From NCBI GenBank assembly GCA_902826605.1, contig CADEFM010000008.1, positions 62,001-126,000 of the forward strand: a DNA stretch of 64,000 nucleotides, in the 5' to 3' direction. The notes beneath the pieces were generated by a model. It saw only the letters and a program-made list of their open reading frames with translations, was not told the DNA's origin and did not search any database. The DNA comes from an uncultured Acidobacteriota bacterium (GTDB taxonomy: Bacteria; Acidobacteriota; Terriglobia; Bryobacterales; Bryobacteraceae). Made by a program: the position numbers and the translations under genes. Below are positions 1-64,000 of this stretch, piece after piece; position 1 is the stretch's first letter, and each line of letters starts with the position of its first letter.

Positions 1-528
1 AACTTCCTGTTCATCGCGGGCATGTGGTTTCAGGACCTGTTTAACTACGACTTCCGCCGCACCGAGCAGTGCATTATTCCCTACGCTACGCAGGAAGGTG
101 AGATTTCCTTCTGCGCGTATAACACCGGCGTGGGCTGGCGCAACATTATTGAAAAGATGCATATGACGGCGTCGCTCACCAAGTGGTACGAGGAGCACGG
201 ACGGCATGAGATCATCGCGGGCGGCAAGAACGTGAACCTGCCGTCGAAGGACCACACGCTGGTGTTGCGCGCGGACGATGTGAACCGCGAACGCCAGCAC
301 GACCTGGACGACCTGGGCATCGCGAAAACCGCGCGTGAAGAAAAGAAGCGCGACCGTGACGCGAAGCTCAAAGAGAGCATGGAGAAAGAGCGCATGATGA
401 AACTCTACAAGGAACATGTGCTCGGCGAAAAGCCAGTGGAGGGCTTGGTTCCGTTGTCGTCCATCGCCCCGGCTGCTCCCAAGAAGACCGCCGAGAAGGA
501 AGAGGCGGTGGGGTCCTTCGGCGACTAG
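1..528 (+). CDS. C-terminal part of a radical SAM protein, possibly Tes/Msl-like lipid synthase (5' end outside window)
   Basis: The reading frame is open from the first base, so the gene starts left of the window; 175 residues are visible. The stretch IPYATQEGEISFCAYNTG resembles, from memory, the C-terminal region of radical SAM proteins of the archaeal MJ0619/Tes type, where a conserved CxYN motif follows the barrel. The SAM-binding CxxxCxxC motif would lie outside the window, so it cannot be checked. The last 80 or so residues are a highly charged, probably helical extension, followed by an Ala/Pro/Lys-rich tail. Family members join lipid tails into membrane-spanning lipids, and acidobacteria make such lipids, which makes that role plausible. 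It could instead be another radical SAM enzyme. Confidence 0.55.
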   Translation, partial: NFLFIAGMWFQDLFNYDFRRTEQCIIPYATQEGEISFCAYNTGVGWRNIIEKMHMTASLTKWYEEHGRHEIIAGGKNVNLPSKDHTLVLRADDVNRERQHDLDDLGIAKTAREEKKRDRDAKLKESMEKERMMKLYKEHVLGEKPVEGLVPLSSIAPAAPKKTAEKEEAVGSFGD

Positions 529-563
529 CGTTTCGAAACACTCAGACTGCGTGGAAACAATAT

Positions 564-597
564 GGCCTCCCGGGCGACTGGGAGGCCGCGTTGTTTC
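564..597 (+). terminator. Rho-independent-type terminator after the radical SAM gene
   Basis: GGCCTCCC (564-571) pairs perfectly with GGGAGGCC (580-587) around an 8-base loop and is followed by a T-rich run (gttgttt). It lies 36 bases after the stop of the upstream gene and just before the convergent hydrolase gene. Confidence 0.7.
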
Positions 598-616
598 TAG
601 GCAGGGTCGTCTTGCC

Positions 617-1474
617 TCAGTGGCTTCTACTTAATTTTTTCGCGTACACGACAATCGCCTCCGCCGCGGGCTTCGGATTCTCCACCGGAAGCGCATGTGA
701 CGCATTCGGGATCACCACTACGGTGACACGGCTAGCGCCGAATTCCTCAATTAATTGATTGCGAGTGGAGTGGGGACGATATGGGTCATGCTCGGCCTGC
801 AGATCGAGGAGGGGCGCCGTTCCGGCGTTCCAATACACCGCCTGGGGAGTCGTATCGCGTGCGACTTCTTGGGATCGCTGCACCACCGGATCGAAACCGG
901 TCAGCCACGGACGCGGGTCGTGACCGGGTGCGAAGAAGACCAGTTGCAAGTGCTTGATGCGCTCAGCTTCCGGCTGCTTCGGATTGGTGGCGATGGCGAG
1001 CCATGCGCGCACGTGGGAATTGATGTTCTTCTGCGAGGCGGCCACTAGAGCAACCGCGCGTACATACTGGGGAAAATCGGTCGCGGTCATTTTGGCGACA
1101 AAATGCCCGTAAGCGTGCCCAGCTACGATCGCAGGCCCTGCATTCTCATGCCCGATCACCGCGGCGATATCCTTGGCGAAATCGTGCAGGGTCAGACCAT
1201 CCATGGGACCGGAACTGCGCCCGAAACCGCGCGGACGGGGCCGCAGAACGCGGAAACCGGCGTCCGCGATCTGGGCGGCCCAGGGATCGAGTTCCTCGGT
1301 ATCTCGTCCCAAGGAAGGCAGCAGGACGATGAGCCGCCCTTGGCCCTCGGCGATCGTTTCAATCACCACGTTGTCGTGCCGGACCAGCTCACGCGTGCGC
1401 CGCTGTGCATCCGCAGACACGACCAAAACTAGGAGTGCGAAAGTGAGCGCGAATCGTCTCCACATGGATGGCAT
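617..1474 (-). CDS. Secreted alpha/beta-hydrolase-fold protein lacking the nucleophile serine
   Basis: About 285 residues with an N-terminal signal peptide (MWRRFALTFALLVLVVSADA, cut near SADAQ). The alpha/beta hydrolase fold is suggested by the order of strands, an RPRGFGRS segment and the nucleophile elbow. The elbow reads GHAYGH instead of GxSxG: the codon at 1112-1114 is GCT (Ala), one base from TCT (Ser). The acid region (LDLQAEHDPY) and the catalytic-type histidine (PNASHALPVENP) are kept. The protein is therefore probably not a normal serine hydrolase, and may bind ligand without turning it over. The start at 1474 is chosen because it places the signal peptide at the N-terminus; 1513 and 1465 are alternatives. 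It faces the radical SAM gene across a terminator. Confidence 0.75.
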   Translation of the reverse strand: MPSMWRRFALTFALLVLVVSADAQRRTRELVRHDNVVIETIAEGQGRLIVLLPSLGRDTEELDPWAAQIADAGFRVLRPRPRGFGRSSGPMDGLTLHDFAKDIAAVIGHENAGPAIVAGHAYGHFVAKMTATDFPQYVRAVALVAASQKNINSHVRAWLAIATNPKQPEAERIKHLQLVFFAPGHDPRPWLTGFDPVVQRSQEVARDTTPQAVYWNAGTAPLLDLQAEHDPYRPHSTRNQLIEEFGASRVTVVVIPNASHALPVENPKPAAEAIVVYAKKLSRSH

Positions 1475-1614
1475 TATCGCACCCGGCAGCCCCAGACATC
1501 GCGCCAAAATCACCTATACAGTGAAACCCCAGCATCGGCATGAAAAGATCCATTATTAGTGCCCCACTGCTCTGCATTGTGTTGTTTCATGACAGATCCT
1601 GCTCGCGCGCATCA

Positions 1615-1643
1615 TTCTTTCTTTCCTTTCTTTCCTTTCTTTC
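1615..1643. repeat. Pyrimidine-only tract of CTTTCTTTC units
   Basis: A 29-base run of only C and T made of CTTTC-type units. It lies in the non-coding stretch between the hydrolase gene and a decayed gene. It looks like slipped-strand expansion; no function can be read from it. Confidence 0.8.
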
Positions 1644-1676
1644 GGCGCGCCGGAATGTTCACAGTGAAGCGCTGTA

Positions 1677-1890
1677 CGTGACGGACGCTACACCCGCGTC
1701 GACAGAGATCGAATCAACTACGAAGCCGTGATAGAGGATCCCAAGTGCTCACCCAGCCGTGGATCTATCGCTCCACCATCATGCGCCGCGAAGGTACACG
1801 CCTCCAGGAATATCCCCGGGCAGGAAACAACCTGAATGCGCTACGAAAAACTCATCAAAGGATGGCGTAAGATTCACGCGATAGTAACGG
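1677..1890 (+). pseudogene. Remnant of an acidobacterial conserved secreted protein, with two frameshifts
   Basis: From 1677 the frame reads RDGRYTRVDRDRINYE and then AVIEDPK. One base is missing after 1745, and the homology continues in the next frame at 1748 as LTQPWIYRSTIMRREGTRLQEY. A second shift near 1836 leads into RYEKLIKGWRKIHA. This order (YTRVD, EDPK, a PW motif, REG, EY, NN, RYEKL) is, from memory, the C-terminal end of a secreted protein of unknown function that is frequent and multicopy in acidobacteria. The N-terminal part is gone; the frame upstream closes at once. The remaining bases up to 2031 show no gene. Confidence 0.6.
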
Positions 1891-2031
1891 GCCTAAGTTG
1901 GCCAGTGGATGACCAAGCATATTCTGCACCTGATGCAGGTACTGCACTCCCTCTAATTTTCGAGATCGGCAGACCAAAGTCTAAGTCATTCAATTGGTGG
2001 GGGATTTTCTTTTGGCAGGTGTATTGCTGTC

Positions 2032-2697
2032 ATGATCGGCATGAACCTCCATCGTTTCCACGGCGCTCACCGATTAGCACTGATTGCTTTCATCCCAGCT
2101 GTGCTCTGCGCCGGCGAGCATGTTTCCGTAGGCGTCAAAGGTGGCGTACCCATCACTGATTTCGTCGACGCCGCAAGGGGCACGACGTCCGCATACTTCA
2201 CTTCGACTCACCGATACTTGGTAGGTCCCACCGTGGAGTTTCATCTTCCGGCGCGATTCTCAATCGAAGTGGATGCCCTTTATAAGCGCGTCGGCTATCA
2301 GTTCGAGGCGAATGGGCCCGTCATCTTTTCGAAAACGGTCGCTAATTCATGGGAATTTCCGGTATTGGGCAAGTTCGAAATACTTCCTGGACCCGTTCGC
2401 CCATTCATCGACGCCGGTGCGAACTTCCGTCACCTGAGCGGTGTCAAGCAAATTCAGCAGACGATCTCCGGCGCGACATTCAACCAAGTGGAAGTGAATG
2501 GCGCCACCGAGTTCAACAAGGACTACGATATCGGCTTCACCTTTGGATTTGGCGTTGCGTTCAAACTCGGGCCCGTGCGTATTTCTCCTGAAGTCCGCTA
2601 TACCCGCTGGGGCGGCGAGAATTTCCGCGATCCTATCGAATCGCTGCTGCGAACGAACCGCAATCAGGGTGATTTCATGCTGGGTCTCACATTCTGA
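2032..2697 (+). CDS. Outer-membrane beta-barrel protein (porin family)
   Basis: 221 residues: a signal peptide ending near LCAGEH, then alternating amphipathic strands such as VGPTVEFHLPARFSIEVDAL and WEFPVLGKFEILPGPVRPFI, ending in phenylalanine (GDFMLGLTF) as is usual for proteins inserted by the BAM complex. It is a clear paralogue of the barrel at 49481-50050: shared elements are the GLKFG/GVKGG start, EFPVLGK, PEVRY/PEIRY and the RNQ end. Probable role is an eight-stranded outer-membrane barrel of unknown function. An in-frame ATG at 2041 is an alternative start. No obvious terminator follows. Confidence 0.75.
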   Translation: MIGMNLHRFHGAHRLALIAFIPAVLCAGEHVSVGVKGGVPITDFVDAARGTTSAYFTSTHRYLVGPTVEFHLPARFSIEVDALYKRVGYQFEANGPVIFSKTVANSWEFPVLGKFEILPGPVRPFIDAGANFRHLSGVKQIQQTISGATFNQVEVNGATEFNKDYDIGFTFGFGVAFKLGPVRISPEVRYTRWGGENFRDPIESLLRTNRNQGDFMLGLTF

Positions 2698-2864
2698 TCT
2701 CGATTATTCCCTGATAATAGACGCGTGCGAAATGGAGGCGGCGCAGATCGCCCCAGTGCACGCGATCAATCGGGAATCGCCCGGGGGCGAGGCGGAGGTC
2801 GGCACCCCGGGCGCTGCGCGGATGCAGTTGGTCCCGCTGATATACAATAGGGCAGGAACTCTCT

Positions 2865-4061
2865 ATGTCCTATCAAAGCGGCCGACAACTCGTCCAACTA
2901 CCAGGTCCTACCAATGTCCCTGAGCGCGTTCTACGCGCGCTTTCCCGTCCTACCATTGATCATCGGGGGCCGGAGTTCGCGCTTCTGGGTCTGGAGGTTC
3001 TGGAGGGACTGAAGGAGGTGTTCCAAACCTCCGGCAAGGTCGTCGTCTTTCCGTCGTCCGGCTCGGGCGCGTGGGAAGCCGCGCTCACCAACACGCTGTC
3101 CCCGGGCGATAAGATCCTGATGTTTGAGATCGGGCAATTCTCGGCGCTATGGATCGAGATGGCGGGCAAGTTGGGATTAGACGTCGACGTCGTGCAAAGC
3201 GATTGGCGTCACGGTGTCGATCCGCTGGTCGTCGAAGCCAAACTCCGTGAGGATCGTGAACACAAGTTCAAGGCAGTATGCGTAGTGCACAATGAGACGT
3301 CCTCGGGCGTGACCAGCGCGGTCGCACCTGTTCGCGAAGCCATCAATCGCGCCAACCATCCCGCGTTGCTCCTGGTAGACGCCATTTCTTCGCTCGCATC
3401 CATCGACTTCAGGCACGATGAATGGGGCGTGGACGTCACCATCAGCGGCTCTCAAAAAGGACTGATGCTTCCGCCGGGACTGGGATTCAACGCGATCAGT
3501 GAGAAGGCGCTGGCTGCCTCGAAAACCGCACGCCTCCCGCGATCCTACTGGGAATGGCAGCCGATGCTAACGCAGAATGCGAGCGGCCTTTTTCCATATA
3601 CCCCCGCCACGAATTTATTGTACGGGCTAAAGGAATCGCTGCAAATGCTGCGGGAAGAAGGCTTGCAGAACGTGTTCGCGCGGCATCAGCGGCATGGTGA
3701 GGCAACTCGCCGCGCCGTGCAAGCTTGGAATTTGGAAAACGTCGCTCTCAATCCCAAAGAATATAGCAACTCGGTAACGGCGATCTATGTGCCAGCAGGC
3801 CAATCGGCCGATGCGTTTCGCAAGGTAGTGTTGGATCGATTCAACATGCCCCTTGGCACAGGACTGGGAAAATTGCAAAACAAGGTATTCCGCATTGGGC
3901 ATCTGGGCGACTTCAACGATCTGATGCTAGCCGGAACGTTGAGTGGCGTGGAAATGGGCCTGGAAATCGCCGGCATCCCGCACCGCAAGGGTGGCATCAC
4001 GGCGGCACTCGACTACCTGACGGCTTCATTTAAAGAAGCACAGTCGATGGCGCATGTTTGA
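2865..4061 (+). CDS. sgaA: Serine--glyoxylate aminotransferase-like class V aminotransferase
   Basis: 398 residues, a full-length class V PLP-dependent aminotransferase. The N-terminal PGPTNVPERVL and the substrate-loop region SSGSGAWEAAL fit the alanine/serine-glyoxylate aminotransferase branch. The PLP-binding lysine is K198 in SGSQKGLMLPPGL, and the cofactor aspartate lies in LVDAISSLAS near residue 172. The reaction expected is glyoxylate plus serine giving glycine plus hydroxypyruvate, in cytosolic C1/photorespiratory-type metabolism. No serine-cycle genes are adjacent, so alanine- or aspartate-glyoxylate activity remains possible. Confidence 0.88.
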   Translation: MSYQSGRQLVQLPGPTNVPERVLRALSRPTIDHRGPEFALLGLEVLEGLKEVFQTSGKVVVFPSSGSGAWEAALTNTLSPGDKILMFEIGQFSALWIEMAGKLGLDVDVVQSDWRHGVDPLVVEAKLREDREHKFKAVCVVHNETSSGVTSAVAPVREAINRANHPALLLVDAISSLASIDFRHDEWGVDVTISGSQKGLMLPPGLGFNAISEKALAASKTARLPRSYWEWQPMLTQNASGLFPYTPATNLLYGLKESLQMLREEGLQNVFARHQRHGEATRRAVQAWNLENVALNPKEYSNSVTAIYVPAGQSADAFRKVVLDRFNMPLGTGLGKLQNKVFRIGHLGDFNDLMLAGTLSGVEMGLEIAGIPHRKGGITAALDYLTASFKEAQSMAHV

Positions 4062-4160
4062 GAGCGATTTCTGAAAACAGCCGCCCTGACCCGTGACTAG
4101 TAATTCTCTTGCTGCCTCCTAGAGAATCATCCTCGCATCGGCGAAAGGAATTCCATTCGT

Positions 4161-4691
4161 ATGGCCACGTATCAGATCGATCCCGCGCACTCCGCAGCGC
4201 AGTTTAAGGTGCGTCACATGATGATTGCGAACGTAAAGGGTGAATTCCACAAAGTTAGCGGGACCGTAAATTTCGATTTCGCGAACCCAAGCGCCGCCAC
4301 CGTGGAAGCATCCATTGATGTCTCCACTATTTCCACCCGTGAAACGGATCGCGACAACCACTTGAAGAGCCCGGATTTTCTGGATGTCGCCCGGTATCCA
4401 AACATTACCTTCAAATCGAAGACAGTGACTCCCAAGGGCGAGAGCAGTTTCAGCGTGATCGGGGATCTAACTATTCGAGATAAGACCCGCGAAGTGACCT
4501 TGGACGTGGAAGAACTCACGGGCGAGGCCAAGGACCCTTGGGGGAATATCCGGCGTGGCGCCACGGCGAAGACGACCATTAACCGAAAGGATTTCGGAAT
4601 GGAGTTCAACGTTGTGCTGGAGACAGGCGGTTTCCTGGTAGGCGATACGGTGGAATTGACACTGGATGTCGAAATGATCCGGCAGGCTTAG
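4161..4691 (+). CDS. YceI family lipocalin-like protein, apparently cytoplasmic
   Basis: 176 residues starting directly with TYQIDPAHSAAQFKVRHMM, the typical first strand of the YceI domain, and running through FLDVARYPNITF, TIRDKTREVTLDV and FGMEFN to the C-terminal strand. YceI proteins form a beta-barrel that binds long isoprenoid or amphipathic molecules. Many members are periplasmic; this one has no signal peptide, so it should stay in the cytosol unless the start is misplaced. A GCGAAAGGAA stretch upstream may serve as ribosome binding site. It is convergent with the gene at 4701. Confidence 0.88.
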   Translation: MATYQIDPAHSAAQFKVRHMMIANVKGEFHKVSGTVNFDFANPSAATVEASIDVSTISTRETDRDNHLKSPDFLDVARYPNITFKSKTVTPKGESSFSVIGDLTIRDKTREVTLDVEELTGEAKDPWGNIRRGATAKTTINRKDFGMEFNVVLETGGFLVGDTVELTLDVEMIRQA

Positions 4692-4700
4692 TGAACGCTA

Positions 4701-5036
4701 TCACCAGGGATGAGGGTCGCTCGGGGCCGGTGCCTCATCCACATGAACCGTAAGAATTTTTGAGGTCGTTACAGGTCCACTGTCATTCAGAAAAAACACC
4801 AGCCGCTTCCCTGGTGTAATGATACCGCTGTCAAACAGGCCTTCGTGATCCACGGAGCCTTGCAGCCACCCGGCTTTTGGGTTCGGACATAGCTGCGGAT
4901 GCCCCGAAATCTTGATTTGATTGCCGCCCAGGCATTCAATAAAATAATGGCGGCTCTTGGTTTCCACGTCTATTCGAGAGCCGGGCACCAAAGACTTACA
5001 TTCCACGATTGCGGGCACTTCTCCCGAGATCGTCAT
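4701..5036 (-). CDS. Conserved protein of unknown function
   Basis: 111 residues, no signal peptide and no membrane segment. The N-terminal half (VECKSLVPGSRIDVETKSRH, YFIECLGGNQIKISGHPQLCP) has evenly spaced cysteines and histidines and looks like a compact beta-rich domain. The C-terminus is Pro/Asp-rich. I recognise similar sequences from acidobacteria only as hypothetical proteins. Good coding composition and a position just before a divergent intergenic region support a real gene. No function is assigned. Confidence 0.65.
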   Translation of the reverse strand: MTISGEVPAIVECKSLVPGSRIDVETKSRHYFIECLGGNQIKISGHPQLCPNPKAGWLQGSVDHEGLFDSGIITPGKRLVFFLNDSGPVTTSKILTVHVDEAPAPSDPHPW

Positions 5037-5054
5037 ATGCGCCTCTCACTCCTT

Positions 5055-5080
5055 GTTAAAACACGGCGTTAAAACACGGC
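5055..5080. repeat. Perfect 13-bp tandem duplication
   Basis: GTTAAAACACGGC occurs twice head to tail (5055-5067 and 5068-5080) just upstream of the gene at 4701-5036. It is a recent slippage product or a paired binding site in its promoter region. The rest of the interval up to 5281 shows no gene. Confidence 0.85.
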
Positions 5081-5281
5081 CACAATACCACCCGCAACAG
5101 AACCGGACCGCGTCTATTTACAACCTAATTCTAACCTTTTTGTAAACCTTAAGCTAGCAATGGTTTCGCTTCACAATCATGGGAAAACTACTGAGGAACG
5201 GATGTCGTCCTTCCTGAGATCCCGCTGAATTAGACGGTCGCAGCTGGGAATAAGAGCCACGACCGTACATGTGCTGCGTTC

Positions 5282-6343
5282 TTACTTGCCAGCGTAGGGA
5301 CCGATTTCTACTTTGCCCTGCGTGTTAGTAAGAGTCCCGAGCTCCGCTGCCGCGCCACGGGCAATGGCCGCTGTTTCGCTGCCCGCCTGGAAGCAGGTGA
5401 AATCGGGCCGGTCGCGCCATGCGAACGGTCCACAAAGGCGTTTACCGGCTGCGATGGTGGCATCATGAACCACATTGATGAGCCGCTCGTAATCGGGCGT
5501 ACCTTGTGCGTAGCCTGAGAAATTGCCTAGATCTCCACTGGCCGCGAAAATCGCGGTCACGCCCTGAATCTTTGCGATCTCTTTGACGTTCTTGATGCCT
5601 TCCAGGGTCTCAATCATGTAAATAAGCACCAAGTTGTCGTTGATCGTTTGGCGATAACCGCCCGGGACGGATCCCCACATATTGGCGTCGAAAGCTTGGC
5701 CGCCGCCGTTGCTACGCTTTCCGAGCGGCGGGAAAAATGCGAAATCACGCGCGAGAGTAGCCTCTTCCACCGTGTCCACGGTGGGAATCACGATGACCAG
5801 CGCACCTGCGTCCACGGCATGTTGAATTTCTCTCTCGTCGGCGTATGCAAGACGAACCCCCGGTACTGCCTTGGCATGAGGGCAGGTCCGCCACATGCGG
5901 GCCAACTGGTCCCAGTCCCGGGAACTGTGCTGCATTTCCGTCCAGATGAAGTCGTAGCCGGCGTTCGCCATTGCACAGTAGGTGGCAGGATCGGTGGCGC
6001 TAAACAGGGTGCCACCAGTGACTTTTCCGCCCTCCATCAACTTCTGCTTTACCGGATTCCAATACTTCGTCTGTGTCGTGCTGAAGTTCGGACCATATTT
6101 CCAAGCGGCAGCATTGAAGGGTCCAGTATTAACGGCTCCAGGAGGCGCGGTTTGAATCGCTCCACTGTCTTTGCCGGCGGGAGCCGCCAGAGGAAACTTC
6201 AGCTTCCCTGGGTCGGCGTTATTGGCATAAGGATCGGCGCTCGCTTTTGGCGGCGCAGCCTGGGGGGCATTCTGTGCGAAGCTCGGAATCGCGACGATTC
6301 CCATAGCCGCAGACAAAGCGGCAGTAACAAGCCAGCGTTTCAT
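5282..6343 (-). CDS. Secreted HpcH/HpaI-type aldolase
   Basis: 353 residues. A signal peptide (MKRWLVTAALSAAMGIVAIP, cut near SFAQN) and a Pro/Ala-rich linker of about 70 residues precede a HpcH/HpaI TIM barrel. Active-site features are retained: the histidine in TEMQHSS, the arginine in PGVRLAYADE, the PPLGKR loop, and metal ligands Glu in YMIETLEG and Asp in ASGDLGNF. Family members cleave or form 2-keto-4-hydroxy acids in the cytoplasm, so an exported member is unusual. No sugar- or aromatic-degradation genes flank it, so the substrate is open. It is transcribed away from the phosphatase at 6565. Confidence 0.8.
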   Translation of the reverse strand: MKRWLVTAALSAAMGIVAIPSFAQNAPQAAPPKASADPYANNADPGKLKFPLAAPAGKDSGAIQTAPPGAVNTGPFNAAAWKYGPNFSTTQTKYWNPVKQKLMEGGKVTGGTLFSATDPATYCAMANAGYDFIWTEMQHSSRDWDQLARMWRTCPHAKAVPGVRLAYADEREIQHAVDAGALVIVIPTVDTVEEATLARDFAFFPPLGKRSNGGGQAFDANMWGSVPGGYRQTINDNLVLIYMIETLEGIKNVKEIAKIQGVTAIFAASGDLGNFSGYAQGTPDYERLINVVHDATIAAGKRLCGPFAWRDRPDFTCFQAGSETAAIARGAAAELGTLTNTQGKVEIGPYAGK

Positions 6344-6564
6344 TTCCTGATCTCCTTCATGGGCCGTTGATATCTTGCGGGGCGCAATCGTCCAAACCTG
6401 CCGGGGAACGGCATTCCCAACAAGTGAGAATCATTCTACCAGATTGATACCACGTGCGACTCGGTACTTGTGATAATCTCCACTGGAGAGAAAATCTTGA
6501 CAGGGAGGGTGCCGTTGACCAGTCTTATCGGCGCGGCACTCCTGACGGCACGAAGGATGTTGAA

Positions 6565-7524
6565 ATGAGCAATGGTAATATCAGCCCCCCAACCCAACAA
6601 ATGCAATGCATGGAAGTTTGGGGCGGCAGCCAGCTCACCGAGCGCGGCGTTTCCTTCGGCGGGTTGGACGCGTGGATCTACAGCAAACCTTACGGCGGGG
6701 CGCCGAGCGGCGGCGACGTCTACTATGCATCCAGCTGTGCCAGTGGCCGTATTAGCCGTCTCTTGCTGGCCGACGTGGCGGGCCATGGAGTTTCCGTCGC
6801 CAACACCGCCGCCGACCTCCGAACGCTGATGCGGCGGTTCGTCAATCATCTGGATCAAACCGAATTCGTACGGCGGCTGAATCAGCAATTTACGGCGATG
6901 TCGAAAACCGGCGCATTCGCCACGGCCATCGTCACCACCTTCTTCGCCCCCAGCCGCCGTTTAAGCGTGTGCAACGCCGGGCACCCCCGGCCCCTGCTTT
7001 ATCGCTCGACAGAAGGGAAGTGGATTCTTCTGAGCCACGACGCTCCGGCCACCCGGCGACTCGCCAATTTGCCGCTGGGAATGATCGATGTCACGGAATA
7101 CGAGCAATTCGACATTGAGCTCACACCCGGCGATTGCGTGCTGACCTACACGGACGCATTGATGGAATCCTGCGACGCTGACGGCGAGATGTTAGGTGAG
7201 GAAGGCGTGTTGCGCATCTTGAACCTTCTGGGTGAAATGGAACCCCAACCTCTGGTTGGCGCGCTGGTCAGGGAGATCGCGACGCGCTATCCCGAAAACT
7301 TGTCGGATGACGATGCCACGGTGATGGTGGTGAGAGCCACAGGCGGACAGTCTAGCTACCCGTTCATGGAAAAGCTAAAGGCGCTGGGCCGCTTCGGCGG
7401 AATGCTGGTGCGCTCTCTCCGACCTGGTGCGGAACGCCCGCCCTTCCCGGATTTGAATCTGGCGAATATTGGCGGCTCCATCATCCCGCCACTAAACCAA
7501 CGTTGGCGTGTACCGCCTAGATGA
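6565..7524 (+). CDS. PP2C/SpoIIE-type serine phosphatase
   Basis: About 319 residues from the ATG at 6565, which has AAGGA correctly spaced upstream; the frame is open further upstream to 6454 but without start support. The PP2C-like RsbU/SpoIIE fold is visible as GGDVYYAS (metal-binding Asp), LLLADVAGHGVSVA, FATAIVTTFF, VCNAGHPRPLLYR, LGMIDVTEYE, DCVLTYTDALMES and SDDDATVMVV. Such enzymes dephosphorylate anti-sigma-factor antagonists in partner-switching systems. No input domain and no anti-sigma partner gene are nearby. The C-terminal 60 residues after the domain are Pro/Arg-rich. Confidence 0.85.
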   Translation: MSNGNISPPTQQMQCMEVWGGSQLTERGVSFGGLDAWIYSKPYGGAPSGGDVYYASSCASGRISRLLLADVAGHGVSVANTAADLRTLMRRFVNHLDQTEFVRRLNQQFTAMSKTGAFATAIVTTFFAPSRRLSVCNAGHPRPLLYRSTEGKWILLSHDAPATRRLANLPLGMIDVTEYEQFDIELTPGDCVLTYTDALMESCDADGEMLGEEGVLRILNLLGEMEPQPLVGALVREIATRYPENLSDDDATVMVVRATGGQSSYPFMEKLKALGRFGGMLVRSLRPGAERPPFPDLNLANIGGSIIPPLNQRWRVPPR

Positions 7525-7660
7525 ATTACTGCGTTTGAATTACGCTGCAATCCTTCGGAAACTCCTTGCGTGTCCATTTGGCCCGGCTGAGAGTCTAGCA
7601 GTTGCGCCCGCCTTGGCGGTGACCGCTGATGGCCGCAAGAAAACGGCAAGAGCGAGATTT

Positions 7661-9571
7661 TTACAGCGCCGCGCGCGGCGCGCCGGGGCGGCTCTTCAAA
7701 AAGCCCAAGAATTCCTGCGTGTCCTTGGTCATTCCCCTATCGAAGGCTGCGATAACGTTGCCATCGGGGTCCATCAGTGCGTAATAAGGGATGGCCACCG
7801 TAGCGAACTTATCGTCCTGAAGTTTTTGGTTTTCCTCAGACATCGCATCCGTTCCGTCGGTGTAGAGTTCGACGAGCACCAACTGTTTGGTTGCCTCCGC
7901 GATTTCAGGGCGCGGGAACATATTGGCTTTCATCCAATGGCAATTGGTGCAGGCATAGCCGGTGAAGGTCACCAGCACTAGTTTGTTTTCCTCGCGCGCT
8001 TTGGCCAGCGCCTCTTTGTAGTGATCCTTCATCCAGACCAGAGGGGGCGAGCCTGCGCTACGGCTCAGCAAACCTGGATTGGTGGCGGCTGGCACATATG
8101 CGTCCAGTTCACCGAGTGGCGCTCCAAACATCCCTGGCAAAAGACTGAAGGCGAACACAAGAAATACGCTCGCGACAATCAATCGCCCAATCTTTAGCGG
8201 CTCTCCAGCGTCGATGCCTTCCAGACGTATTAGGCCCAGCAAATAGAGTCCCGCTAGCACGAACAACACGAACCAGCCAGCCAGGAATCGTTCGCGCGTC
8301 AGCAAACCGAGTTGCAAAACCTGGTCAACATTCGACGCGTACTTCAACATCGCGGCCAACAATACAAATCCCATCACCACTTTCACTCGCGCCAGCCAGC
8401 CGCCGCTCTTGGGCAACTTTTTCAAATAGGAAGGAAAAGCCGCCAGGAAAAAGAACGGCGACGCCAAACCCATCGCGAAGCTCATCATCCCCAACACCGG
8501 CTGCAAACCCTTGGATTGTACGGAGGCGACCAAAAGGCTCCCCATAAATGGTCCGATACAAGCAAAAGAGGTCAGGGCGAAAGTCAGTCCCATCAGCAGC
8601 GTGCCTGCGTAGCCACCGCGCCGCGAGGCGGAATCGAGCTTCGTCAACAAGCTCGAGGGCAGAGTGATTTCGAACGCGCCCAACAAACTGAGCGCGAAAA
8701 CGCCGAAGACCACAGTAATGAATCCATTCACCCACGGATTTGCGCCAAGTTGATTCACTCCAAATGGGCCTACCGCCGCCGTCACCCCCAATCCCAGCGC
8801 GCAGAACAGGACGACGATGCCGGATGAAAACACCACGGCCTGCATGATGCCGCCGCGTTGCCCCAGAAAGAACGAGACGGTGATCGGGATCATTGGAAAA
8901 ACGCACGGTGTAAAAATCGCGGCCAGCCCCAGGCCAAATGCGGTAAACAGAAACGCAGCGAAGCCTGAATCGGCGGCAACACTGTCGGACTTTGTGGACG
9001 TGGGCGTGTTACCATTCACCGTCCTCACGGCAACCGCGCCAGGCTTGATCTCCGTAAATCCAGAGGGCACGACGAACGCCGCTTGCACCGGAGCAAGGCC
9101 GTCCACGTTCAGCCGGAACACCACCGTCTTTTTCCTCGGAGGCAGGCACTGCCGTTCATTGCACGCCTGATAGCGCACGTTGGCGGTCAGCTCCACCGCT
9201 TCCGAAGGCGCGTCGCGCTTGAGGGTAACCACTAGCGGCAAATCTACTTCTGTTTCAAAAATTTCCGTATCTAAATTAAAGTTTCCGTCGAACTTACGAA
9301 TGGGCGGCGGCTGATAGACTTTGGACGATTCCACGGCCGGGCTTTCCGCTAATTCAGCGGTAGTGGGAATGGGGCCGCCCTTGGGTGTGGTTAGCGAATA
9401 TAGATGCCAGCCCTCTTGAAACGTAGCTTTGAGATGCAGGGTAACGGACGAACCGGCCGGAACGCGTGCCGATGCCGATGTCATACTCCATTGGATGGGA
9501 TCTAGCCGTTGCGCGAGCGAAGCGCCCGCAAGCGCCAGGACGGACAGGGCGAAGATGGGCGCCTTCTTCAT
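7661..9571 (-). CDS. dsbD: Thiol:disulfide interchange protein DsbD
   Basis: 636 residues with the classical three-part layout. An exported N-terminal domain with the cysteine pair CNERQC (about residue 136) is followed by a multi-pass membrane domain with conserved cysteines in FTPCVFPMIP and FACIGPFMG. A C-terminal thioredoxin-like domain carries GYACTNCHWMKANMF. DsbD carries electrons from cytoplasmic thioredoxin across the inner membrane to periplasmic thiol reductases. All three cysteine pairs are present, so it should be functional. It stands ten bases after plsX in the same direction. Confidence 0.92.
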   Translation of the reverse strand: MKKAPIFALSVLALAGASLAQRLDPIQWSMTSASARVPAGSSVTLHLKATFQEGWHLYSLTTPKGGPIPTTAELAESPAVESSKVYQPPPIRKFDGNFNLDTEIFETEVDLPLVVTLKRDAPSEAVELTANVRYQACNERQCLPPRKKTVVFRLNVDGLAPVQAAFVVPSGFTEIKPGAVAVRTVNGNTPTSTKSDSVAADSGFAAFLFTAFGLGLAAIFTPCVFPMIPITVSFFLGQRGGIMQAVVFSSGIVVLFCALGLGVTAAVGPFGVNQLGANPWVNGFITVVFGVFALSLLGAFEITLPSSLLTKLDSASRRGGYAGTLLMGLTFALTSFACIGPFMGSLLVASVQSKGLQPVLGMMSFAMGLASPFFFLAAFPSYLKKLPKSGGWLARVKVVMGFVLLAAMLKYASNVDQVLQLGLLTRERFLAGWFVLFVLAGLYLLGLIRLEGIDAGEPLKIGRLIVASVFLVFAFSLLPGMFGAPLGELDAYVPAATNPGLLSRSAGSPPLVWMKDHYKEALAKAREENKLVLVTFTGYACTNCHWMKANMFPRPEIAEATKQLVLVELYTDGTDAMSEENQKLQDDKFATVAIPYYALMDPDGNVIAAFDRGMTKDTQEFLGFLKSRPGAPRAAL

Positions 9572-9580
9572 TTGGCAGTT

Positions 9581-10600
9581 CTATTTCGCGACCGCGTGAA
9601 ATGCCGTTCGATCTAGTTCCTCTTCTATTCTCTCATTAATACGGCCCTTGGCGAACTCGGCCGCCACTCGAATCGCGTTCTTGATGGCGTTGGCATTGGA
9701 TCGTCCGTGGCAGATGATGCTGACGCCTTTTACCCCCAAAAGGGGCGCTCCGCCGTATTCGGAATAATCAACACGCTTCCGAAAATCGCTATAAGCCTGG
9801 CGCGACAGAACGTAGCCTAGCTTGCGGGTAATGGTCGAGGCAAGTGATTCGCGCAGCATGCCTTGCATCATTTCCACCAGGCCTTCGCTCACCTTCAAAG
9901 CGACGTTGCCGGTGAAGCCATCGCAGACCACCACATCGGCCAAGCCGGAGTAAAGATCGCGGCCTTCCACGTTCCCGATGAAATGGAAAGGTAATGCTTT
10001 TAACAGCGGGGTCGCACCCTTGGTAAGATCGTTGCCCTTGTGCTCTTCCTCTCCGATAGAGAGCAACCCAACGCGGGGGCGTTTGATGTGAAAAATGATG
10101 CGCGAATAAATCTCGCCCATCACGGCGAATTGGGCAAGCATGGCCGGCGAGGAATCGACATTCGCTCCCACGTCCACAACCACCACGGGTGTGCCTTTTA
10201 ACGTGGGGAACGCAGAAGCCAGCGCAGGGCGCTGAACTCCGCGCACCATGCCTTGAATCATTTTGGCGGTGGCCATGACCGCGCCGGTGTTGCCCGCTGA
10301 AACGAATCCCTGCGCCGCGCCATCGCGCAGCAGCCTGGCGGCTACGTGGATGGAAGAATTCTTCTTGGTGCGAATGGCCTTGGCCGCTGCATCCTCCATG
10401 CTGATGACTTCATCGGCATGATGGATTTCAATCGGCAAACCGGCGGCGCTACGATGTTGGGCCAATTCAGCGCGGATCGCATCCTGAAGGCCTACCAGAA
10501 TAACCTTGACGTCAAGCTCAGAAGCGGCACGAATAGCGCCTTCCACTTCGGATTTAGGGGCGTGATCGCCCCCCATGGCGTCGACCGCGATCGTCAGCAT
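9581..10600 (-). CDS. plsX: Phosphate acyltransferase PlsX
   Basis: 339 residues with the characteristic start [15 protein letters not shown] and motifs such as [31 protein letters not shown] and [16 protein letters not shown]. PlsX converts acyl-ACP and phosphate to acyl-phosphate, the donor for PlsY in phospholipid synthesis. The order yceD-rpmF-plsX is a conserved bacterial arrangement and is found here intact on the minus strand. Confidence 0.96.
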
Positions 10601-10622
10601 GAGAGCGTGAAAGTGTTATTCG

Positions 10623-10805
10623 TTATTCTTCAACCACTTCGATCACTTCCCTGCCCTTATACTTTCCGCACTTGGCGCACACGCGGTGGGGGAGTTTCGG
10701 TTCGTGGCAATTGGGGCACTCGGAAAGCACGGCGCGGCGCAAGGAGTCATGAGTGCGGCGGGCCGCTGTACGGCGCTGGGAGTGTCTTCGTTTTGGATTT
10801 GGCAT
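10623..10805 (-). CDS. rpmF: Ribosomal protein bL32
   Basis: 60 residues, MPNPKRRHSQRRTAARRTHD followed by a four-cysteine zinc ribbon (CPNCHEPKLPHRVCAKCG) and GREV near the end. This is the full length of a zinc-type L32 of the large ribosomal subunit. It sits 15 bases after yceD and 22 before plsX, in one operon. Confidence 0.97.
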   Translation of the reverse strand: MPNPKRRHSQRRTAARRTHDSLRRAVLSECPNCHEPKLPHRVCAKCGKYKGREVIEVVEE

Positions 10806-10820
10806 CGATTTATCTCTACT

Positions 10821-11363
10821 TCAATTCTTTTTTCGCTCGCCCTTAATGGCGAGTTCTTTCAGCGCCGACCAGCGATCATCGCTCGCCGCCGTTTGGCACT
10901 GACAATCTCTCTGATTCCGGTTTTGACCGCAGACCGGACAAATTCCCTTACAATCTTCACTGCAAACGCGCTGCATAGGCAGCGCCAGCAACACCTGCTC
11001 GCGAAGCACGTCGTTCAGCTCCACTCCGTCGCCTTCGTAAAAGCCCATTTCGGCTTCGCCGCTGTCGATCTCCTTATCGTCGCCGTAGCCTTCGTCCACT
11101 GGACGATAGTACAACGCGAAATCGGAGTCAACCAAAAATCGTGCCGTCTCCAAGCAGCGGTCGCAATCGTCTTCCATCGCGACGGTCACGTGTCCGGAAA
11201 CGCGAATTTCTCCAAGCGCACCCGTCACCAACTCGGCTTTACCGGCAGTCTTTAAAGCTCTGGCCTGCCGTAGGTTACCATCCTGGTAATCGATCTGGCC
11301 AGGAGCGATTTCCAGGTCAAACCGCGCGGCACGAACATCCAGATCCCGAACATGAAAGAACAC
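10821..11363 (-). CDS. yceD: YceD/DUF177 family protein (23S rRNA accumulation)
   Basis: 180 residues from a GTG start at 11363 (MFFHVRDLDV...), chosen because family members begin with this strand; the frame stays open to 11414. The DUF177 hallmark is the pair of cysteines in MEDDCDRCLE, and the C-terminus adds CSEDCKGICPVCGQN, the second metal-type cluster of the longer variant. YceD is needed for normal 23S rRNA accumulation in some bacteria and is almost always linked to rpmF. Confidence 0.9.
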   Translation of the reverse strand: MFFHVRDLDVRAARFDLEIAPGQIDYQDGNLRQARALKTAGKAELVTGALGEIRVSGHVTVAMEDDCDRCLETARFLVDSDFALYYRPVDEGYGDDKEIDSGEAEMGFYEGDGVELNDVLREQVLLALPMQRVCSEDCKGICPVCGQNRNQRDCQCQTAASDDRWSALKELAIKGERKKN

Positions 11364-11495
11364 AATACACCCCGCAGGCGGTTGAGGCCGAACCACAAGT
11401 ATATCAAGGCACACAGGGATGTGTCTTGCGCCGCTCTCGTCTCATACCCAAGAAATTGGGAACTAAATGACCCTCCGAGTTGAATTGCATACGAG

Positions 11496-12074
11496 ATGCA
11501 TGACAGCACGTCTCATTTACGAGTGAGCGGGGGCGATCAGGATTTGATGCGGCGGATGCTCGGCGGCGGCGAAGAGGCCTTCGTCGAACTGTACGCGCGT
11601 CATCAAGGGCCGCTGTTCCGTTTTAGCTTGCACATGACCGGCAGTACTACGATGGCGGAGGATGTCACGCAGGACGTTTTCCTCGCGCTGATGGTGCACG
11701 GACGGCGGTTCGACGCTTCGCGCGGAAATTTGCGCTCGTTCTTGTTCGGTATCGCGAGAAATCATATCTTGAGGCGTCTAGACAAGGAACGAGGCCTGCA
11801 ATCGGAGCCGGAAGATTTCGATGTGCCCTCCGACGTCGATGCGCTCGAAGACTTGACGCGTCGCGAAACGATCGAAGGAGTGCGGCGGGCGATTGTGAGT
11901 CTGCCCCGGGTCTATCGGGAGGCGGTGGTGTTGTGCGAACTGGAAGAATGCAGTTACGAGGAAGCGGCGCTGGTTCTGGAATGCCCCGTGGGAACCGTTC
12001 GATCCCGCATCAGCAGGGGCCGGGAGATGCTGGCGCGCAAGTTAGAAGGAATCGCCCAAGCGAGGAGCGTCTAA
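11496..12074 (+). CDS. ECF-type RNA polymerase sigma factor
   Basis: 192 residues with region 2 (FVELYARHQGPLFRFSLHM, TMAEDVTQDVFLAL) and region 4 (LPRVYREAVVLCELEECSYE, LECPVGTVRSRISRGREML). This is the usual size of an extracytoplasmic function sigma factor. Four bases after its stop starts a small membrane protein gene, followed by a secreted protein gene. The three probably form one transcription unit in which the sigma factor is held by the membrane protein. Confidence 0.93.
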   Translation: MHDSTSHLRVSGGDQDLMRRMLGGGEEAFVELYARHQGPLFRFSLHMTGSTTMAEDVTQDVFLALMVHGRRFDASRGNLRSFLFGIARNHILRRLDKERGLQSEPEDFDVPSDVDALEDLTRRETIEGVRRAIVSLPRVYREAVVLCELEECSYEEAALVLECPVGTVRSRISRGREMLARKLEGIAQARSV

Positions 12075-12078
12075 CGAC

Positions 12079-12687
12079 ATGACCGACGACAAAATCCTCA
12101 AAGCGTTAAGATTCCTGGCGGAAGAAGACCGCTGTTTGGAGGCTCCTCCGGCCTTGGCCTGGCGAATACTGGCCGAGTTTCGCGTCCGCCGTCGGCGGCG
12201 TTTCCTGGGTAAGGCCGCCGCCTGGACCCTCGCCACGGCCGCTGCGGTGATGAGTGTGTTGCTCTTGTCGCACGGTCCGGCAAAAGAGCCATCCCCGGTC
12301 GCGGGAGCGCCGCAGCGGGTGATGCCTCAGGCGCTTTCCCAAGCCGCCACCCCGACGCCGGCTCCTGTACAAATCGCCCCGCGAAGCAGGGGGAAGTCTG
12401 GCGCGTCCACTGCACGCACGTTCTCCGCGTCGCTTCCTGCGGTTCCCGAGAGTCGGCCTGAGATATACACGCCCCAGGTAGTGACCGATTTTTATCCCTT
12501 GCTCGATCCCGCTCCGCCATTCGAGCGGGGACAGCTTCTGCGTGTAAATTTGCCCGCTTCTGCGATGCGATCCATTGGACTGCCGGTGCATGAAGATCGT
12601 TTGAACGAAGCCGTACAGGCAGACATTTTGTTGGGCGAAGAAGGTTTGCCAAGAGCCATTCGCTTTGTCGGATTTCAAGTGCGATAA
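12079..12687 (+). CDS. Single-pass membrane protein, likely anti-sigma partner
   Basis: 202 residues: a charged cytosolic N-terminus of about 40 residues ending in RVRRRRR, one membrane segment (AAAWTLATAAAVMSVLLL, residues 46-63), a Pro/Ala-rich periplasmic linker and a short folded C-terminal domain (FERGQLLRVNLPASAMRSIG, LNEAVQADILLGEEGLPRAI). The topology and the four-base spacing to an ECF sigma gene suggest an anti-sigma or sigma-regulating role. There is no HxxxCxxC zinc motif, so it is not a ZAS-type anti-sigma factor. Confidence 0.6.
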   Translation: MTDDKILKALRFLAEEDRCLEAPPALAWRILAEFRVRRRRRFLGKAAAWTLATAAAVMSVLLLSHGPAKEPSPVAGAPQRVMPQALSQAATPTPAPVQIAPRSRGKSGASTARTFSASLPAVPESRPEIYTPQVVTDFYPLLDPAPPFERGQLLRVNLPASAMRSIGLPVHEDRLNEAVQADILLGEEGLPRAIRFVGFQVR

Positions 12688-12702
12688 CAGGGAGATGGAG
12701 AT

Positions 12703-13641
12703 ATGAAAATGACTTCGAAGTTGTGCTGGACGTCTGCGGCTGTCGCCAGCGTATTGTTGGCGCAAGATCCGCCGGATTTTGTTGCCGCTACCCCCGCCTT
12801 TCAAATTGGCAGCGCCGCAGGTCCGCGGACGTTTGAATTCGTGGCGGGAGAGATGGTGATGGGCGCTCCCGTAAAAGGTGCGCCTTATTCGGCCGACGCC
12901 GTGACGGAAACCATACAAACTCTGGCCGATGGCAATCGCATCGTCAACCGTAGCACCGCGAAGATCTATCGCGATAGCGAAGGCCGTGAGCGGCGCGAGC
13001 AATCTCTGCAAAGCATCGGCCCATTCGCGCCCCAAGGCGGCGAGCCGGTGCAGACGGTTTTCATCTCCGACCCCGTGGCCGGCGTGAATTATTCATTGCA
13101 CGTAAAAGAACACATCGCGATGAAAATGCCCGCCCCGTCCTTCGGCGCGATGCCGGCGCCTCCCCCGATAGGTGAGCGCGGCCAATTCAACGTCATGATT
13201 CATCGCGGCGGCGCTACCGCAGGAATGCCCATGCCGCCACCGCCGGGTGCACCACAAGTCATGTTTTTTCAGCGGGACGTGTCTGGCGCAGTGATACGTG
13301 CGGACAACTCTGCTCCCAAGAGTGAGCAGTTGGGATCGCAATACGTGGACGGGGTGCAGGCAACTGGAACGCGCGATATTATAACGATTCCGGCCGGGCG
13401 GTTCGGCAACGAGAAACCCATTGAGATCACGGATGAGCGCTGGTATTCACAGCAGCTGCAAGTGACAGTGCGCTCCGAACACAGTGACCCGCGCATGGGT
13501 AAAACCGCCTATTCGCTCCACAATATTTCGCTTGCCGAGCCTTCGGCGGCGCTATTCCAGGTTCCGGCGGATTACAGCGTGAAAGAACCGCAGATGGACA
13601 TCCAACGCATAGAGCGCAAGGTAGAACAAAAGCTGGAGTAA
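12703..13641 (+). CDS. Secreted protein of unknown function
   Basis: 312 residues, signal peptide at the N-terminus (SKLCWTSAAVASVLLAQ) and a GGAGATG ribosome site nine bases before the ATG. The segment TETIQTLADGNRIVNRSTAK, IYRDSEGRERRE is a motif I recognise from secreted acidobacterial proteins of unknown role. A Pro/Met-rich stretch follows, then TIPAGRFGNEKPIEITDERW and VTVRSEHSDPRMG. It follows the sigma factor and the membrane protein closely, so it may be the cell-envelope component of that system. Confidence 0.7.
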   Translation: MKMTSKLCWTSAAVASVLLAQDPPDFVAATPAFQIGSAAGPRTFEFVAGEMVMGAPVKGAPYSADAVTETIQTLADGNRIVNRSTAKIYRDSEGRERREQSLQSIGPFAPQGGEPVQTVFISDPVAGVNYSLHVKEHIAMKMPAPSFGAMPAPPPIGERGQFNVMIHRGGATAGMPMPPPPGAPQVMFFQRDVSGAVIRADNSAPKSEQLGSQYVDGVQATGTRDIITIPAGRFGNEKPIEITDERWYSQQLQVTVRSEHSDPRMGKTAYSLHNISLAEPSAALFQVPADYSVKEPQMDIQRIERKVEQKLE

Positions 13642-13719
13642 GAGCTCGTTCCATAAGCGCCGTGGCAACGCGGCGACTCCGGTGAAACCCCGCGGCAAGG
13701 GGACACGTACAATTGACAT

Positions 13720-15081
13720 ATGCGCTGGTTGGCGGCGGTAGTGGTGTGTCTGGCGGCGGCCATACCGGCAGTCTCTCAGAAGTCCAGAACCACGAAATCA
13801 CCGGCTCCGAAGCGCACGGCAGCTCCCAAATCCGCGCCCGTCGCGCCCGTTCCTACGAAATTTCCGTTGGAGACGCTGCGCGTGAACGGCAACCGCAAAT
13901 TCGCCACCGATACAATTATTGCGGTCAGCGGGCTCAAAATTGGACAGGGCATCACGAAAGAAGATTTCGATGCCGCTCGAGAACGCCTGCTTGCCACGGG
14001 TGGATTCATGAGCGTGGGGTATAAGTTCGAACCGAGCAAGACGGCCACAGGCTTCGACGGTGTGCTGGAGATAGTGGAAGCCATACCGCTGTTCCGTTAC
14101 CGCTTCGAGGAACTTCCGGCCCCCGATGCGGATTTACGGGCGGCACTGGCGAAACAGGAGCCCCTGTTCGGCGAGGAAATTCCCGCCGCTCGCGACGTGA
14201 TCGGCCGCTATGAAAAAGCCCTGACCGAATATTTTGGCGGTAAGACTCCGGTGGAGGGACGGCTGCGGAATGAGCTCGCGGGCGAGCCGGTGGTCCTGTT
14301 CCGTCCGCCTGGTGAGCGGCCGCGTATCGCCGAAATCCGCTTTGTGGGGAATAGTGTCATTGACACCGCCAAGCTCGCCAACGCGTTTTCCGCGGTGGCG
14401 ATCGGCGCAGCATTTACAGATCCAAACGTGCGGCTTTTGCTCGACTCAAGCATTCGCAGATTGTACGACGCCAAAGGCCGGCTGCGTATGTCGTTCACGA
14501 AGATTGAGGGTGAAAAATCCAGACGCCCCGGCGTGAACGGAATCGCGCTCAGCGTAACCATTGATGAAGGGCCTGAATACACGCTGGGCGCGGTGCGCTT
14601 CACTGGAGTAGCCCAGGGGCAGCAAAGTGAAATCGTGAAACTTGCCGAATTTAAGAGCAAGGAGATAGCGGATTTCGATGAGATCGACGCGGGGCTTTTA
14701 CGCATCACGAAGCGGTATAAGTCCACTGGCTACCTGAAAGTGGCGACGAAGGCAGACAGGACATTGCACGATGCGGAGAAAACGGTGGATCTGGCGGTCA
14801 CCATCACACCGGGTCCGCGATATATGTATGGCAAATTGACGGTAGCAGGCCTGGACATCCTGAGCGAGCCAGCGGTTCACAAGCTGTGGGGCGAGCGCGC
14901 TGGGAAACCCTTCGATCCCGATTTCCCGGATGCATTCCTGAAAAATATTCGCGATGAGCGTATGTTCGATAATCTAGGCGAAACCACCGCCGTAACTAAG
15001 CTTAATGAGGATACACACACGGCCGATGTGACCGTGACATTTAAAGGCGCGCCGCCCTCGCGGGAACGGCGCAGGCCTTGA
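13720..15081 (+). CDS. Exported multi-POTRA protein without a beta-barrel
   Basis: 453 residues with a signal peptide (MRWLAAVVVCLAAAIPAVSQ) and a Lys/Pro/Ala-rich linker, then about four or five POTRA-like repeats. Examples are LETLRVNGNRKFATDTIIAV, AEIRFVGNSVIDTAKLANAF, YTLGAVRFTGVAQGQQSEIV and MYGKLTVAGLDILSEPAVHK. BamA/TamA proteins carry such repeats before a C-terminal 16-stranded barrel. Here the protein ends with a POTRA strand and a basic tail (PPSRERRRP), so the barrel is absent. It may act as a periplasmic scaffold in outer-membrane assembly. No frame continuing the barrel is seen downstream. Confidence 0.75.
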   Translation: MRWLAAVVVCLAAAIPAVSQKSRTTKSPAPKRTAAPKSAPVAPVPTKFPLETLRVNGNRKFATDTIIAVSGLKIGQGITKEDFDAARERLLATGGFMSVGYKFEPSKTATGFDGVLEIVEAIPLFRYRFEELPAPDADLRAALAKQEPLFGEEIPAARDVIGRYEKALTEYFGGKTPVEGRLRNELAGEPVVLFRPPGERPRIAEIRFVGNSVIDTAKLANAFSAVAIGAAFTDPNVRLLLDSSIRRLYDAKGRLRMSFTKIEGEKSRRPGVNGIALSVTIDEGPEYTLGAVRFTGVAQGQQSEIVKLAEFKSKEIADFDEIDAGLLRITKRYKSTGYLKVATKADRTLHDAEKTVDLAVTITPGPRYMYGKLTVAGLDILSEPAVHKLWGERAGKPFDPDFPDAFLKNIRDERMFDNLGETTAVTKLNEDTHTADVTVTFKGAPPSRERRRP

Positions 15082-15091
15082 GACTCAGCCG

Positions 15092-15628
15092 CTATTTCCG
15101 CACGCGTAAAATACAATGGATGTCCTGGGCCGGGAAAATCCACGCCGCATGACGTTCATACCAGTTCAACGATAAGCCGCTAATCACGCGTCCCAAGTTA
15201 TCCAAAATCAGGTTTCCGCCGAATGTCAGCCGCACCTCCCGAACTTCAAAGGCCACGGGAAATCCAACGAACGTGGGGAAATCCTGGGCGCGGAAATATT
15301 CGAAGCTGCGCACCGCCAAGTGGCGGCGGTGCGTGGGATCGATGTAGGAATTGTGAGAGCTGAAGTGCGGAGTGACGATGAACACCTCGGCTCCGTTTTT
15401 CGCCACGCGATGCACTTCGGCCATGGCGGTTGTCACATCCTCGACATGCTCAATGATGTGCGACATGTAGATGCGGGCAAAGCGATTGTCTTCCAGAGGC
15501 CAGGGGTAGCGATCTAGGTCCCACACCAGGTCGGCCCCCGATTGTGGAGCGCGGTCCATGCCAAACGCACCAGGTTCCTGCCGCCGAGTTCCGCAGCCGA
15601 TGTCGAGAGCCTCCCCCTCTTGAGTCAT
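15092..15628 (-). CDS. Small class I SAM-dependent methyltransferase
   Basis: 178 residues with motif I LDIGCGTRRQEPGAFGMD close to the N-terminus, motif II DNRFARIYMSHIIEHV and motif III AKNGAEVFIVTPHFSSHNSY. This is a methyltransferase domain of the type 11 group, short because the usual N-terminal helix is missing. The HFSS..SYIDPTHR segment recalls enzymes acting on sugars or lipids near glycan gene clusters. It converges with the POTRA gene. Confidence 0.8.
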   Translation of the reverse strand: MTQEGEALDIGCGTRRQEPGAFGMDRAPQSGADLVWDLDRYPWPLEDNRFARIYMSHIIEHVEDVTTAMAEVHRVAKNGAEVFIVTPHFSSHNSYIDPTHRRHLAVRSFEYFRAQDFPTFVGFPVAFEVREVRLTFGGNLILDNLGRVISGLSLNWYERHAAWIFPAQDIHCILRVRK

Positions 15629-15710
15629 ACAGGCATTGTCGCATCCGGCACGACGCGCGGAGCGGCGTTTTCAGGCTGCCATCAGATGCCGAATGTTATC
15701 CTAATCTGCA

Positions 15711-16499
15711 GTGCCGTTCCCTCTGAATTTCCACCTGGACCAATACGATGGTCCGCTGGATCTGTTGCTGGATCTGATCCGGAAGCAGCAAATAAACATT
15801 TACGACATTCCGATCGCGCGCATCACCTCGCAGTATTTGGAATACATGCAGAAGGCGTTGGAGATGGATATCGAGCTCTCGGCCGAATTCGTCTACATGG
15901 CCGCCACGCTGATTCAAATCAAGTCGAAGACGCTATTGCCGCGCGACCCGGCACTGCAGGAAATCTCACCCGAAGAAGACCCGCGCCAGGAACTCGTGGA
16001 CCGCCTGCTGGAGCATGAGCGCTTCAAGTCCGCCGCGGAGATGCTGCATCAGAAACGAGTGGTGGAAGAAGCGGTCTGGTCGAACCCGCAAATAGAGCAC
16101 TTCCGCGCAGAGGATGGCATGGAACCAGGACTGGCCGTCACGATTCACGACCTGGTAAAGACTTTTCAAACCGTCCTTGAACGCACCAAGAACCGGCCCA
16201 TCTACGAAGTAACGGGCGAAGATGTTTCGGTGCCGGATATGATTCGCTATGTCCGAAATATTTTTGAAGGTGAGCGCAGGGACGAAGTGGTTTCCGCGCG
16301 CGACCTATTCGAACGCCAAAAAACACGCCGTGCGATGATCTGCTTGTTTCTGGCATTGCTGGAACTGGTAAAACTACAGGCCGTGGGCTTGACGCAGGCC
16401 GACGCGTTTGGCGAGATCGGGTTGAGAAAACTGAAGGGGTTTGATGCGGTCTTCTCATCGGATCAGACAATGGCCGCAATTGACGAAGGGTATCAGTAG
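15711..16499 (+). CDS. scpA: Segregation and condensation protein A
   Basis: 262 residues from a GTG start, FHLDQYDGPLDLLLDLIRKQ being the ScpA hallmark, with ARITSQYLEYMQ and ELSAEFVYMAATLIQIKSK next. ScpA is the kleisin subunit that links the two SMC heads in the bacterial condensin complex. scpB follows after two bases, so the two are coupled. Confidence 0.95.
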   Translation: MPFPLNFHLDQYDGPLDLLLDLIRKQQINIYDIPIARITSQYLEYMQKALEMDIELSAEFVYMAATLIQIKSKTLLPRDPALQEISPEEDPRQELVDRLLEHERFKSAAEMLHQKRVVEEAVWSNPQIEHFRAEDGMEPGLAVTIHDLVKTFQTVLERTKNRPIYEVTGEDVSVPDMIRYVRNIFEGERRDEVVSARDLFERQKTRRAMICLFLALLELVKLQAVGLTQADAFGEIGLRKLKGFDAVFSSDQTMAAIDEGYQ

Positions 16500-16501
16500 G
16501 A

Positions 16502-17230
16502 ATGGACGAAACATTTAACGAAGCGCCAGACGTCCAGGAAGACGCAGGGCAGGAACAGGCCAGCGTGGACGCGATCGAAATCGCAGAACGGTCCGCGGAG
16601 CCACAGGCCGCGATGGATGACCCGCAATTGAAAGCAATCCTCGAAGCCATTATCTACGTGACAGACGAGCCCCTTTCCGCGCAGCAGATCGCGGCTGCGT
16701 TGGAGCGTCCGCTCGACGTAGTGATGCGCCTATTGAATGAGCTTACGGCGGAGTACGCCGCACCGGAGCGCGGTTTGTCGATTCGCGAAGTGGCGGGCGG
16801 ATATAAGATGGCAACGAAAGCCGAGCACCACGAAGCCGTGCGGGCATTCGTCAAGAAATTGACTCCGCCACTGCGGTTGTCGCTCGCCGCGTTGGAAACG
16901 CTGGCAGTGGTGGCCTACAAACAGCCGGTAACCGCACCGGAGATTATGGACATCCGCGGTGTCCAAGGCGCGGGCGTGCTGAAGACCTTGTTGGACCGTA
17001 AACTGATCTCCGAGGCGGGCCGCAAGAAAGTTGTGGGGCAGCCGATTCTGTACAAGACCACCAAAGACTTTCTGGTGCAGTTCGGTTTAAAGGATCTTCG
17101 CGAACTGCCAACGCTAAAAGAATTCGAAGAGCTTGGGCGCATGGCGGTGGCGGAGCAGGAAGAACTTCCGCTCACAGCCGAGGGCGAAGCTGCGCCGGCC
17201 AGCGAAGAAGCATCGGCGGAAAATGCCTGA
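16502..17230 (+). CDS. scpB: Segregation and condensation protein B
   Basis: 242 residues. An acidic N-terminal extension of about 45 residues precedes the two winged-helix domains (LKAILEAIIYVTDEPLSAQQ, LSLAALETLAVVAYKQPVT, IRGVQGAGVLKTLLDRKLI). A Glu/Ala-rich tail ends the protein. It is the partner of ScpA in the SMC complex. Its stop overlaps the rluB start by eight bases. Confidence 0.95.
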   Translation: MDETFNEAPDVQEDAGQEQASVDAIEIAERSAEPQAAMDDPQLKAILEAIIYVTDEPLSAQQIAAALERPLDVVMRLLNELTAEYAAPERGLSIREVAGGYKMATKAEHHEAVRAFVKKLTPPLRLSLAALETLAVVAYKQPVTAPEIMDIRGVQGAGVLKTLLDRKLISEAGRKKVVGQPILYKTTKDFLVQFGLKDLRELPTLKEFEELGRMAVAEQEELPLTAEGEAAPASEEASAENA

Positions 17231-17990
17231 AGAGCGTCTGCAAAAAATCCTCGCGCAAGCGGGCGTCGCCAGCCGCCGCAAGTCCGAAGAGTTGATGGTG
17301 GAGGGGCGCGTAACGGTGAACGGCAAGGTCGTCACCGAACTCGGCTCCAAGGCGGATTTTGAGCGCGACCACATTAAGGTGGATGGCCGCCTGTTGCGCG
17401 CGCCTAAGCAGCACGCCTACTTCGCTCTCAATAAGCCTAAAGCCTGCGTGACCACGGCCTCCGACCCGGAAGGCCGCCAGACCGTGATGCACCTCATGCG
17501 CGGCCTGAAAGAGCGCGTGTATCCCGTGGGCCGTCTCGACTATCACAGCGAGGGACTGTTGCTGATGACCAATGATGGCGAGCTGGCGCATCGCATTACT
17601 TCCCCGGCCTATCATGTGATGAAAACCTATGTGGTGAAGGTCACCGGCGCGTTGACGGAAGAGCAGGAAAAGGTATTCCGCACAGGCATTCCAATGCACG
17701 GCCGCCGCACCGCGCCAGCCGAGATCAAATTGATCAAGCCCGGCGCCAATCCGTGGTACGAGGTGAAGATCACGGAAGGCCGCCAAAATCAGATTCGCGT
17801 GATGTTCAAGCACTTCGGCCGGCTCGTGGAGAAACTGCGACGCGTCCGCATCGCATTTCTGGAACTGGACGTTCCGCCTGGGCGCTATCGCCCGCTCACC
17901 GGCAAGGAAGTGGAGCGGTTTCGAAAATTGCTGAAGCTGGATACGGCCGAATCTTCACCTGCTACTGCCTCGCCACGACGACGGGCGTAG
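17223..17990 (+). CDS. rluB: 23S rRNA pseudouridine synthase, RluB type
   Basis: 255 residues. An S4 domain (EERLQKILAQAGVASRRKSE, GRVTVNGKVV) is followed by a pseudouridine synthase domain with catalytic Asp in GRLDYHSEGLLLMTNDGEL, then GRQNQIRVMFKHFG. RluB modifies U2605 in E. coli 23S rRNA; the related RluE/RluF type is less likely because the S4 domain and size fit RluB. The ATG at 17223 overlaps the end of scpB, a common scpA-scpB-rluB arrangement. The 3' end overlaps the convergent gene by 29 bases. Confidence 0.92.
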   Translation: MPEERLQKILAQAGVASRRKSEELMVEGRVTVNGKVVTELGSKADFERDHIKVDGRLLRAPKQHAYFALNKPKACVTTASDPEGRQTVMHLMRGLKERVYPVGRLDYHSEGLLLMTNDGELAHRITSPAYHVMKTYVVKVTGALTEEQEKVFRTGIPMHGRRTAPAEIKLIKPGANPWYEVKITEGRQNQIRVMFKHFGRLVEKLRRVRIAFLELDVPPGRYRPLTGKEVERFRKLLKLDTAESSPATASPRRRA

Positions 17991-19290
17991 ACGGCGTGGC
18001 CCAATACTCCGGCAAGCCCGGCTTGGTGTCTCGCAGAATCTCCATAGCCACCTGCCGATCCGCCGCGGACAGCTTTGCAAACGTCCTGCTCTGATCCTTA
18101 CCCGTCAGAATATCGAACAAGCGCTGATAGACACGCACACGAACGCTGGCTGGCATACCGTCGAAGGCGGGGCTGTAAATCATGTAGGACAAAGGGTAAC
18201 GAAACAAGCGGGTCTTCAAATCGAATTCCCGTAGTGAGCGGCCCTTGGCATCTTTTCGGCCCCGTTGCGGGAATGTCTGGGTGAAAGTGGAAACGCCGGC
18301 GACTGGTTCTTTCAGCGGAGCCTCGTCAGCGAATAACATGTAGATCACCAGCTCTTCGATTTCTTCATGCAGGTGCGTGCGTAACGCGTCACCGGTCTTT
18401 TCCTCCAGCTTGCCGTCGCGTTCCGCGATGCGCGTGTCCCAACCGACGCGCGTCATTAAATTCGTCATGCGCGATTGATGCTCCAGCGTAAGAAGAGCAA
18501 CTAAGTCGCTGGTGTTCGTCAAATATTTCGATGCATCGAAGACTTCGGGAATCATTGCGAGGTTCTGTCCGCCATCTGTAGGCGGTCCGGGATTCAAGGG
18601 ATTAATTAACGCGAGGTTATTGCCCAGATGGCGCGGTTTGCCGTGTGTCCCGGTCACGTACCAGCCTCCCCAGCGCTCCTCGAACGGAGTGCGGTGGTCT
18701 GTGATAAACGAAGACCCGTGCACGTCGGCCGATTGCGGCGCGCGTGGACGCATCGAACTTACCAGAATCCCTGGAACGCCCAGCGTGATGGGGCCCTGAT
18801 GACAACGCAGGCAATCGTCGCGCCGCGCGAAGCCGGGCTTCGCGCCTGGCCGCGCGTCCAGGGAATAGAGATACACACCGCGCTCAGGATCGAGTGCAGA
18901 GATCTCCAATACATCGCCGCCCACCACATAACCAACGCTCACCTGATCGTTAAAGTAAATAGCGCGGGGCGTTCGCGGGTTGATATGTTCCGCCTGAATG
19001 CTGGTCTTGGAAAACACTAGCACCTGCGAGTCTATGGGAATGTTGAATTCCTTGAGCACTGCTCCAAGATATCCACCTGGGCCAGCCGAGTACTCGAGTT
19101 TAGCCTCGCCTGATCGCAGGCGCTTCTCAAAACGAGCCACGGGATCGGCGTCGGGCTCCTGGTCGTAGCGGATGGCCGGATGATCCAAAGGGACGTAAAA
19201 CGTGTCGTCCAGCCGGTCCGCCAGAGCCCAGGCAGCGCCGAGAAGAACAGCGGCGCTTGCGGCTACGATAGCGGTTGGCCGAACATACAT
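17962..19290 (-). CDS. Exported monoheme cytochrome-like protein of unknown function
   Basis: About 442 residues with an N-terminal membrane or signal segment (PTAIVAASAAVLLGAAWALA). A single CxxCH haem c site lies in FARRDDCLRCHQGPITLGVP, about residue 160. The rest has conserved-looking segments (GGWYVTGTHGKPRHLGNNLA, MTNLMTRVGWDTRIAE, YPLSYMIYSPAFDGMPASV) but no enzyme domain I recognise. The ATG at 19290 is chosen because it starts the signal peptide; a GTG at 19308 is possible. Its 3' end overlaps rluB. DsbD in this window could supply reductant for haem attachment, but this is only a suggestion. Confidence 0.65.
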   Translation of the reverse strand: MYVRPTAIVAASAAVLLGAAWALADRLDDTFYVPLDHPAIRYDQEPDADPVARFEKRLRSGEAKLEYSAGPGGYLGAVLKEFNIPIDSQVLVFSKTSIQAEHINPRTPRAIYFNDQVSVGYVVGGDVLEISALDPERGVYLYSLDARPGAKPGFARRDDCLRCHQGPITLGVPGILVSSMRPRAPQSADVHGSSFITDHRTPFEERWGGWYVTGTHGKPRHLGNNLALINPLNPGPPTDGGQNLAMIPEVFDASKYLTNTSDLVALLTLEHQSRMTNLMTRVGWDTRIAERDGKLEEKTGDALRTHLHEEIEELVIYMLFADEAPLKEPVAGVSTFTQTFPQRGRKDAKGRSLREFDLKTRLFRYPLSYMIYSPAFDGMPASVRVRVYQRLFDILTGKDQSRTFAKLSAADRQVAMEILRDTKPGLPEYWATPSTPVVVARQ

Positions 19291-19663
19291 ACCTTCACTA
19301 TAGGACACGGTTCGTGGTCCACTTAAAGCATGGCATTCGGTTTGTGGATCGATGAATCAGCGGGGCTCGCGTGGGCACAGGGTACGCACGAATACAGGCC
19401 GCTGGGAGCCGCCGTAGTCGCAACCACGGACCAGTTTCGTGCTCGCGATTTCCGGCGGGCGGCTCGCCATCCTGCTCATCTGCAGAACGCGTTCGCGGGC
19501 TTGTTCGCGTCGCTCGAAGACCTCAACCGGCACTTGCGAACTAGCCGAAGCAGAGCGCGTGCCACCCCGGATTACGTGACTTAACGCACTAGTACTAAGT
19601 AACGAATGGTTCTGCGTGTAATCCCCTAAACCCAGGCCGGGCATCTGCCGATCTCTTTCACGT
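19291..19663. other. Non-coding interval
   Basis: About 370 bases between the monoheme protein and the hybrid kinase. Short open frames exist on both strands (plus strand 19330-19584, minus strand 19357-19722), but neither has a convincing start site or recognisable protein character. I see no RNA gene or clear promoter. Confidence 0.5.
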
Positions 19664-20836
19664 ATGGGTGTAATTCCAGTTCCATCAACAACCGCCGGGA
19701 ACGACGAGGTCGATCGCATCAAGAGCGTCTTCCTGGCGAGCTTAAATCACGAAATTCGCACGCCCGTGAGCGGGATGCTCGGGCTACTCGATCTGCTGCT
19801 TGAAACTCCTCTCACTGAGGAACAGAAAGGTTACGTCACCACAACGAAGTCCTGCGCCGAGGATCTCTTCCGGCTGCTGGGCGCCACGTTGGAATATGCA
19901 TCGCTCGAAGCGGGTGGGACCACTCTTGATGAATCCGAATTCAGCCTCAAAGAATTGATCGACGCAGTGGCGCGTCCGGAAGTCGTGAAGGCGGCGAGCA
20001 AAGGGTTAGGCCTAAACACCACGCTCGATGAGTCGCTGCCGGAGATCTTGGTTGGAGATGCGGTTCGAATCGGACAAGTAATTTCTCATCTGTTAGATAA
20101 CGGTGTAAAGTTCACCCAACGCGGCAGCGTTGAATTAAAGGTGTCTTACGAGCCGATTGCGGAGGGCCGCGGCCGTCTCGGCATCGTGGTACGGGATACC
20201 GGACTTGGGATTCCTTCAGAGCAGCGCAAGCATCTCTTTGAGTCATTCCGGCAATTGGACCGGGGCCCAGCGCGGGGTTACCCTGGGCTGGGGTTGGGAT
20301 TGGCGGTATCGGGCAAGTTGATTTCCATCATGGGCGGCGCAATTGAGCTGCAAAGCGAACCTGGTGTGGGTTCCATCTTTCGTGTTCATCTGCCGGTACG
20401 GACGCCGGAGTATGCAGTCAAGTTCAAGCCGCCGCTGAAAGGCGTTAAGGGCGACTCACGGCTAGGGCAACCCATGATCTTGGCGGTGGACGACAATCCA
20501 GTGGGCTTAACCATTATCAGGCGGGCATTGGAACGGCAGGGCGTGCGGGCGGACACGGTATTAGATGGTGAGTCCGCAATACGCGCGGTTTCCAATAAAC
20601 GCTATGACGTCATCCTGATGGATCTGCAGATGCCGGGGATGGACGGTCTGCAGACTACCACCGCTATTCGAAAGCTGCCTGGGTACGCGGACGTGCCGGT
20701 GCTGGCGTTAACTGCCGATTTTTCAGACGAGACACGGATACGTTGCCAACGGCAGGGCTTGCAGGGATTCATCGCCAAGCCTGTGGAAGGAACAGTGCTT
20801 TGGCAGACGATTCAGCGGGTGCTCACGCGTGCGTAG
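19664..20836 (+). CDS. Hybrid histidine kinase with C-terminal receiver, soluble
   Basis: 390 residues and no membrane segment. The phospho-acceptor His is in FLASLNHEIRTPVSGMLGLL near residue 28. The ATPase boxes are LLDNGVKFT (N box), RDTGLGIP (G1) and YPGLGLGLAVSGKLI (G2). From about residue 270 a receiver domain follows (ILAVDDNPVGLT, YDVILMDLQMPGMDGLQT with the phospho-Asp, LALTAD, FIAKPVEG). There is no sensory domain before the His box, so input must come from a partner. The kinase is upstream of and convergent with the exchanger gene. Confidence 0.92.
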   Translation: MGVIPVPSTTAGNDEVDRIKSVFLASLNHEIRTPVSGMLGLLDLLLETPLTEEQKGYVTTTKSCAEDLFRLLGATLEYASLEAGGTTLDESEFSLKELIDAVARPEVVKAASKGLGLNTTLDESLPEILVGDAVRIGQVISHLLDNGVKFTQRGSVELKVSYEPIAEGRGRLGIVVRDTGLGIPSEQRKHLFESFRQLDRGPARGYPGLGLGLAVSGKLISIMGGAIELQSEPGVGSIFRVHLPVRTPEYAVKFKPPLKGVKGDSRLGQPMILAVDDNPVGLTIIRRALERQGVRADTVLDGESAIRAVSNKRYDVILMDLQMPGMDGLQTTTAIRKLPGYADVPVLALTADFSDETRIRCQRQGLQGFIAKPVEGTVLWQTIQRVLTRA

Positions 20837-20837
20837 G

Positions 20838-20860
20838 CCGGATCAACGTTAATCCGGTTT
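20838..20860 (+). terminator. Weak hairpin after the hybrid kinase
   Basis: CCGGAT (20838-20843) pairs with ATCCGG (20852-20857), loop of eight bases, followed by TTTCCC. The stem is short and the U-run weak, so termination is only possible. Confidence 0.35.
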
Positions 20861-21025
20861 CCCACCGGCATACACTGCCCGAGCGTCATACTGGAAGCCA
20901 GCAGATCCATCAAGAACGCGGCTCGACTTTTGAGCCAAGCGTTTCCGCCTCGCGCAAGTGCTCGTCTGAAACTCGTGGATGTGCCACTCCCGTTGACAAG
21001 CGGTTGGTGGCAGTCGAATAGGTCC

Positions 21026-22021
21026 CTAGCGGGTTGTGTAGAGCAGTAAGGAAGCCAACCCGAATATGAGAGCGGTCCCCATTGAATCCCATGAGAAGAA
21101 AAAGATTCTCTTCGGGGAGCGGTACACCAGCGCGATCGTGATGATCGCGGTCATCATCATCGCCGCAGCCGCCGTCACGGCGTGACTGCCAGAAATCTGT
21201 CCAAGAATTGGTCCTTTAAGGTAGAAGATATCGTCCAGCGCCAGGATTCCCAGGTTGAACAGATTACTGCCCAGAATATTTCCGACGGCTAGATCCACGG
21301 CGCCCATCCGAAGGGCTGCCCCTGACACCACCACTTCCGGCAGAGACGTCGACAGGGCTATAAAGACACTTCCCACGAAAGTACCACCGAGCCCCGTGAT
21401 TCTGGCAAGTTCTTCGCCCACATGTGGCAAGTACGTGGCGGCCGCTACGATGATCGCGGCGTGCAACGAAAACCGCCGATAGGCCGCGGCCTTCGAAACG
21501 TGCTCGTATTCCGCTTGTTCGAGAACATCTTTTAGAAACTCGGCGATGCGCCTGTGTTCGTAACTGAAGACAAGCCGCATCGCAATCACATAAATCAACA
21601 GGAGGACGGGACTATAGAGTCCGATCCAGCCCACGGCGGGAATGGAATCGCCCGCTAGGATACCGATCGTGGCTGTTCCCAGAAGGAGAATGCCGAAGGC
21701 CGCGGTCAGTATTTGTCCCTGATGCGCCAAGGCCGATAGCGGAGCCCCGTTGCGCTTGACGTCCAGTATCCCCAGGATCAGCAGATTGAACATGCAACTT
21801 CCAAATACGTCACCCGCGGCAATGTCGGGCACGTCGTATACCGCGACGGAAGTGATTCCCGTAACCAGCTCGGGAAGAGAGGTCACCGAAGCCATTAGAA
21901 GGACGCCAATCCAGGTGCGTCCCAGCCCCGATTTTTCGGCGATGATGTCCCCATATTTAGAGAGCCGGGTCCCGGAGTAAACAATCACCGCCGCGCAGAG
22001 GAAAAACTGGAGCCAGATCAT
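21026..22021 (-). CDS. Ca2+/cation antiporter (CaCA family)
   Basis: 331 residues with about ten membrane segments. The two inverted repeats each carry an alpha motif: [20 protein letters not shown] with [15 protein letters not shown], and [19 protein letters not shown] with [15 protein letters not shown]. These are the ion-binding segments of sodium/calcium exchangers, found in the inner membrane. Its ATG overlaps the stop of the P-type ATPase gene by four bases, so pump and exchanger are translated together, probably for calcium export. Confidence 0.9.
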
Positions 22022-24738
22022 TCAGCCATCTCCGGATCCCTGCGCCGTGTAATCCACTTCTCGATCTCGACGGCAACGAAGACCACCGTGCTGAGAGCCA
22101 CCGCCAGAGCCAGATCCGGCAGAGGGAGCGGGTTGGTCTTGAAAAATACCTGCAGAAACGGCACGTACACCAGCGCTAGCTGGAGAACCACCGTGAGCAA
22201 TACCGCGCCCACCAGGGGCTTGTTTGTCAGCAGGCCGATTCGGAATAGCGAATGACGGTCGGAGCGGATGGCCATGACGTGAGCCATCTGCGACAACGTC
22301 ATGGTGGTGAACAGCAGGGTCTGCCAGTTCGGATCGCCCGCCCGCCAGTACCAGTAGCCGGGCGCTAACGAAAGGATTCCCATCAGCAGCCCCACCCAGA
22401 TCACATGGCGTCCCAGGCCCCGGCTGAAAATATTCTCGTTCGGCCGGTGAGGAGGCCGGCTCATGGTGTCGGGTTCCGGGGCCTCCACGCCCAGGGCCAG
22501 CGCGGGAAGACCGTCGGTGACAAGATTCATCCACAGGATCTGCAGCGGCAAAAGCGGCAGAGGCATGCCGAACAGCGGAGCAGCCAGCATCAGCCAGATC
22601 TCACCAGAATTCGTCGCCAGAATGTACTTGATAAACTTCCGGACGTTGTCATAAATGACGCGCCCCTCTTCCACGGCATCGACGATGGTTGCGAAGTTAT
22701 CGTCCAGCAACACCATGTCGGCTGCTTCCTTGGCAACATCGGTACCGGTGATGCCCATGGCCACGCCGATGTCGGCCTTCTTGAGCGCGGGTGCATCGTT
22801 GACGCCGTCGCCAGTCATTGCGACGATGTCGCCGCGGCGTTGCAGCCCCTCGATGATCTTGAGTTTGTGCTCGGGCGATACCCGGGCGTAGACCGGCACG
22901 GATTCAGCCCTGCGCTCCAACTCCGCCACCGACATGCCATCCAGTTCCGGACCTGCCAGAACCTGCCCGTCGCCGGTGAGACCCAGTTGGCCCGCGATGT
23001 ATTGCGCGGTTAGCGGATGGTCGCCGGTAATCATCACGGGGCGGATGCCCGCCGCTTTGCACTTCGCGACGGCCGCTGCCACCTCAGGCCGGGGAGGATC
23101 AATAATGCCGACCATACCTACGAGGGTCAGATTCTGCTCGATGGTCTGGTCGGCGACGCCCGGAGCGGCGTCCATCCAGCGAAACGCCACGCCGAGGACC
23201 CGCATTCCGTTTTGGGCAAGTTTTTCGTGATCCTTGGTCACTGCAGCACGCCGGGCCTGATCGAATGGCTCGGGCTTTCCATGGACCCAGATCGTTGCGG
23301 AAATATCCAACAGGTTGTCCAGAGCGCCCTTGGTAAAAGCAACGTAGGGCGTCAGGGCTCCTTCGTTGCCGCTGCCCACGCGGAATGGAATCAAACTAGG
23401 ATCGGATGGGACGCGGTGTACTGTGGTCATCCGCTTTCGCTCCGACGAAAAAGGGACTTCACCCACCCGGGGTAGTACGCGTTCCAAATCTTGCTTCATC
23501 AAACCGAAGCGGGCCGCTGCCGCCGCCAGGGCAGTCTCGGTTGGATCCCCCAAAGGCGCCGCGGAGTTCGAATGGCTGGCCCCAGATTGGAAGTGCGCAT
23601 CGTTGCACAGCGCGCCGCCTGCCAATAGTAAGCCGAATCCGGACTGGGCGGCCAGGCCCCCCGGTTCTGCGGGAGCAGCGTCCGGTGTCAGATCCAGTTT
23701 TTCATCCGCAAGTTGCAGGACAGCGGCGGTCATGCGGTTCTGAGTCAAAGTGCCGGTCTTATCCGAACAGATCACTGTGATGGAACCGAGCGTTTCCACC
23801 GCAGGCAGTTTGCGAATCAGAACACGGCGCTGGAGCATCCGCTGTGCTCCAAGGGTTAACGCAATGGTCACTACAGCGGGCAAGCCTTCGGGAACCGCGG
23901 CGACGGCTATGCTCACGGCAGTCAGAAACAACAGCTTGAGTTCTTCGCCGCGCAGCAGACCCAGCAGGAAGATCACGGCAACCAGAAACACCGCGACCGC
24001 CGCCAGGCCCTTGCCCAGTTGAGCGAGCCGGCGCTGCAGCGGCGTGGGCTCGCGATTCACGGTCTGAATCAGCGTGGCGATGCGGCCGAGTTCCGTGCGC
24101 ATGCCGGTCTCGGTAACTACCGCCACTCCGCGGCCGGCGGTCACGAACGTCCCCATGTAGGCTACGTTGAGGCGGTCGCCCAAGGGCAGTTCCGCTTGCG
24201 CAATCGCACCCGTGATCTTTCCGATGGGTTCGGATTCGCCGGTCAGGGCCGCTTCATGAGTTTGCAGGCTGGCGCTCTCCAAGACACGGCAATCGGCGGA
24301 AACGAAATTTCCGGCTTCGAGAAGGATAACGTCGCCGGGCACCAGCTGAACCGCAGGAATTTCCGCGACCCTTGCATCGCGCCGCACCCTAACGGAGGGA
24401 ACCGCCAACTTCTTGAGCGCGGCCATGGCTTTCTCCGCGCGGTACTCCTGGCTGAAGCCCAAGATGGCATTGAGAACGACAATGGCACCGATCGCGATGG
24501 CGTCTTTATAGTCCCCGAGCAGAGCCGAAAGGACGGCGGCGATGATGAGAATCACCACCATGAGCGCGGTGAGCTGCTCCCATAGGATCAGCCAGGGGCT
24601 CTTGATCCCAGTCCCCACCAGTTCGTTGCGGCCGTGCTCCGTCAGACGTCGTGCCGCTTCGGCCTCGCCCAACCCGGAGGCGAGATCGGTCTTGAGTTCC
24701 CGCAGCACGGCAGGAGGATCCAGCTGATACCAGTTCAT
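22018..24738 (-). CDS. Calcium-type P-type ATPase
   Basis: 906 residues, full-length P2A-type. An N-terminal cation-ATPase domain ([20 protein letters not shown]) is followed by the actuator motif [11 protein letters not shown] and phosphorylation site [13 protein letters not shown]. Nucleotide-domain segments come next, then the hinge [20 protein letters not shown] and a C-terminal set of six membrane segments. [11 protein letters not shown] in M5 and [20 protein letters not shown] in M6 are typical of SERCA/PMCA-like Ca2+ pumps. It forms an operon with the exchanger and is divergent from the kdpD-like kinase. Confidence 0.92.
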
Positions 24739-24832
24739 TCTGCTTGTGGGACAACCAACGTCGCGTTAAGAAACACCTGACTATACTCTAGCCCAGCCCG
24801 TCGAAATGGGCTTAGCTCGAATTGGGTCTAGA

Positions 24833-26296
24833 ATGATATCCGTAGGCATGAACGAGACTTGGCAGCGTGCGTTGCGTTTGATAGCAGCGCTATCCGGCGT
24901 GGCCGCGATCACCTACATCGCTCACGATATCCTCGCGATCAATGCCACCACCAGCGGCTTCGCCTATCTGCTGTTCGTGTTGGTCATCGCCAGTGCGTGG
25001 GGCTTTTTCGAGGCCGCGGCCGCTTCGGTGGTTGCCACTCTGGCCCTGAACTTCTTTTTCCTGCCGCCTGTGGGAACATTTACTGTCGCTGACCCGCAGA
25101 ACTGGGTGGCCCTCTTCAGTTTCCTGGCAAGTTCGCTGATTGCAAGCCGGCTGTCAGCCGTGGCCAAGAAACAGACTCTGGATGCGTTAGAGCGCCAGCA
25201 GGACATCGAGCGCCTTTATACATTCAGCCGGTCGATTCTCTTGATCAGCGGCCCTGAGCCGTTTCCGAAACTGCTAGCACAGCGCTTGGCGGAGATCTTC
25301 CTGTTGGACGCGGTGGTCCTGTACGACCGGCGCGCCGATCAATTCTACCGGGCCGGTCCTTCCGAATTTGATGGGATGGAAGAACAGCTGAAAGAAGCCG
25401 CACTGCAAGGAACCGCTTTCCAAGATGCTTCCAGGAATCGCATCATCACGGCTGTCCGGCTCGGATCGGAACCGATCGCGAGTCTCGTTCTACAGGGCGG
25501 CGTGATGCCCGATTCTGTGCTGCAGGGTATCGCCAACCTTGTGGCGATTGGATTGGAACGCGCCCGCGCGCAGGACTTGGCGCACCAAGTCGAGGCAGCG
25601 CAACAAACGGAAAGACTCCGCACGACATTGATCGACGCCATGGCTCATGAATTCAAGACTCCTCTCACCTCCATACGAGCCGCGACCACGTCTCTCCTAT
25701 CCGATCCGCAGCAACCGGAATCCAGCAAGACCGAGTTACTGAAGATCGCCGGCGAGGAAGCCGAGCACCTGAAGGAACTGATCGACAACGCCCTCGAGTT
25801 GGCTCGTCTTGATGAGGCGCATATCGACACTCAAACCGAGGTCTCCGACCTCGGACAAACGGTGCGAGAGGTGATCGCTTCGATGCGCGCCACCATCGAC
25901 GGCCGCCCACTCACGATCGATTGCGAGCCGCGAACACCCATGATTCTCTTTGACCGGAGACTCACCAAGCTCGCGATCAAGCAGGTTATCGACAACGCCC
26001 TGAAGTACTCGCCGCCGGAGACACCCGTGGAGATCCGAGTGAAGCCCGGCGAAAAAGCGGCGGTGCTGGAGGTCACCGATCACGGCAAGGGAATCTCTCC
26101 GCAGGAACAGCCGCGCATTTTCCAGCGCTTCTATAGGAGCCCTGGAGTACAGAAGCAGATCCCCGGCTCCGGACTCGGACTTAGCATCGCGCACCGGGTG
26201 GTGCAGGCGCACGGCGGGGACCTCACCGTCACGAGTGAGCCCGGCACGACGACATTTCGGCTGACGCTGCCTGCAGGGAAGGGGGAGAAGAAGTGA
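24833..26296 (+). CDS. kdpD: Kinase half of KdpD: DUF4118-GAF-histidine kinase
   Basis: About 487 residues. It begins with the four-segment DUF4118 membrane module of KdpD (ALSGVAAITYIAHDILAI, FAYLLFVLVIASAWGFFE, LNFFFLPPVGTFTVADPQN). A GAF-like region and a HisKA domain with MAHEFKTPLTSIRAATTS follow, then the ATPase domain (VIDNALKYSPPE, VTDHGKGISP, GSGLGLSIAHRVVQAHGG). Normal KdpD has a further N-terminal half with the KdpD Walker domain and USP domain; that half is absent here and is encoded separately at 33008-35186. The stop overlaps kdpE. The start is uncertain: 24806, 24833 and 24848 are all possible. Confidence 0.88.
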   Translation: MISVGMNETWQRALRLIAALSGVAAITYIAHDILAINATTSGFAYLLFVLVIASAWGFFEAAAASVVATLALNFFFLPPVGTFTVADPQNWVALFSFLASSLIASRLSAVAKKQTLDALERQQDIERLYTFSRSILLISGPEPFPKLLAQRLAEIFLLDAVVLYDRRADQFYRAGPSEFDGMEEQLKEAALQGTAFQDASRNRIITAVRLGSEPIASLVLQGGVMPDSVLQGIANLVAIGLERARAQDLAHQVEAAQQTERLRTTLIDAMAHEFKTPLTSIRAATTSLLSDPQQPESSKTELLKIAGEEAEHLKELIDNALELARLDEAHIDTQTEVSDLGQTVREVIASMRATIDGRPLTIDCEPRTPMILFDRRLTKLAIKQVIDNALKYSPPETPVEIRVKPGEKAAVLEVTDHGKGISPQEQPRIFQRFYRSPGVQKQIPGSGLGLSIAHRVVQAHGGDLTVTSEPGTTTFRLTLPAGKGEKK

Positions 26297-26991
26297 GCGC
26301 CGGCAGAATTCTAGTGGTGGATGACGAGCCGCAAATCCGGCGCATCATGCGCACGGCCCTTACGGGCTCAGGCTATGAAGTGGACGACGCCAAAACCGGC
26401 GAGGAGGCTTTGCTCAAGGTCCGCGAGTTCCTTCCTGACCTGGTGCTGCTCGATATCAACATGCCCGGCATGGGCGGACTCGCGGCGTGCCGGGAAATCC
26501 GCGCGACTGCAAATATCGCGATCATCATGCTGACGGTGCGGAACGCCGAATCTGACAAAGTAGAAGCTCTGGACGCAGGCGCGGATGACTTCGTGACCAA
26601 GCCCTTCAGCACGCCGGAGCTGCTGGCCCGCATCCGCGCGGCCCTGCGGCGAGTTCCCGTGGGACAATCCTCCGCGGCGCACATGCGCATCGGTCAGTTG
26701 GACATCGATTTCGTCGGCAGAAAGGTTAGCAACGGAACCAAGACGGCGCATCTGACGCCTAAGGAACTGGACCTGTTGCGGTACTTGACACAGCATCTCA
26801 ACGAGGCGGTTCCGCATCGGGAATTGTTGCAAGCCGTATGGGGTCCGGACTACGGCGATCAAGTAGACTATCTGCGAGTGTTCATTATGAACCTGCGGAA
26901 GAAGATAGAAGCGGACCCCGAGCACCCTGAGTTCATCAAGACCGAGCCTTGGGTTGGCTACCGTCTTAACGATCCGGCTCAATCGGCCTGA
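26293..26991 (+). CDS. kdpE: KdpE-type response regulator (OmpR family)
   Basis: 232 residues from a GTG that overlaps the kinase stop by four bases. The receiver has VVDDEPQIRR, phospho-Asp in LVLLDINMPGMGG, and KPFSTPELLARIRA. The winged-helix output domain ends with LRVFIMNLRKKIEADPEHPE and TEPWVGYRL, typical of KdpE. It should activate kdpFABC under low potassium or high osmolarity; a candidate binding site lies at 27750-27798. Confidence 0.93.
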   Translation: MSAGRILVVDDEPQIRRIMRTALTGSGYEVDDAKTGEEALLKVREFLPDLVLLDINMPGMGGLAACREIRATANIAIIMLTVRNAESDKVEALDAGADDFVTKPFSTPELLARIRAALRRVPVGQSSAAHMRIGQLDIDFVGRKVSNGTKTAHLTPKELDLLRYLTQHLNEAVPHRELLQAVWGPDYGDQVDYLRVFIMNLRKKIEADPEHPEFIKTEPWVGYRLNDPAQSA

Positions 26992-27037
26992 CTGGATCTC
27001 TAGCGAACTTCGGCGCTGACCGCCACCCAAATGAAAT

Positions 27038-27700
27038 ATGACGGCGCGACCTCAATACCGGCGGACTGGCGGGATTGTATTTGGCGCGCTGGCGATCCTG
27101 GCAACGTTCTATGTGGTCTACTCGGTGGTCGATACGCTCCAACAGCTGGACGCGGTGGAGCGTGATCGCGATCGCTGGCAGCGTCCGGACGAGATCCTTC
27201 GCGCTCTGGATGTCCGAGCCGGCAACTCCGTTGTCGATCTCGGATCGGGTGCGGGGTACTTCTCTTTAAAGCTCGCGCCGCTGTTGGGAGAATCCGGCCA
27301 TGTGACCGCCGTTGACCTCAGGAAGCTATCCCTGTTCTTCCTGAAGTTACGGACTTTCCGCCGCGGCTATCACAACCTTCAGCTTGTTACAGGCGAGCCA
27401 CACGATCCACATTTGCCCCCCGCCTCGGCGGATGCTGTCCTCATCTGCAACACCTACCACGAGATGAGCCAGCGGCAAGTCCTGCTTCAGCACGTTTTCC
27501 GCAGCCTGCGGAGCGGCGGTCGTGTGGTGATCGCCGACCGCGAACCCGCCGAAGGTTCATCAAACAGTCACGAGGTTGCGTTGGAGCAAGCGGCAACCGA
27601 TCTGGAGGGGGCCGGATTCCAGGTGACGCAAAAGGTCGCATCACTGCTCACCGGCCCTGACCGTGAGGTCTGGTGGCTCCTGGTTGCCACCACGCCCTAA
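27038..27700 (+). CDS. Membrane-anchored class I methyltransferase
   Basis: 220 residues. An N-terminal membrane anchor (GGIVFGALAILATFYVVYSV, residues 11-30) and a short linker come before a SAM-dependent methyltransferase core: SVVDLGSGAGYFSLKLAPLL (motif I), VTAVDLRKLS and ADAVLICNTYHEMSQRQVLL. The motifs fit small-molecule or quinone-type methyltransferases. It is placed between kdpE and the kdp structural genes in the same orientation. That position is not a standard part of Kdp clusters, so its relation to potassium uptake is unclear. Confidence 0.8.
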   Translation: MTARPQYRRTGGIVFGALAILATFYVVYSVVDTLQQLDAVERDRDRWQRPDEILRALDVRAGNSVVDLGSGAGYFSLKLAPLLGESGHVTAVDLRKLSLFFLKLRTFRRGYHNLQLVTGEPHDPHLPPASADAVLICNTYHEMSQRQVLLQHVFRSLRSGGRVVIADREPAEGSSNSHEVALEQAATDLEGAGFQVTQKVASLLTGPDREVWWLLVATTP

Positions 27701-27749
27701 CGCACAGCGGAGTCAAACGGCGCAGGTTTCGGGTGGCTTGACGCAGTGG

Positions 27750-27798
27750 CATCTTTATAACTTCTTCATGCCTTCTCTATGACTTCTTTAGGCCTTTC
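27750..27798 (+). promoter_or_regulatory. Tandem direct repeat resembling a KdpE operator
   Basis: Two adjacent 22-base copies (27755-27776 and 27777-27798) match at 16 positions; the core is TATaACTTCTTcAtGCCTT. OmpR-family regulators bind tandem repeats about two helical turns apart. The first copy starts CATCTTTATAACTTCTTCA, close to the E. coli KdpE site as I remember it (CAT, TTTATA, T-rich run, ACA). The site lies 31 bases before the first gene of the structural operon. A TTGACG at 27738 has no properly spaced -10 box. Confidence 0.5.
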
Positions 27799-27828
27799 GC
27801 CGTACGCTCGGTTGTGGGAGAAAACGAT

Positions 27829-28290
27829 ATGTCGCTCGCACTGCAAAGAATCACTCCGGCGGTGGGCCGCCCGGAGCGGCCTTCGCCCGCGACCACCGAA
27901 ACCCGCTTGAATGTCGATGTCGTCTTCAACACCGTACCAGCGACACTGACCGCCTTAAAGAAGGCCGGGGAGCTGGCGAACCGGCTGGGAGCGCATATCA
28001 CGCTGCTGGTGCCCCAGGTGGTACCGTACCCTCTGCCCCTGCAGAGCCCACCCGTGCTTCTCGATTGGAACGAGCGCCGCTTCCAGGTGATCTCAGAACA
28101 GAGTCGGGTGGAGACCACGGTGCGACTCTATCTCTGCCGGGATCGCACCGCGGCGTTGCTGAAGGCCCTGCGCCCCCATTCCCTGGTCGTCTTGGGCGGC
28201 CCCATACGCTGGTGGCCAACCTCCGAAGAACGATTGGCCCGCCAATTGCGCAATGCCGGGCACGAAGTGATTTTCGCGGAAACGGAGTAA
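27829..28290 (+). CDS. Kdp-associated protein with USP-like core, unknown function
   Basis: 153 residues from the ATG at 27829, preceded by GGGAGAA at good spacing. The region RLNVDVVFNTVPATLTALKK, AGELANRLGAHITLLVPQVV resembles the first half of a universal-stress-protein fold, and SLVVLGG plus a C-terminal strand could complete it. No ATP-binding GxxGxxGS motif is seen. It is the first gene after the KdpE-like site and two bases before a 27-codon gene, so it probably belongs to the kdp operon. I know similar genes only as hypothetical proteins next to kdp genes. Confidence 0.7.
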   Translation: MSLALQRITPAVGRPERPSPATTETRLNVDVVFNTVPATLTALKKAGELANRLGAHITLLVPQVVPYPLPLQSPPVLLDWNERRFQVISEQSRVETTVRLYLCRDRTAALLKALRPHSLVVLGGPIRWWPTSEERLARQLRNAGHEVIFAETE

Positions 28291-28292
28291 CT

Positions 28293-28376
28293 ATGCTCGA
28301 CCTGTTCTATATCGCGGTAGGTTGCCTGTTCTTGCTGGTCTGTTGGGCTTTCACGAAGGCCTGCGACAAGCTCTAG
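28293..28376 (+). CDS. 27-residue single-pass membrane peptide in the kdp operon
   Basis: MLDLFYIAVGCLFLLVCWAF followed by TKACDKL: one hydrophobic helix and a short charged tail with cysteine. It starts two bases after the preceding gene and ends eight bases before kdpF, with GGAGAA of the next site within its end. Peptides with the layout MLD..., one helix, C(D/E)(K/R)L occur, as I recall, before kdpF in other kdp operons. It is distinct from KdpF, which follows. It may be an additional small subunit or regulator of the Kdp complex. Confidence 0.6.
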   Translation: MLDLFYIAVGCLFLLVCWAFTKACDKL

Positions 28377-28384
28377 GAGAAACC

Positions 28385-28468
28385 ATGGACTACGTCATTG
28401 CCGGTATCGCATCTGTCGCACTGTTTCTGTACCTGATTTACGCGCTCCTGCGCCCTGAAAAGTTCTGA
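28385..28468 (+). CDS. kdpF: KdpF small subunit
   Basis: 27 residues, MDYVIAGIASVALFLYLIYA then LLRPEKF. One hydrophobic helix ending in the typical L(L/V)RPE(K/R)F signature of KdpF, which stabilises the KdpFABC complex in the inner membrane. GGAGAAACC lies just upstream. It is followed nine bases later by kdpA. Confidence 0.88.
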   Translation: MDYVIAGIASVALFLYLIYALLRPEKF

Positions 28469-28477
28469 GGACAAACC

Positions 28478-30244
28478 ATGACAACCGTTGGCATTCTGCA
28501 AATCGCGATCTTCCTGGGGCTGATCCTCCTCTGCACTAAACCGCTGGGATCTTTCATGGCGCGCGTATTCGACGGCGAGCGCACATTCCTTCACCCTGTG
28601 CTGCGTTGGCTGGAAACGCTCACGTACAAAGTGGCCGGGGTCAAGGAGGATGTCGAGCAGAAGTGGACACACTACGCCGCGTCGTTGCTCAGCTTCAGCA
28701 TCTTTGGTTTCGTCATCCTGTACGCGCTGCAACGGCTACAAGGCGTGCTGCCACTGAATCCCCAGGGTTTTGGCGCCGCCCAAGTCTCACCCGACCAGGC
28801 GTTCAATGTGGCGACAAGCTTCGTCACGAACACAAACTGGCAGTGGTACGCCGGCGAAGCGACCATGAGCTACTTCGTGCAGATGGCGGGGCTGGCCGTC
28901 CAAAACTTCGCTTCCGCCGCCGCCGGTATGGCCGTCGCGATTGCCCTAGTTCGAGGATTCGCCCGCCAAGAGAAAAAGACCATCGGCAACTTCTGGGTGG
29001 ATACGACGCGGGCCACGATCTATGTTCTTCTGCCGATCTCCATCCTCGGCGCACTGTTTTTCGTTTCCCAGGGAGTGGTGCAGAACCTGGTCCCCTATAC
29101 CGAGGCCACCACCGTCGAAGGCGCGAAGCAAGTGATCGCACAGGGCCCAGTCGCCTCTCAGGAAGCCATCAAGCAGCTGGGGACCAACGGTGGTGGGTTC
29201 TTCAACGCGAACTCGGCGCACCCGTTTGAGAACCCGACGCCGCTGAGCAACCTGTTCGCGATGCTCCTGATCTTCTTGATCCCCGCGGCGCTCACCCACA
29301 CCTTCGGAAAGATGGTGGGCGACACGCGCCAAGGCTGGGCGATCTTCGCAGCCATGGCGGTGATGTTCCTCATAGGCGTCTTCGTCTGCTATGGATTTGA
29401 ACAGTCCGGCAATCCGAACCTTGCGAAGCTTGGCCTTCAGACCAACGCGACCGCTGGGCAGTCCGGCGGCAACATGGAGGGCAAGGAAGTCCGCTTCGGC
29501 ATCGCGAACTCCGCCTTGTTCGCCACCGTTACCACCGACGCCAGCTGCGGCGCCGTCAATTCGATGCACGACAGCTATACACCGATCGGAGGGTTGGTTC
29601 CCATCTTCAACATGATGACCGGTGAGGTCATCTTCGGCGGAGTGGGCGCAGGGCTGTACGGGATTCTGCTGTATTGCATCCTAGCGGTGTTCATCGCCGG
29701 CCTGATGGTCGGCCGCACGCCCGAGTATCTCGGCAAGAAGATCGAGCAAAAAGAGGTCAAAATGGCGATGTTGGCCGTGATCGCCACGGCGTTCAGCATC
29801 CTATTCTTTACGGCGCTGAGCTCAGTGATTCCGTTCCCAGAAAAGGGCTACTGGAACCCTCCGGGCGCGGCGATTAACAACCTGAACAACTCGGGAGCCC
29901 ATGGGTTTAGCGAGATTCTTTACGCCTACACCAGCGGCACCGCCAACAATGGCAGCGCTTTCGCGGGTATCACGGTGAACACGCCGTGGTATGACCTGAC
30001 GATCGGCCTGGCGATGTGGATCGGCCGGTTCCTGTTCCTGATTCCGCTGCTGGCCGCGGCCGGAAATCTGGTGGCGAAGAAAAGAGTCGCGGCCACTGCC
30101 GGTACGTTCCCGACTCACGGACCGCTGTTCGTCGGATTGCTGGTGGGGACCGTATTCATCGTGGGCGCGCTGACGTTCATTCCCGCTTTGTCGCTGGGAC
30201 CCATCGTTGAGCACTATCTGATGCACGCCGGGAACACGTTCTAG
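28478..30244 (+). CDS. kdpA: Potassium-transporting ATPase subunit KdpA
   Basis: 588 residues with many membrane segments. KdpA hallmarks are visible: [31 protein letters not shown], the filter region [19 protein letters not shown] and the later repeat with [19 protein letters not shown]. KdpA is the K+-selecting channel-like subunit. The length is normal, and the gene has a GAGG ribosome site before the ATG. It lies between kdpF and kdpB. Confidence 0.97.
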
Positions 30245-30269
30245 AGAGTTGAAACGAGGAAACCCTTCT

Positions 30270-32399
30270 ATGCCTACCGCCATCGCGCCCCGCACTACAC
30301 AGCCTCAGGCATCCGGTGACGACCTGACCTCGCTTCTGCCGAAGAAGCTGGCTCATGCGCGCCCGCTGTTCGATCCTTCGATCGTCGCGCGCGCCACCAA
30401 GGCGTCCTTCGCGAAGCTCAATCCGGTCACGCTACTCAAGAACCCGGTGATGTTCGTGGTGGAGGCCGGCGCTGCCCTGACGACCGTGTTTCTCATCCGG
30501 GACATGGCCACTGGCGCTGGCGACATCGGCTTTCAAGTTCAGATCTCGCTTTGGCTGTGGTTCACCGTGCTCTTCGCCAATTTCGCGGAAGCGATGGCAG
30601 AGGCGCGCGGAAAGGCCCAGGCGGACGCCCTCCGCAAGACGAAGACGGACGTGATTGCGAAACGGCTCACGAGCGCCGGAACGCTCGAACAGGTGGCGGG
30701 TTCCAGCTTGCGCATGGGCGATGTGGTCGTTTGCGATGCAGGCGATCTGATTCCCGGTGACGGCGAAGTCATCGAAGGCATCGCCACGGTGGACGAGTCC
30801 GTGATCACTGGCGAAAGCGCGCCCGTGATTCGCGAGTCCGGCGGCGATCGCAGCGCCGTCACCGGCGGCACCAAGGTCCTGTCCGACCAGATCCGCATCA
30901 AGATCACATCGAATCCGGGCGAAACGTTTCTGGATCGCATGATTGCTCTGGTGGAAGGTGCGGAACGCCAGAAGACCCCCAACGAAGTCGCCCTGAACAT
31001 CCTGATCGCCGGACTCACGCTGATCTTCTTGCTGGCGGTTGTCACACTCCAGCCGTTTGCGATCTTCAGCGTCGCGCAGGCCGGTTCCGGAACAACCCCG
31101 ACCGTCGCCGTGCTCGTCTCGTTGCTGGTGTGCCTGATCCCCACCACGATCGGCGGCCTGCTGTCGGCGATCGGAATCGCGGGCATGGACCGTGTGATGC
31201 AGCACAACGTGCTGGCCATGAGCGGCAAGGCCGTGGAAGCGGCCGGCGACGTAAACTCCCTGCTGCTCGACAAGACGGGTACGATCACGCTTGGCAACCG
31301 CCAGGCCGTCGAGTTCCTGCCGGTGAACGGCGTCACGTCCGAACTTTTGGCCGATGCGGCTCAATTGTCGAGCCTCGCGGACGAAACGCCCGAGGGCCGC
31401 TCGGTGGTTGTGCTCGCAAAGGAAAAGTACGGCCTGCGCGGGCGTCACATCCCCGAACACGAAGCAACCTTCATCCCATTCACGGCCTACACGCGCATGA
31501 GCGGCGTCGATTTCGAGGGCCGGCAGTTGCGCAAGGGGTCAACCGACGCCATCGCGAAGTTCGTCACGGAACGTGGCGGCGAGGTGCCCGGCAACTTCCA
31601 GGAAATGAGCGATCGGATTGCGCGGGCCGGCGGCACGCCCTTGGGCGTGGCGGACGGCAGCCGCCTCCTCGGAGTGATCCATCTGAAGGATGTGGTCAAG
31701 GGTGGAATGAAGGAGCGCATCGGGCAGCTGCGCCGCATGGGCATCCGCAGCATCATGATCACGGGTGATAACCCGCTAACCGCCGCGGCCATCGCGGCCG
31801 AAGCAGGAGTTGACGATTTCCTGGCCCAGGCCACACCCAAGGACAAGCTGGAGTACATCCGTAAGGAGCAAGCGGAAGGACGCTTAGTTGCGATGACGGG
31901 CGATGGCACCAACGACGCACCCGCGCTGGCCCAAGCCGACGTCGGATTGGCGATGAATACAGGTACGGCCGCGGCGAAAGAAGCGGGCAACATGGTGGAT
32001 CTCGACAGCAACCCCACCAAGCTGATCGAGGTCGTGGCGATCGGCAAGCAGTTGTTGATCACCCGCGGTGCGCTGACCACATTCTCGATTGCCAACGACG
32101 TCGCAAAATATTTCGCCATCATCCCCGCGATGTTCATGGTGACGTATCCGGCGCTCGCCAAGCTCAACATCATGGGCTTGCACACGTCGCGGAGTGCGGT
32201 GCTTTCCGCGGTCATCTTTAACGCGCTGATCATCATCGCGCTGGTACCGCTGGCCCTGCGCGGCGTGAAGTACCGTCCTCTGGATGCCGCTAGCCTGCTG
32301 CGGCGAAACCTGCTCGTTTACGGAATCGGCGGGCTCGTCGCGCCATTTCCCGGCATCTGGGTCATCGATCAGCTGCTGGTCGCGCTGCGTCTCGCATAA
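30270..32399 (+). CDS. kdpB: Potassium-transporting ATPase subunit KdpB
   Basis: 709 residues from the ATG at 30270, chosen because GAGGAAA stands eight bases upstream; the frame opens slightly earlier with a TTG. P-type ATPase motifs are intact: [16 protein letters not shown] (actuator), [16 protein letters not shown] (phospho-Asp), [18 protein letters not shown] and [20 protein letters not shown]. KdpB hydrolyses ATP to drive K+ through KdpA. The serine of TGES, whose phosphorylation inhibits E. coli KdpFABC, is present. Confidence 0.97.
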
Positions 32400-32411
32400 G
32401 GAGAGAAAATT

Positions 32412-33011
32412 ATGTGGCAACAACTGCTTCCCGGACTCCGCATTAAACTGTTCATGACGCTGGTACTCGGTATCTTGTATCCACTGGCAATCACGGGCAT
32501 CAGCCAAGTATTCTTTCCCCATCAGGCGAACGGCAGCCTCATTACGGAGAACGGCAAGGTGATCGGTTCCCAACTCATCGGTCAGAGTTTCGCCCTGCCG
32601 GAGTACTTCCATTCACGGCCATCGAACGCAGGCGCCAATGGATACGACGCAACGGCGTCCGGCGGTTTCAATCAAGGCCCCACCAGCAAGAAGCTGGTGG
32701 ACCGGGTAGCCGCAGCCGTCGAGCGCTTCCACGCGGAGAATCCCGGCCACAGCGGGCCCATCCCGGCGGATCTAGTGACGGGTTCGGCTAGCGGCCTGGA
32801 CCCCCACATCAGCCCCGACGCTGCGCGCGCGCAGGCCGGCCGGGTGGCGAAACTTCGCGGCGCGCCCCTGGCGCGAGTCAACGAACTGATCGCGCAATTT
32901 ACCGAAACACCGGATCTGGGCGTGCTCGGGGAACCGCGTGTAAACGTGTTGCTCTTGGACCTGGAACTCAACCGGCGTTTTCCAATGCAGTCTTCTAGTA
33001 GCCCAAAATGA
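32412..33011 (+). CDS. kdpC: Potassium-transporting ATPase subunit KdpC
   Basis: 199 residues with one N-terminal membrane helix (RIKLFMTLVLGILYPLAITG) and the KdpC pattern: GSQLIGQSF, YFHSRPSNAGANGYDATAS and VTGSASGLDPHISPDAARAQ. It completes the KdpFABC complex. AGGAGAG stands before its ATG. The stop overlaps the next gene by four bases. Confidence 0.96.
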   Translation: MWQQLLPGLRIKLFMTLVLGILYPLAITGISQVFFPHQANGSLITENGKVIGSQLIGQSFALPEYFHSRPSNAGANGYDATASGGFNQGPTSKKLVDRVAAAVERFHAENPGHSGPIPADLVTGSASGLDPHISPDAARAQAGRVAKLRGAPLARVNELIAQFTETPDLGVLGEPRVNVLLLDLELNRRFPMQSSSSPK

Positions 33012-34099
33012 CGAGTGAGATGCGCAGACGATCTCCGGACGAACTGCTCCGCGAATATCAGGCCGAGGAGACGGCGGCTGCCAGCGGACAGTTGAAAGTC
33101 TTCCTCGGCTACGCTTCGGGAGTGGGCAAGTCATTCCGTATGCTGGATGAAGCCCGCAGACGCCGCGAACGAGGCGCAGACGTAGTAGTCGGCGCCATTC
33201 AGACCAAAGTCCCACCTGAAGTGGAGGCGCTCCTGGGTAAGCTGGACGTGATTCCCTTGCAGTCTGTCGCGGATCGCTCCTTAATCGATGTGGAAGCGCT
33301 TCTGCGCCGCCGGCCGGGAGTTTGCGTCATTGACGGGCTCGCTTACGATAATCCTCCAGGAGCGCCCCGCCAACATCGCTGGCAAGACGTTCAGCTGCTT
33401 CTGGACGCGGGCATCCATGTCATCGCCTCCATCAACATCCAATACATTGCCGAGTTGCGCGATCAAGTGGAGGCGATTACGGGGAAGCGCGTTCAGGAAA
33501 CGGTTCCCGTTTCCTTTGTCAGGAACGCATCCGATATTGAGATCGTCGATGCTCCGCCGGAAGAGCCGCTCGAACGGTCCGTGGAACAGCAGGTCGATGC
33601 CGAGCGGCGCGCCCGTCAACTATCCCGGCTGCGGGAACTCGCGTTGGTGCTGGCCGCCGACGTCGTTGATCATCAACTCACCGAATATCTGGAACGGCAC
33701 GGCATCCACCAACAATTCCGTACGCAGGAACGCATTCTTGTGTGCGTCACTCCCCGCGCCAATATTCACGAAATGATGGAGACCGCGCTAACCATCGCGG
33801 AAAGGTTTCACGCGGAACTGATCGTAGCGTATGTCCATCAGCCGAATCTAGCCGAAGAGGACCGGGTCGCCCTGGAGGAGCGGCTGACCATCGCGCGCAC
33901 GGCGGGCGCGCATGTGGAACTTCTCGAAGGCGACGATCCCGCTGAGGTGCTCCTGCGGTTCGCAAGATCCAGAGGGGTCACTCAGATCTTTGTTGGCCAT
34001 TCACAACGAGTGGGATTGAAGGCGCGTATTTTGGGCAACCCCATAGACCGGCTGATCGGATCCGCCACCGGCATGGACGTGCGAGTCTTTCCCCAATAG
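33008..34099 (+). CDS. KdpD N-terminal half, copy 1 (KdpD domain plus USP), degenerate
   Basis: 363 residues: the KdpD N-terminal domain with Walker A GYASGVGKS (residues 34-42), then a USP-type domain from about residue 240 (ERILVCVTPRANIHEMMETA, QIFVGHSQR). No membrane or kinase domain follows. The Walker B region reads VIDGLAYDNPPGAPRQHRWQ where copy 2 has AVDEFPHTNIPG, so the DE pair and the HTN motif are altered. Its ATG overlaps the kdpC stop, so it is co-translated with kdpC. It probably senses ions or nucleotides for the separately encoded kinase half. Confidence 0.85.
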   Translation: MTSEMRRRSPDELLREYQAEETAAASGQLKVFLGYASGVGKSFRMLDEARRRRERGADVVVGAIQTKVPPEVEALLGKLDVIPLQSVADRSLIDVEALLRRRPGVCVIDGLAYDNPPGAPRQHRWQDVQLLLDAGIHVIASINIQYIAELRDQVEAITGKRVQETVPVSFVRNASDIEIVDAPPEEPLERSVEQQVDAERRARQLSRLRELALVLAADVVDHQLTEYLERHGIHQQFRTQERILVCVTPRANIHEMMETALTIAERFHAELIVAYVHQPNLAEEDRVALEERLTIARTAGAHVELLEGDDPAEVLLRFARSRGVTQIFVGHSQRVGLKARILGNPIDRLIGSATGMDVRVFPQ

Positions 34100-34106
34100 A
34101 GACCAG

Positions 34107-35186
34107 ATGTCACCAGGGAAACTCAAGATCTTCATGGGCTACGCCGCCGGCGTCGGCAAGACCTACAAGATGCTGGAGGAGGCTCACGCCTTGAAGGCGG
34201 ATGGAGTGGATGTCGTGGTCGGATACTTCGAGCCGCACGGGCGCAAGGATACCATCGCCAAGACCACGGATCTGGAGATGATTCCTCGTCGAAAGATTGA
34301 GTATCGCGGCACCGTATTCGAAGAGATGGACACTCCAGCGATCCTCTCGCGGCGCCCGCAGGTATGTGCCGTCGACGAGTTTCCTCACACGAACATTCCC
34401 GGCGCGGAACGCGCAAAACGCTGGGAAGACGTCCAGGTTCTGCTCGACGCAGGGATCGACGTGTTGACCACGATGAACATTCAGCATCTGGAAAGCTTGA
34501 ATGACCAGGTGTGGCACATCACCGGGATTCGAGTGCGCGAGACAATTCCGGATTGGGTGGTACAGAGGGCTGACGAAGTGGTCATGATGGACCTCACGCC
34601 ACAGGCGTTGCTGAATCGCCTGGAACGCGGTGTTGTCTACGCGCGGGAAAAAGCAGAGCAGGCCCGAAAAAACTTCTTCCGCGAGCAGATTCTGGTGGCT
34701 CTGCGCGAACTCGCGCTACGGCAGGCCGCCCATGAGGTCGAGCACCGTTTGGAGAATGAAAACACCTCCCCTGAAGAGGTCCCAGGCCGGCGGCATAAGA
34801 TCCTGATGTTGGTCACGGCCGACCCTGAATCGGTCATGTTGATCCGCCGTGCGAAGCGCATGGGCGATTTTATGGCGGCGGAATGCTTCGCGGTTGCCAT
34901 GCAGTCGTCAACCGGTCAGGATAAAATCGAGAAGCATCTGAATTTCGCGCGAAACCTGCATATCGAGACGCGACTTTTGGAAGGCGAGGACGTGGTGAGC
35001 ACACTCTTGGACTTCGCGCGCTTGAATCAAATCACCCAAATCTTTCTCGCCCGTTCCAAGGTTGGAGTGTCGTGGTTCCGAGTCCCGTCGCAGGATCTAG
35101 CGCAAAGCATCGTCCGTTTCGCCAAGGACATGCAGATTGTGATCGTCTCACAAGCGCAACCGACCTTCGATTCGCCAGCGAAGTAA
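34107..35186 (+). CDS. KdpD N-terminal half, copy 2 (KdpD domain plus USP)
   Basis: 359 residues with Walker A GYAAGVGKT (11-19), canonical AVDEFPHTNIPGAERAKRWE and VLTTMNIQHLESLNDQVWHI, and a USP-type domain from about residue 230 (KILMLVTADPESVMLIRRAK, QIFLARSKVGVSWFRV). It ends after the USP domain; the DUF4118 and kinase domains of full KdpD are missing and lie at 24833-26296. It starts seven bases after copy 1. The canonical motifs suggest this copy is the active nucleotide-binding sensor, and copy 1 the divergent partner. USP domains of some KdpD proteins bind c-di-AMP. Confidence 0.87.
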   Translation: MSPGKLKIFMGYAAGVGKTYKMLEEAHALKADGVDVVVGYFEPHGRKDTIAKTTDLEMIPRRKIEYRGTVFEEMDTPAILSRRPQVCAVDEFPHTNIPGAERAKRWEDVQVLLDAGIDVLTTMNIQHLESLNDQVWHITGIRVRETIPDWVVQRADEVVMMDLTPQALLNRLERGVVYAREKAEQARKNFFREQILVALRELALRQAAHEVEHRLENENTSPEEVPGRRHKILMLVTADPESVMLIRRAKRMGDFMAAECFAVAMQSSTGQDKIEKHLNFARNLHIETRLLEGEDVVSTLLDFARLNQITQIFLARSKVGVSWFRVPSQDLAQSIVRFAKDMQIVIVSQAQPTFDSPAK

Positions 35187-35314
35187 TCGGGCAGTTCAGC
35201 AACTCTGGCCGCCAGCGCCTTGTCGATCCAATTCCGACCCATATCCAACACTTCAAATGGCCAGCCGGCAATCACCACAAGATTGCCGGGCTTTGGGGAT
35301 TCATCAAAATACAC
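35171..35314 (-). pseudogene. C-terminal fragment of a CorC/HlyC-type (CNNM) transporter
   Basis: On the minus strand the 48 codons from 35314 read VYFDESPKPGNLVVIAGWPF, EVLDMGRNWIDKALAARVAE, LPDYFAGE. The GWPFEVLDMGRNWIDK stretch matches the CorC_HlyC domain ending found in hemolysin C/CNNM magnesium-transporter homologues. Nothing of the membrane or CBS domains remains upstream, where the frame stops at 35327. The original stop seems lost, as the frame runs on into the kdpD copy. Loss of the 5' part probably came with insertion of the IS1-like unit next to it. Confidence 0.5.
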
Positions 35315-35415
35315 GAGGAACAGACCTCACCGCGAACCACTCGCAGGCTGAGTTCTTCGAGCAGGCGGTGAAAGGGAACCGGACGCGTCGCCGATGGATC
35401 AGGGCCCCCAGTTTC

Positions 35416-36357
35416 ATGACGTGCCCCACTTGCAAAGCTGATGCGCAGCGGTTCGGAACCAACCGAAACGGTAGCCAGCGGTTTCGTTGCGTGGAGTGCA
35501 AAAAGACGTTCAGCGCCAAACTCTCAGATCGGATCGTAGGCTCTACTGTCCCGCTTACCCAGGTTGAAAAAGTTCTGCAACTCCTCATCGAAGGTTGCTC
35601 CGTGCGGTCCGCTGAGCGCATCAGCGGCCTACACCGCGATACAATTCTCAAGCTGCTGGTTGCTGCTGGCGAGCAATGCGAAAAGCTCATGGGCCGTCTA
35701 ATCGTCAACGTTCCGGTGGCCGATGTGGAATGTGACGAACTGTGGGGAATAGTAGCCAAGAAAAATAAGCGCGTGAAGTCAGAAGATGATGCGAGCTTTG
35801 GCGATGCGTACACGTTCGTAGCGATTGAGCGCAATACCAAACTCGTTCTGAATTTCGCGCTCGGTAAGCGCAATCAAGCGACCACAGATGTTTTCATCGA
35901 AGGACTGCGGCACGCTACTAGCGGCAAACAGAAATTTCAAATCACAACGGATGGCTTCGCGCCTTACCGCTCCGCGATCACTACAACGTTGCATGATCGC
36001 ATCAGCGGCTTCGCGCAACTCATCAAGGTTTATCGCTCGCCCCAGGAGAGGGAGGCGCGGTATTCACCTGCTGAGGTTGCATCCGTGGAGGTAATCCCAA
36101 TCTACGGAGACCCAGACCCCAAACGTATCTGCACTTCGATTGTGGAGCGCCAAAACCTGACCATGCGGATGCAGATGCGTCGCCTTACGCGCTTGACCAA
36201 TGGCTTCTCTAAGAAATGGGAAAATCTGTGGGCTGCGCTCTGTCTGCACTTCGCCTATTACAACTTCTGCAAGATTCATCGCTCGATTCGCGTTACCCCT
36301 GCGATGCAGGCGGGCATCACGGATCACGTGTGGGACATTGCCGAACTGTTAATATGA
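35416..36357 (+). mobile_element. IS1-like transposase gene
   Basis: 313 residues from the ATG at 35416. A zinc ribbon (MTCPTCKADAQRFG, FRCVECKKTF) and helix-turn-helix (SVRSAERISGLHRDTILKLL) are followed by an IS1-type catalytic core: VECDELWGIV, ITTDGFAPYRSAI and SIVERQNLTMRMQMRRLTRL (D-D-E-like). The frame is open 53 codons further upstream but without protein character. An ATG-overlapping 11-bp repeat (CCCCAGTTTCA) recurs at 36614. I could not define convincing inverted repeats at both ends; the right end may be at GGTACTGTCCTAAAT read from 36615 leftward. It is about two-thirds identical over its last 115 residues to the truncated copy at 37882. Confidence 0.85.
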
Positions 36358-36382
36358 ACACGTTCCCGATTAATGGCCTTCT

Positions 36383-36589
36383 ATGCCGCGATGGGTTGTT
36401 GCGATCATCATGCTTTTTGTTGCTGCTGCCTTCCTTTTACCTCTTTTTTATGAAGCTCGTTACAAGGGGCACTTTTTTATGGGGCGCTATCGCGTATCTC
36501 GCAGAACTTTCCGAATCTTCCACGCCTTCGGATTCGTACTCAGTGCCGTTAGCGCATTCTTGATTTACTTTGGACCTTGGCCCAAATGA
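36383..36589 (+). CDS. Small two-helix membrane protein next to the transposase
   Basis: 68 residues: two hydrophobic helices (VVAIIMLFVAAAFLLPLF and IFHAFGFVLSAVSAFLIY) with a basic connecting segment (RYRVSRRTFR). It begins 26 bases after the transposase stop, in the same direction, and ends 60 bases before phosphofructokinase. No family is recognised. Its position parallels the membrane-protein gene in the transposon derivative at 38411, so it may be a passenger of the IS1-like element. Confidence 0.5.
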   Translation: MPRWVVAIIMLFVAAAFLLPLFYEARYKGHFFMGRYRVSRRTFRIFHAFGFVLSAVSAFLIYFGPWPK

Positions 36590-36648
36590 CATCAACGCAG
36601 ATTTAGGACAGTACCCCAGTTTCAGCCAAAGTCACAGTAGAATGGTGC

Positions 36649-37809
36649 ATGGCTATCCATCGAATCGGAATTCTGACTGGCGGCGGCGATGTACCCGGCC
36701 TGAACGCGGTCATCAAGAGCGTCACCTATCGCAGTGTCGAACGGAACATTGAAGTGATCGGCATCCGCCGGGGTTGGGAAGGTCTAACACACGTCAATTT
36801 GGACGACCCCGCCACCCGAGCACGCTATATCTTCCCTCTTTCTCGTGAAAATACGCGTGACATTGAGCACGTGGGCGGAACCATGCTGCATTCCAGCCGG
36901 ACCAATCCGTCGAAGATGAAAGCTGTGCCGGAATTTCTGGCCGGCGTCAATTTTCCGAAAAACGGCGAACGCTGGGATATGAGCGCGCAGGTGATCAAGA
37001 ATCTGGAAGCTCTCCAAATCGACGCGCTCATCGTGATTGGCGGGGACGATACACTGAGCTTCGCGGCGACGCTCGATCGATTGGGCGTGAAAGTGGTGGG
37101 AGTGCCCAAGACCATGGACAATGACGTCCGCGGCACCGAGTACTGCATCGGATTTTCCACAGCGATCACGCGCGCCATCGATGCCATTGAGCGGCAGCGG
37201 ACCACCGTGGAATCTCACGAACGCGTTGGGGTTTTTCGCGTCTTCGGCCGGGACGCCGGTTACACCGCGCTATATACCGCGTTCGCCACGTCCATACGCT
37301 GCGTTATCCCGGAATATGAAGTGGATCTCGAAAAGCTCATTGCCTTGCTGATGTCCGACAAGCGTTCCGAGCCGGCGAACTATTCGCTGGTGGTGCTTTC
37401 GGAAGGCGCGCGCTGGGTGGGCTACAAAACGCAAAGCTACGGCGAACCAGACGCGTACGGACACCGCAAGAAGGCCAGCGTGGCGGAAGCCCTGGCAACT
37501 GAAATCGGTGCGCGTACCGGGGAAGAAACCATTGCCAGCGATTTGACTTACGATTTGCGTTCCGGCTCGCCGGATTTCATCGACAAACTGGTTTCAAACG
37601 TGATGGGAACTATGGCGTTCGAATCTCTGGTCGCGGGGAAAAGTGGCCTGATGTCCGCCATTGTGGAGGGCCGCTATGCCATGTCGTCAATTCCGGATCC
37701 CAAGCTGGGGGCGCGGCGCGTGGATGTGGCCACGATGTACAACACGGACCGATACCGGCCGGATTACACTCAAAAACTCGGGCTGCCGCTATTTCTTACG
37801 CGCGCCTGA
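36649..37809 (+). CDS. pfp: 6-phosphofructokinase, pyrophosphate-dependent type
   Basis: 386 residues starting HRIGILTGGGDVPGLNAVIK. The phosphate-donor site reads VIGGDDTLSFA and the catalytic loop VPKTMDNDVRGTEYCIGFST. A second Asp in GGDD and a Lys in PKTMDND are the marks of PPi-using enzymes; ATP enzymes have Gly at both positions. Substrate-binding segments (VFRVFGRDAGYTALYTAFA, PEYEVDLEKL) are present. It catalyses reversible phosphorylation of fructose 6-phosphate in cytosolic glycolysis. Two transposon units flank the gene. Confidence 0.92.
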   Translation: MAIHRIGILTGGGDVPGLNAVIKSVTYRSVERNIEVIGIRRGWEGLTHVNLDDPATRARYIFPLSRENTRDIEHVGGTMLHSSRTNPSKMKAVPEFLAGVNFPKNGERWDMSAQVIKNLEALQIDALIVIGGDDTLSFAATLDRLGVKVVGVPKTMDNDVRGTEYCIGFSTAITRAIDAIERQRTTVESHERVGVFRVFGRDAGYTALYTAFATSIRCVIPEYEVDLEKLIALLMSDKRSEPANYSLVVLSEGARWVGYKTQSYGEPDAYGHRKKASVAEALATEIGARTGEETIASDLTYDLRSGSPDFIDKLVSNVMGTMAFESLVAGKSGLMSAIVEGRYAMSSIPDPKLGARRVDVATMYNTDRYRPDYTQKLGLPLFLTRA

Positions 37810-37828
37810 CTCTGAGGCCAGGGCTAGC

Positions 37829-37846
37829 CGGATAAATGTTGGTTGA
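37829..37846 (+). repeat. Left terminal inverted repeat
   Basis: CGGATAAATGTTGGTTGA, perfectly complementary over 18 bases to 38842-38859. It directly follows the left copy of the 16-bp direct repeat, sharing its last two bases. Confidence 0.85.
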
Positions 37847-37848
37847 GT

Positions 37849-37870
37849 AGGATAGCGGTGGGGCTATCCT
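37849..37870. repeat. Perfect hairpin just inside the left end
   Basis: AGGATAGC (37849-37856) and GCTATCCT (37863-37870) are inverted repeats with a six-base loop. It lies between the left end of the transposon and the transposase fragment, possibly a leader hairpin that blocks read-through into the transposase, as in other insertion sequences. Confidence 0.55.
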
Positions 37871-37881
37871 ATTGATTTCGC

Positions 37882-38262
37882 TGCGACTTCGCCCAACTCA
37901 TCAAGGTGTATCGTGCGCCCCAGGACGGAGAGAAGCGCTACAGCCCCGCAGAAGTAAGCGCAGTGGAGGTAGTCCCAATCATGGGTCAACCTTACCCCAA
38001 ACGCATTTGTATTTCGATTATCGAGCGCTCAAATCTCAGCCTGCGGATGGGCCTTCGGAGGTTCACTCGTTTAACGAACGGCTTTTCGAAGAAGTTGGAA
38101 AACCACTGGGCAGCGGTCGCGCTCTGGTACTGCTGGTATAACTTCGGGCGCGTTCACAAGTCTCTGCGTATGACGCCCGCCATGGCGTCCGGGATCGCGG
38201 ATCATATCTGGACGGTGCGCGATCTACTGGAGGCCGCATCAGTAATTGGCGACCCGCCCTAA
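37882..38262 (+). pseudogene. 5'-truncated IS1-like transposase
   Basis: From 37885 the frame reads DFAQLIKVYRAPQDGEKRYS, then SAVEVVPIMGQPYPKRICIS, IIERSNLSLRMGLRRFTRLT and so on to the stop. This aligns with the last third of the transposase at 35416 (GFAQLIKVYRSPQ..., ...IVERQNLTMRMQMRRLTRLT). About two thirds of residues agree. The zinc ribbon, helix-turn-helix and first catalytic Asp are missing, so it cannot be an active transposase. Confidence 0.85.
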
Positions 38263-38281
38263 ATCGTCCACCACCAAGCTT

Positions 38282-38314
38282 AAAAGCCCAGCCCGAAACA
38301 GGCTGGGCTTTTCG
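38282..38314 (+). terminator. Strong terminator between transposase fragment and passenger
   Basis: AAAAGCCCAGCC (38282-38293) pairs with GGCTGGGCTTTT (38301-38312), loop CGAAACA, twelve perfect pairs with an A-run and a T-run on the flanks. It should work in both directions and isolates the transposase remnant from the membrane-protein gene. Confidence 0.85.
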
Positions 38315-38410
38315 TTGATTAAAGTTATCTACTGGCCGTGGCATGACACGCCGATACTTAAGGGGAAAGGACCTTGGCATGACCCACACATCGCGAGATG
38401 CGGGATCGGC

Positions 38411-38812
38411 ATGAACTCTAGCCGCAGAATCAAGGCAATCGCTTGTGTTGGGGTCGTGGGCTTTCTAGCGAATTTGTTCGCAGCGTTCCGGGATTACGAC
38501 GACGCCATTTCAAGGGCCGTCGTCACGCTGGGGGCTCTAGGAATGGTGCTTTCAATAACTATACCCGCGATTTTGCTGGTTCAGCGTCAAGAGCGCTCAA
38601 TGGCGCGCAATCCTCAACAGGAGGATTGGACGATCAAGGGTTACTATGCAATCGTCATAACGACGATATTCTCCGCAGCTGTAGCCTTTCAACTCTCATA
38701 CAGACCGTTCGGCGGCTCCCCACTCGCTATTTTAGGGTGGAATTTCAGTCTCATGCTCGCAGTGATTGTGTTGATTGAATGCGTGTACCGATGGAAGGCG
38801 CGAAAACGCTAA
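38411..38812 (+). CDS. Four-helix membrane protein carried by the transposon
   Basis: 133 residues from the ATG at 38411 (GGGATCGGC just before). About four hydrophobic helices: AIACVGVVGFLANLFAAF, VVTLGALGMVLSITIPAILL, YYAIVITTIFSAAVAFQL and ILGWNFSLMLAVIVLIECVY. A basic end follows (RWKARKR). No family is recognised. The frame extends upstream to 38246 but crosses the terminator, so the shorter form is preferred. It ends 29 bases before the right inverted repeat, so it is fully inside the mobile unit. Confidence 0.6.
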   Translation: MNSSRRIKAIACVGVVGFLANLFAAFRDYDDAISRAVVTLGALGMVLSITIPAILLVQRQERSMARNPQQEDWTIKGYYAIVITTIFSAAVAFQLSYRPFGGSPLAILGWNFSLMLAVIVLIECVYRWKARKR

Positions 38813-38841
38813 AGCTTGTTGCCCTTTTACGATTGAGGCCA

Positions 38842-38859
38842 TCAACCAACATTTATCCG
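38842..38859 (-). repeat. Right terminal inverted repeat
   Basis: TCAACCAACATTTATCCG, reverse complement of 37829-37846. It is followed by ACTACC and then the right copy of the 16-bp direct repeat (38866-38881). Confidence 0.85.
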
Positions 38860-38952
38860 ACTACCAGGCCAGGGCTAGCCGACATTTTATGTGAGAGAAT
38901 TCCCGGGCCTGGCACACCATTTCTATGACCACCATCAGGGAGGGCCATCGGA

Positions 38953-39918
38953 ATGCAGAAGCGGCGTCTGCGAGTGCTGACGGCAAACGGCATGCAGCCT
39001 GGGGATTCCGCCATTACAGCGCTGTTGGGCCAAGCCGGCTACCAAGTGGAATGGATCAGCGGGTCCGATCCACAGGCACTGCTGGAAGAGCGACCCTCTG
39101 GGGATTTCGCTTTGACCGGCGACGGATTGGCGGTCGCGGCCGCATCCAGTGACCGCCGTGAGCTCCGCCGCGTCAACGCGGAACTGCGCTATAAGATTCG
39201 TGAGTTGGAGCAAGCCAACGCCGGGCTCGAGCAATTCGCGTTCACCGCCAGCCATGACCTGAAAGAGCCCCTGCGGATCATCGCCAGTTACACGCAGCTT
39301 CTGGTTCAGCGGCAAACCTCTCTGGATGAGGAAACACGCGAGTTCACGCACTACATCGTCGACGGCGTGGAGCGAATGCGCTCGCTGATAGACGCACTGC
39401 TGGCGTACTCGCGACTGATGCATCAACCGCTTGAAGCTGGCGTGGCCGCGGATGCAGCGGTGGCCGCCGCGTCCGCGCTGCAAACCTTGCGCGCCGCAAC
39501 CGACGAGTGCGCGGCCAGCGTCGAAATCGCACCGCTGCCCGCCGCTCAAATCGATTTGCAAGCGCTCACCCAGGTGTTCCAAAACCTGATTGCCAATGCG
39601 CTAAAGTACCGGCGTCCAGGAGTGCCGCCGGTGATCCAGGTCTCAGCCGCCGTCAATAACGGAGAAGTCCGTTTTGCGGTCGGCGATAACGGAATCGGAA
39701 TCAAGACCGAGAACTATCAAGTCATTTTCGAATTGTTCCGGCGGCTGCACGGAGAGGAGGTTCCAGGACTGGGCATCGGTCTTGCTATGTGCCAGCGAAT
39801 GATCCAACGCTACGGGGGAAGGATTTGGCTGGAATCCAAGCCTGGCACCGGTTCTACCTTTTATTTCACGCTCAGAGCCGCCAAAAAGAGCAGCGCGGGC
39901 AGTGAGCAGCGTGGCTAG
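38953..39918 (+). CDS. Soluble histidine kinase
   Basis: 321 residues, good GGGAGGGCC site before the ATG. An N-terminal region of about 65 residues looks like a decayed or partial receiver-type fold (RRLRVLTANGMQPGDSAITA). A coiled-coil follows (RRELRRVNAELRYKIRELEQ), then HisKA with AFTASHDLKEPLRIIASYTQ and an ATPase domain (NLIANALKYRRPG, VGDNGIGIKTENYQVIFELF, GLGIGLAMCQRMIQRYGGRI). This kinase subtype follows PAS or phytochrome modules in other proteins. No response regulator is adjacent. Its stop overlaps the convergent gene by four bases. Confidence 0.9.
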   Translation: MQKRRLRVLTANGMQPGDSAITALLGQAGYQVEWISGSDPQALLEERPSGDFALTGDGLAVAAASSDRRELRRVNAELRYKIRELEQANAGLEQFAFTASHDLKEPLRIIASYTQLLVQRQTSLDEETREFTHYIVDGVERMRSLIDALLAYSRLMHQPLEAGVAADAAVAAASALQTLRAATDECAASVEIAPLPAAQIDLQALTQVFQNLIANALKYRRPGVPPVIQVSAAVNNGEVRFAVGDNGIGIKTENYQVIFELFRRLHGEEVPGLGIGLAMCQRMIQRYGGRIWLESKPGTGSTFYFTLRAAKKSSAGSEQRG

Positions 39919-41381
39919 CGAGTTGCGCACTGCTGGCTGGCGCGTCCATCCATATATTGGTAAACGATCATTCCGCCCGTTCGGCCTACCTCACAGTAAC
40001 GCGTAAGCCACTCCGCCAGATCTGGATATTTATTGATATCCAAACGCGAATTGTAGAGACTCAAGCCGTCGACGAGGAACGTCGGTTGCGAGCGGATGAA
40101 TTCCGCGCGGTGGACAGCGGCCCATTCCGAGGCGATGGCGGCTGCGCTCGACAGATGCCGGTCCGCAGGAACCCCGGTGAGTGGTTGGGAATCCCAGAAG
40201 CGGCCCGCAATGGCCAAGCGTGTATAGGCGACGACATTCGGACGGTAGCCCCAGATGAAAATTGTGTCTCCGTTACGGGCAAGTCGCTGGACGATTTGCG
40301 ACGCGGCGCGGCTTTCCTGATCCATCGCAATGTCCGCCCAGCGATGCGGCCTGCCACTTAATAGATCAGAAGCCAACGTCACATAGCGCGGACCAAAGCG
40401 GATAGCGGGAATAGCAAGTGTCAGGACGCACAAGGGAATGCCCACCTTGCGCTTCAGACTCACCCCATTTTGCCCGTCCAGCAGAAGCGCCCATCCGCGC
40501 GAGGCCACGATGACCAACGGTGGTAAGAGTTGATCCAAGTAGCGTGGCAAGAACCGCCAGCCTACACCGGCGGCAACAAGAGAAAGACCGAACCATCCGA
40601 TCCACCATCGTGAAGTGGGTTCGCGCTTCATAATAAAACAGACCGCCCCAGCCACCAGTGCCGAATGAAAGCCGAACCAGTTCGCCAAACGCAATAAGCC
40701 TGCACCCACGCTGAGGGCAGAGGCGGCGTACAACATCCCCCATTTCCAGACTTGTTCGAAGTAATCTCCGAACGCACCCGCCGCGCCTAGCCATGCGAAT
40801 TGTAAGCCAACGGGGATCAGGAACCCCACGCTCAACAACGGCCACATCTGCACACCGAACAACGCGCACGCCGCCAGCACGAACACTCCTTTGACGCTGA
40901 TGCACATGGACACGCCGGCCGCGATACCGGCAGCCAGAGCGCGTCCACGCCACGCCAGGTACACCGACGTCAGATGAGGCGCCAGCAAGAGCGTGTCCGG
41001 CTCCAAGGTGAGAGTTGCGCCGGGAAAATAGAAAACCAGACAGAATGCGAAAAGCGCTGCCGCCCAGTACCCTTCCCTGCGCGTCCACAATTCTGATGAG
41101 AAGCGGAACGCGAGTACACATACAAGCAGCCCGTAGAGAGCCGAGGCCAGCCGCATCGCCCATCCATATTGAGCGCCAAAAAGCAGATAGACAAGGGCGT
41201 TAACGGGCGGTTTGTCATACCAGATGTCGCGATACAGCATTTTGCCATGCAGAATCTGAATCGCGGCAGCCTGGTGATAGTCTTCGTCCGCCCAAAGAAT
41301 CTCCACATGGCACAGCCGAGCCGCGAGCAGCGCCATGAATAAAAGGCCCCAAAAGATCAGTGAGTGCCGTCGAATGAGCAT
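39915..41381 (-). CDS. Integral membrane glycosyltransferase-like protein (GT-C, ArnT/PMT type)
   Basis: 488 residues with about ten membrane helices. The first loop carries HVEILWADEDYHQAAAIQIL and GKMLYRDIWYDKPPVNALVY. In GT-C enzymes such an acidic pair near the first helix, followed by the DKPP motif, binds the polyprenyl-phosphate sugar donor and metal. The C-terminal 140 residues form a periplasmic domain. It may transfer a sugar to lipid or protein outside the inner membrane. The acceptor is unknown and no sugar-synthesis genes are adjacent. Confidence 0.8.
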   Translation of the reverse strand: MLIRRHSLIFWGLLFMALLAARLCHVEILWADEDYHQAAAIQILHGKMLYRDIWYDKPPVNALVYLLFGAQYGWAMRLASALYGLLVCVLAFRFSSELWTRREGYWAAALFAFCLVFYFPGATLTLEPDTLLLAPHLTSVYLAWRGRALAAGIAAGVSMCISVKGVFVLAACALFGVQMWPLLSVGFLIPVGLQFAWLGAAGAFGDYFEQVWKWGMLYAASALSVGAGLLRLANWFGFHSALVAGAVCFIMKREPTSRWWIGWFGLSLVAAGVGWRFLPRYLDQLLPPLVIVASRGWALLLDGQNGVSLKRKVGIPLCVLTLAIPAIRFGPRYVTLASDLLSGRPHRWADIAMDQESRAASQIVQRLARNGDTIFIWGYRPNVVAYTRLAIAGRFWDSQPLTGVPADRHLSSAAAIASEWAAVHRAEFIRSQPTFLVDGLSLYNSRLDINKYPDLAEWLTRYCEVGRTGGMIVYQYMDGRASQQCATR

Positions 41382-41474
41382 GCATGGGGGCCTCCGCGCA
41401 GTTCGCGCCCTTGGCCATTGAGTCTTATTGGACCATTTCTTGAAGCCGGGATGCGCTAAACTGAAATTTTCATC

Positions 41475-41984
41475 ATGGCCAACCCTATTTCGGACGTGTT
41501 CAACGGCGCGGCGGCGATCGCCAAGGGCATGGGTATCACCTTTAAGGAGATGCTAAACCCGACGATTACCGAGGACTATCCGGATGCGCCCGCCAAGTTC
41601 CAGGAACGCTTTCGCGGAGTGCACGAGTTGCAGCGCGACGATAATGGCCTGGAAAAGTGCGTAGCATGTTTCTTGTGCGCGGCCGCCTGCCCCGCCCAGT
41701 GCATCTATATCGAAGCCGCCGAAAACACCACCGAGCTTCGCATCAGCGGCGGCGAGCGTTACGCCAAAGTTTATAACATCGACTATAACCGCTGCATCTT
41801 TTGCGGATATTGCGTGGAGGCTTGTCCTACCGACGCCATCACGCACGGACACGGTTTCGAAATCGCCAGCTACAACACGTCAACCCTGATCTATCGGAAG
41901 GAACAAATGCTGGTGCCCATACCGGCCGGCGCACAGTTTCCGATGAAGGCCGCCGAGACGGAACACACAGAGAGCGGTCACTAG
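41475..41984 (+). CDS. nuoI: NADH-quinone oxidoreductase subunit I, stand-alone
   Basis: 169 residues with two 4Fe-4S motifs: KCVACFLCAAACPAQCIYIE and RCIFCGYCVEACPTDAITHG. The pattern YNIDYNRCIFCGYC is diagnostic for NuoI of complex I, which passes electrons between NuoG and NuoB on the membrane face. The other nuo genes are not in this window, so the gene is separated from the main operon or is a second copy. Its N-terminus has the GITFKEMLNPTITEDYP segment usual for the family. Confidence 0.9.
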   Translation: MANPISDVFNGAAAIAKGMGITFKEMLNPTITEDYPDAPAKFQERFRGVHELQRDDNGLEKCVACFLCAAACPAQCIYIEAAENTTELRISGGERYAKVYNIDYNRCIFCGYCVEACPTDAITHGHGFEIASYNTSTLIYRKEQMLVPIPAGAQFPMKAAETEHTESGH

Positions 41985-41997
41985 TCTCAGGGATCCG

Positions 41998-43125
41998 CTA
42001 AGGGACGGCGGAGACGGACACAACTGTATCAGCGCGCAGAAGCCGGAAGCGTAACATCCACTCTTGCGGCGCCCCTGCCGGTCGCCCGTTGGCCGCGAAT
42101 TTCCATTCTCTCGCTGCGTTCAATACCCGATTCGTTAAATATTTGCTGGCGACGGGGGGCGCGGGCGCGGCACTCGTCACATTGCCTTCGCTATCCACAC
42201 GAATCCGTACATTGATCACAACGGTTCCTTGGATGGTGTTTCGGGCCCGCGGCGGAATATCGGGCAATACCCGGCGAATGACCTCAGGCGTCGCTCCGGT
42301 AGCTGAAGGCGGCGCGGCCGCCCGCGCGGGGGGGGACGGTGCTTCAGGGTTGCGGGTCACTACAGGCGCGACGGACGGTTTCTCAGTGGGTCTCTGCTTC
42401 CACAGAGCTACCAAGACTAGCGATAACACTAAAGCACTGGCGATCACGACGAGTGACGGCGATTTAGAGGCAGGCGCCGGTTTGTTTCCGGACTTGAGGT
42501 GCGTTACGATCTTCGCCGCAGTCCAACGTGCGCGAGGCGATGCGAGGCATCCCTCGGCTATTTCTCGAAACGGCTCGGCAAGCGGCTGGGGTAACGCCTC
42601 TTGCACAAGCATGCCCACGGCGAAACAATCGTCGTTCTGATCGCCGCCTTCCACCGCTCGATCTAGTGGCAGCTTCACAAGGTCCCCAACCGCCATAATC
42701 GCGGATGGCTTCAGTCCGCCTAGGGCAAACCCCCGGCCGTGCAGATACTCGAGCGCACTAGCCACTGGAACCAGCATTTCCAAAGCTTCCTGGGACGTGA
42801 GCGTCCGTTCTCGCAACAGCAGAGATAAATCGTCATCGGCCAATTCCATCACCACATAGTGGACAGTCACGCTGGGCAGCTCTGATTCGCCACCAGCGAA
42901 TATCTTGAGTAAATGGCGGTGTGTCAATGCGGACGACGCCTTCCAACGCGCCAGAGCGTCAGGGTCCATTCGAGCCGGAGTCAATTTGATCGCCGCGCGC
43001 GCACCAGAGTACTTGGTTTCAAACACAGCGCTACTGTTCGCGTGGAGCAGACGAATGAGCGGAAATTGGCCGTCGATTATGTGGCCTTCGAACTGTTCCC
43101 AATCCACCTGGGGGGAGCCGCTCAC
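41998..43125 (-). CDS. Pseudokinase fused to a TonB C-terminal domain
   Basis: 375 residues. Residues 10-210 have a serine/threonine-kinase fold: K47 in ARAAIKLTPA, VVMELADDDLSLLLRE (hinge), SALEYLHGRGFALGGLKPSA (catalytic-loop region). The HRD aspartate is replaced (ALGGLKP) and no DFG motif is found (KLPLDRA instead), so catalysis is unlikely. One membrane helix (SLVVIASALVLSLVLVAL, about 224-241), a Pro/Ala linker, and a TonB C-terminal domain (QGTVVINVRIRVDSEGNVTS, VLNAAREWKF) follow. This would join a cytosolic binding module to a periplasmic TonB domain. No ExbB/ExbD is nearby. Confidence 0.8.
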   Translation of the reverse strand: MSGSPQVDWEQFEGHIIDGQFPLIRLLHANSSAVFETKYSGARAAIKLTPARMDPDALARWKASSALTHRHLLKIFAGGESELPSVTVHYVVMELADDDLSLLLRERTLTSQEALEMLVPVASALEYLHGRGFALGGLKPSAIMAVGDLVKLPLDRAVEGGDQNDDCFAVGMLVQEALPQPLAEPFREIAEGCLASPRARWTAAKIVTHLKSGNKPAPASKSPSLVVIASALVLSLVLVALWKQRPTEKPSVAPVVTRNPEAPSPPARAAAPPSATGATPEVIRRVLPDIPPRARNTIQGTVVINVRIRVDSEGNVTSAAPAPPVASKYLTNRVLNAAREWKFAANGRPAGAPQEWMLRFRLLRADTVVSVSAVP

Positions 43126-43255
43126 GCCACCATTGTAATGTCATTCTGCGAGTGCGCGTCGCGAACCCGCCGCGGGCGACGTTGTTGGAGGCTCTGAGAA
43201 TGCTGTACACTTGAACTCGTAATCGGACCGTTCGAAACCGAGAAGGAGTTTTCCA

Positions 43256-43789
43256 ATGCACCAGAATCGCTTTGCGATCGTTCTCACGCTGGCTCTCCTG
43301 GCCAGCGCTTTTTCACTTTACGCCGCCGAGCTGCCGCAGACCGGTCAGCAGGCTCCCGGCTTTACCCTTCCCTCGCAGGATGGGTCCAAAGTCAGCCTGA
43401 AGGATTTCGCGGGTAAGTGGGTGGTTCTGTATTTCTACCCGAAAGATAAGACCCCGGGCTGTACGATTGAAGCGCACAACTTCCAGGTCGCCCAGGAGGA
43501 ATACAACAAGAAGAATGCGGTGATCGTGGGCGTCAGCGTGGATTCGGCCGACAGCCACAAGGAATTCTGCGCCGAACAGAATCTGACGTTTAAGCTTCTG
43601 TCCGATACAGATAAGAAAGTGGTGAACCTTTACGGCTCCACCCGGCAAATGGGCACGGATACCGTCGCCGCCCGTAACACATTTTTGGTGGACCCCAAGG
43701 GCAAGATCACCAAGGTGTGGACCCAGGTGAACCCCAACAAGCACAGCGATGAAGTGCTCGCCGAGTTGAACGTCGTAGCTAAAAAGTAA
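43256..43789 (+). CDS. Exported peroxiredoxin of the BCP/PrxQ type
   Basis: 177 residues with a signal peptide (FAIVLTLALLASAFSLYA) and AAGGAG before the ATG. The thioredoxin-fold core has the peroxidatic Cys in YPKDKTPGCTIEAHNFQ. The second Cys five residues later, usual in BCP, is absent (EAHN), but another occurs in HKEFCAEQNL and could resolve the disulfide. The signal peptide places it in the periplasm. It reduces peroxides with thiol donors, and DsbD-dependent thioredoxins may supply electrons there. It ends at a bidirectional terminator. Confidence 0.88.
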   Translation: MHQNRFAIVLTLALLASAFSLYAAELPQTGQQAPGFTLPSQDGSKVSLKDFAGKWVVLYFYPKDKTPGCTIEAHNFQVAQEEYNKKNAVIVGVSVDSADSHKEFCAEQNLTFKLLSDTDKKVVNLYGSTRQMGTDTVAARNTFLVDPKGKITKVWTQVNPNKHSDEVLAELNVVAKK

Positions 43790-43815
43790 GTCGCGAAAAA
43801 CAGAATCACGGTTAA

Positions 43816-43853
43816 AGCCCGTGCGCCGATGGCGTGCGGGCTTTTCTATTTTT
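43816..43853. terminator. Bidirectional terminator between peroxiredoxin and def
   Basis: AGCCCGTGCGCC (43816-43827) pairs with GGCGTGCGGGCT (43831-43842), one mismatched pair, followed by TTTCTATTTTT. It lies between two convergent genes and includes the end of def. Confidence 0.85.
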
Positions 43854-44478
43854 GAACCAATTTTGGCACTAGCCGTTCACGAACGTCCGCCACTGGCAGA
43901 TCTTTCCAATAGCGCGCCAGATTTTCTGAAGTTGTGAAGGAACGCGGCTCCATGCGATCAATGTACAGCTTTCCATTCAAGTGATCGATTTCGTGCTGCA
44001 ATATGCGCGCGAACCAGCCCCGCCCTTCGATCCGCTGAGGTTGAGCATCCTCATCCAAATATTCAACCTCGACGCTAAGTGATCGGCGCACTAACGCACC
44101 AAAACCACTGACACTTAGGCAGCCTTCGAAGAATTCGGCGGTCTCCTCAGAGGCATGGACGATGCACGGGTTAAACGCAACAAAGAACGGAACTTCCTCG
44201 CGCTGCCGCTCCAAGAGCTGCTCCGGAGATGCGCCACGTAAATACTCGGCCCGATCTTCGATTACGGCAAGTTGTAAAGAGAGTCCGACTTGGGGCGCGG
44301 CCAGCCCCACTCCCGGAGCATCCCGCATAGTGTCCTTCATCCGGCTTGTGAGCTGCTGCATCTCGCGAGAGCGAATTTCCTCGGGAGTGACCGCACGAGC
44401 AGGCATCCGTAACACCGGATCACCCGCCTGCACGATTTTGAAAGTGGCGCCAACGAAAAGCGGGGGGGACCCGCTCAT
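43846..44478 (-). CDS. def: Peptide deformylase
   Basis: 210 residues with all three motifs: [20 protein letters not shown] and QHEIDHLNG (metal ligands Cys, His, His and catalytic Glu). It removes the formyl group from new proteins. An insert ([18 protein letters not shown]) before the third strand and the SGF in motif II, rather than SIPG or SVPG, suggest a divergent or secondary deformylase. Its start overlaps the stop of the FAD oxidoreductase, so it is translationally coupled to it. Confidence 0.92.
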
Positions 44479-46130
44479 CGAGCGACCTCGCTAGGGGTCT
44501 CCTCTTTCGGTGCGTTTCGAATCGCATCGCCAGAAGGCTGGGCGTTCGGCTCACCTTTGTCTTCGTGATAATCCTGTTCGGTGTTCACTGCCCAGATGTT
44601 CGATTTGTCCACGCGTCCAACAGAAATGTTGTCCACGGCGGTCATGGCCGTCAGCATCGAGTGATCCTGGTTGTTGTACTTGTGCATGCCGTTCCGTCCC
44701 ACCAGGAACAGATTTTCGAAACCGTCGAGGTACTCACGCAACTCGGGAAACCGGTTGTACGCGCCAAAATAGGCCGGGTACGTCTTGGGCTGACGCACGA
44801 CGACGGCGTCAAGAACGTCCTTCGTTGAAATGATGCCGATCTTCTCCATCTCGTTCGCGGCCAGCACAATCATTTCGGCGTCCGGTAATTTCCAGATGTC
44901 ATCGGTCTCGTAGCAGAAGTATTCTAGTCCCAGCCACACTTTGCTGGGATCCGCCACAAGATACGGACTCCAATTATTGAAGATCTGCACACGCCCTACC
45001 AGCACATCAGGCTCTTGTATGTAGATCCAGTTGTCCTTCAGCAGGCCGCGGCCGGTGGGCGTTTCCTCGGTGAGCTGCAGCCGGTTGAGCAGCACGCCGA
45101 CCGTGATGAAGTCGCGATAGATCAAACCTTCGCTTACTTCTCTTACCGGCGGGGGAACCGTGCAATCCAGCGCGCGCACCAAATCCCGCATCGGCATGGT
45201 GGAAAATACATAGTCGCCATAGAAGCGCCGCTTCTCTCCAGATTCGTGAATTGCTTCGACCCCGGTTACACGCTTGCCTTCGGTAATCAGTCCGGCTACG
45301 CTCCAGCCCATCAAGATCTCGCCGCCACGCGCCCGAACGTCTTCCGTGACAAACTCCCAAAGTTGACCTGGGCCCAGCTTTGGATAGAGGAACTTCTCGA
45401 TCAAAGACGTTTCCGTCGCCTTCTGCTGCAAGCCTTTGCTGCCGCCCGCGATCTTCTTGGCGATATGCATGAGCGCCTTCGCGATCGACAATCCTTTGAT
45501 CCGTTGAGCGCCCCATTCGGCGCTGATTTCTTGACACGGGACGCCCCAGACCTTTTCGGTGTACGATTTGAAAAACGTCAAGTAAAGTTGCTTGCCAAAC
45601 CGATTGATGAGAAAGTCTTCAAGAGACCGCTCCGGCTTGATCTGCTTCAGCAGACTGGCTGTGTAACTCACTCCGATCTTTATCGTCCGGGTGATTCCCA
45701 GATTTTGGAGCGTCTGAGCACTCAGCGAAATCGGATAGTCGAAGAACTTGCGTAAAAAATAGATCCGCGACTTCCTGTTTCGGATTAGCATCACGCGGTC
45801 GCCCGTGGGTGTGCCATGGCCGCCCGTCGAAAGCGCACGAGTCTTGTTCTGGTAGGAAATGTATTCGGTGGCGTCGGCACTCGCTTCCGGAGGCATCACC
45901 TCCAGCCACCAGTTCATCACCCGATCAGATTTGGAGAAAAAGCGGTGCCCCCCAATATCCATCCGGTTGCCTTTGTACTTAACCGTCCGGGAAATTCCGC
46001 CGATTTCCTGGCTCTGCTCGAGGACGATGGGATGAATCCCCGTCCGGCGCAATAGTTCAAGCGCGGCTGTCAACCCTGCGGGACCCGCTCCGATGATCAC
46101 CGCGGTTTGCTTTTGTACTGGATTCGGCAC
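44475..46130 (-). CDS. NAD(P)/FAD-dependent oxidoreductase, UDP-galactopyranose-mutase-like
   Basis: 551 residues from a GTG start. The FAD dinucleotide fold begins [20 protein letters not shown] and [16 protein letters not shown], with [16 protein letters not shown] and a C-terminal GG-type FAD segment [20 protein letters not shown]. The architecture fits the protoporphyrinogen-oxidase/UDP-galactopyranose-mutase group of proteins often found with polysaccharide genes. Substrate is unknown. It overlaps its neighbours on both sides (def and the 144-residue gene). Confidence 0.85.
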
Positions 46131-46564
46131 TACTTCTCCCAGGGGTGCGGGTGAGGTCCGTCGTCGCGGTCCTCCACGCGATCATAAAGATGCGAGTCGA
46201 ATGTTGTGCCTAGTGAGAGGTTATACAGGCTGGTTATTCCCAGTCCTTCCCGCAGGTCTTCGTCAAACGCATGTAACGCCGTCAAGTGCGACGCTAGTGC
46301 CGGCACTTCCTTGCCCGACGGCGCACGAAGGAACATCTGGTATCCACCGTGAATCAGGGTGGCGATCTCACCGCCCACCAGAACGCCGGCTTTCCCCAGC
46401 CCTACTTTGCCGTCGCCCAGGTCCTGCACTTGCGCGCCGCATTCCTTACGAATGACTTTCGCGTGGCCGTTGGATTCCCGGGACGCCGTGAAACCATGTT
46501 GGGAGAGAGCGTTCAAACGCTCCTCAAAGGTGGGCACATGCTGCTTTTCGTGACGAAAAAACAT
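46130..46564 (-). CDS. Conserved protein of unknown function
   Basis: 144 residues, no signal peptide or membrane segment. [40 protein letters not shown] and [20 protein letters not shown] suggest a compact alpha/beta domain. A His-rich tail (GPHPHPWEK) follows. Its stop (TAG) overlaps the GTG of the FAD oxidoreductase, so the two are co-translated. I recognise it only as a hypothetical protein of acidobacteria. Confidence 0.7.
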
Positions 46565-46607
46565 AGAACTCTTAGTATAGTTCGGCGGGACGAAGGATTT
46601 CCTTTAC

Positions 46608-47939
46608 TTAGTCCCCTAAGTCGGCGCGAATCGCATTCGCGATGCTGTGCGCAAAGTGCTCCACACGTTCCAGGTGAGGGCCTTCCACCATGACGCGCGC
46701 CAGGGGTTCGGTGCCGGAAAATCGAACCAGTACGCGTCCCGCATCGCCGAATTCCCCCTCAGCCGCGCGAATCTCTCGGTTTGCGGTATCCAAATCTTCG
46801 AGCGGACGCTTTTGTTTGACCCGCACATTGACCAGGATCTGCGGATAAGTTTCCACCTCGGCCGTCAACTCATCCAGGCCCAGCTTGCTCTCCCGCATGG
46901 CGTCAAACACTCGCAATGCCGTCAGCATACCGTCGCCCGTGGTGGCGAAATCCCGCAGGATGATGTGACCGCTCTGCTCGCCTCCCAATGGGGCATTTCT
47001 TCGCTGCATTTCTTGCAGGACGTACCGGTCACCCACCGCGGTGCGCACCAGTCCAATGTGATGGCGCTGCAGGGCGCGCTCCAGGCCAAGATTCGACATT
47101 ACGGTGGCGACTACTTCGCTTAACTGCCCTTTCTGGTGCAAGGCCCGCGCCAGAATGAACATCACTGCATCCCCATCTACGATTTTGCCAGATGAGGAGA
47201 CGAAGAGCGCCCGGTCGGCATCTCCGTCAAACGCGACACCGGCATCGGCTCGATTGTTGATCACGTGGACACGCAGTCCATCCAAGTGCAGGGACCCGCA
47301 ATTCAAATTGATGTTTTTCCCATCAGGCGCGCCGCCCATCATGCTCACTCGCGCCCCCAGCCGTTCAAACAGCGCAGGCGCGAGATAACTGGCGGAGCCA
47401 TTGGAGCCATCGACGGCGATGTGCATACCAGCCATCCCTTGCGGCATCGAGGCCGCCAGATGCTCCAGGTATTCGGCGTCCAACCCTTCGTCGATCTTCA
47501 GTGATCCAGGCACGGGCGCGACCCCCTTCTTCAGCCGCGCGAATAGCTCGTCCTCAATGGCGTTTTCCTCTTCATCGGGCAGCTTGAATCCGGAATGATC
47601 GATGATCTTGATGCCATTGTCTCGATAGGGATTGTGGGACGCGGAAATCATCACTCCGGCGGCGAACGGACCCACTTTGGCGGCGTGGGCCAAGCCTGGG
47701 GTCGTGATCAATCCGGCGAAGCGCGCGTGCACACCCTCCGAGGCCAAGCCGCCTGCCACGTGTTCCGCGATCCATGGTCCGGATTCACGCGTATCCATGC
47801 CGATCACGATTTCGCTGCTCGAATGACGCGTACGCGCCCACTGCGCGAGGGCGCCGCCCAGCGCGAAAGTGGTCGCCGGATCCAACGGATAGTCACCCGC
47901 CAACCCGCGTATTCCGTCCGTCCCAAAAAGTTGCCGCAT
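46608..47939 (-). CDS. glmM: Phosphoglucosamine mutase
   Basis: 443 residues: start MRQLFGTDGIRGLAGDYPLD, phosphoserine loop VMISASHNPYRDNGIK, metal loop AFDGDADRALF, sugar loop GGEQSGHIIL and phosphate loop RFSGTEPLARVM. It converts glucosamine 6-phosphate to the 1-phosphate for peptidoglycan. The cdaA-ybbR-glmM order is a conserved operon in many bacteria; in Firmicutes GlmM binds and inhibits CdaA. Confidence 0.96.
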   Translation of the reverse strand: MRQLFGTDGIRGLAGDYPLDPATTFALGGALAQWARTRHSSSEIVIGMDTRESGPWIAEHVAGGLASEGVHARFAGLITTPGLAHAAKVGPFAAGVMISASHNPYRDNGIKIIDHSGFKLPDEEENAIEDELFARLKKGVAPVPGSLKIDEGLDAEYLEHLAASMPQGMAGMHIAVDGSNGSASYLAPALFERLGARVSMMGGAPDGKNINLNCGSLHLDGLRVHVINNRADAGVAFDGDADRALFVSSSGKIVDGDAVMFILARALHQKGQLSEVVATVMSNLGLERALQRHHIGLVRTAVGDRYVLQEMQRRNAPLGGEQSGHIILRDFATTGDGMLTALRVFDAMRESKLGLDELTAEVETYPQILVNVRVKQKRPLEDLDTANREIRAAEGEFGDAGRVLVRFSGTEPLARVMVEGPHLERVEHFAHSIANAIRADLGD

Positions 47940-47945
47940 GCGTCC

Positions 47946-48611
47946 TTATTTCTTTCGTTTCGGCTGAATGTCGAGCTTCACTGTTACCGCAGGCGATGTT
48001 TCGAACTGCACCATTCCATCTTCGACCAACGCCCTTACTTCAATTTCGGCAGGCTCCGTCAAATCCCTTAATTGAATTCCGCCGGTTCTTACGCGGGTCA
48101 TCGTGCGCAGTCTTTGCTCCCCTCCCACCAAGCGCACCACCTCGGGGACTACCGACTTCGAAACCAGTTGATAACCGGCAGGGACTTCACCTATCATGTC
48201 CGGCTCTACGGGAACATCCTTGGTTTGACGGTGGTCGACGCGGACACGCAATTGCGCGGGCATGGCGCGCTGTAAAACCACGTCAGTCGGAAGGTTCAGA
48301 TGCGAAGCGTCCAACGTGATGGTCCGTTCGGAAGGCCGAGTCATACCGGCCAGATCCACCACGGCCACCACATCCGCCAGGTTCGGCGCCGTCAGCAGTC
48401 GGGCGGGGCCGCGCAGTTCGAGCATTAAGCTATCCTGTGAGGCCTCTGTGAGCCACATGTCTGCGTTCAAATTCCGATACAACACGGGGGCATTGTGCAC
48501 GGCAACCGCCTCTTCGCGCGGCGCCAGCGCAACCCATAGCACTATGGCGATTGCTAGCGATCCCAGTTTCCAGCCCAGGTTCTGGGGGAGCCACCACATG
48601 CTACGTCTCAC
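47946..48611 (-). CDS. cdaR: YbbR/CdaR-type regulator of diadenylate cyclase
   Basis: 221 residues with one N-terminal membrane helix (LGWKLGSLAIAIVLWVALAP) and extracytoplasmic YbbR repeats (MLELRGPARLLTAPNLADVV, PVEPDMIGEVPAGYQLVSKS). CdaR modulates CdaA from the outer face of the membrane. Its start overlaps cdaA by four bases, and glmM follows six bases after its stop. Confidence 0.88.
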   Translation of the reverse strand: MRRSMWWLPQNLGWKLGSLAIAIVLWVALAPREEAVAVHNAPVLYRNLNADMWLTEASQDSLMLELRGPARLLTAPNLADVVAVVDLAGMTRPSERTITLDASHLNLPTDVVLQRAMPAQLRVRVDHRQTKDVPVEPDMIGEVPAGYQLVSKSVVPEVVRLVGGEQRLRTMTRVRTGGIQLRDLTEPAEIEVRALVEDGMVQFETSPAVTVKLDIQPKRKK

Positions 48612-49426
48612 GTCCCAGCCTGCTTCCAGCGGCGTTCCGCACTCACTTCGACGCGCCGAGTCCGCGTGGAACCATGATGGGTCACCATTTCATGCAAGCG
48701 GTCCAGTGAAACGTCCGGCTCGATATCGCCGCGGAGCGCTACGGCGATCTTGCCAGATTCTTCGGAGACCACAATCGCCAGCGCGTCGGTTTCTTCAGTC
48801 ACCCCTATCGCGGCGCGATGCCGTGTTGCCATGGTCCGAAAGGTTAGCTGGTGTGTGGTTAACGGCAGAAAGCACGCTGCCGCAATGACTCTATCCCGCT
48901 GCAAAATCACGGCTCCGTCATGCAGGGCGCCCTTCGGTTCAAAGATGGAGCACAGCAGATCGCGCGAGACCAGAGCGTCCAAAGGCACACCGCTCTCAAC
49001 AAAAGTGCGCAAGCCGATATCACGTTCGATGACGATAAGGGCGCCCACCCGATGCTCGGACATATGCCGTACCGCAAGAACGATTTCTTCCGCTACTTCT
49101 CTCCGTTCCAGGCGACCCCCTAGTCCCAGCCAGCGTATGTGCCCGATGCGCGCAAGCATCCGCCGGATCTCGGACTGGAACATGACGATGAGCGCGAAAG
49201 GCAGATACGGAGCAAGTGCCGCCAAGACCGTGCGCAATAAGTAGAACTGCGCCCACACGGCGATCAGGTAAGTTGCCCCCAAAGCGCCCAGTCCGATGAG
49301 AATCTGCGCCGCGCGGCGCCCCCGCATTACCAGCGCGAGCTGGTAAATGAGTACGGCTACGGCCAGTACGTCGATGACCGACGTAACGGTGATAGCGGGC
49401 ACATGAGGAAGCGTTAACGGTGGCAT
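48608..49426 (-). CDS. cdaA: Membrane diadenylate cyclase CdaA
   Basis: 272 residues with about three N-terminal membrane helices and a DisA_N domain: GALIVIERDIGLRTFVESG, LHDGAVILQRDRVIAAACFL (DGA motif) and FRTMATRHRAAIGVTEET (RHR motif). Both catalytic motifs are intact, so it should make c-di-AMP from two ATP. c-di-AMP controls potassium transport in many bacteria, and this window also holds Kdp sensors with USP domains. Confidence 0.95.
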   Translation of the reverse strand: MPPLTLPHVPAITVTSVIDVLAVAVLIYQLALVMRGRRAAQILIGLGALGATYLIAVWAQFYLLRTVLAALAPYLPFALIVMFQSEIRRMLARIGHIRWLGLGGRLERREVAEEIVLAVRHMSEHRVGALIVIERDIGLRTFVESGVPLDALVSRDLLCSIFEPKGALHDGAVILQRDRVIAAACFLPLTTHQLTFRTMATRHRAAIGVTEETDALAIVVSEESGKIAVALRGDIEPDVSLDRLHEMVTHHGSTRTRRVEVSAERRWKQAGT

Positions 49427-49480
49427 CGCCTGCCTCTAGTCTAGCCCGCACGCTAAGCATCGCGCGGCGTCTGCGCGAGA

Positions 49481-50050
49481 TTAGAAGCTTATCCCCACCA
49501 GCACAGCGGCCTGATTACGGTTCGATTGCAGATAGTTGCCAGGGCTGTCGAAAAACCGCCGCGTCCATCCGCTATAACGTATCTCCGGTGCAATGCGGAC
49601 GAATTTTAGGCGCAGTTCGACTCCGGCACCCGCCACGACGCCATAATTGTTCTTATTGCTCAGTTCGATCACTTGCGGAATATCGGTTAGCCGGCTGAAC
49701 GCAACGCCGCCTTCGATGTAAGGTTGGATTGGCCCTGACAGTAATTTGTATTTGCCGAGCACCGGAAATTCCCAGGAACTAGCCTGCACGGCCGCACCCG
49801 AAGCAACCGTCGCCCGGTACTCATAGCTCTTATACAGAGCATCGATTTCGATCGCCAGATGCGCCGGCAAGCGCAATTCTATAAAAGGTCCAACCGTGTA
49901 GCGCCGGGTCTCCGCGACATAACTGAATGGATTTGGCGAGCGAATAGAAAATGCGTCATTGAGCGGCACACCAAATTTCAGCCCGGCACTGATGGGTTGT
50001 GCGTTGGCGGCCGCCGCTATGAGAATGAAGGCAAGAAATGTCTTGATCAT
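49481..50050 (-). CDS. Outer-membrane beta-barrel protein, paralogue of the one at 2032
   Basis: 189 residues from the ATG at 50050, which starts the signal peptide (MIKTFLAFILIAAAANAQ). Barrel strands include YTVGPFIELRLPAHLAIEID, SSWEFPVLGKYKLLSGPIQP and VELRLKFVRIAPEIRYSGWT; the last residue is Phe. Motifs are shared with the 2032-2697 barrel. The sequence lacks the longer extracellular loop of that copy (QQTISGATFNQVEVNGATEF). Confidence 0.8.
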   Translation of the reverse strand: MIKTFLAFILIAAAANAQPISAGLKFGVPLNDAFSIRSPNPFSYVAETRRYTVGPFIELRLPAHLAIEIDALYKSYEYRATVASGAAVQASSWEFPVLGKYKLLSGPIQPYIEGGVAFSRLTDIPQVIELSNKNNYGVVAGAGVELRLKFVRIAPEIRYSGWTRRFFDSPGNYLQSNRNQAAVLVGISF

Positions 50051-50113
50051 TTTCGAAGATTGCCTGAACTGTAAGAGATACACTAGCAGCCGAACGTTTC
50101 ATATTCGGCGGGA

Positions 50114-50557
50114 CTATCTTCCGGCCTTTGCGCTGCGGGCGGCCATCGTGGCGAGCTCGTCGCAACGATTGTTGTCCTCATGGTCCGCGTGTCCCTTCGT
50201 CCACGTCCAATGGATCGTGTGGCCGTTCACCACGCGGTCCAGATCTTCCCACAGGTCCTGGTTCACCACCGACTTCTTGGCACTGGTCCTCCAACCGTTG
50301 CTTTTCCAGCCATGAATCCATTTGGTGATGCCATTTTTCAAATATTCCGAATCCGTGACCACTTCCACGTCGCAGGGTTCCTTCAGAGCACGCAACCCCT
50401 CGAGTGCCGCCGTGATCTCCATGCGATTGTTCGTCGTATGAGGCTCAGATCCTGAAACTTCCCGCTTATGCTCGCCGAAACGAATGATGTAGGCCCAGCC
50501 TCCGGGACCGGGATTGCCCAGGCACGCGCCGTCGGTGATAATTTGCACATGTTTCAT
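50114..50557 (-). CDS. rnhA: Ribonuclease HI
   Basis: 147 residues from the ATG at 50557 with AGAGAAATCC upstream; the frame is open to 50707 but the domain starts here. Motifs with the four acidic catalytic residues are present: ITDGACLGNPGPGGWAYIIR, NNRMEITAALEGL, VTDSEYLKNGITKW and HADHEDNNRCDELA. It degrades RNA in RNA-DNA hybrids. The gene is divergent from the TPR gene. Confidence 0.95.
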   Translation of the reverse strand: MKHVQIITDGACLGNPGPGGWAYIIRFGEHKREVSGSEPHTTNNRMEITAALEGLRALKEPCDVEVVTDSEYLKNGITKWIHGWKSNGWRTSAKKSVVNQDLWEDLDRVVNGHTIHWTWTKGHADHEDNNRCDELATMAARSAKAGR

Positions 50558-50570
50558 GGATTTCTCTTCT

Positions 50571-51383
50571 ATGATAAAAGCAATGACTGAGCGGGAACAA
50601 ACATTTGCACCGCCACCCGGAGAACAGCCCGACAAGCCCTTGGTCATGATTCCGGTCATGGCTGAAGACGTCGAACGGCGCAAGCGTAAGATCGTGCTAG
50701 CGTGCATCGTTTGCGCAGCCGCTTTATCAGGCGCCGCTTGGCTTATCTACCAACGAATCAACGATCCCGTGGAAGCGCGCCAATCCTATGACGCGGGAGT
50801 CCGGCTTATGCGGGCTACACGGTATGAGGAAGCCATTCTGAATTTCGACCGCACCATCCAGATCCGTCCGGAGGCATTTGACGCCTACCTTGTGCGCGCT
50901 CGCACCTATGTGTTGCAGACGAAGCCCGAGCAGGCCATCGCCGACTACACGCGTGCGGCGGAAATGCGGCCCGCCGATCCCGCCGTTCTGGTGGAACGCG
51001 GCTTTGCGTATTTAGGCAAGCGCGACGCAACTCGCGCGCTTGCGGACGCCGAGCACGCACTCAAGCTGAACGGGCAATTGGCCCAGGCGTACAGTCTGCG
51101 AGCCGCTGCGGAACGCGTCACAGGTAATTGGACCAAGGCGATCGACGACTACACGGAGGCTATCAAGTTCGATGCGCGTCTGGAATATTACGTTCAGAGA
51201 GCCTCAACCTATCAGTCGCTTGGCCGGCACGCGCTCGCACTCGCGGATTTCAATCGGGCCCTTGAATTTGAGCCCGGTCAGCCAACTTTTTATTTCGCAC
51301 GCGCTCAGTCGAGAGCGGCACTCGGCGACATCGAGGGATCGAAAAAGGACATCCTGACCGGCCGCAAGATCGACGGTTGGTAG
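50571..51383 (+). CDS. Membrane-anchored TPR protein
   Basis: About 270 residues. A short cytosolic N-terminus, one membrane helix (IVLACIVCAAALSGAAWLIY) and about five or six TPR units (ARQSYDAGVRLMRATRYEEA, AFDAYLVRARTYVLQTKPEQ, DPAVLVERGFAYLGKRDATR, QLAQAYSLRAAAERVTGNWT). TPR arrays hold protein partners; the topology puts them on the extracytoplasmic side. The start at 50571 or 50583 cannot be decided, since neither has a clear ribosome site. Confidence 0.8.
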   Translation: MIKAMTEREQTFAPPPGEQPDKPLVMIPVMAEDVERRKRKIVLACIVCAAALSGAAWLIYQRINDPVEARQSYDAGVRLMRATRYEEAILNFDRTIQIRPEAFDAYLVRARTYVLQTKPEQAIADYTRAAEMRPADPAVLVERGFAYLGKRDATRALADAEHALKLNGQLAQAYSLRAAAERVTGNWTKAIDDYTEAIKFDARLEYYVQRASTYQSLGRHALALADFNRALEFEPGQPTFYFARAQSRAALGDIEGSKKDILTGRKIDGW

Positions 51384-51385
51384 GC

Positions 51386-52435
51386 CTAGCCCGCCACAGT
51401 GAGTTCCTGTTCAAAGAACGCGTCGACCAGGTCGAGAATCGTTGTGGCATCGTGCGCGTGATAAATTTCCGCGCGCAACTTCGATCCGTTGCGCACGCCA
51501 TGCGTAAAGTAGGTGGCAAATTGCTTCATCTTGCCGACTGCATCGCTGTTGCACAGTTCAGTAACTCCGTGCGCGGCGAGCATTGTGTAATAGTGACGCA
51601 TTAGATCGTAGCGCGCACTCTCCGGCGGCGTGTCATACGCGCCCGTAACCGCGTACTGCTCGATTTGACGGAAGATCCACGGATTCGAAGATGCCGCACG
51701 CCCTACCATCACGGCGTCACAGCCTGTTTCTCGCGCCATGCGAAAAGCGTCTTCCGGGGTAACAATGTCGCCGTTTCCGATCACAGGAAGCTTCACCGCT
51801 GCCTTGATTTCGGCGATGCGCGTCCAGTCTGCCTTGCCGCTATATCCCTGTTCCCTCGTGCGCGGATGCAAGGCCACCGCTTGCAGACCGCAATCTTCCG
51901 CGAGTTTGGCCATGCGCACCGCGACCAGTTCGGTATCACTCCAACCAGCACGAAATTTCATGGTCAATGGAATATCAATCGCGGCGCGCACGGAGCGGAG
52001 AATTCGTTCCACCAGCGGCAAATCCCGCAGTAAGCCGGAGCCTCCGTTGCACGTTACCACTTTCTTCACGGGGCATCCGAAGTTAATATCCACGATATCG
52101 AAGCCCTGGTCCTGGCAATATCGGGCGGCATCGGCCATCACTTCCGGGTCCGATCCAAACAACTGCGCCGAGATAGGGTGTTCTTCGGGTTCAAAATGCA
52201 GGTAACGGAAAGTCCGGCCCGGCTTCACGGTTTTGCCGGTAATAGCGGCCGCCGCGGCTCGCTTGGCCGTGGCCACCACACCGTGGGAACTGGTGAACTC
52301 CGTCATAATCAGCCCACAGCCGCCCTGTTCCCGAATCAGCCGCCGGAAGACCGTGTCGGTGACGCCGGCCATGGGCGCTAGGACGGTCGCCGGAGCGATC
52401 CGCACGGGGCCGATACTGAAACTTCGAGGGACCAT
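51386..52435 (-). CDS. dusB: tRNA-dihydrouridine synthase, DusB type
   Basis: 349 residues from ATG 52435. TIM-barrel segments VLAPMAGVTDTVFRRLIREQ, DINFGCPVKKVVTCNGGSGL (catalytic Cys in the GCP motif), LPVIGNGDIVTPEDAFRMAR and GCDAVMVGRAASSNPWIFRQ are the FMN-binding and catalytic motifs of Dus enzymes. It reduces uridine to dihydrouridine in tRNA. The gene follows fabD after seven bases. Confidence 0.93.
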   Translation of the reverse strand: MVPRSFSIGPVRIAPATVLAPMAGVTDTVFRRLIREQGGCGLIMTEFTSSHGVVATAKRAAAAAITGKTVKPGRTFRYLHFEPEEHPISAQLFGSDPEVMADAARYCQDQGFDIVDINFGCPVKKVVTCNGGSGLLRDLPLVERILRSVRAAIDIPLTMKFRAGWSDTELVAVRMAKLAEDCGLQAVALHPRTREQGYSGKADWTRIAEIKAAVKLPVIGNGDIVTPEDAFRMARETGCDAVMVGRAASSNPWIFRQIEQYAVTGAYDTPPESARYDLMRHYYTMLAAHGVTELCNSDAVGKMKQFATYFTHGVRNGSKLRAEIYHAHDATTILDLVDAFFEQELTVAG

Positions 52436-52442
52436 GTGTACT

Positions 52443-53378
52443 TTATGCGGAAGCCGCCGCCTGTAACTTCTCCCAGTCGGCTGCCTCACCAAACTTCACA
52501 CCCGCGAGCGACGCATCGATATTGCGAAGCAATCCCGTCAGGACGCCGCCTGGTCCAACTTCCATGAATCGTGTCACACCGCTTGCCACAAGCACGCGTA
52601 TGGAATCGGCCCACAAGACCGGGTTCGGAACCTGCTGGTATAAACCTTCCCGCGCCGCCGCGGCGGTTCGAACTTCGTGCGCCTGCCAATTATTAATGAG
52701 CGGGACTGCAAGGTCAGCAAATCGTGTAGCATCTAATTCGGATTTCAGGCGTTCCTGAGCGGGGCGCATCAGTGCGCAATGGAACGGAGCGCTCACCGGA
52801 AGTATCACCACGCGCTTGGCGCCTGCGGATTTCGCCAGTTCGGCGGCCCGCTGGACAGCGCCCGCGTGGCCCGCGATTACGAGCTGATCCGGAGAATTTA
52901 GGTTTGCCGCGCTGACCACCTCACCCTGCGCTGCTTCCGCAATAATTGCTTCCAGTTTTCCATCGGGTAGCTTCAAAAGCGCCGCCATCGCGCCCACTCC
53001 CTCCGGCACAGCGGACTGCATGAATTGTCCGCGCTTGCGCACCAGCCGCAATGCGTCCGCGAGATCTAGTGCCCCCGCCGCGACCAGCGCCGAGTACTCG
53101 CCCAAGCTGTGCCCGGCCACGAAGTCAGGCGAAACACCACGGCTCGCCAGTACACGGTACGCCGCGATGGAAACCGCCACCAGTGCGGGTTGCGTGTTCT
53201 CCGTGAGTTTCAGCTGTTCCTCGGGGCCTTCGAAACAGAGCTTCGAAATGGAGAATCCAAGGGCTTCATCGGCTTCGGCAAACACTTGAGCCGCCTCGGG
53301 ATGGGCGTTCGCCAAAGACTGACCCATGCCTGCGAATTGGGAGCCTTGGCCGGGGAAAATAAAAGCGGTTTTCGACAT
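52443..53378 (-). CDS. fabD: Malonyl-CoA:ACP transacylase
   Basis: 311 residues: FPGQGSQFAGMG, nucleophile Ser in FVAGHSLGEYSALVAAGAL, the His in SAPFHCALMRPAQ and a C-terminal VGPGGVLTGLLRNID. It transfers malonate to acyl carrier protein for fatty acid synthesis. The other fab genes are not in the window; its operon partner here is dusB. Confidence 0.95.
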   Translation of the reverse strand: MSKTAFIFPGQGSQFAGMGQSLANAHPEAAQVFAEADEALGFSISKLCFEGPEEQLKLTENTQPALVAVSIAAYRVLASRGVSPDFVAGHSLGEYSALVAAGALDLADALRLVRKRGQFMQSAVPEGVGAMAALLKLPDGKLEAIIAEAAQGEVVSAANLNSPDQLVIAGHAGAVQRAAELAKSAGAKRVVILPVSAPFHCALMRPAQERLKSELDATRFADLAVPLINNWQAHEVRTAAAAREGLYQQVPNPVLWADSIRVLVASGVTRFMEVGPGGVLTGLLRNIDASLAGVKFGEAADWEKLQAAASA

Positions 53379-53449
53379 GGAACGGGTCTACTACGAGTCT
53401 AGTACAGCGGGACTGTTCATACCCACCCCACTGCTGTTATAGTGGGGTT

Positions 53450-53692
53450 GTGAAACGCAAACGCGCACCGGTTGTTCCCACGGATGCTTCCGCGGCTCCT
53501 GTGGTTCCGGAAACCCTTCTGAATCAAGCCAAACGCGCCATTGAGACCGATCATATCGTCCGTCCGTCACATTGCACTGTCTGCGGAGATGAGACGACGT
53601 CGAGCATCGGCGAAGGCCTGTGTTGGGTGTGCCGCCGCCTGAAGGTTTCCGCGTGGCGGGACTCCGATTCACAAATGCCCGCGCAGGAATAG
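53450..53692 (+). CDS. Small protein with two CxxC pairs
   Basis: 80 residues from a GTG with GTGGGG upstream. An unstructured Pro/Ala-rich N-terminus leads to HCTVCGDETTSSIGEGLCWV, CRRLKVSAW: a four-Cys zinc-ribbon-like motif. Divergent from fabD. No function is assigned; it may be a nucleic-acid- or protein-binding zinc module. Confidence 0.6.
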   Translation: MKRKRAPVVPTDASAAPVVPETLLNQAKRAIETDHIVRPSHCTVCGDETTSSIGEGLCWVCRRLKVSAWRDSDSQMPAQE

Positions 53693-53696
53693 GCTC

Positions 53697-54587
53697 TTAA
53701 TTCGTCTTCGTCAGCGCTTCGTAAACAAACGCCGCCGCCGCGACGTCTTCCACTCCCAAACCCAGCGATTTGAAGATCGTCAACGGATTTCCCGCAGGAC
53801 GTTTCTCCACTGATGCGAGTTCAACGACACGCGGATCGTCCCAGGGCAGCGGCGCCATGATGATATCGCCGGCTTCGATCTTCCCTTGCTCGATGGAATC
53901 GACGGCCACCAAGTCGGCGCGCAGCATTAGTTCTGAAGGCAGCTCCCGCCGGTTGGCGCGATTCGAACCCATCCCGTTCACATGCGCGCCCGGCGCTACC
54001 CATGCACTTTGGATCACAGGTTCCGCCGAGAACGTCGCGGTCGCAACGATATCCGCGCCGAGGATGGCCTCTTCCGCCGAACTTACCGCCCGCGAGCCCG
54101 TTTTCTTGGCGAACTCCGTCCGCCGCGTTTCATTGCGGCTCCACACGCGGACATCTTGGACATCCCGCACGGCGCGAATCGCGGCAATCTGAGTTTCGGC
54201 TTGAAACCCGCTGCCAATGACTCCGAGCGTAGCTGCCCCGGGCGCGGCCAGCACATCGGTCGCGTAACCCGAAGCCGCGCCGGTGCGGATCTGGCCCAAC
54301 GCGTTCGCTTCAAACAACGCCAGCGGCTTGGCGGTTTCGGCATCGAACAGATGAAAGAAAAAATGCGCGCCGTAGCGGGCATGCGCGCCGTATATCTTTG
54401 TCCCAAAATACTTGCCGTAGGCCCCCGCCAAGCTGTGCAGCACGGACCCCGTGGGCATGAAGAGGCGATGGCGAGGCTCGTTTTGAGCGGTTCCGGCCCG
54501 CAGTGCGGCGAATGTCTCCCGCATCAGCCGGATGGCCTCTTTCATCGTCAAAATTTCGCGAACTTGCTTTTCAGTGACCTGGAGCAT
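53697..54587 (-). CDS. Ornithine cyclodeaminase/mu-crystallin family protein
   Basis: 296 residues. N-terminal MKEAIRLMRETFAALRAG, then EANALGQIRTGAASGYATDV (substrate-binding Arg and Thr), dinucleotide-binding LGVIGSGFQAETQIAAIRAV and GMGSNRANRRELPSELML. These are the features of the family that includes ornithine cyclodeaminase, ketimine reductase and alanine dehydrogenase of archaea. The substrate cannot be chosen from sequence. It is transcribed with aceE, starting two bases after its stop. Confidence 0.85.
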   Translation of the reverse strand: MLQVTEKQVREILTMKEAIRLMRETFAALRAGTAQNEPRHRLFMPTGSVLHSLAGAYGKYFGTKIYGAHARYGAHFFFHLFDAETAKPLALFEANALGQIRTGAASGYATDVLAAPGAATLGVIGSGFQAETQIAAIRAVRDVQDVRVWSRNETRRTEFAKKTGSRAVSSAEEAILGADIVATATFSAEPVIQSAWVAPGAHVNGMGSNRANRRELPSELMLRADLVAVDSIEQGKIEAGDIIMAPLPWDDPRVVELASVEKRPAGNPLTIFKSLGLGVEDVAAAAFVYEALTKTN

Positions 54588-54589
54588 GC

Positions 54590-57304
54590 TTACCGGGTGA
54601 CGGGGTTCGGCCCTTCGGCGTCAAACCCCAGTTCCGCCACGGCCGCTTTCGCGCGTTCGGCATCGAATTTGCCTTCGCGGGAAAGCGCCGAAAGTGTAGC
54701 CTGCGCAATTGCCTCAGCGGAAATTTCGAAGAACTTGCGCAGATATTCGCGATTCTCGCTGCGGCCGAAGCCATCGGTTCCAAGCGTATGCAGCCGCGTG
54801 CCGATCCACGGCGAGAGCTGATCCGCTTGCGCTTTAATGTAGTCCGACGATGCGATCACCGGACCCTCCGCGCCTTTTAGCGCGGAGACGATATACGGCA
54901 CACGCGGAGCCTCCGTTGGATGCAAGCGGTTCCAGCGGTCCACATCCAGTCCGTCGCGGCGGAGTTCGTTATAGCTGGTCACTGACCAAACATCGGTGGC
55001 GACTCCGTAACGCTCCGCCAAGATCTGCTGGGCACGAAGGGCCTCATTCAAGATCGAGCCGCTTCCAAAAAGTTGCGCCACCGCGGGACCCGACGAAGAG
55101 CCCCTTAGTTTGTAGATTCCTCGCAAAATCCCATCGTGCAGTTCCGTGGGAACAACACCCGGCTCATATCCCGGCATAGCAGGCTGCGGATAGTTCTCGT
55201 TGTAGACGCAGATGTAATAGAAACGATCTTCGTTCCGCTCATACATCCGCTTGATTCCGTCTTGGATAATCACAGCCAATTCGTAGGCGTATGCCGGATC
55301 GTAAATCGCACACGTCGGCACCGCGCTGAAGAAAATGGGACTCTGCCCGTCCTGGTGTTGCAGGCCTTCGCCCAACAGCGTGCTGCGGCCAGAGGTGCCG
55401 CCCAGCATGAAGCCCTTGCCCCGCGAATCCGCGAAGGCCCACACCAGATCACCCACGCGCTGATACCCGAACATCGAGTAGTAAATGTAGAACGGAATCA
55501 TCGGCACGCCGTAGTTGGCGTACGCCGTCCCCGCCGCCAGGCACGATGCCATCGAACCGGCTTCTGTGATTCCTTCTTCCAGGATCTGCCCGTTCTGCGC
55601 TTCTCTGTAGTACAGCAGCACGTTTGAATCGGCCGGTTTGTAGTGCTGGCCCTGACTCGCGTAGATCCCGTACTCGCGGAACAGCGACTCCATGCCGAAG
55701 GTACGCGCTTCATCCGGGATGATGGGCACAACCATTTGCGCCAGTTCCGGCGTCTTCAACAGCGTCTTCAAGACGCTGACAAATGCTGCGGTCGTGGATG
55801 CCTCGCGTCCGCGCGACCCTTCCAATGCGTCTTTGAACACTTCCAACTCTGGGGCGTGAATCGTAATCGGCTTCACTTCACGCACCGGAAGAGGCCCGCC
55901 CTGAGCTTCCAACCGCCTGCGGAGGTACTTCATCTCCGCCGAATCTTCGGGTGGACGATAAAATTCCAAATGGTGCACTGCCTCGTCTGAAAGCGGCAAA
56001 TCGAAGCGATCGCGGATCGCTGTCAAATCCTCATCGCCCAGTTTCTTGGTCTGATGCGCCGTCATGCGCCCTTCCAGACCTTGCCCTAGACCGTACCCTT
56101 TCACGGTTTTCGCCAGGATCACAGTTGGCTGGCCCTTGTGCTCCACGGCGCGTTTATAGGCGTTGAAGACTTTAATGGCGTCATTCCCGCCCCGCCGCAG
56201 CGTCCAGATATCTTCGTCGCTCAGGTGCTCCACCAGCTTCAACAGTTCCGGATATTTACCGAAGAATTCCTTGCGAATATAGGCCCCGCTTTGGGACCGG
56301 AAGGTCTGATACTCACCGTCCACGCATTCGTGCATGCGCTTTAGTAACAAGCCACTGGAATCGCGCGCCAGCAGGTCATCCCAACCCCTGCCCCAAACTA
56401 CTTTGATGACGTTCCAGCCCGCACCGAGGAACATCGCTTCCAGTTCTTGAATAATGCTGCCGTTGCCGCGCACCGGTCCGTCCAGCCGCTGCAAGTTGCA
56501 GTTCACCACGAAAACCAGATTGTCGAGCTTCTCACGGGAGGCAAGAGTAATGGCGCCCAGCGATTCGGGCTCGTCAGTCTCTCCGTCGCCTATGAACGTC
56601 CATACTTTGCGATCCGTCTTGGGTATTAAACCGCGGTTTTCCAAATACCGCATGAAGCGCGCCTGATAGATGGAGCCGATGGGCCCCAAGCCCATGGAAA
56701 CCGTGGGAAATTGCCAGAAATCCGGCATCAACCACGGGTGCGGATACGATGACAGACCCGGATGTTCGCGCAGCTCATGGCGGAAGTTCTTCAGATGTTC
56801 CTCGGTGAGCCGCCCTTCAAGAAACGCGCGCGCGTACATGCCGGGCGAAGCATGCCCCTGGAAATAGATGAAGTCTCCGGCAAGCTTGCCATTCTGTGGA
56901 TCCTGATAAGATCCCCGGAAGAAATGGTTCACACCGACCTCGGTTAGTGTCGCCAGCGATGCATAAGTCGCCAAATGTCCGCCGATGTTGGCGTCATTCT
57001 TGTTCGCCCGCACGACCATCGCAAGCGCGTTCCAGCGGTTAATACTCTTGATATTCCGTTCGATCCGGGGATCGCCGGGATATGCAGCTTCCTCCTCGGG
57101 CGGAATCGTGTTTACGTACGGGGTATTGAACCGCAGCGGAGGGCGCACGCCCAGGTTCGCTGCCCGCTCCATCAGTCTCTCAATCAAGTAACTGGCCCGG
57201 TCGGGTCCAGCTTCGTCAACGATCTCGTCGAGCGCCTCAAGCCATTCGGAGGTTTCCTGTGAATTGAGATCGTCTGGAGCTTCTACTCGTGGTTTCAGCA
57301 TCAT
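54590..57304 (-). CDS. aceE: Pyruvate dehydrogenase E1 component, homodimeric type
   Basis: 904 residues from the ATG at 57304; the frame is open to 57349. The thiamine-diphosphate motif is GDGETDEPESLGAITLASRE with VNCNLQRLDGPVRGNG. Other hallmarks are the N-terminal FNTPYVNTIPPEEEAAYPGD, GHASPGMYARAFLEGRLTEE and RMTAHQTKKL, as in E. coli AceE. It decarboxylates pyruvate and passes the acetyl group to E2. E2 and E3 genes are not adjacent. The partner downstream is the ornithine cyclodeaminase-like gene. Confidence 0.95.
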   Translation of the reverse strand: MMLKPRVEAPDDLNSQETSEWLEALDEIVDEAGPDRASYLIERLMERAANLGVRPPLRFNTPYVNTIPPEEEAAYPGDPRIERNIKSINRWNALAMVVRANKNDANIGGHLATYASLATLTEVGVNHFFRGSYQDPQNGKLAGDFIYFQGHASPGMYARAFLEGRLTEEHLKNFRHELREHPGLSSYPHPWLMPDFWQFPTVSMGLGPIGSIYQARFMRYLENRGLIPKTDRKVWTFIGDGETDEPESLGAITLASREKLDNLVFVVNCNLQRLDGPVRGNGSIIQELEAMFLGAGWNVIKVVWGRGWDDLLARDSSGLLLKRMHECVDGEYQTFRSQSGAYIRKEFFGKYPELLKLVEHLSDEDIWTLRRGGNDAIKVFNAYKRAVEHKGQPTVILAKTVKGYGLGQGLEGRMTAHQTKKLGDEDLTAIRDRFDLPLSDEAVHHLEFYRPPEDSAEMKYLRRRLEAQGGPLPVREVKPITIHAPELEVFKDALEGSRGREASTTAAFVSVLKTLLKTPELAQMVVPIIPDEARTFGMESLFREYGIYASQGQHYKPADSNVLLYYREAQNGQILEEGITEAGSMASCLAAGTAYANYGVPMIPFYIYYSMFGYQRVGDLVWAFADSRGKGFMLGGTSGRSTLLGEGLQHQDGQSPIFFSAVPTCAIYDPAYAYELAVIIQDGIKRMYERNEDRFYYICVYNENYPQPAMPGYEPGVVPTELHDGILRGIYKLRGSSSGPAVAQLFGSGSILNEALRAQQILAERYGVATDVWSVTSYNELRRDGLDVDRWNRLHPTEAPRVPYIVSALKGAEGPVIASSDYIKAQADQLSPWIGTRLHTLGTDGFGRSENREYLRKFFEISAEAIAQATLSALSREGKFDAERAKAAVAELGFDAEGPNPVTR

Positions 57305-57408
57305 GAAGATATTTCCAGGGTAGCCCGTTCCAGTAATGCCAGCAAGCACGAGCGGTCATGACCCCGATCAAAAAAATTGATAGTGGTGGACCGTGGAAGC
57401 AGGCGGCT

Positions 57409-58494
57409 TTAAATAGGGAGTAAGTCCCGGCTTAAAAGTTCTAGTTCGGCGGGGCGTTCTGTCACTCCATACCACCCGGGGAACCCCCCGCACGCGAACG
57501 TGCGGCGCAAGTACTCGAGAAACATGACCTCGCCTGGGAGCCCTTCCACGCGGAAATCCGCCGCGCCATTTGGTAGACGGGTGTAGTAGAAATCGCTTCC
57601 CTTACCCGCCTTGGCGATTTTGTCCGGACCCAGCGGCAGGAAAAATTGCCCGGAGTGAGGGATTCTTGCGAGTTCAGCTTCCTTTTCCGCAAGGCCGCAG
57701 GCATGCTCCCGTTCCATGCGCTCCAAGATTTCAGGCATGTCCGTAAACTTCGGACGCCACAACGCAATGGCGTCTTCCATGTCACGAATTTGGCGTTCCA
57801 CGATCGCTCTTCTAGCCGACGGATCGGGCCGGCTACGGAAATCGCGCAAGGGTTCCATACTGAGAGGGATCATAGCGAAAGCGTCCGTTGAGAATCCTGG
57901 GGCGCCGTTGATTCCCCGATGCGTTCCCACCAGTGAGATGGATTCAATCTGCTCATGCCACGCGATCATCAACAACGGCATGGGCCCCCCCAGCTCTTTC
58001 TCGAAGCGGGTAATCCCACGCAGGGCGGACTTGCGCGCAGGGATGTAAATGGAGAAGTCTTCCAGGTGATTCAGATGACCGCGCGGCTTAGGCGTCGATT
58101 GGATCTGTTGCAGCAGATCTACCTGTCCCCCACGGGCCCCTTCAAGCCCCGCGAGCAGCGTTTCCATGGCTTTGAGGGCATTACCACCCAAGGGAAACTC
58201 GCGAACCCGTTCTCGCGCCACCGGCAGAGCTTCCTGAATCATCGCTCCCAACGCCACTACATTTTGTTGATTGTCTTCAGCGGAGGCTGGGCCATCTTCG
58301 AACTGGTAACCCATTCCGTCCAGGCACTCAATGATCCTTTCGAAATTGACCCGGGAGCGCCGCGCCGTTTCGCGCGATACGGCCATCGCGTCGTCGTAAA
58401 TGCCGGGCGCACGAATGCCCTCGCCTAAGGCTCGCAATTCGTCCCAGACTAGGTGAGTTTCCCCTTCCAGGTATCTTTCCAAAAAACTAGCCAT
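57409..58494 (-). CDS. Protein of unknown function
   Basis: 361 residues, no signal peptide and no membrane helix. Segments such as GYQFEDGPASAEDNQQNVVA, LMIAWHEQIESISLVGTHRG, DAFAMIPLSMEPLRDFRSRP and ADFRVEGLPGEVMFLEYLRR look like a well-folded alpha/beta protein. FLEYLRRTFACGGFPG at the end recalls proteins of the SMI1/immunity-like type, but this is weak. It is 104 bases upstream of aceE in the same direction. Confidence 0.65.
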   Translation of the reverse strand: MASFLERYLEGETHLVWDELRALGEGIRAPGIYDDAMAVSRETARRSRVNFERIIECLDGMGYQFEDGPASAEDNQQNVVALGAMIQEALPVARERVREFPLGGNALKAMETLLAGLEGARGGQVDLLQQIQSTPKPRGHLNHLEDFSIYIPARKSALRGITRFEKELGGPMPLLMIAWHEQIESISLVGTHRGINGAPGFSTDAFAMIPLSMEPLRDFRSRPDPSARRAIVERQIRDMEDAIALWRPKFTDMPEILERMEREHACGLAEKEAELARIPHSGQFFLPLGPDKIAKAGKGSDFYYTRLPNGAADFRVEGLPGEVMFLEYLRRTFACGGFPGWYGVTERPAELELLSRDLLPI

Positions 58495-58692
58495 CTGCGC
58501 ATTGATCGGCTTAGTCGAGCCGTTTCTCTAGCCTGGATCTTCCGGAAGGGAGTATCCGATCCCACTTAGGACTATTCGCATACTGAGAGTGTTGGTGGCC
58601 GGCACGTCGTGCCATGGCGCGCCCGCCGGTTACGCAACGTCTCCGAACCGCTCAGTGCGAGGAACCAAAGGCTGCTTGAACACGCCGGGGAC

Positions 58693-59568
58693 TTAAAGCG
58701 CCTTTATCTCTGGCGGACGCTTACTGGGCACATTGTGCGGCGATCCCGTTTGGACCACCTCCGCGAGAACGGCCAGCGATGACATTCCGTGAACGGCATA
58801 GCCCGGAGTCGAATCCCGAGTGCCGGAATCTACCACTTCGCGCCACGGCGTCCGTTCCCGGCGAACCAAGCCCAAACGATACTCCAGGATCAGGAAAATC
58901 ATCCTCCACCCCAGCAGCCAGGCCTTCCAGAGATCGCCGGTAACGGAAGATTCACCCACACGAGCCTTGTAGTTCATTGGAATCTCCACGAACGGAATTC
59001 CGTGCGCAATGGCTTCCAGGAGCATCTGCGGACCGAAGTGCGAGCCCCCTATGGTCAGATGGGGACGGATCAGATCCATCGCTTCTCGTGAGATCAATCG
59101 CTGCGTGCATCCCATGTCGCTGAGCATCGTGGTGTTGAACAGCAGCTCAGTCATTTTGGCCACGGCCCAGTTTCCCCAGCGAAGAAACCGTCCCATATTC
59201 GCGCCTTCCCAGATGAATTGCCGGCTGGTGCGGGATCCCAGCACGATCGGGACGTCGTCGGAATAGGACAGAAGCTTCGCGACGTCATGTCCGCTAAAGG
59301 TCCCATCAGGCTCAGCGAGGATGATCAGTTCCGCCCGCGTGTTGTCGATTCCGCATAGCAAAGCGTTGCCGTAGCCCTGCTTGCTTTCAAAGATCTCCCG
59401 CGCGCCCGTACCCGCAACCTCCTCCGAGGTTCCCTCCGCAGCATTATTGTTCACTACGATCACCTCGTCCACCAGGGGAGTGGCAGAGTAATCGAGGATC
59501 GCGGCCCGGATTGAGTCTTTTTCGTTATACGTGGGGAAGATGACCACGACTTTCTTGCCGCGCCACAT
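58693..59568 (-). CDS. Family 2 glycosyltransferase, polyprenyl-phosphate sugar synthase-like
   Basis: 291 residues from the ATG at 59568, one base pair step (TGATCATG) after the methyltransferase stop. GT-A motifs: VVVIFPTYNEKDSIRAAILD, DEVIVVNNNAAEGT, SKQGYGNALLCGIDN, LAEPDGTFSGHD (DxD-like) and a C-terminal EIPMNYKARVGESSVTGDLW typical of dolichol-phosphate-mannose synthase relatives. The C-terminus has a single hydrophobic stretch. It is expected to make a lipid-linked sugar for the membrane transferase at 60223. Confidence 0.88.
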   Translation of the reverse strand: MWRGKKVVVIFPTYNEKDSIRAAILDYSATPLVDEVIVVNNNAAEGTSEEVAGTGAREIFESKQGYGNALLCGIDNTRAELIILAEPDGTFSGHDVAKLLSYSDDVPIVLGSRTSRQFIWEGANMGRFLRWGNWAVAKMTELLFNTTMLSDMGCTQRLISREAMDLIRPHLTIGGSHFGPQMLLEAIAHGIPFVEIPMNYKARVGESSVTGDLWKAWLLGWRMIFLILEYRLGLVRRERTPWREVVDSGTRDSTPGYAVHGMSSLAVLAEVVQTGSPHNVPSKRPPEIKAL

Positions 59569-59570
59569 GA

Positions 59571-60242
59571 TCAGTTCCGGCCTTCCCGTGAGGGTTCGGC
59601 GATCACCAGGAACTGGCCCGCCAGCGGCCGATATGGCAAAGCCAGATAAAGGTCCACCATCCACTCCGCTTTGGGCCATCTCGATTTCATCGAATACGGC
59701 GTGAAACGCGGCTCCGCGTGCACGACGCGAAATCCGGAGGCCTCCAGCAACCCCGTGAATCCAGTGTCAGTGTAGGCTGTCTTGTGCGTGTAGTCGTCGA
59801 AATAACGGCGTGGCTCCAGCCGGAAATTGGGTTGGACCACGATCAGGCGGCCTCCCGGCTGCAGCACACGGCGCACTTCTTTTAGAATTTGCCGCCCTTC
59901 TTCCACCGCAAAATGTTCAAAGAAGTTGGAGGCAAATACGGTTCCCATCGCGCACGCAGCCATAGGCAGCGCATCGAGGGCAGGCTGAATCACAGGCCGC
60001 ACGTCCTCGCCCCAGTACTGGATGAGATCCGGATTGAGGTCCAAAGCCCATTTTTCCGGCGAGTGAATGAAGCGGGAAAATTCCCCGTACCCCGCGCCCA
60101 GATCCAGCAATGGACTCTCTTCGTTCACCCACGGCTGCAGGTAGCGGCACAAGGCGCGCCACACCTTCGCGCGTTCGGGGTCGAAGCCGAACCGCACGCG
60201 ATGATAAACGCTGGAGTATGTGTCAATCGCGGATTGGCTCAT
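59571..60242 (-). CDS. Class I SAM-dependent methyltransferase
   Basis: 223 residues. Motif I is LLDLGAGYGEFSRFIHSPEK; the acid in ALDLNPDL binds SAM; post-motifs are GTVFASNFFEHF and VLQPGGRLIVVQPNF. The HKTAYTDTGFTGLLEASGF segment occurs in type-11/12 methyltransferases of glycan clusters. It overlaps the upstream membrane-protein gene by 20 bases and joins the GT2 gene directly. A likely target is a sugar or lipid intermediate. Confidence 0.85.
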   Translation of the reverse strand: MSQSAIDTYSSVYHRVRFGFDPERAKVWRALCRYLQPWVNEESPLLDLGAGYGEFSRFIHSPEKWALDLNPDLIQYWGEDVRPVIQPALDALPMAACAMGTVFASNFFEHFAVEEGRQILKEVRRVLQPGGRLIVVQPNFRLEPRRYFDDYTHKTAYTDTGFTGLLEASGFRVVHAEPRFTPYSMKSRWPKAEWMVDLYLALPYRPLAGQFLVIAEPSREGRN

Positions 60243-61743
60243 ATACAAATTCGCCGTTCAGAAAAGGCCCTTCGACATGCTTCACCAGACGGTAGTTCTT
60301 GCGGACCGCGTCCAGGTGGGCCTTGGGCAGCACGATCCGTTCCGGGTTATCGAGCGCCGGCGCTTCAGTGAATACGTTCTCATGCAGCACCACTGTTTGG
60401 AATCTCCGAGCCTCCAAATCGCGCAAAACGGGATTAGGGTCGATACGGCCGGCTTCCACCAGCAGGCTGTAAATCAGAGTCTCCACGTCGATGCGCCCGC
60501 GCGTTTGCAGCATGGCGTCGTAGTGGGCAACCAGAACCAGACCTCGCTCTTTGCCTAGATACGGTTGCAGGGCGGCGATGTTTTCGCGCTGGGCGGTTTG
60601 CATGACGGCTCGCTCCAGGACCGTTTTTCCAGTGACTGCGAGATTCAAGACCATGTGAAACGCCAGAGGGATCTGCAGCAAGGTCACCCAACTCCTGGTA
60701 CCCGCCACGATCTTTGGAAAAAGTTCGAGCCGGTCCAGCGCTACGGCCGCTGAAACGCACCATAGCAGCGTCATCTCAATCTGGTAGTTCAGGTCCGATC
60801 CCACTTTCGAAGCGGTCGCCAGCCACACCAGACTCGCGAATCCTGTGTACATGTACAAAGGAGCCAAGCGCTTGGGAGCGGCCCGCATACCCACAGCCGC
60901 GATCGCGATCAGAGCGCCGGAAGTCAGCAGCAGATATTGGGCCTGCTGCGCCAATTTCTCCCAACGAAAGGGATTGATGTTGGCAAAAACCGCGTTTTCG
61001 AAGAAGTGTCCATGGTTGAGCGTATTCACTCCGAAAGCGCACGCCAGTCCGATTGCGGCCACACTTCCGGTCCAAAGTGCGCCACGTTTCCGATCCTCCC
61101 AAAGCAGAGAGCAGGCGATGGCGGCTCCGCTGGCGACGGCTGTCTGTTTGGTAAATACGGCGAGCAATACGAGGATCCCGCTGACGGCCAGTCCCCACGA
61201 TGTCCGTTTTTCCCGCCAGACAAGAAATCGCCAAAACGCGGCGGTGGAAAAAAAGATGGCCAGCATGTCCACCTGCCCGGTTGTGCCCCAGAATGCGATG
61301 TTCGCTGTCGCGGCGGCCAATACCACGCCCGCAACGCGCGCCCCGTGGCCGGCCAACATTCCCAGAATGTGCCATCCGCACCACAGAGTCCCCAACAGCG
61401 CCAGCACCGAGATCGACCGTGCTGCTTGGTATAAGGGGATTCCGAGCAGATCCAAGAAAGCCGCCAATGTATAGAAAATCGGACCATAGGCCGAGACGGT
61501 GAACGGGTATTGATTCAAATCGCGGTAAAGCCCCTCGCCGTGAGCCAGCATGTTCGAGTGCAAGGCGACCATCGCCTCCACCCCGCTGAACGCGTACTGC
61601 GCCCACAGCAGCACCGACAAATGCCCGACCAAGGCCACTGCGGTAGCGACTCCAAATACACGAAATGCCAGGCTCAGGCCACGCTCGCGGCCCACTGGCA
61701 TGGACGCCGCCAAAGAGCCAGTTGTGAGCGGGGATGTAGCCAT
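60223..61743 (-). CDS. Polytopic membrane glycosyltransferase-like protein
   Basis: 506 residues from ATG 61743. About ten hydrophobic segments follow a basic N-terminus (SMPVGRERGLSLAFRVFGVA). The first loop has ALHSNMLAHGEGLYRDLNQY and YPFTVSAYGPIFYTLAAFLD, and a later TANIAFWGTTGQVDMLAIFF; this pattern fits GT-C family proteins of the RgtA/ArnT/PMT kind. A C-terminal region of about 150 residues is hydrophilic. With the methyltransferase and GT2 genes it forms a three-gene unit for an extracytoplasmic glycan. Confidence 0.78.
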   Translation of the reverse strand: MATSPLTTGSLAASMPVGRERGLSLAFRVFGVATAVALVGHLSVLLWAQYAFSGVEAMVALHSNMLAHGEGLYRDLNQYPFTVSAYGPIFYTLAAFLDLLGIPLYQAARSISVLALLGTLWCGWHILGMLAGHGARVAGVVLAAATANIAFWGTTGQVDMLAIFFSTAAFWRFLVWREKRTSWGLAVSGILVLLAVFTKQTAVASGAAIACSLLWEDRKRGALWTGSVAAIGLACAFGVNTLNHGHFFENAVFANINPFRWEKLAQQAQYLLLTSGALIAIAAVGMRAAPKRLAPLYMYTGFASLVWLATASKVGSDLNYQIEMTLLWCVSAAVALDRLELFPKIVAGTRSWVTLLQIPLAFHMVLNLAVTGKTVLERAVMQTAQRENIAALQPYLGKERGLVLVAHYDAMLQTRGRIDVETLIYSLLVEAGRIDPNPVLRDLEARRFQTVVLHENVFTEAPALDNPERIVLPKAHLDAVRKNYRLVKHVEGPFLNGEFVYEPIRD

Positions 61744-61891
61744 GGGGCTACGGTAACCATCGGCCCAAAACACTATCGGCTTTACTCGCCGAGAAACTCA
61801 TTGAAAATTACGCACAATCTTGGGTACGGTAGTGTAAGATAGTACCTTCGGACCGGCAGAACTATTCCCCCGTTTCACGGACCCATCATTT

Positions 61892-62683
61892 ATGACCACT
61901 GTTGGCAAGCTGCTGCGCGATGCGCGGAATGGCCAAGAGCGGGCGATCGCAGAGATCGCGGAGGAACTCTGCCTCACGCAACGCTACTTGCAAGCGCTCG
62001 AGGAAGACGACCTCAAGTACTTTGCCGGCGCTTTTTTCTACAAGAGTTTCGTGCGCCAGTACGCGGCCGCGCTGGGGGTGAATACGAAGCACCTGGAGCC
62101 GCTACTCGCTCCCATCACAGATGCCTCGATTGCGGAGGTTGCCGCCGCCACGGATATCCGGTATGCCTCACGAACCCGCGCTGTCCCCATCGACCGGGCG
62201 TCCGTCCGCAGATTGGATCCGTTAGTAGAAGAAACCAACCAGCCCTATTTTTCGCGTCTTCGCATGCGTTGGTCAGTGGCCGCTCTCGCGGTCATGGTGA
62301 TGGCCTGTTCCGGATTCTATGCTTGGTGGACACGCGCTCCGGAGACCGCCGCGCCTCCTCCTGCTTCATCAGAAATTCAGACCTCTCGCTCGACCCCTCT
62401 GGCCGCGCCAACGGCTATGGTCGAATCCGATCCAGTGCAGCTGACGTTCCTGGCCACCGAACGCACTTGGCTCTCCATCAGCACCAACGGGCGTCAGATT
62501 TTCTCGGGATTTCTGCAGCCCTCAGAAAAGAAAACACTCTCGGGAGTGGACTCTGCCACGCTCCGAATCGGCAACGCCGCAGGCATCGAGATCAAATGGA
62601 ACGGCAAGCCCCTTGGGCCGATTGGCGCGCGCGGCGAAGTCCGAACAGTTCTGCTGACCCAGCAAAGCTTCGAAATTCTTTAG
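61892..62683 (+). CDS. RodZ-like transmembrane protein with N-terminal HTH
   Basis: 263 residues. An N-terminal Cro-like helix-turn-helix (LLRDARNGQERAIAEIAEEL, CLTQRYLQALEEDDLKYFAG) is followed by a membrane helix (WSVAALAVMVMACSGFYAWW, about 127-146). A Pro/Ala/Ser linker and a C-terminal DUF4115-type beta domain follow (QLTFLATERTWLSISTNGRQ, LRIGNAAGIEIKWNGKPLG). This is the RodZ architecture, the protein that ties MreB to the cell wall machinery. No mre genes are in view. Confidence 0.9.
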   Translation: MTTVGKLLRDARNGQERAIAEIAEELCLTQRYLQALEEDDLKYFAGAFFYKSFVRQYAAALGVNTKHLEPLLAPITDASIAEVAAATDIRYASRTRAVPIDRASVRRLDPLVEETNQPYFSRLRMRWSVAALAVMVMACSGFYAWWTRAPETAAPPPASSEIQTSRSTPLAAPTAMVESDPVQLTFLATERTWLSISTNGRQIFSGFLQPSEKKTLSGVDSATLRIGNAAGIEIKWNGKPLGPIGARGEVRTVLLTQQSFEIL

Positions 62684-62695
62684 CGGCCACACGAG

Positions 62696-62944
62696 TCACT
62701 TTCGCTTAGATGGCGCTTCCGCGGATTTCTTGCCCTGACTGCGCGGTTTGTAGCCGTCCAGAGAGCGGTGATCCCGAAAGTATTCCCCCGCTTCGTTCAG
62801 CGCTCGCGAATCGGGCGGATGGCATACTTCGCAACTCTGTTTCAGGCGGCGCGTGTATTCAGGCTTGGCGGCAGCCGGAATTGTGCTCCACAGACTCGCG
62901 GTAACCAGTACTCCGGCAGGCACGGCGAATTTTATCCAGGACAT
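62696..62944 (-). CDS. Small exported monoheme c-type protein
   Basis: About 82 residues: signal peptide (IKFAVPAGVLVTASLWSTIP, cut near AAAKP) and one CxxCH site in LKQSCEVCHPPDSRALN. A Lys/Ser-rich tail follows. Starts at 62974, 62953 and 62944 are possible; 62944 places the signal peptide at the N-terminus. It may be a small periplasmic electron carrier. Its 3' end lies 12 bases from the convergent RodZ-like gene. Confidence 0.6.
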   Translation of the reverse strand: MSWIKFAVPAGVLVTASLWSTIPAAAKPEYTRRLKQSCEVCHPPDSRALNEAGEYFRDHRSLDGYKPRSQGKKSAEAPSKRK

Positions 62945-62995
62945 GGCGATCATTATTTTAGCGTGCAGGTCCATGTGGTTTACCGGCAGGTTCCG

Positions 62996-63217
62996 CTACA
63001 GCCCGGCGATCTTGCGGTTCGCCAATTGGATGAGCTTGTCGCAGCATCCGCTCATATGCACGGTGACATCGCGCAGAGTCGCCCCCAGGAAACGCACCCG
63101 GGGGGACTGATGATGATCTGGGCAGCGGAGATCGCCAATCTTGCGCACGGTGCGGTCTTTGAAGTCCTCAACGGCTTCGCGCGGGCTGCTCTGAATCGCC
63201 GGGATCACAAAAATCAT
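62996..63217 (-). CDS. Small conserved Cys/His protein
   Basis: 73 residues: GDLRCPDHHQSPRVRFLGAT, LRDVTVHMSGCCDKLIQLAN. A CxxH pair and a GCC pair spaced like a metal-binding or thiol motif; I recall similar small proteins with 'CPxH...GCC(D/E)KL' as hypothetical proteins in several phyla. It stands alone upstream of the small cytochrome gene in the same direction. Confidence 0.55.
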   Translation of the reverse strand: MIFVIPAIQSSPREAVEDFKDRTVRKIGDLRCPDHHQSPRVRFLGATLRDVTVHMSGCCDKLIQLANRKIAGL

Positions 63218-63363
63218 TTTAGCTCATGAATGTTTTTTATGCACGTGCCATACTTTCATTGTCGGCGTCCGCAACGCACCCCCTCCCCCGTGTATGCAGA
63301 TCAGGCAAGATGAAATATGCGCCCGCGTTCACACGCGCGGGCAGTGACTGGAGTCCGGGAGCG

Positions 63364-64000
63364 ATGGATTTCGTCGAGCAAGTTAAATCCGCGATCGATA
63401 TCGTGAAAGTCGCCGGGGACTACGTACGCCTGCGGCGTATGGGCTCCACCGGCCGCTATATAGGGTTGTGCCCGTTCCATCAAGAAAAAACGCCTTCCTT
63501 CAACGTCCATCAGAATCGCCAGTTCTACAAATGTTTCGGCTGCAACGCGGGCGGCGATGCACTGAAATTCGTCATGGAAATCGAGGGGCTGACTTTTCCC
63601 GAGGCGCTGAAGATGCTGGCCGAGCGCCACGGAATTCCCATTCCCAAGCGCAACGATTTTTCCGACGCCGATTCCCGTCTGCGCGGCGCACTGATGGAAA
63701 TGCACACCATCGCGGCGGAGATGTACCAATCCGCGTTGCATGGTGCGGAAGGCGCGGATGCGAGAGCTTATTTAGCTCGACGCGGCGTGAATCAGGATTT
63801 GATCGAAATCTTTGCGTTAGGCGTCTCTGATTCAAGTGGCCAAGCGCTCACACGCAAACTGACCGCGCAGGGATTTTCCCCAGAACAGATGGAAGCCTCC
63901 GGTTTAGTTCGACGCCGCAATGAGGGGTCGGGATACTACGACGCTTTCCGCGGACGCCTGATGTTTCCCATTCACAATGAATCGGGCAAGGTGATCGCGT
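63364..64000 (+). CDS. dnaG: DNA primase, N-terminal part (3' end outside window)
   Basis: 212 residues are visible and the frame is open to the window edge. The CHC2-type zinc domain reads GLCPFHQEKTPSFNVHQNRQ, FYKCFGCNAGGDALKFVMEI. The start of the primase core follows (EALKMLAERHGIPIP, FRGRLMFPIHNESGKVIA, where the last part is the RFRGRIMFPI-type motif). It makes RNA primers for replication. In many bacteria rpoD follows, but this lies outside the window. Confidence 0.96.
   Translation, partial: MDFVEQVKSAIDIVKVAGDYVRLRRMGSTGRYIGLCPFHQEKTPSFNVHQNRQFYKCFGCNAGGDALKFVMEIEGLTFPEALKMLAERHGIPIPKRNDFSDADSRLRGALMEMHTIAAEMYQSALHGAEGADARAYLARRGVNQDLIEIFALGVSDSSGQALTRKLTAQGFSPEQMEASGLVRRRNEGSGYYDAFRGRLMFPIHNESGKVIA

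Follow-up and report, generated by a model that had tools for sequence, protein, structure and literature searches.

IS1 is the textbook minimal insertion sequence (IS), with ends that read GGTGAT, and IS231 belongs to the IS4 family. Insertion sequences with passenger genes between their ends are termed transporter insertion sequences (tIS) and have been described as particular members of IS families (PMC9330008, PMC7986276). In the mobile insertion cassettes (MIC231 and its relatives), IS ends with a target duplication surround a passenger gene, and a working transposase is missing. According to the summary given in PMC3913671, MIC231A1 of Bacillus cereus is mobilised in trans by IS231A. Tn3-family transposons can carry toxin-antitoxin pairs as passengers (PMC7157771). 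Elements of the MIC and tIS kind are already known. In the open-access literature searched, no paper was found on passenger genes in the IS1 family or on an IS1 clade that always bears cargo; a lack of reports does not prove novelty.

The window analysed here is a stretch of 64,000 nucleotides from an uncultured soil acidobacterium of the family Bryobacteraceae (contig CADEFM010000008.1, positions 62,001 to 126,000). At 37823–38865, it contains a single-copy insertion of 1,043 bp with matched inverted ends and the 8-bp target duplication AGGCCAGG on both sides. Very probably, this unit derives from an IS1-family transposon, carries cargo and is non-autonomous. Similar to MIC231 and its relatives, IS-type ends and a duplication enclose a non-transposase gene and no functional transposase lies inside. 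It differs from MIC231 in its IS1-family ends and in the transposase remnant that it keeps, and mobilisation of the MIC type is suggested here by the sequence. The tIS definition fits the full-length relatives of the unit (2.0–4.8 kb), whereas the unit itself, with its truncated transposase, does not combine a complete transposase with a passenger. On the best reading, it is an MIC-like derivative of an IS1-family ‘transporter IS’ clade that would have been mobilised in trans.

Ends and target-site duplication

The left copy of the duplication AGGCCAGG (37815–37822, no strand assigned) was placed by means of the relatives, which are delimited with 8-bp duplications. It is followed by the left terminal inverted repeat GCTAGCCGGATAAATGTTGGTTGA on the plus strand (37823–37846), which has three mismatches to the 25-bp family end GGTAGTCGGATAAATGTTGGTTGAT. 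The right terminal inverted repeat lies on the minus strand (38842–38865, inward GGTAGTCGGATAAATGTTGGTTGA), and the exact 24-mer also occurs on a phage contig. The right copy of AGGCCAGG (38866–38873, no strand assigned) was placed by a blind pair search. The perfect inverted ends of 18 bp that the initial annotation had described were seen at 37829–37846 and 38842–38859; extended beyond these limits, they reach 22 bp with one mismatch. Comparison with the relatives gave true ends of about 24 bp with outer limits at 37823 and 38865 and a family form starting with GGTAGT. The left tip of the present element (GCTAGC) departs from this family tip. With its short inverted ends and its 8-bp duplication, the unit has what is expected of the IS1 family (a target duplication of about 8–9 bp).

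For the blind pair search, GGTAGT-like tips in inverted orientation together with an 8-bp duplication were required, and shuffled sequence served as control. The present element was delimited at 37823–38865 along with nine others in the fetched loci, and none was found in shuffled sequence. Among 80 loci recruited by their transposase, elements were delimited in 44 more, again with none in the shuffles. The family duplication was therefore taken as 8 bp.

Flanking direct repeats of 16 bp had initially been assigned to the unit. A perfect 16-bp repeat AGGCCAGGGCTAGCCG exists, but the target duplication is most likely the 8 bp of AGGCCAGG, as judged from the about 60 relatives with 8-bp duplications. 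The second half of the repeat, GCTAGCCG (38874–38881, plus strand), is a copy of the element’s own left tip. Since it stands directly after the right duplication, the direct repeat runs 8 bp beyond the duplication here, while this extension amounts to 0–2 bp in 51 of 56 elements. It is unlikely that the target duplication is really 16 bp long and that the element lost the last 8 bases of its left end upon insertion. Such a duplication would account for the perfect repeat, which a standard 8-bp duplication alone does not explain, and for a left tip that matches the right flank and not the element’s own right tip, from which GCTAGCCG differs. The about 60 related elements that fit 8 bp, with their short extensions, argue against it, and so does a tandem of a 5′-truncated and a full-length element at another locus (L157, 691–5225). 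The two elements of this tandem have identical 26-bp left ends and share an 8-bp duplication, and the second element begins directly after the duplication common to both, which shows a precedent for end sequence in this position. With a duplication of 8 bp, GCTAGCCG on the right would likeliest be either what is left of the tip of a second, tandem element or a target that resembles an end. A delimitation with ends starting at CGGATAAA and a 16-bp duplication was dropped because the relatives show GGTAGT tips and 8-bp duplications.

Transposase remnant and family assignment

The IS1-like character named in the initial annotation was borne out by the full-length relatives, whose best match was NCBIfam NF033558 ‘IS1 family transposase’. 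E-values were 1.6e-25 for the full-length copy in the window and between 4e-15 and 6e-30 for the others; one of the full-length relatives scored above the curated cut-off of this profile and the others below. The window’s full-length copy also passed the cut-off of PF03400, and the remnant alone reached only 0.0039. Plasmid homologues carry the NCBI name ‘IS1 family transposase’. A PDB sequence search with the transposase profile gave no useful match.

The 3′ remnant of the transposase gene lies at 37875–38262 on the plus strand and contains an ORF of 118 aa (37906–38262). It corresponds to the C-terminal third of the enzyme, as had been proposed, and aligns to residues 198–312 of a relative with 313 aa that is encoded in another part of the window. 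Over 111 aa, it is 77% identical to the full-length transposase of a different Bryobacteraceae genome. The remnant retains the E of the DDE triad, as assigned by inference from invariant columns, and has lost the first two catalytic D residues, the zinc ribbon and the HTH, all of which are present in the full-length relatives. Thus, it cannot work as a transposase, and the unit is an IS1-family derivative and not an autonomous member of the family, in agreement with the earlier view of a non-autonomous element.

Transposase matches in 23 genomes of the genus comprised 24 full or near-full copies, 40 C-terminal-only, 3 N-terminal-only and 3 internal fragments, counts in which short C-terminal pieces may be favoured by easier detection. 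Away from contig edges, 39 C-terminal-only fragments were opposed to 2 N-terminal-only ones, and for fragments of at least 90 aa off contig edges the ratio was 15 to 1 (binomial p 0.0005). The simplest reason for this bias would be that deletions begin at the left end and leave the passenger and the end on the right side in place. The same counts would also be expected if the C-terminal piece had a job of its own, for example as a dominant-negative inhibitor or by providing expression signals for the passenger, and were spared by deletions for that reason. This is very unlikely, as many remnants are short and some contain stop codons, and the bias is equally expected from selection for the downstream passenger or from easier detection of the C-terminus.

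Hairpin, terminator-like stem and passenger gene

A hairpin of eight pairs, AGGATAGC...GCTATCCT, was seen just inside the left end on the plus strand (37849–37872), both in the sequence and by folding, as previously noted. Stems in this position were also found in two relatives (L080 and L114) and are absent from the others. Between the transposase remnant and the passenger lies a 12-pair stem with a T-rich 3′ arm (38282–38312, plus strand). It had been described as a twelve-pair terminator. The stem exists, but a separate check gave a shorter one with no excess over chance, and it is regarded here as a possible terminator. An Rfam search gave no match.

The passenger gene is located on the plus strand (38411–38812) and likely encodes a protein of 133 aa from the ATG at 38411. 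Its frame contains 188 open codons, a length reached in none of 2,000 mononucleotide shuffles; 133 codons were reached in 44 of 2,000. The protein is predicted to have 3–4 transmembrane helices with an N-in/C-in charge pattern. From the initial description as an intact four-helix membrane-protein gene, the intact ORF between remnant and right end was retained, whereas the four helices come only from a low-confidence model (mean pLDDT 62.6). No credible homologue was found in 200 genomes of the family (one 29% match at E 0.008) or among all ORFs of the other elements. The match to NCBIfam was weak and far below cut-off, and a fold search with the low-confidence model gave no E-value below 0.001. 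The passenger would presumably be expressed from its own signals beyond the terminator-like stem.

Position and copy number in the host genome

The element is inserted 13 bp past the stop codon of a phosphofructokinase gene. The initial annotation had proposed to look for further copies and for empty target sites. With up to two mismatches allowed, a search of the 4.49-Mb host genome (30 contigs) gave the end only at the present element, and the copy number of the unit is one. Nearly the same ends around other interiors were found in other genomes and on a phage contig. A clean empty site was not found: the joined flank had no match in the 22 congeneric genomes. Both the element and the genes that follow are missing from the nearest relative (82% in the adjacent gene); in congeners, this adjacent gene is conserved and the downstream region is different. 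No partner element with matching ends was found in the host genome. The present unit is therefore probably stranded now, and with no other copy in the genome either, it may be an old relic.

A second IS1-like element was observed at the opposite side of the phosphofructokinase gene (window 35416–36615). It consists of a full-length transposase gene (35416–36357), a 68-aa ORF for a two-helix membrane protein (36383–36589) and a right end (36590–36615, inward GGTACTGTCCTAAATCTGCGTTGATG). A left end was not found for this element. The 8-mer CCAGTTTC after its right end recurs at 35408–35415, directly ahead of the transposase ATG.

A remnant of the same subfamily at G000:C4:187976–188556 (L016) is accompanied by a TolQ/ExbB-like passenger of 123 aa (best profile match TolQ, E 6.9e-18). 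In the slot after the transposase, seven of nine passengers examined in the host genome resembled membrane proteins, seemingly more than among average genes. A 38-bp unit in which two ends of the family are joined head to head, with an empty interior, was observed at L066 2141–2178 (G000:C23, about 7640–7677) and is flanked by GCCAATTT twice.

A cargo-bearing clade of IS1-family transposons

About 60 elements of the clade were delimited by their ends and an 8-bp duplication, namely, 55 of a first set, the one on the phage contig, L157-E2 (counted although its duplication has one mismatch) and three from Hoeflea, Acidiphilium and Mesorhizobium plasmids. The titles of the records that contain them name Acidobacteriota, Planctomycetota, Alphaproteobacteria, other Proteobacteria and Tectomicrobia, though titles of metagenome-assembled genomes may be wrong in places. 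The clade resembles the IS1 family in its transposase profile, its 8-bp duplication and its GGTAGT ends. Unlike in IS1, the transposase is encoded by one ORF of about 315 aa, which has an additional C-terminal third outside the 199-position IS1 profile, and the elements are longer and carry cargo. All 41 delimited elements whose transposase has 260 aa or more measure 2.0–4.8 kb and include a minimum of 1,069 bp outside the transposase, and none is a bare IS. Whereas tIS have been described as particular members of their families, extra DNA is thus found in 41 of 41 elements with a near-complete transposase here. Since no limits could be set for 36 of the 80 loci, likely due to contig edges and diverged ends, ‘always cargo’ applies to delimited elements. 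This group of IS1-type transposons is large and apparently little described, and all its members seem to carry extra genes.

The cargo includes SocA/Panacea antitoxins, MqsA-family antitoxins, XRE plus IrrE-type peptidase proteins, DNA methylases, Mrr-type nucleases and many membrane or unassigned proteins. A small lysine/glycine-rich protein is encoded at the left end of 12 elements. The clade thereby resembles the Tn3-family carriers of toxin-antitoxin modules, from which it differs in transposase family and end structure. In three Rhodobacterales-type elements (L163, L165 and L167), a gene for a SocA/Panacea (DUF4065)-type antitoxin precedes another small gene (116–130 aa), whose product has a membrane segment in L165; by their sequence, these are candidate mobile toxin-antitoxin pairs. 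One element (L076, 378–2590) carries a DUF3738/TIGR03435 gene; the family has its name from Solibacter, and elements of this type could partly account for its expansion.

Short derivatives and proposed mobilisation in trans

The 25-bp right end with up to three mismatches was found in 8 of 200 genomes of the family, including the host genome. In seven further genomes of Bryobacteraceae and at another site of the host genome, it is 22–24/25 identical. Full-length transposases lie beside it in two loci of other genera (L026 and L027), and the transposase that is 77% identical to the remnant directly adjoins the shared end. Next to it, other loci have unrelated genes, which are accompanied by a transposase tail in L019, L020 and L029 and by no transposase in others (e.g. 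L022, L024 and L030). That the end similarity is fortuitous, and the unit ordinary intergenic DNA containing an old piece of transposase and a small gene, has next to no probability. Nothing but the single copy in the genome speaks for it. Matches to 17 bp of the end with up to three mismatches occurred twice in the window against 0.06 expected by chance, and the same ends surround other interiors in other species and on a phage; the shared right ends, the blind pair search and the phage-contig derivative refute this reading.

The L024/L080 element is a clean derivative of 497 bp with a 117-aa gene, no transposase and the duplication GGTGACTT. Further short derivatives with ends and duplications measured 824 bp (L072), 545 bp (L090), 513 bp (L074) and 380 bp (L087). 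On the phage contig (L195, 131–433), a derivative of 303 bp is flanked by AATCAATG twice as a clean 8-bp duplication. Its right end is 25/25 identical, it retains only the last codons of the transposase gene and it lies near a gene for the terminase large subunit. Given the clean duplications of the 497-bp and 303-bp derivatives, truncated derivatives of the present subfamily appear to insert, phage DNA included. Two identical 2.96-kb units on viral contigs (L198/L200) were not counted, as they have identical flanks (one phage) and no matching duplication, and a match at L201 was discarded as a different sequence type.

The unit would have originated from a larger element of the clade, in which passenger genes accompany a transposase of about 315 aa encoded by a single ORF. 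A deletion within this element, starting just inside the left end, would have taken the 5′ two thirds of the transposase gene and spared its last third, the passenger and both ends. A full-length transposase may then have acted in trans on ends of the GGTAGTCGGATAAATGTTGGTTGA type, leading to insertion behind the phosphofructokinase gene and duplication of 8 bp. Mobilisation by a related full-length transposase is supported indirectly by the nearly identical right ends in L026 and L027, by the L157 tandem and by the clean duplications of truncated or transposase-less copies. The L157 pair, whose two membrane-protein passengers differ, comes closest to a natural demonstration of such mobilisation, as far as sequence comparison can suggest it.

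That the truncated form itself moved is less certain than the reading as a derivative overall. Alternatively, a complete cargo-bearing IS1-like element could have decayed by deletion after insertion, and the truncated form would never have moved. This dead relic, which partly overlaps with the best reading, is rather unlikely. It would agree with the single copy, with the absence of a partner from the genome and with the frequency of transposase fragments in the genus (40 C-terminal-only against 24 full or near-full copies), and the ancestor would have had a passenger too, as all 41 delimited full-transposase elements do. The good preservation of both ends and of the duplication argues against it. 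The short truncated relatives with clean duplications, one of them on a phage, suggest that truncated forms move, but are silent on the present copy. The MIC-like derivative mobilised in trans is therefore kept as the best reading.

Biological implications

It is possible, if still on the doubtful side, that the cargo-bound IS1 clade sheds small cassettes by frequent 5′ deletion of the transposase gene, each with a different small gene. Clade and cassettes would then act together as a gene-shuffling system, within acidobacterial soils and elsewhere, that can also ride on phages and plasmids, and toxin-antitoxin and DNA-modification genes would belong to the element’s own strategy. If true, a widespread IS1 branch in which all complete elements sampled bear cargo would change the reading of ‘IS1 family transposase’ annotations, as the adjoining hypothetical genes would often be parts of a transposon. 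Soil bacteria would gain a cassette-like route for single small genes, including toxin-antitoxin and methylase genes.

Follow-up and report, generated by a model that had tools for sequence, protein, structure and literature searches.

A transmembrane pseudokinase family with TonB_C- or SPOR-type C-terminal domains in one class of Acidobacteriota

The locus and the layout of its protein

The window analysed here, a stretch of 64,000 nucleotides from an uncultured member of the Bryobacteraceae (Acidobacteriota; assembly GCA_902826605.1, contig CADEFM010000008.1), carries on its reverse strand an open reading frame of 375 amino acids with a GTG start (41998-43125, -). The gene stands alone between two forward-strand genes, namely a ferredoxin-type 4Fe-4S gene (41475-41984, +), which we take to encode NADH dehydrogenase subunit I and whose 3' end faces it, and a peroxiredoxin-type gene (43256-43789, +), which starts away from it. 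The features of the gene are the following:

41998..43125, minus strand: whole gene, transmembrane pseudokinase with TonB_C domain (375 aa; open reading frame and relatives)
42496..43080, minus strand: kinase-like domain, residues ~16-210 (Pfam, phmmer, profile, alignment)
42985..42987, minus strand: Lys47, the beta3 (VAIK) Lys, kept (alignment)
42700..42723, minus strand: catalytic-loop region, residues 135-142, LGGLKPSA replacing HRDxKPxN (alignment)
42658..42666, minus strand: residues 154-156, LDR replacing DFG (alignment)
42400..42456, minus strand: predicted membrane helix, residues 224-242, without His (hydropathy)
42286..42399, minus strand: Pro/Ala-rich linker, residues 243-280 (sequence)
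42001..42285, minus strand: TonB_C-type domain, residues 281-375 (TIGR01352 match over 291-355, profiles)

Residues 224-242 form the single strongly hydrophobic segment of the protein (mean hydropathy 2.65). The first-pass annotation had described a kinase fold without the catalytic Asp and the DFG motif, joined by a helix to a TonB domain, and this anatomy is borne out by profiles, alignment and hydropathy. The one close relative in a scan of named genomes belongs to Candidatus Sulfopaludibacter sp. SbA3 (locus L031), placed by NCBI in Acidobacteriota, Terriglobia, Bryobacterales. Compared with this nearest relative over 312 codons, the window gene is under purifying selection (dN 0.28 vs dS 1.73; dN/dS ~0.16). 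As far as sequence can tell, the layout is beyond chance, as many genomes hold relatives of the same layout and dN lies far below dS. An AlphaFold2 model from a two-row alignment (window protein and L031) reached a whole-protein mean pLDDT of only 38.8, and the folds assigned here therefore rest on sequence profiles.

A kinase-like domain that has lost its catalytic residues

The window protein on its own matches Pfam Pkinase below the cut-off (E 1e-4; 22.2 bits against 31.7), and in phmmer searches it matches M. tuberculosis PknA at 3e-7 and PknB at 1.3e-6 to 1.6e-5. With a profile built from 30 relatives, matches to PknA and PknB chains span the kinase domain, the best at 1.6e-30, and on this profile match to PknA the domain is assigned a Hanks-type kinase fold, that of a pseudokinase. 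Aligned with ordinary kinases, its HRD region reads L-G-G (135-137) and its DFG region L-D-R (154-156), so that Gly137 and Leu154 occupy the HRD Asp and DFG Asp sites. Degeneration has gone further in the window member than in most relatives: it also lacks the catalytic-loop Asn (Ala142) and, in the alignment, the APE segment, and its activation segment is shortened.

The alignment comprised 113 distinct family proteins from retrieved loci, a subset of all matches, together with three ordinary kinases; L014 was left out because the gene of L087, of which it is a fragment, was included. No family protein (0/113) has the DFG Asp, and two (L110 and L111) have the HRD Asp, both without the DFG Asp; this argues against an active Hanks-type kinase. 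The earlier pseudokinase call is thus correct and holds for the whole family. No single residue substitutes for the catalytic Asp (His 52, Arg 29, Ala 10, Gly 7, others; n=113), the catalytic-loop Asn is present in 88/113, and all 113 show a gap at the alphaC Glu in the alignment used. Conservation is otherwise considerable, with 26 columns upstream of the helix kept in at least 95 of the 113 proteins and the Asp166 column conserved in 112. The first-pass annotation had also proposed a survey of the fusion in acidobacteria, including active-kinase versions; the family turned out to be class-wide, and no active version was found among the 113 proteins or among 11 further members with readable motifs, which also lack both Asp residues. 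As a control, HRD or HGD plus DFG are kept in 10/10 strong kinase matches from the window's own genome. With the losses family-wide and the genome's own kinases intact, the alignment identifies catalytic-residue loss as a trait of the whole family rather than the decay of one gene.

What replaces the lost motifs is itself patterned. Across the family the DFG region mostly reads S-D followed by C, G or T, and the HRD region in most members reads H followed by G, E or S. The DFG Phe position holds an acid in 106/113 (Asp in 100, Glu in 6), and Asp155 of the window protein is this conserved acid, while the beta3 Lys site holds a base in 102/113 (Lys in 68, Arg in 34). Both base and acid occur in 101 proteins, neither in 6, the acid only in 5 and the base only in 1. 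The association has a Fisher p of 1.2e-6 when relatedness is ignored; on the tree, it comes down to 5 independent pairs, of which about 3 agree and 0 disagree, and is not significant. In DYD pseudokinases a pairing between beta3 and an acid has been proposed from AlphaFold3 models (PMC12599244), and together with the co-occurrence seen here this suggests a salt bridge between the beta3 Lys/Arg and the shifted acid in the family.

Occurrence of the family

Family members are present in four family-level groups of the class. A single-protein search of genomes from the window's own taxonomic family gave matches in 44/150 at E 1e-10, while the 30-relative profile matched 117 of 299 genomes of the class at E 1e-30, or 109 after discounting 8 genomes by score alone, whose best match (1e-30 to 1e-32) was at the level of ordinary kinases. 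In a sample of the phylum (n=297; E 1e-42), 23/33 genomes of the class were positive, vs 0/264 of other classes, among the matches listed. One family-level group (f10, presumably Acidobacteriaceae) has 62/120 genomes positive at E 1e-42, each of the 62 with one copy, and since only these are positive the gene is not essential there. Some genomes of another group (f6) hold up to three copies, and one of them also holds a broken fourth.

Several members show variant forms. A broken copy (L158:1283-2046) is a pseudokinase gene split over two frames. Members of f6 with other C-termini (L149:1812-2630 and 2684-4534, L150, L152, L154, L156) are either soluble proteins of 272 aa or carry a Cys-containing block, a hydrophobic stretch and further residues, and all lack both catalytic Asp residues. 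In an 845-aa member (L157:604-3141, -), kinase and helix are separated by a Pro-rich stretch that is repetitive and unusually long. Titles and abstract openings in the literature gave no account of such a protein, a scope outside which most subscription papers and preprints lay. This is a real, conserved pseudokinase family, undescribed as far as the literature was searched.

The membrane helix and two alternative C-terminal domains

Lys and Arg are more numerous before the helix than after it in 75/111 proteins and fewer in 11/111, as for a cytosolic N-terminus; the kinase part would accordingly be cytosolic and the small domain periplasmic. Helix counts and trees exclude L018 and L031, which are cut by contig ends. 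In the window protein the TonB domain scores 27.6 bits with TIGR01352, just over the cut-off of 27.1, and 17.2 bits with PF03544, under that of 24.6. At the level of sequence profiles the domain is a TonB_C homologue, since a profile built from the C-termini of 16 family members hits a solved TonB C-terminal domain at 1.4e-7.

This domain is not the only one found after the helix. By family-built profiles, the C-termini of the 113 proteins are of TonB_C type in 62 and of SPOR type in 50, with one truncated; Pfam at E 0.05 assigns TonB_C to 15 of 30 relatives and SPOR to 11 (best SPOR 8.1e-6). The SPOR label comes from Pfam and home-made profiles and is weak against solved structures in the PDB (best E 0.025). 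Profile comparison found no homology between the family's TonB_C and SPOR domains (probability 1 percent), so that exchange is preferred over slow change of one into the other, a route that the unrelated profiles disfavour. An unrooted quick tree of the kinase part (111 proteins) needs 2 domain changes vs ~36.6 when labels are shuffled. Rooted on three ordinary kinases (112 rows; L022 and L141 also excluded), the tree needs 3 changes when all labels are counted, and TonB_C lies closer to the root; the long root branch of this tree and quick construction, without bootstrap, give no firm direction of exchange. Read from these trees, the periplasmic domain has undergone one or few old exchanges, after which both forms persisted.

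Binding of denuded glycan by the SPOR domain of RlpA involves a Gln on strand 1 and an Arg cluster (PMC6895207). In the SPOR relatives there is no Gln at the expected place (50/50) and no Arg at two strand positions (50/50), the positions having been matched to RlpA Q270, R309 and R311 by inference rather than by structure alignment. This weakens a simple peptidoglycan-binding reading.

Evidence for and against a link to the Ton machinery

Receptor contact by TonB is made through a PxYP motif before the TonB domain. A Tyr or Phe at this position was found in 0/61 TonB_C members, where position P+2 is V, I, A or P in 61/61, and, by eye, in 7/12 other TonB_C proteins of the window's own genome. 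The motor side gives a similar picture. TolA and TonB use an SHLS motif of their helix to bind their motors (PMC12204202), and the 19-residue helix core holds a His in 0/61 TonB_C members and in 7/50 SPOR members; a loose S/H pattern in the core plus flanks occurs in 2/61 TonB_C members. As a control, judged by eye, 5/7 TonB-like proteins of the own genome with an N-terminal helix have the His. The two that lack it include a TonB_C protein encoded near two exbD genes (L033), which weakens the His test. L033 (contig C10, with L045 and L047) carries a Gln at the place where the His of the motor helix would be looked for. Linkage of the window gene to exbD was not found, the four ExbD genes lying on contigs C10 and C11 and the gene on C8.

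TonB_C proteins without the usual TonB layout occur in the same genome (L036, L037, L039, L040, L043), and several of them have a signal-peptide-like N-terminus. Because small, exported-looking proteins (L036, L037, L040) carry it, TonB_C seems to have roles in the window's own genome other than with the Ton motor.

A neighbourhood survey covered 40 loci with home-made gene calls over 0.77 Mb and found no steady gene partner beside the family gene, so gene context gives no pathway. The most widely shared neighbour clusters, with 8 genes in 7/40 loci each, are LuxR-type response regulators and TonB-receptor-like outer-membrane proteins, and the positions of both are scattered across loci. The 8 receptor-like genes lie within ~10 kb of the family gene, against ~2.4 expected in 0.77 Mb at the density of the own genome (14 such genes in 4.49 Mb), although other genomes may hold more. 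Two of them directly adjoin the family gene on the opposite strand (L060, 10193-14149; L082, 5350-9204), both beside TonB_C members. Three of the seven loci hold SPOR members (L049, L070, L086), with strands and places scattered, and the window's own 20-kb locus has no gene of this cluster.

Of the earlier interpretation, then, the pseudokinase stands, and the proposed role in Ton energy transfer and receptor contact finds no support: the TonB_C members lack the helix His and the PxYP Tyr/Phe (0/61 each), the window gene is not near exbD, and 50/113 members carry SPOR. The lack of His in L033 and the receptor-like genes in 7/40 loci soften this negative. The sequence features argue that the family protein is probably not a Ton transducer.

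Likeness to known systems

PASTA kinases (PknB, StkP) are active and have the order kinase, helix and outer domain, the last made of PASTA repeats. The family shares this order, and PknA and PknB are the best sequence match of its kinase part, but it has no active kinase and carries TonB_C or SPOR instead of PASTA. Its TonB_C domain is homologous to the C-terminal domain of TonB energy transducers, from which the family differs in lacking the motor-helix His and the PxYP Tyr, in its large pre-helix domain and mid-protein helix, and in having no exbD nearby. Likewise, 50/113 relatives resemble the SPOR proteins FtsN and RlpA in having a SPOR-type domain after helix and linker; unlike these, they have changed glycan-binding Gln/Arg positions and are fused to a pseudokinase.

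MviN, a large membrane protein of peptidoglycan synthesis not known to carry TonB_C or SPOR, contains the nearest understood pseudokinase. In M. tuberculosis, this pseudokinase recruits FhaA and restrains wall synthesis, acting in cell-wall control as a platform for recruitment (PMC12599244). The ActPs3/MviN group resembles the family in having lost all catalytic motifs, in an activation-loop deletion and often in a helix after the kinase domain; unlike the acidobacterial family it is annotated mainly in actinobacteria, and MviN reads VALT at beta3 vs Lys/Arg in 102/113 family proteins (PMC12599244). DYD pseudokinases, from Actinobacteria and Firmicutes, also lack the alphaC Glu, keep the catalytic-loop Asn, have an acid near the DFG site and, as in part of the family, a beta3 Arg (PMC12599244). 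The family places its acid at the Phe position and has lost the DFG Asp in 113/113. The window protein cannot be identified with the DYD group, since it reads LDR, and most of the family S-D plus C, G or T, where the DYD motif would stand. It is not a GLW pseudokinase either, as GLW there replaces HRD and the beta3 Lys is missing (PMC12599244), whereas the window protein has LGG and keeps Lys47.

Interpretation and rival explanations

Drawing on the sequence anatomy, the family-wide catalytic loss, the conserved replacement motif, the few old domain exchanges and purifying selection, we infer a catalytically dead, single-pass membrane receptor or scaffold that would couple an envelope-side ligand to cytosolic partners (probability about 0.54); its task would probably be envelope sensing or scaffolding and not, as for a TonB, nutrient uptake. 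The dead PknB-like domain would be a cytosolic binding platform under selection, its shape held by a rewired core of the beta3 Lys/Arg and an Asp one place past the lost DFG Asp. Outside, the TonB_C- or SPOR-type domain, depending on lineage, would bind an envelope partner, which could be a strand of a protein or material of the cell wall. Inside, the pseudokinase may recruit or regulate a partner in the cytosol, perhaps an ordinary kinase of the same genome, in a manner close to that of the mycobacterial MviN pseudokinase. The putative link to the cell wall is the weakest step, given that the SPOR relatives lack the glycan-binding Gln/Arg and that the gene has no steady neighbour.

Among the alternatives, a purely structural tether from the inner membrane to the wall or outer membrane, with the kinase part only anchoring or dimerising, would suit the Pro-rich linker, the two alternative periplasmic domains and the variable catalytic-loop residues; it is made unlikely by the 26 pre-helix columns kept in at least 95/113 proteins and by the existence of soluble, pseudokinase-only members. 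A Ton-type energy transducer, in which ExbB/ExbD would drive the TonB_C domain on outer-membrane receptors and the pseudokinase would set the timing, could draw on the real TonB_C homology, the four ExbD genes of the genome and the receptor-like genes in 7/40 loci, adjoining in two, vs ~2.4 genes expected at own-genome density. The missing helix-core His and PxYP Tyr (each 0/61 TonB_C members), the helix in mid-protein, the distance from exbD, the replacement of TonB_C by SPOR in 50/113 members and the receptor-like loci themselves, three of the seven being those of SPOR members with scattered places and strands, make such a transducer improbable.

Similarly improbable is an enzyme whose rearranged active site would bind metal through the shifted Asp and carry out, for instance, adenylyl transfer or an unusual phosphotransfer. 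Conservation of the beta3 Lys/Arg, the shifted acid and the catalytic-loop Asn (88/113) speaks for it, as do the cases of POMK and of pseudokinases that are rewired in a related way and for which ATP binding is known or has been modelled (PMC12599244); against it, the catalytic Asp has no single substitute, its place being taken mainly by His or Arg (52 and 29 of 113) and less often by Ala (10) or Gly (7), and the window member also lacks the Asn (Ala142) and the APE segment. That member is more degenerate than most relatives, as a decaying former kinase gene without function would be, but its open frame, its presence through the class and above all a dN/dS of ~0.16 to the nearest relative largely refute decay, to which we give very little weight. 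A bolder version of the receptor reading, which we hold only tentatively, sees class-wide receptor pseudokinases in which a nucleotide-binding, inactive kinase with a paired beta3 base and shifted Asp would report the envelope state, with SPOR and TonB_C as interchangeable outside sensors. The pseudokinase domain may bind a nucleotide, and if the two outer domains are interchangeable in this way, TonB_C would act as a module that binds ligands independently of the Ton motor.

Significance

Bacterial pseudokinases are little studied. A review names seven families, and its main text contains none of the words TonB, SPOR or Acidobacteri- (PMC12599244); the acidobacterial family would be a further one. 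It would be marked by its own DFG replacement, the natural exchange of its outside domain and its conservation through an acidobacterial class. Two questions become testable with it, one on the role of a TonB_C domain that is not tied to the Ton motor, the other on how signals cross the inner membrane by way of a dead kinase.
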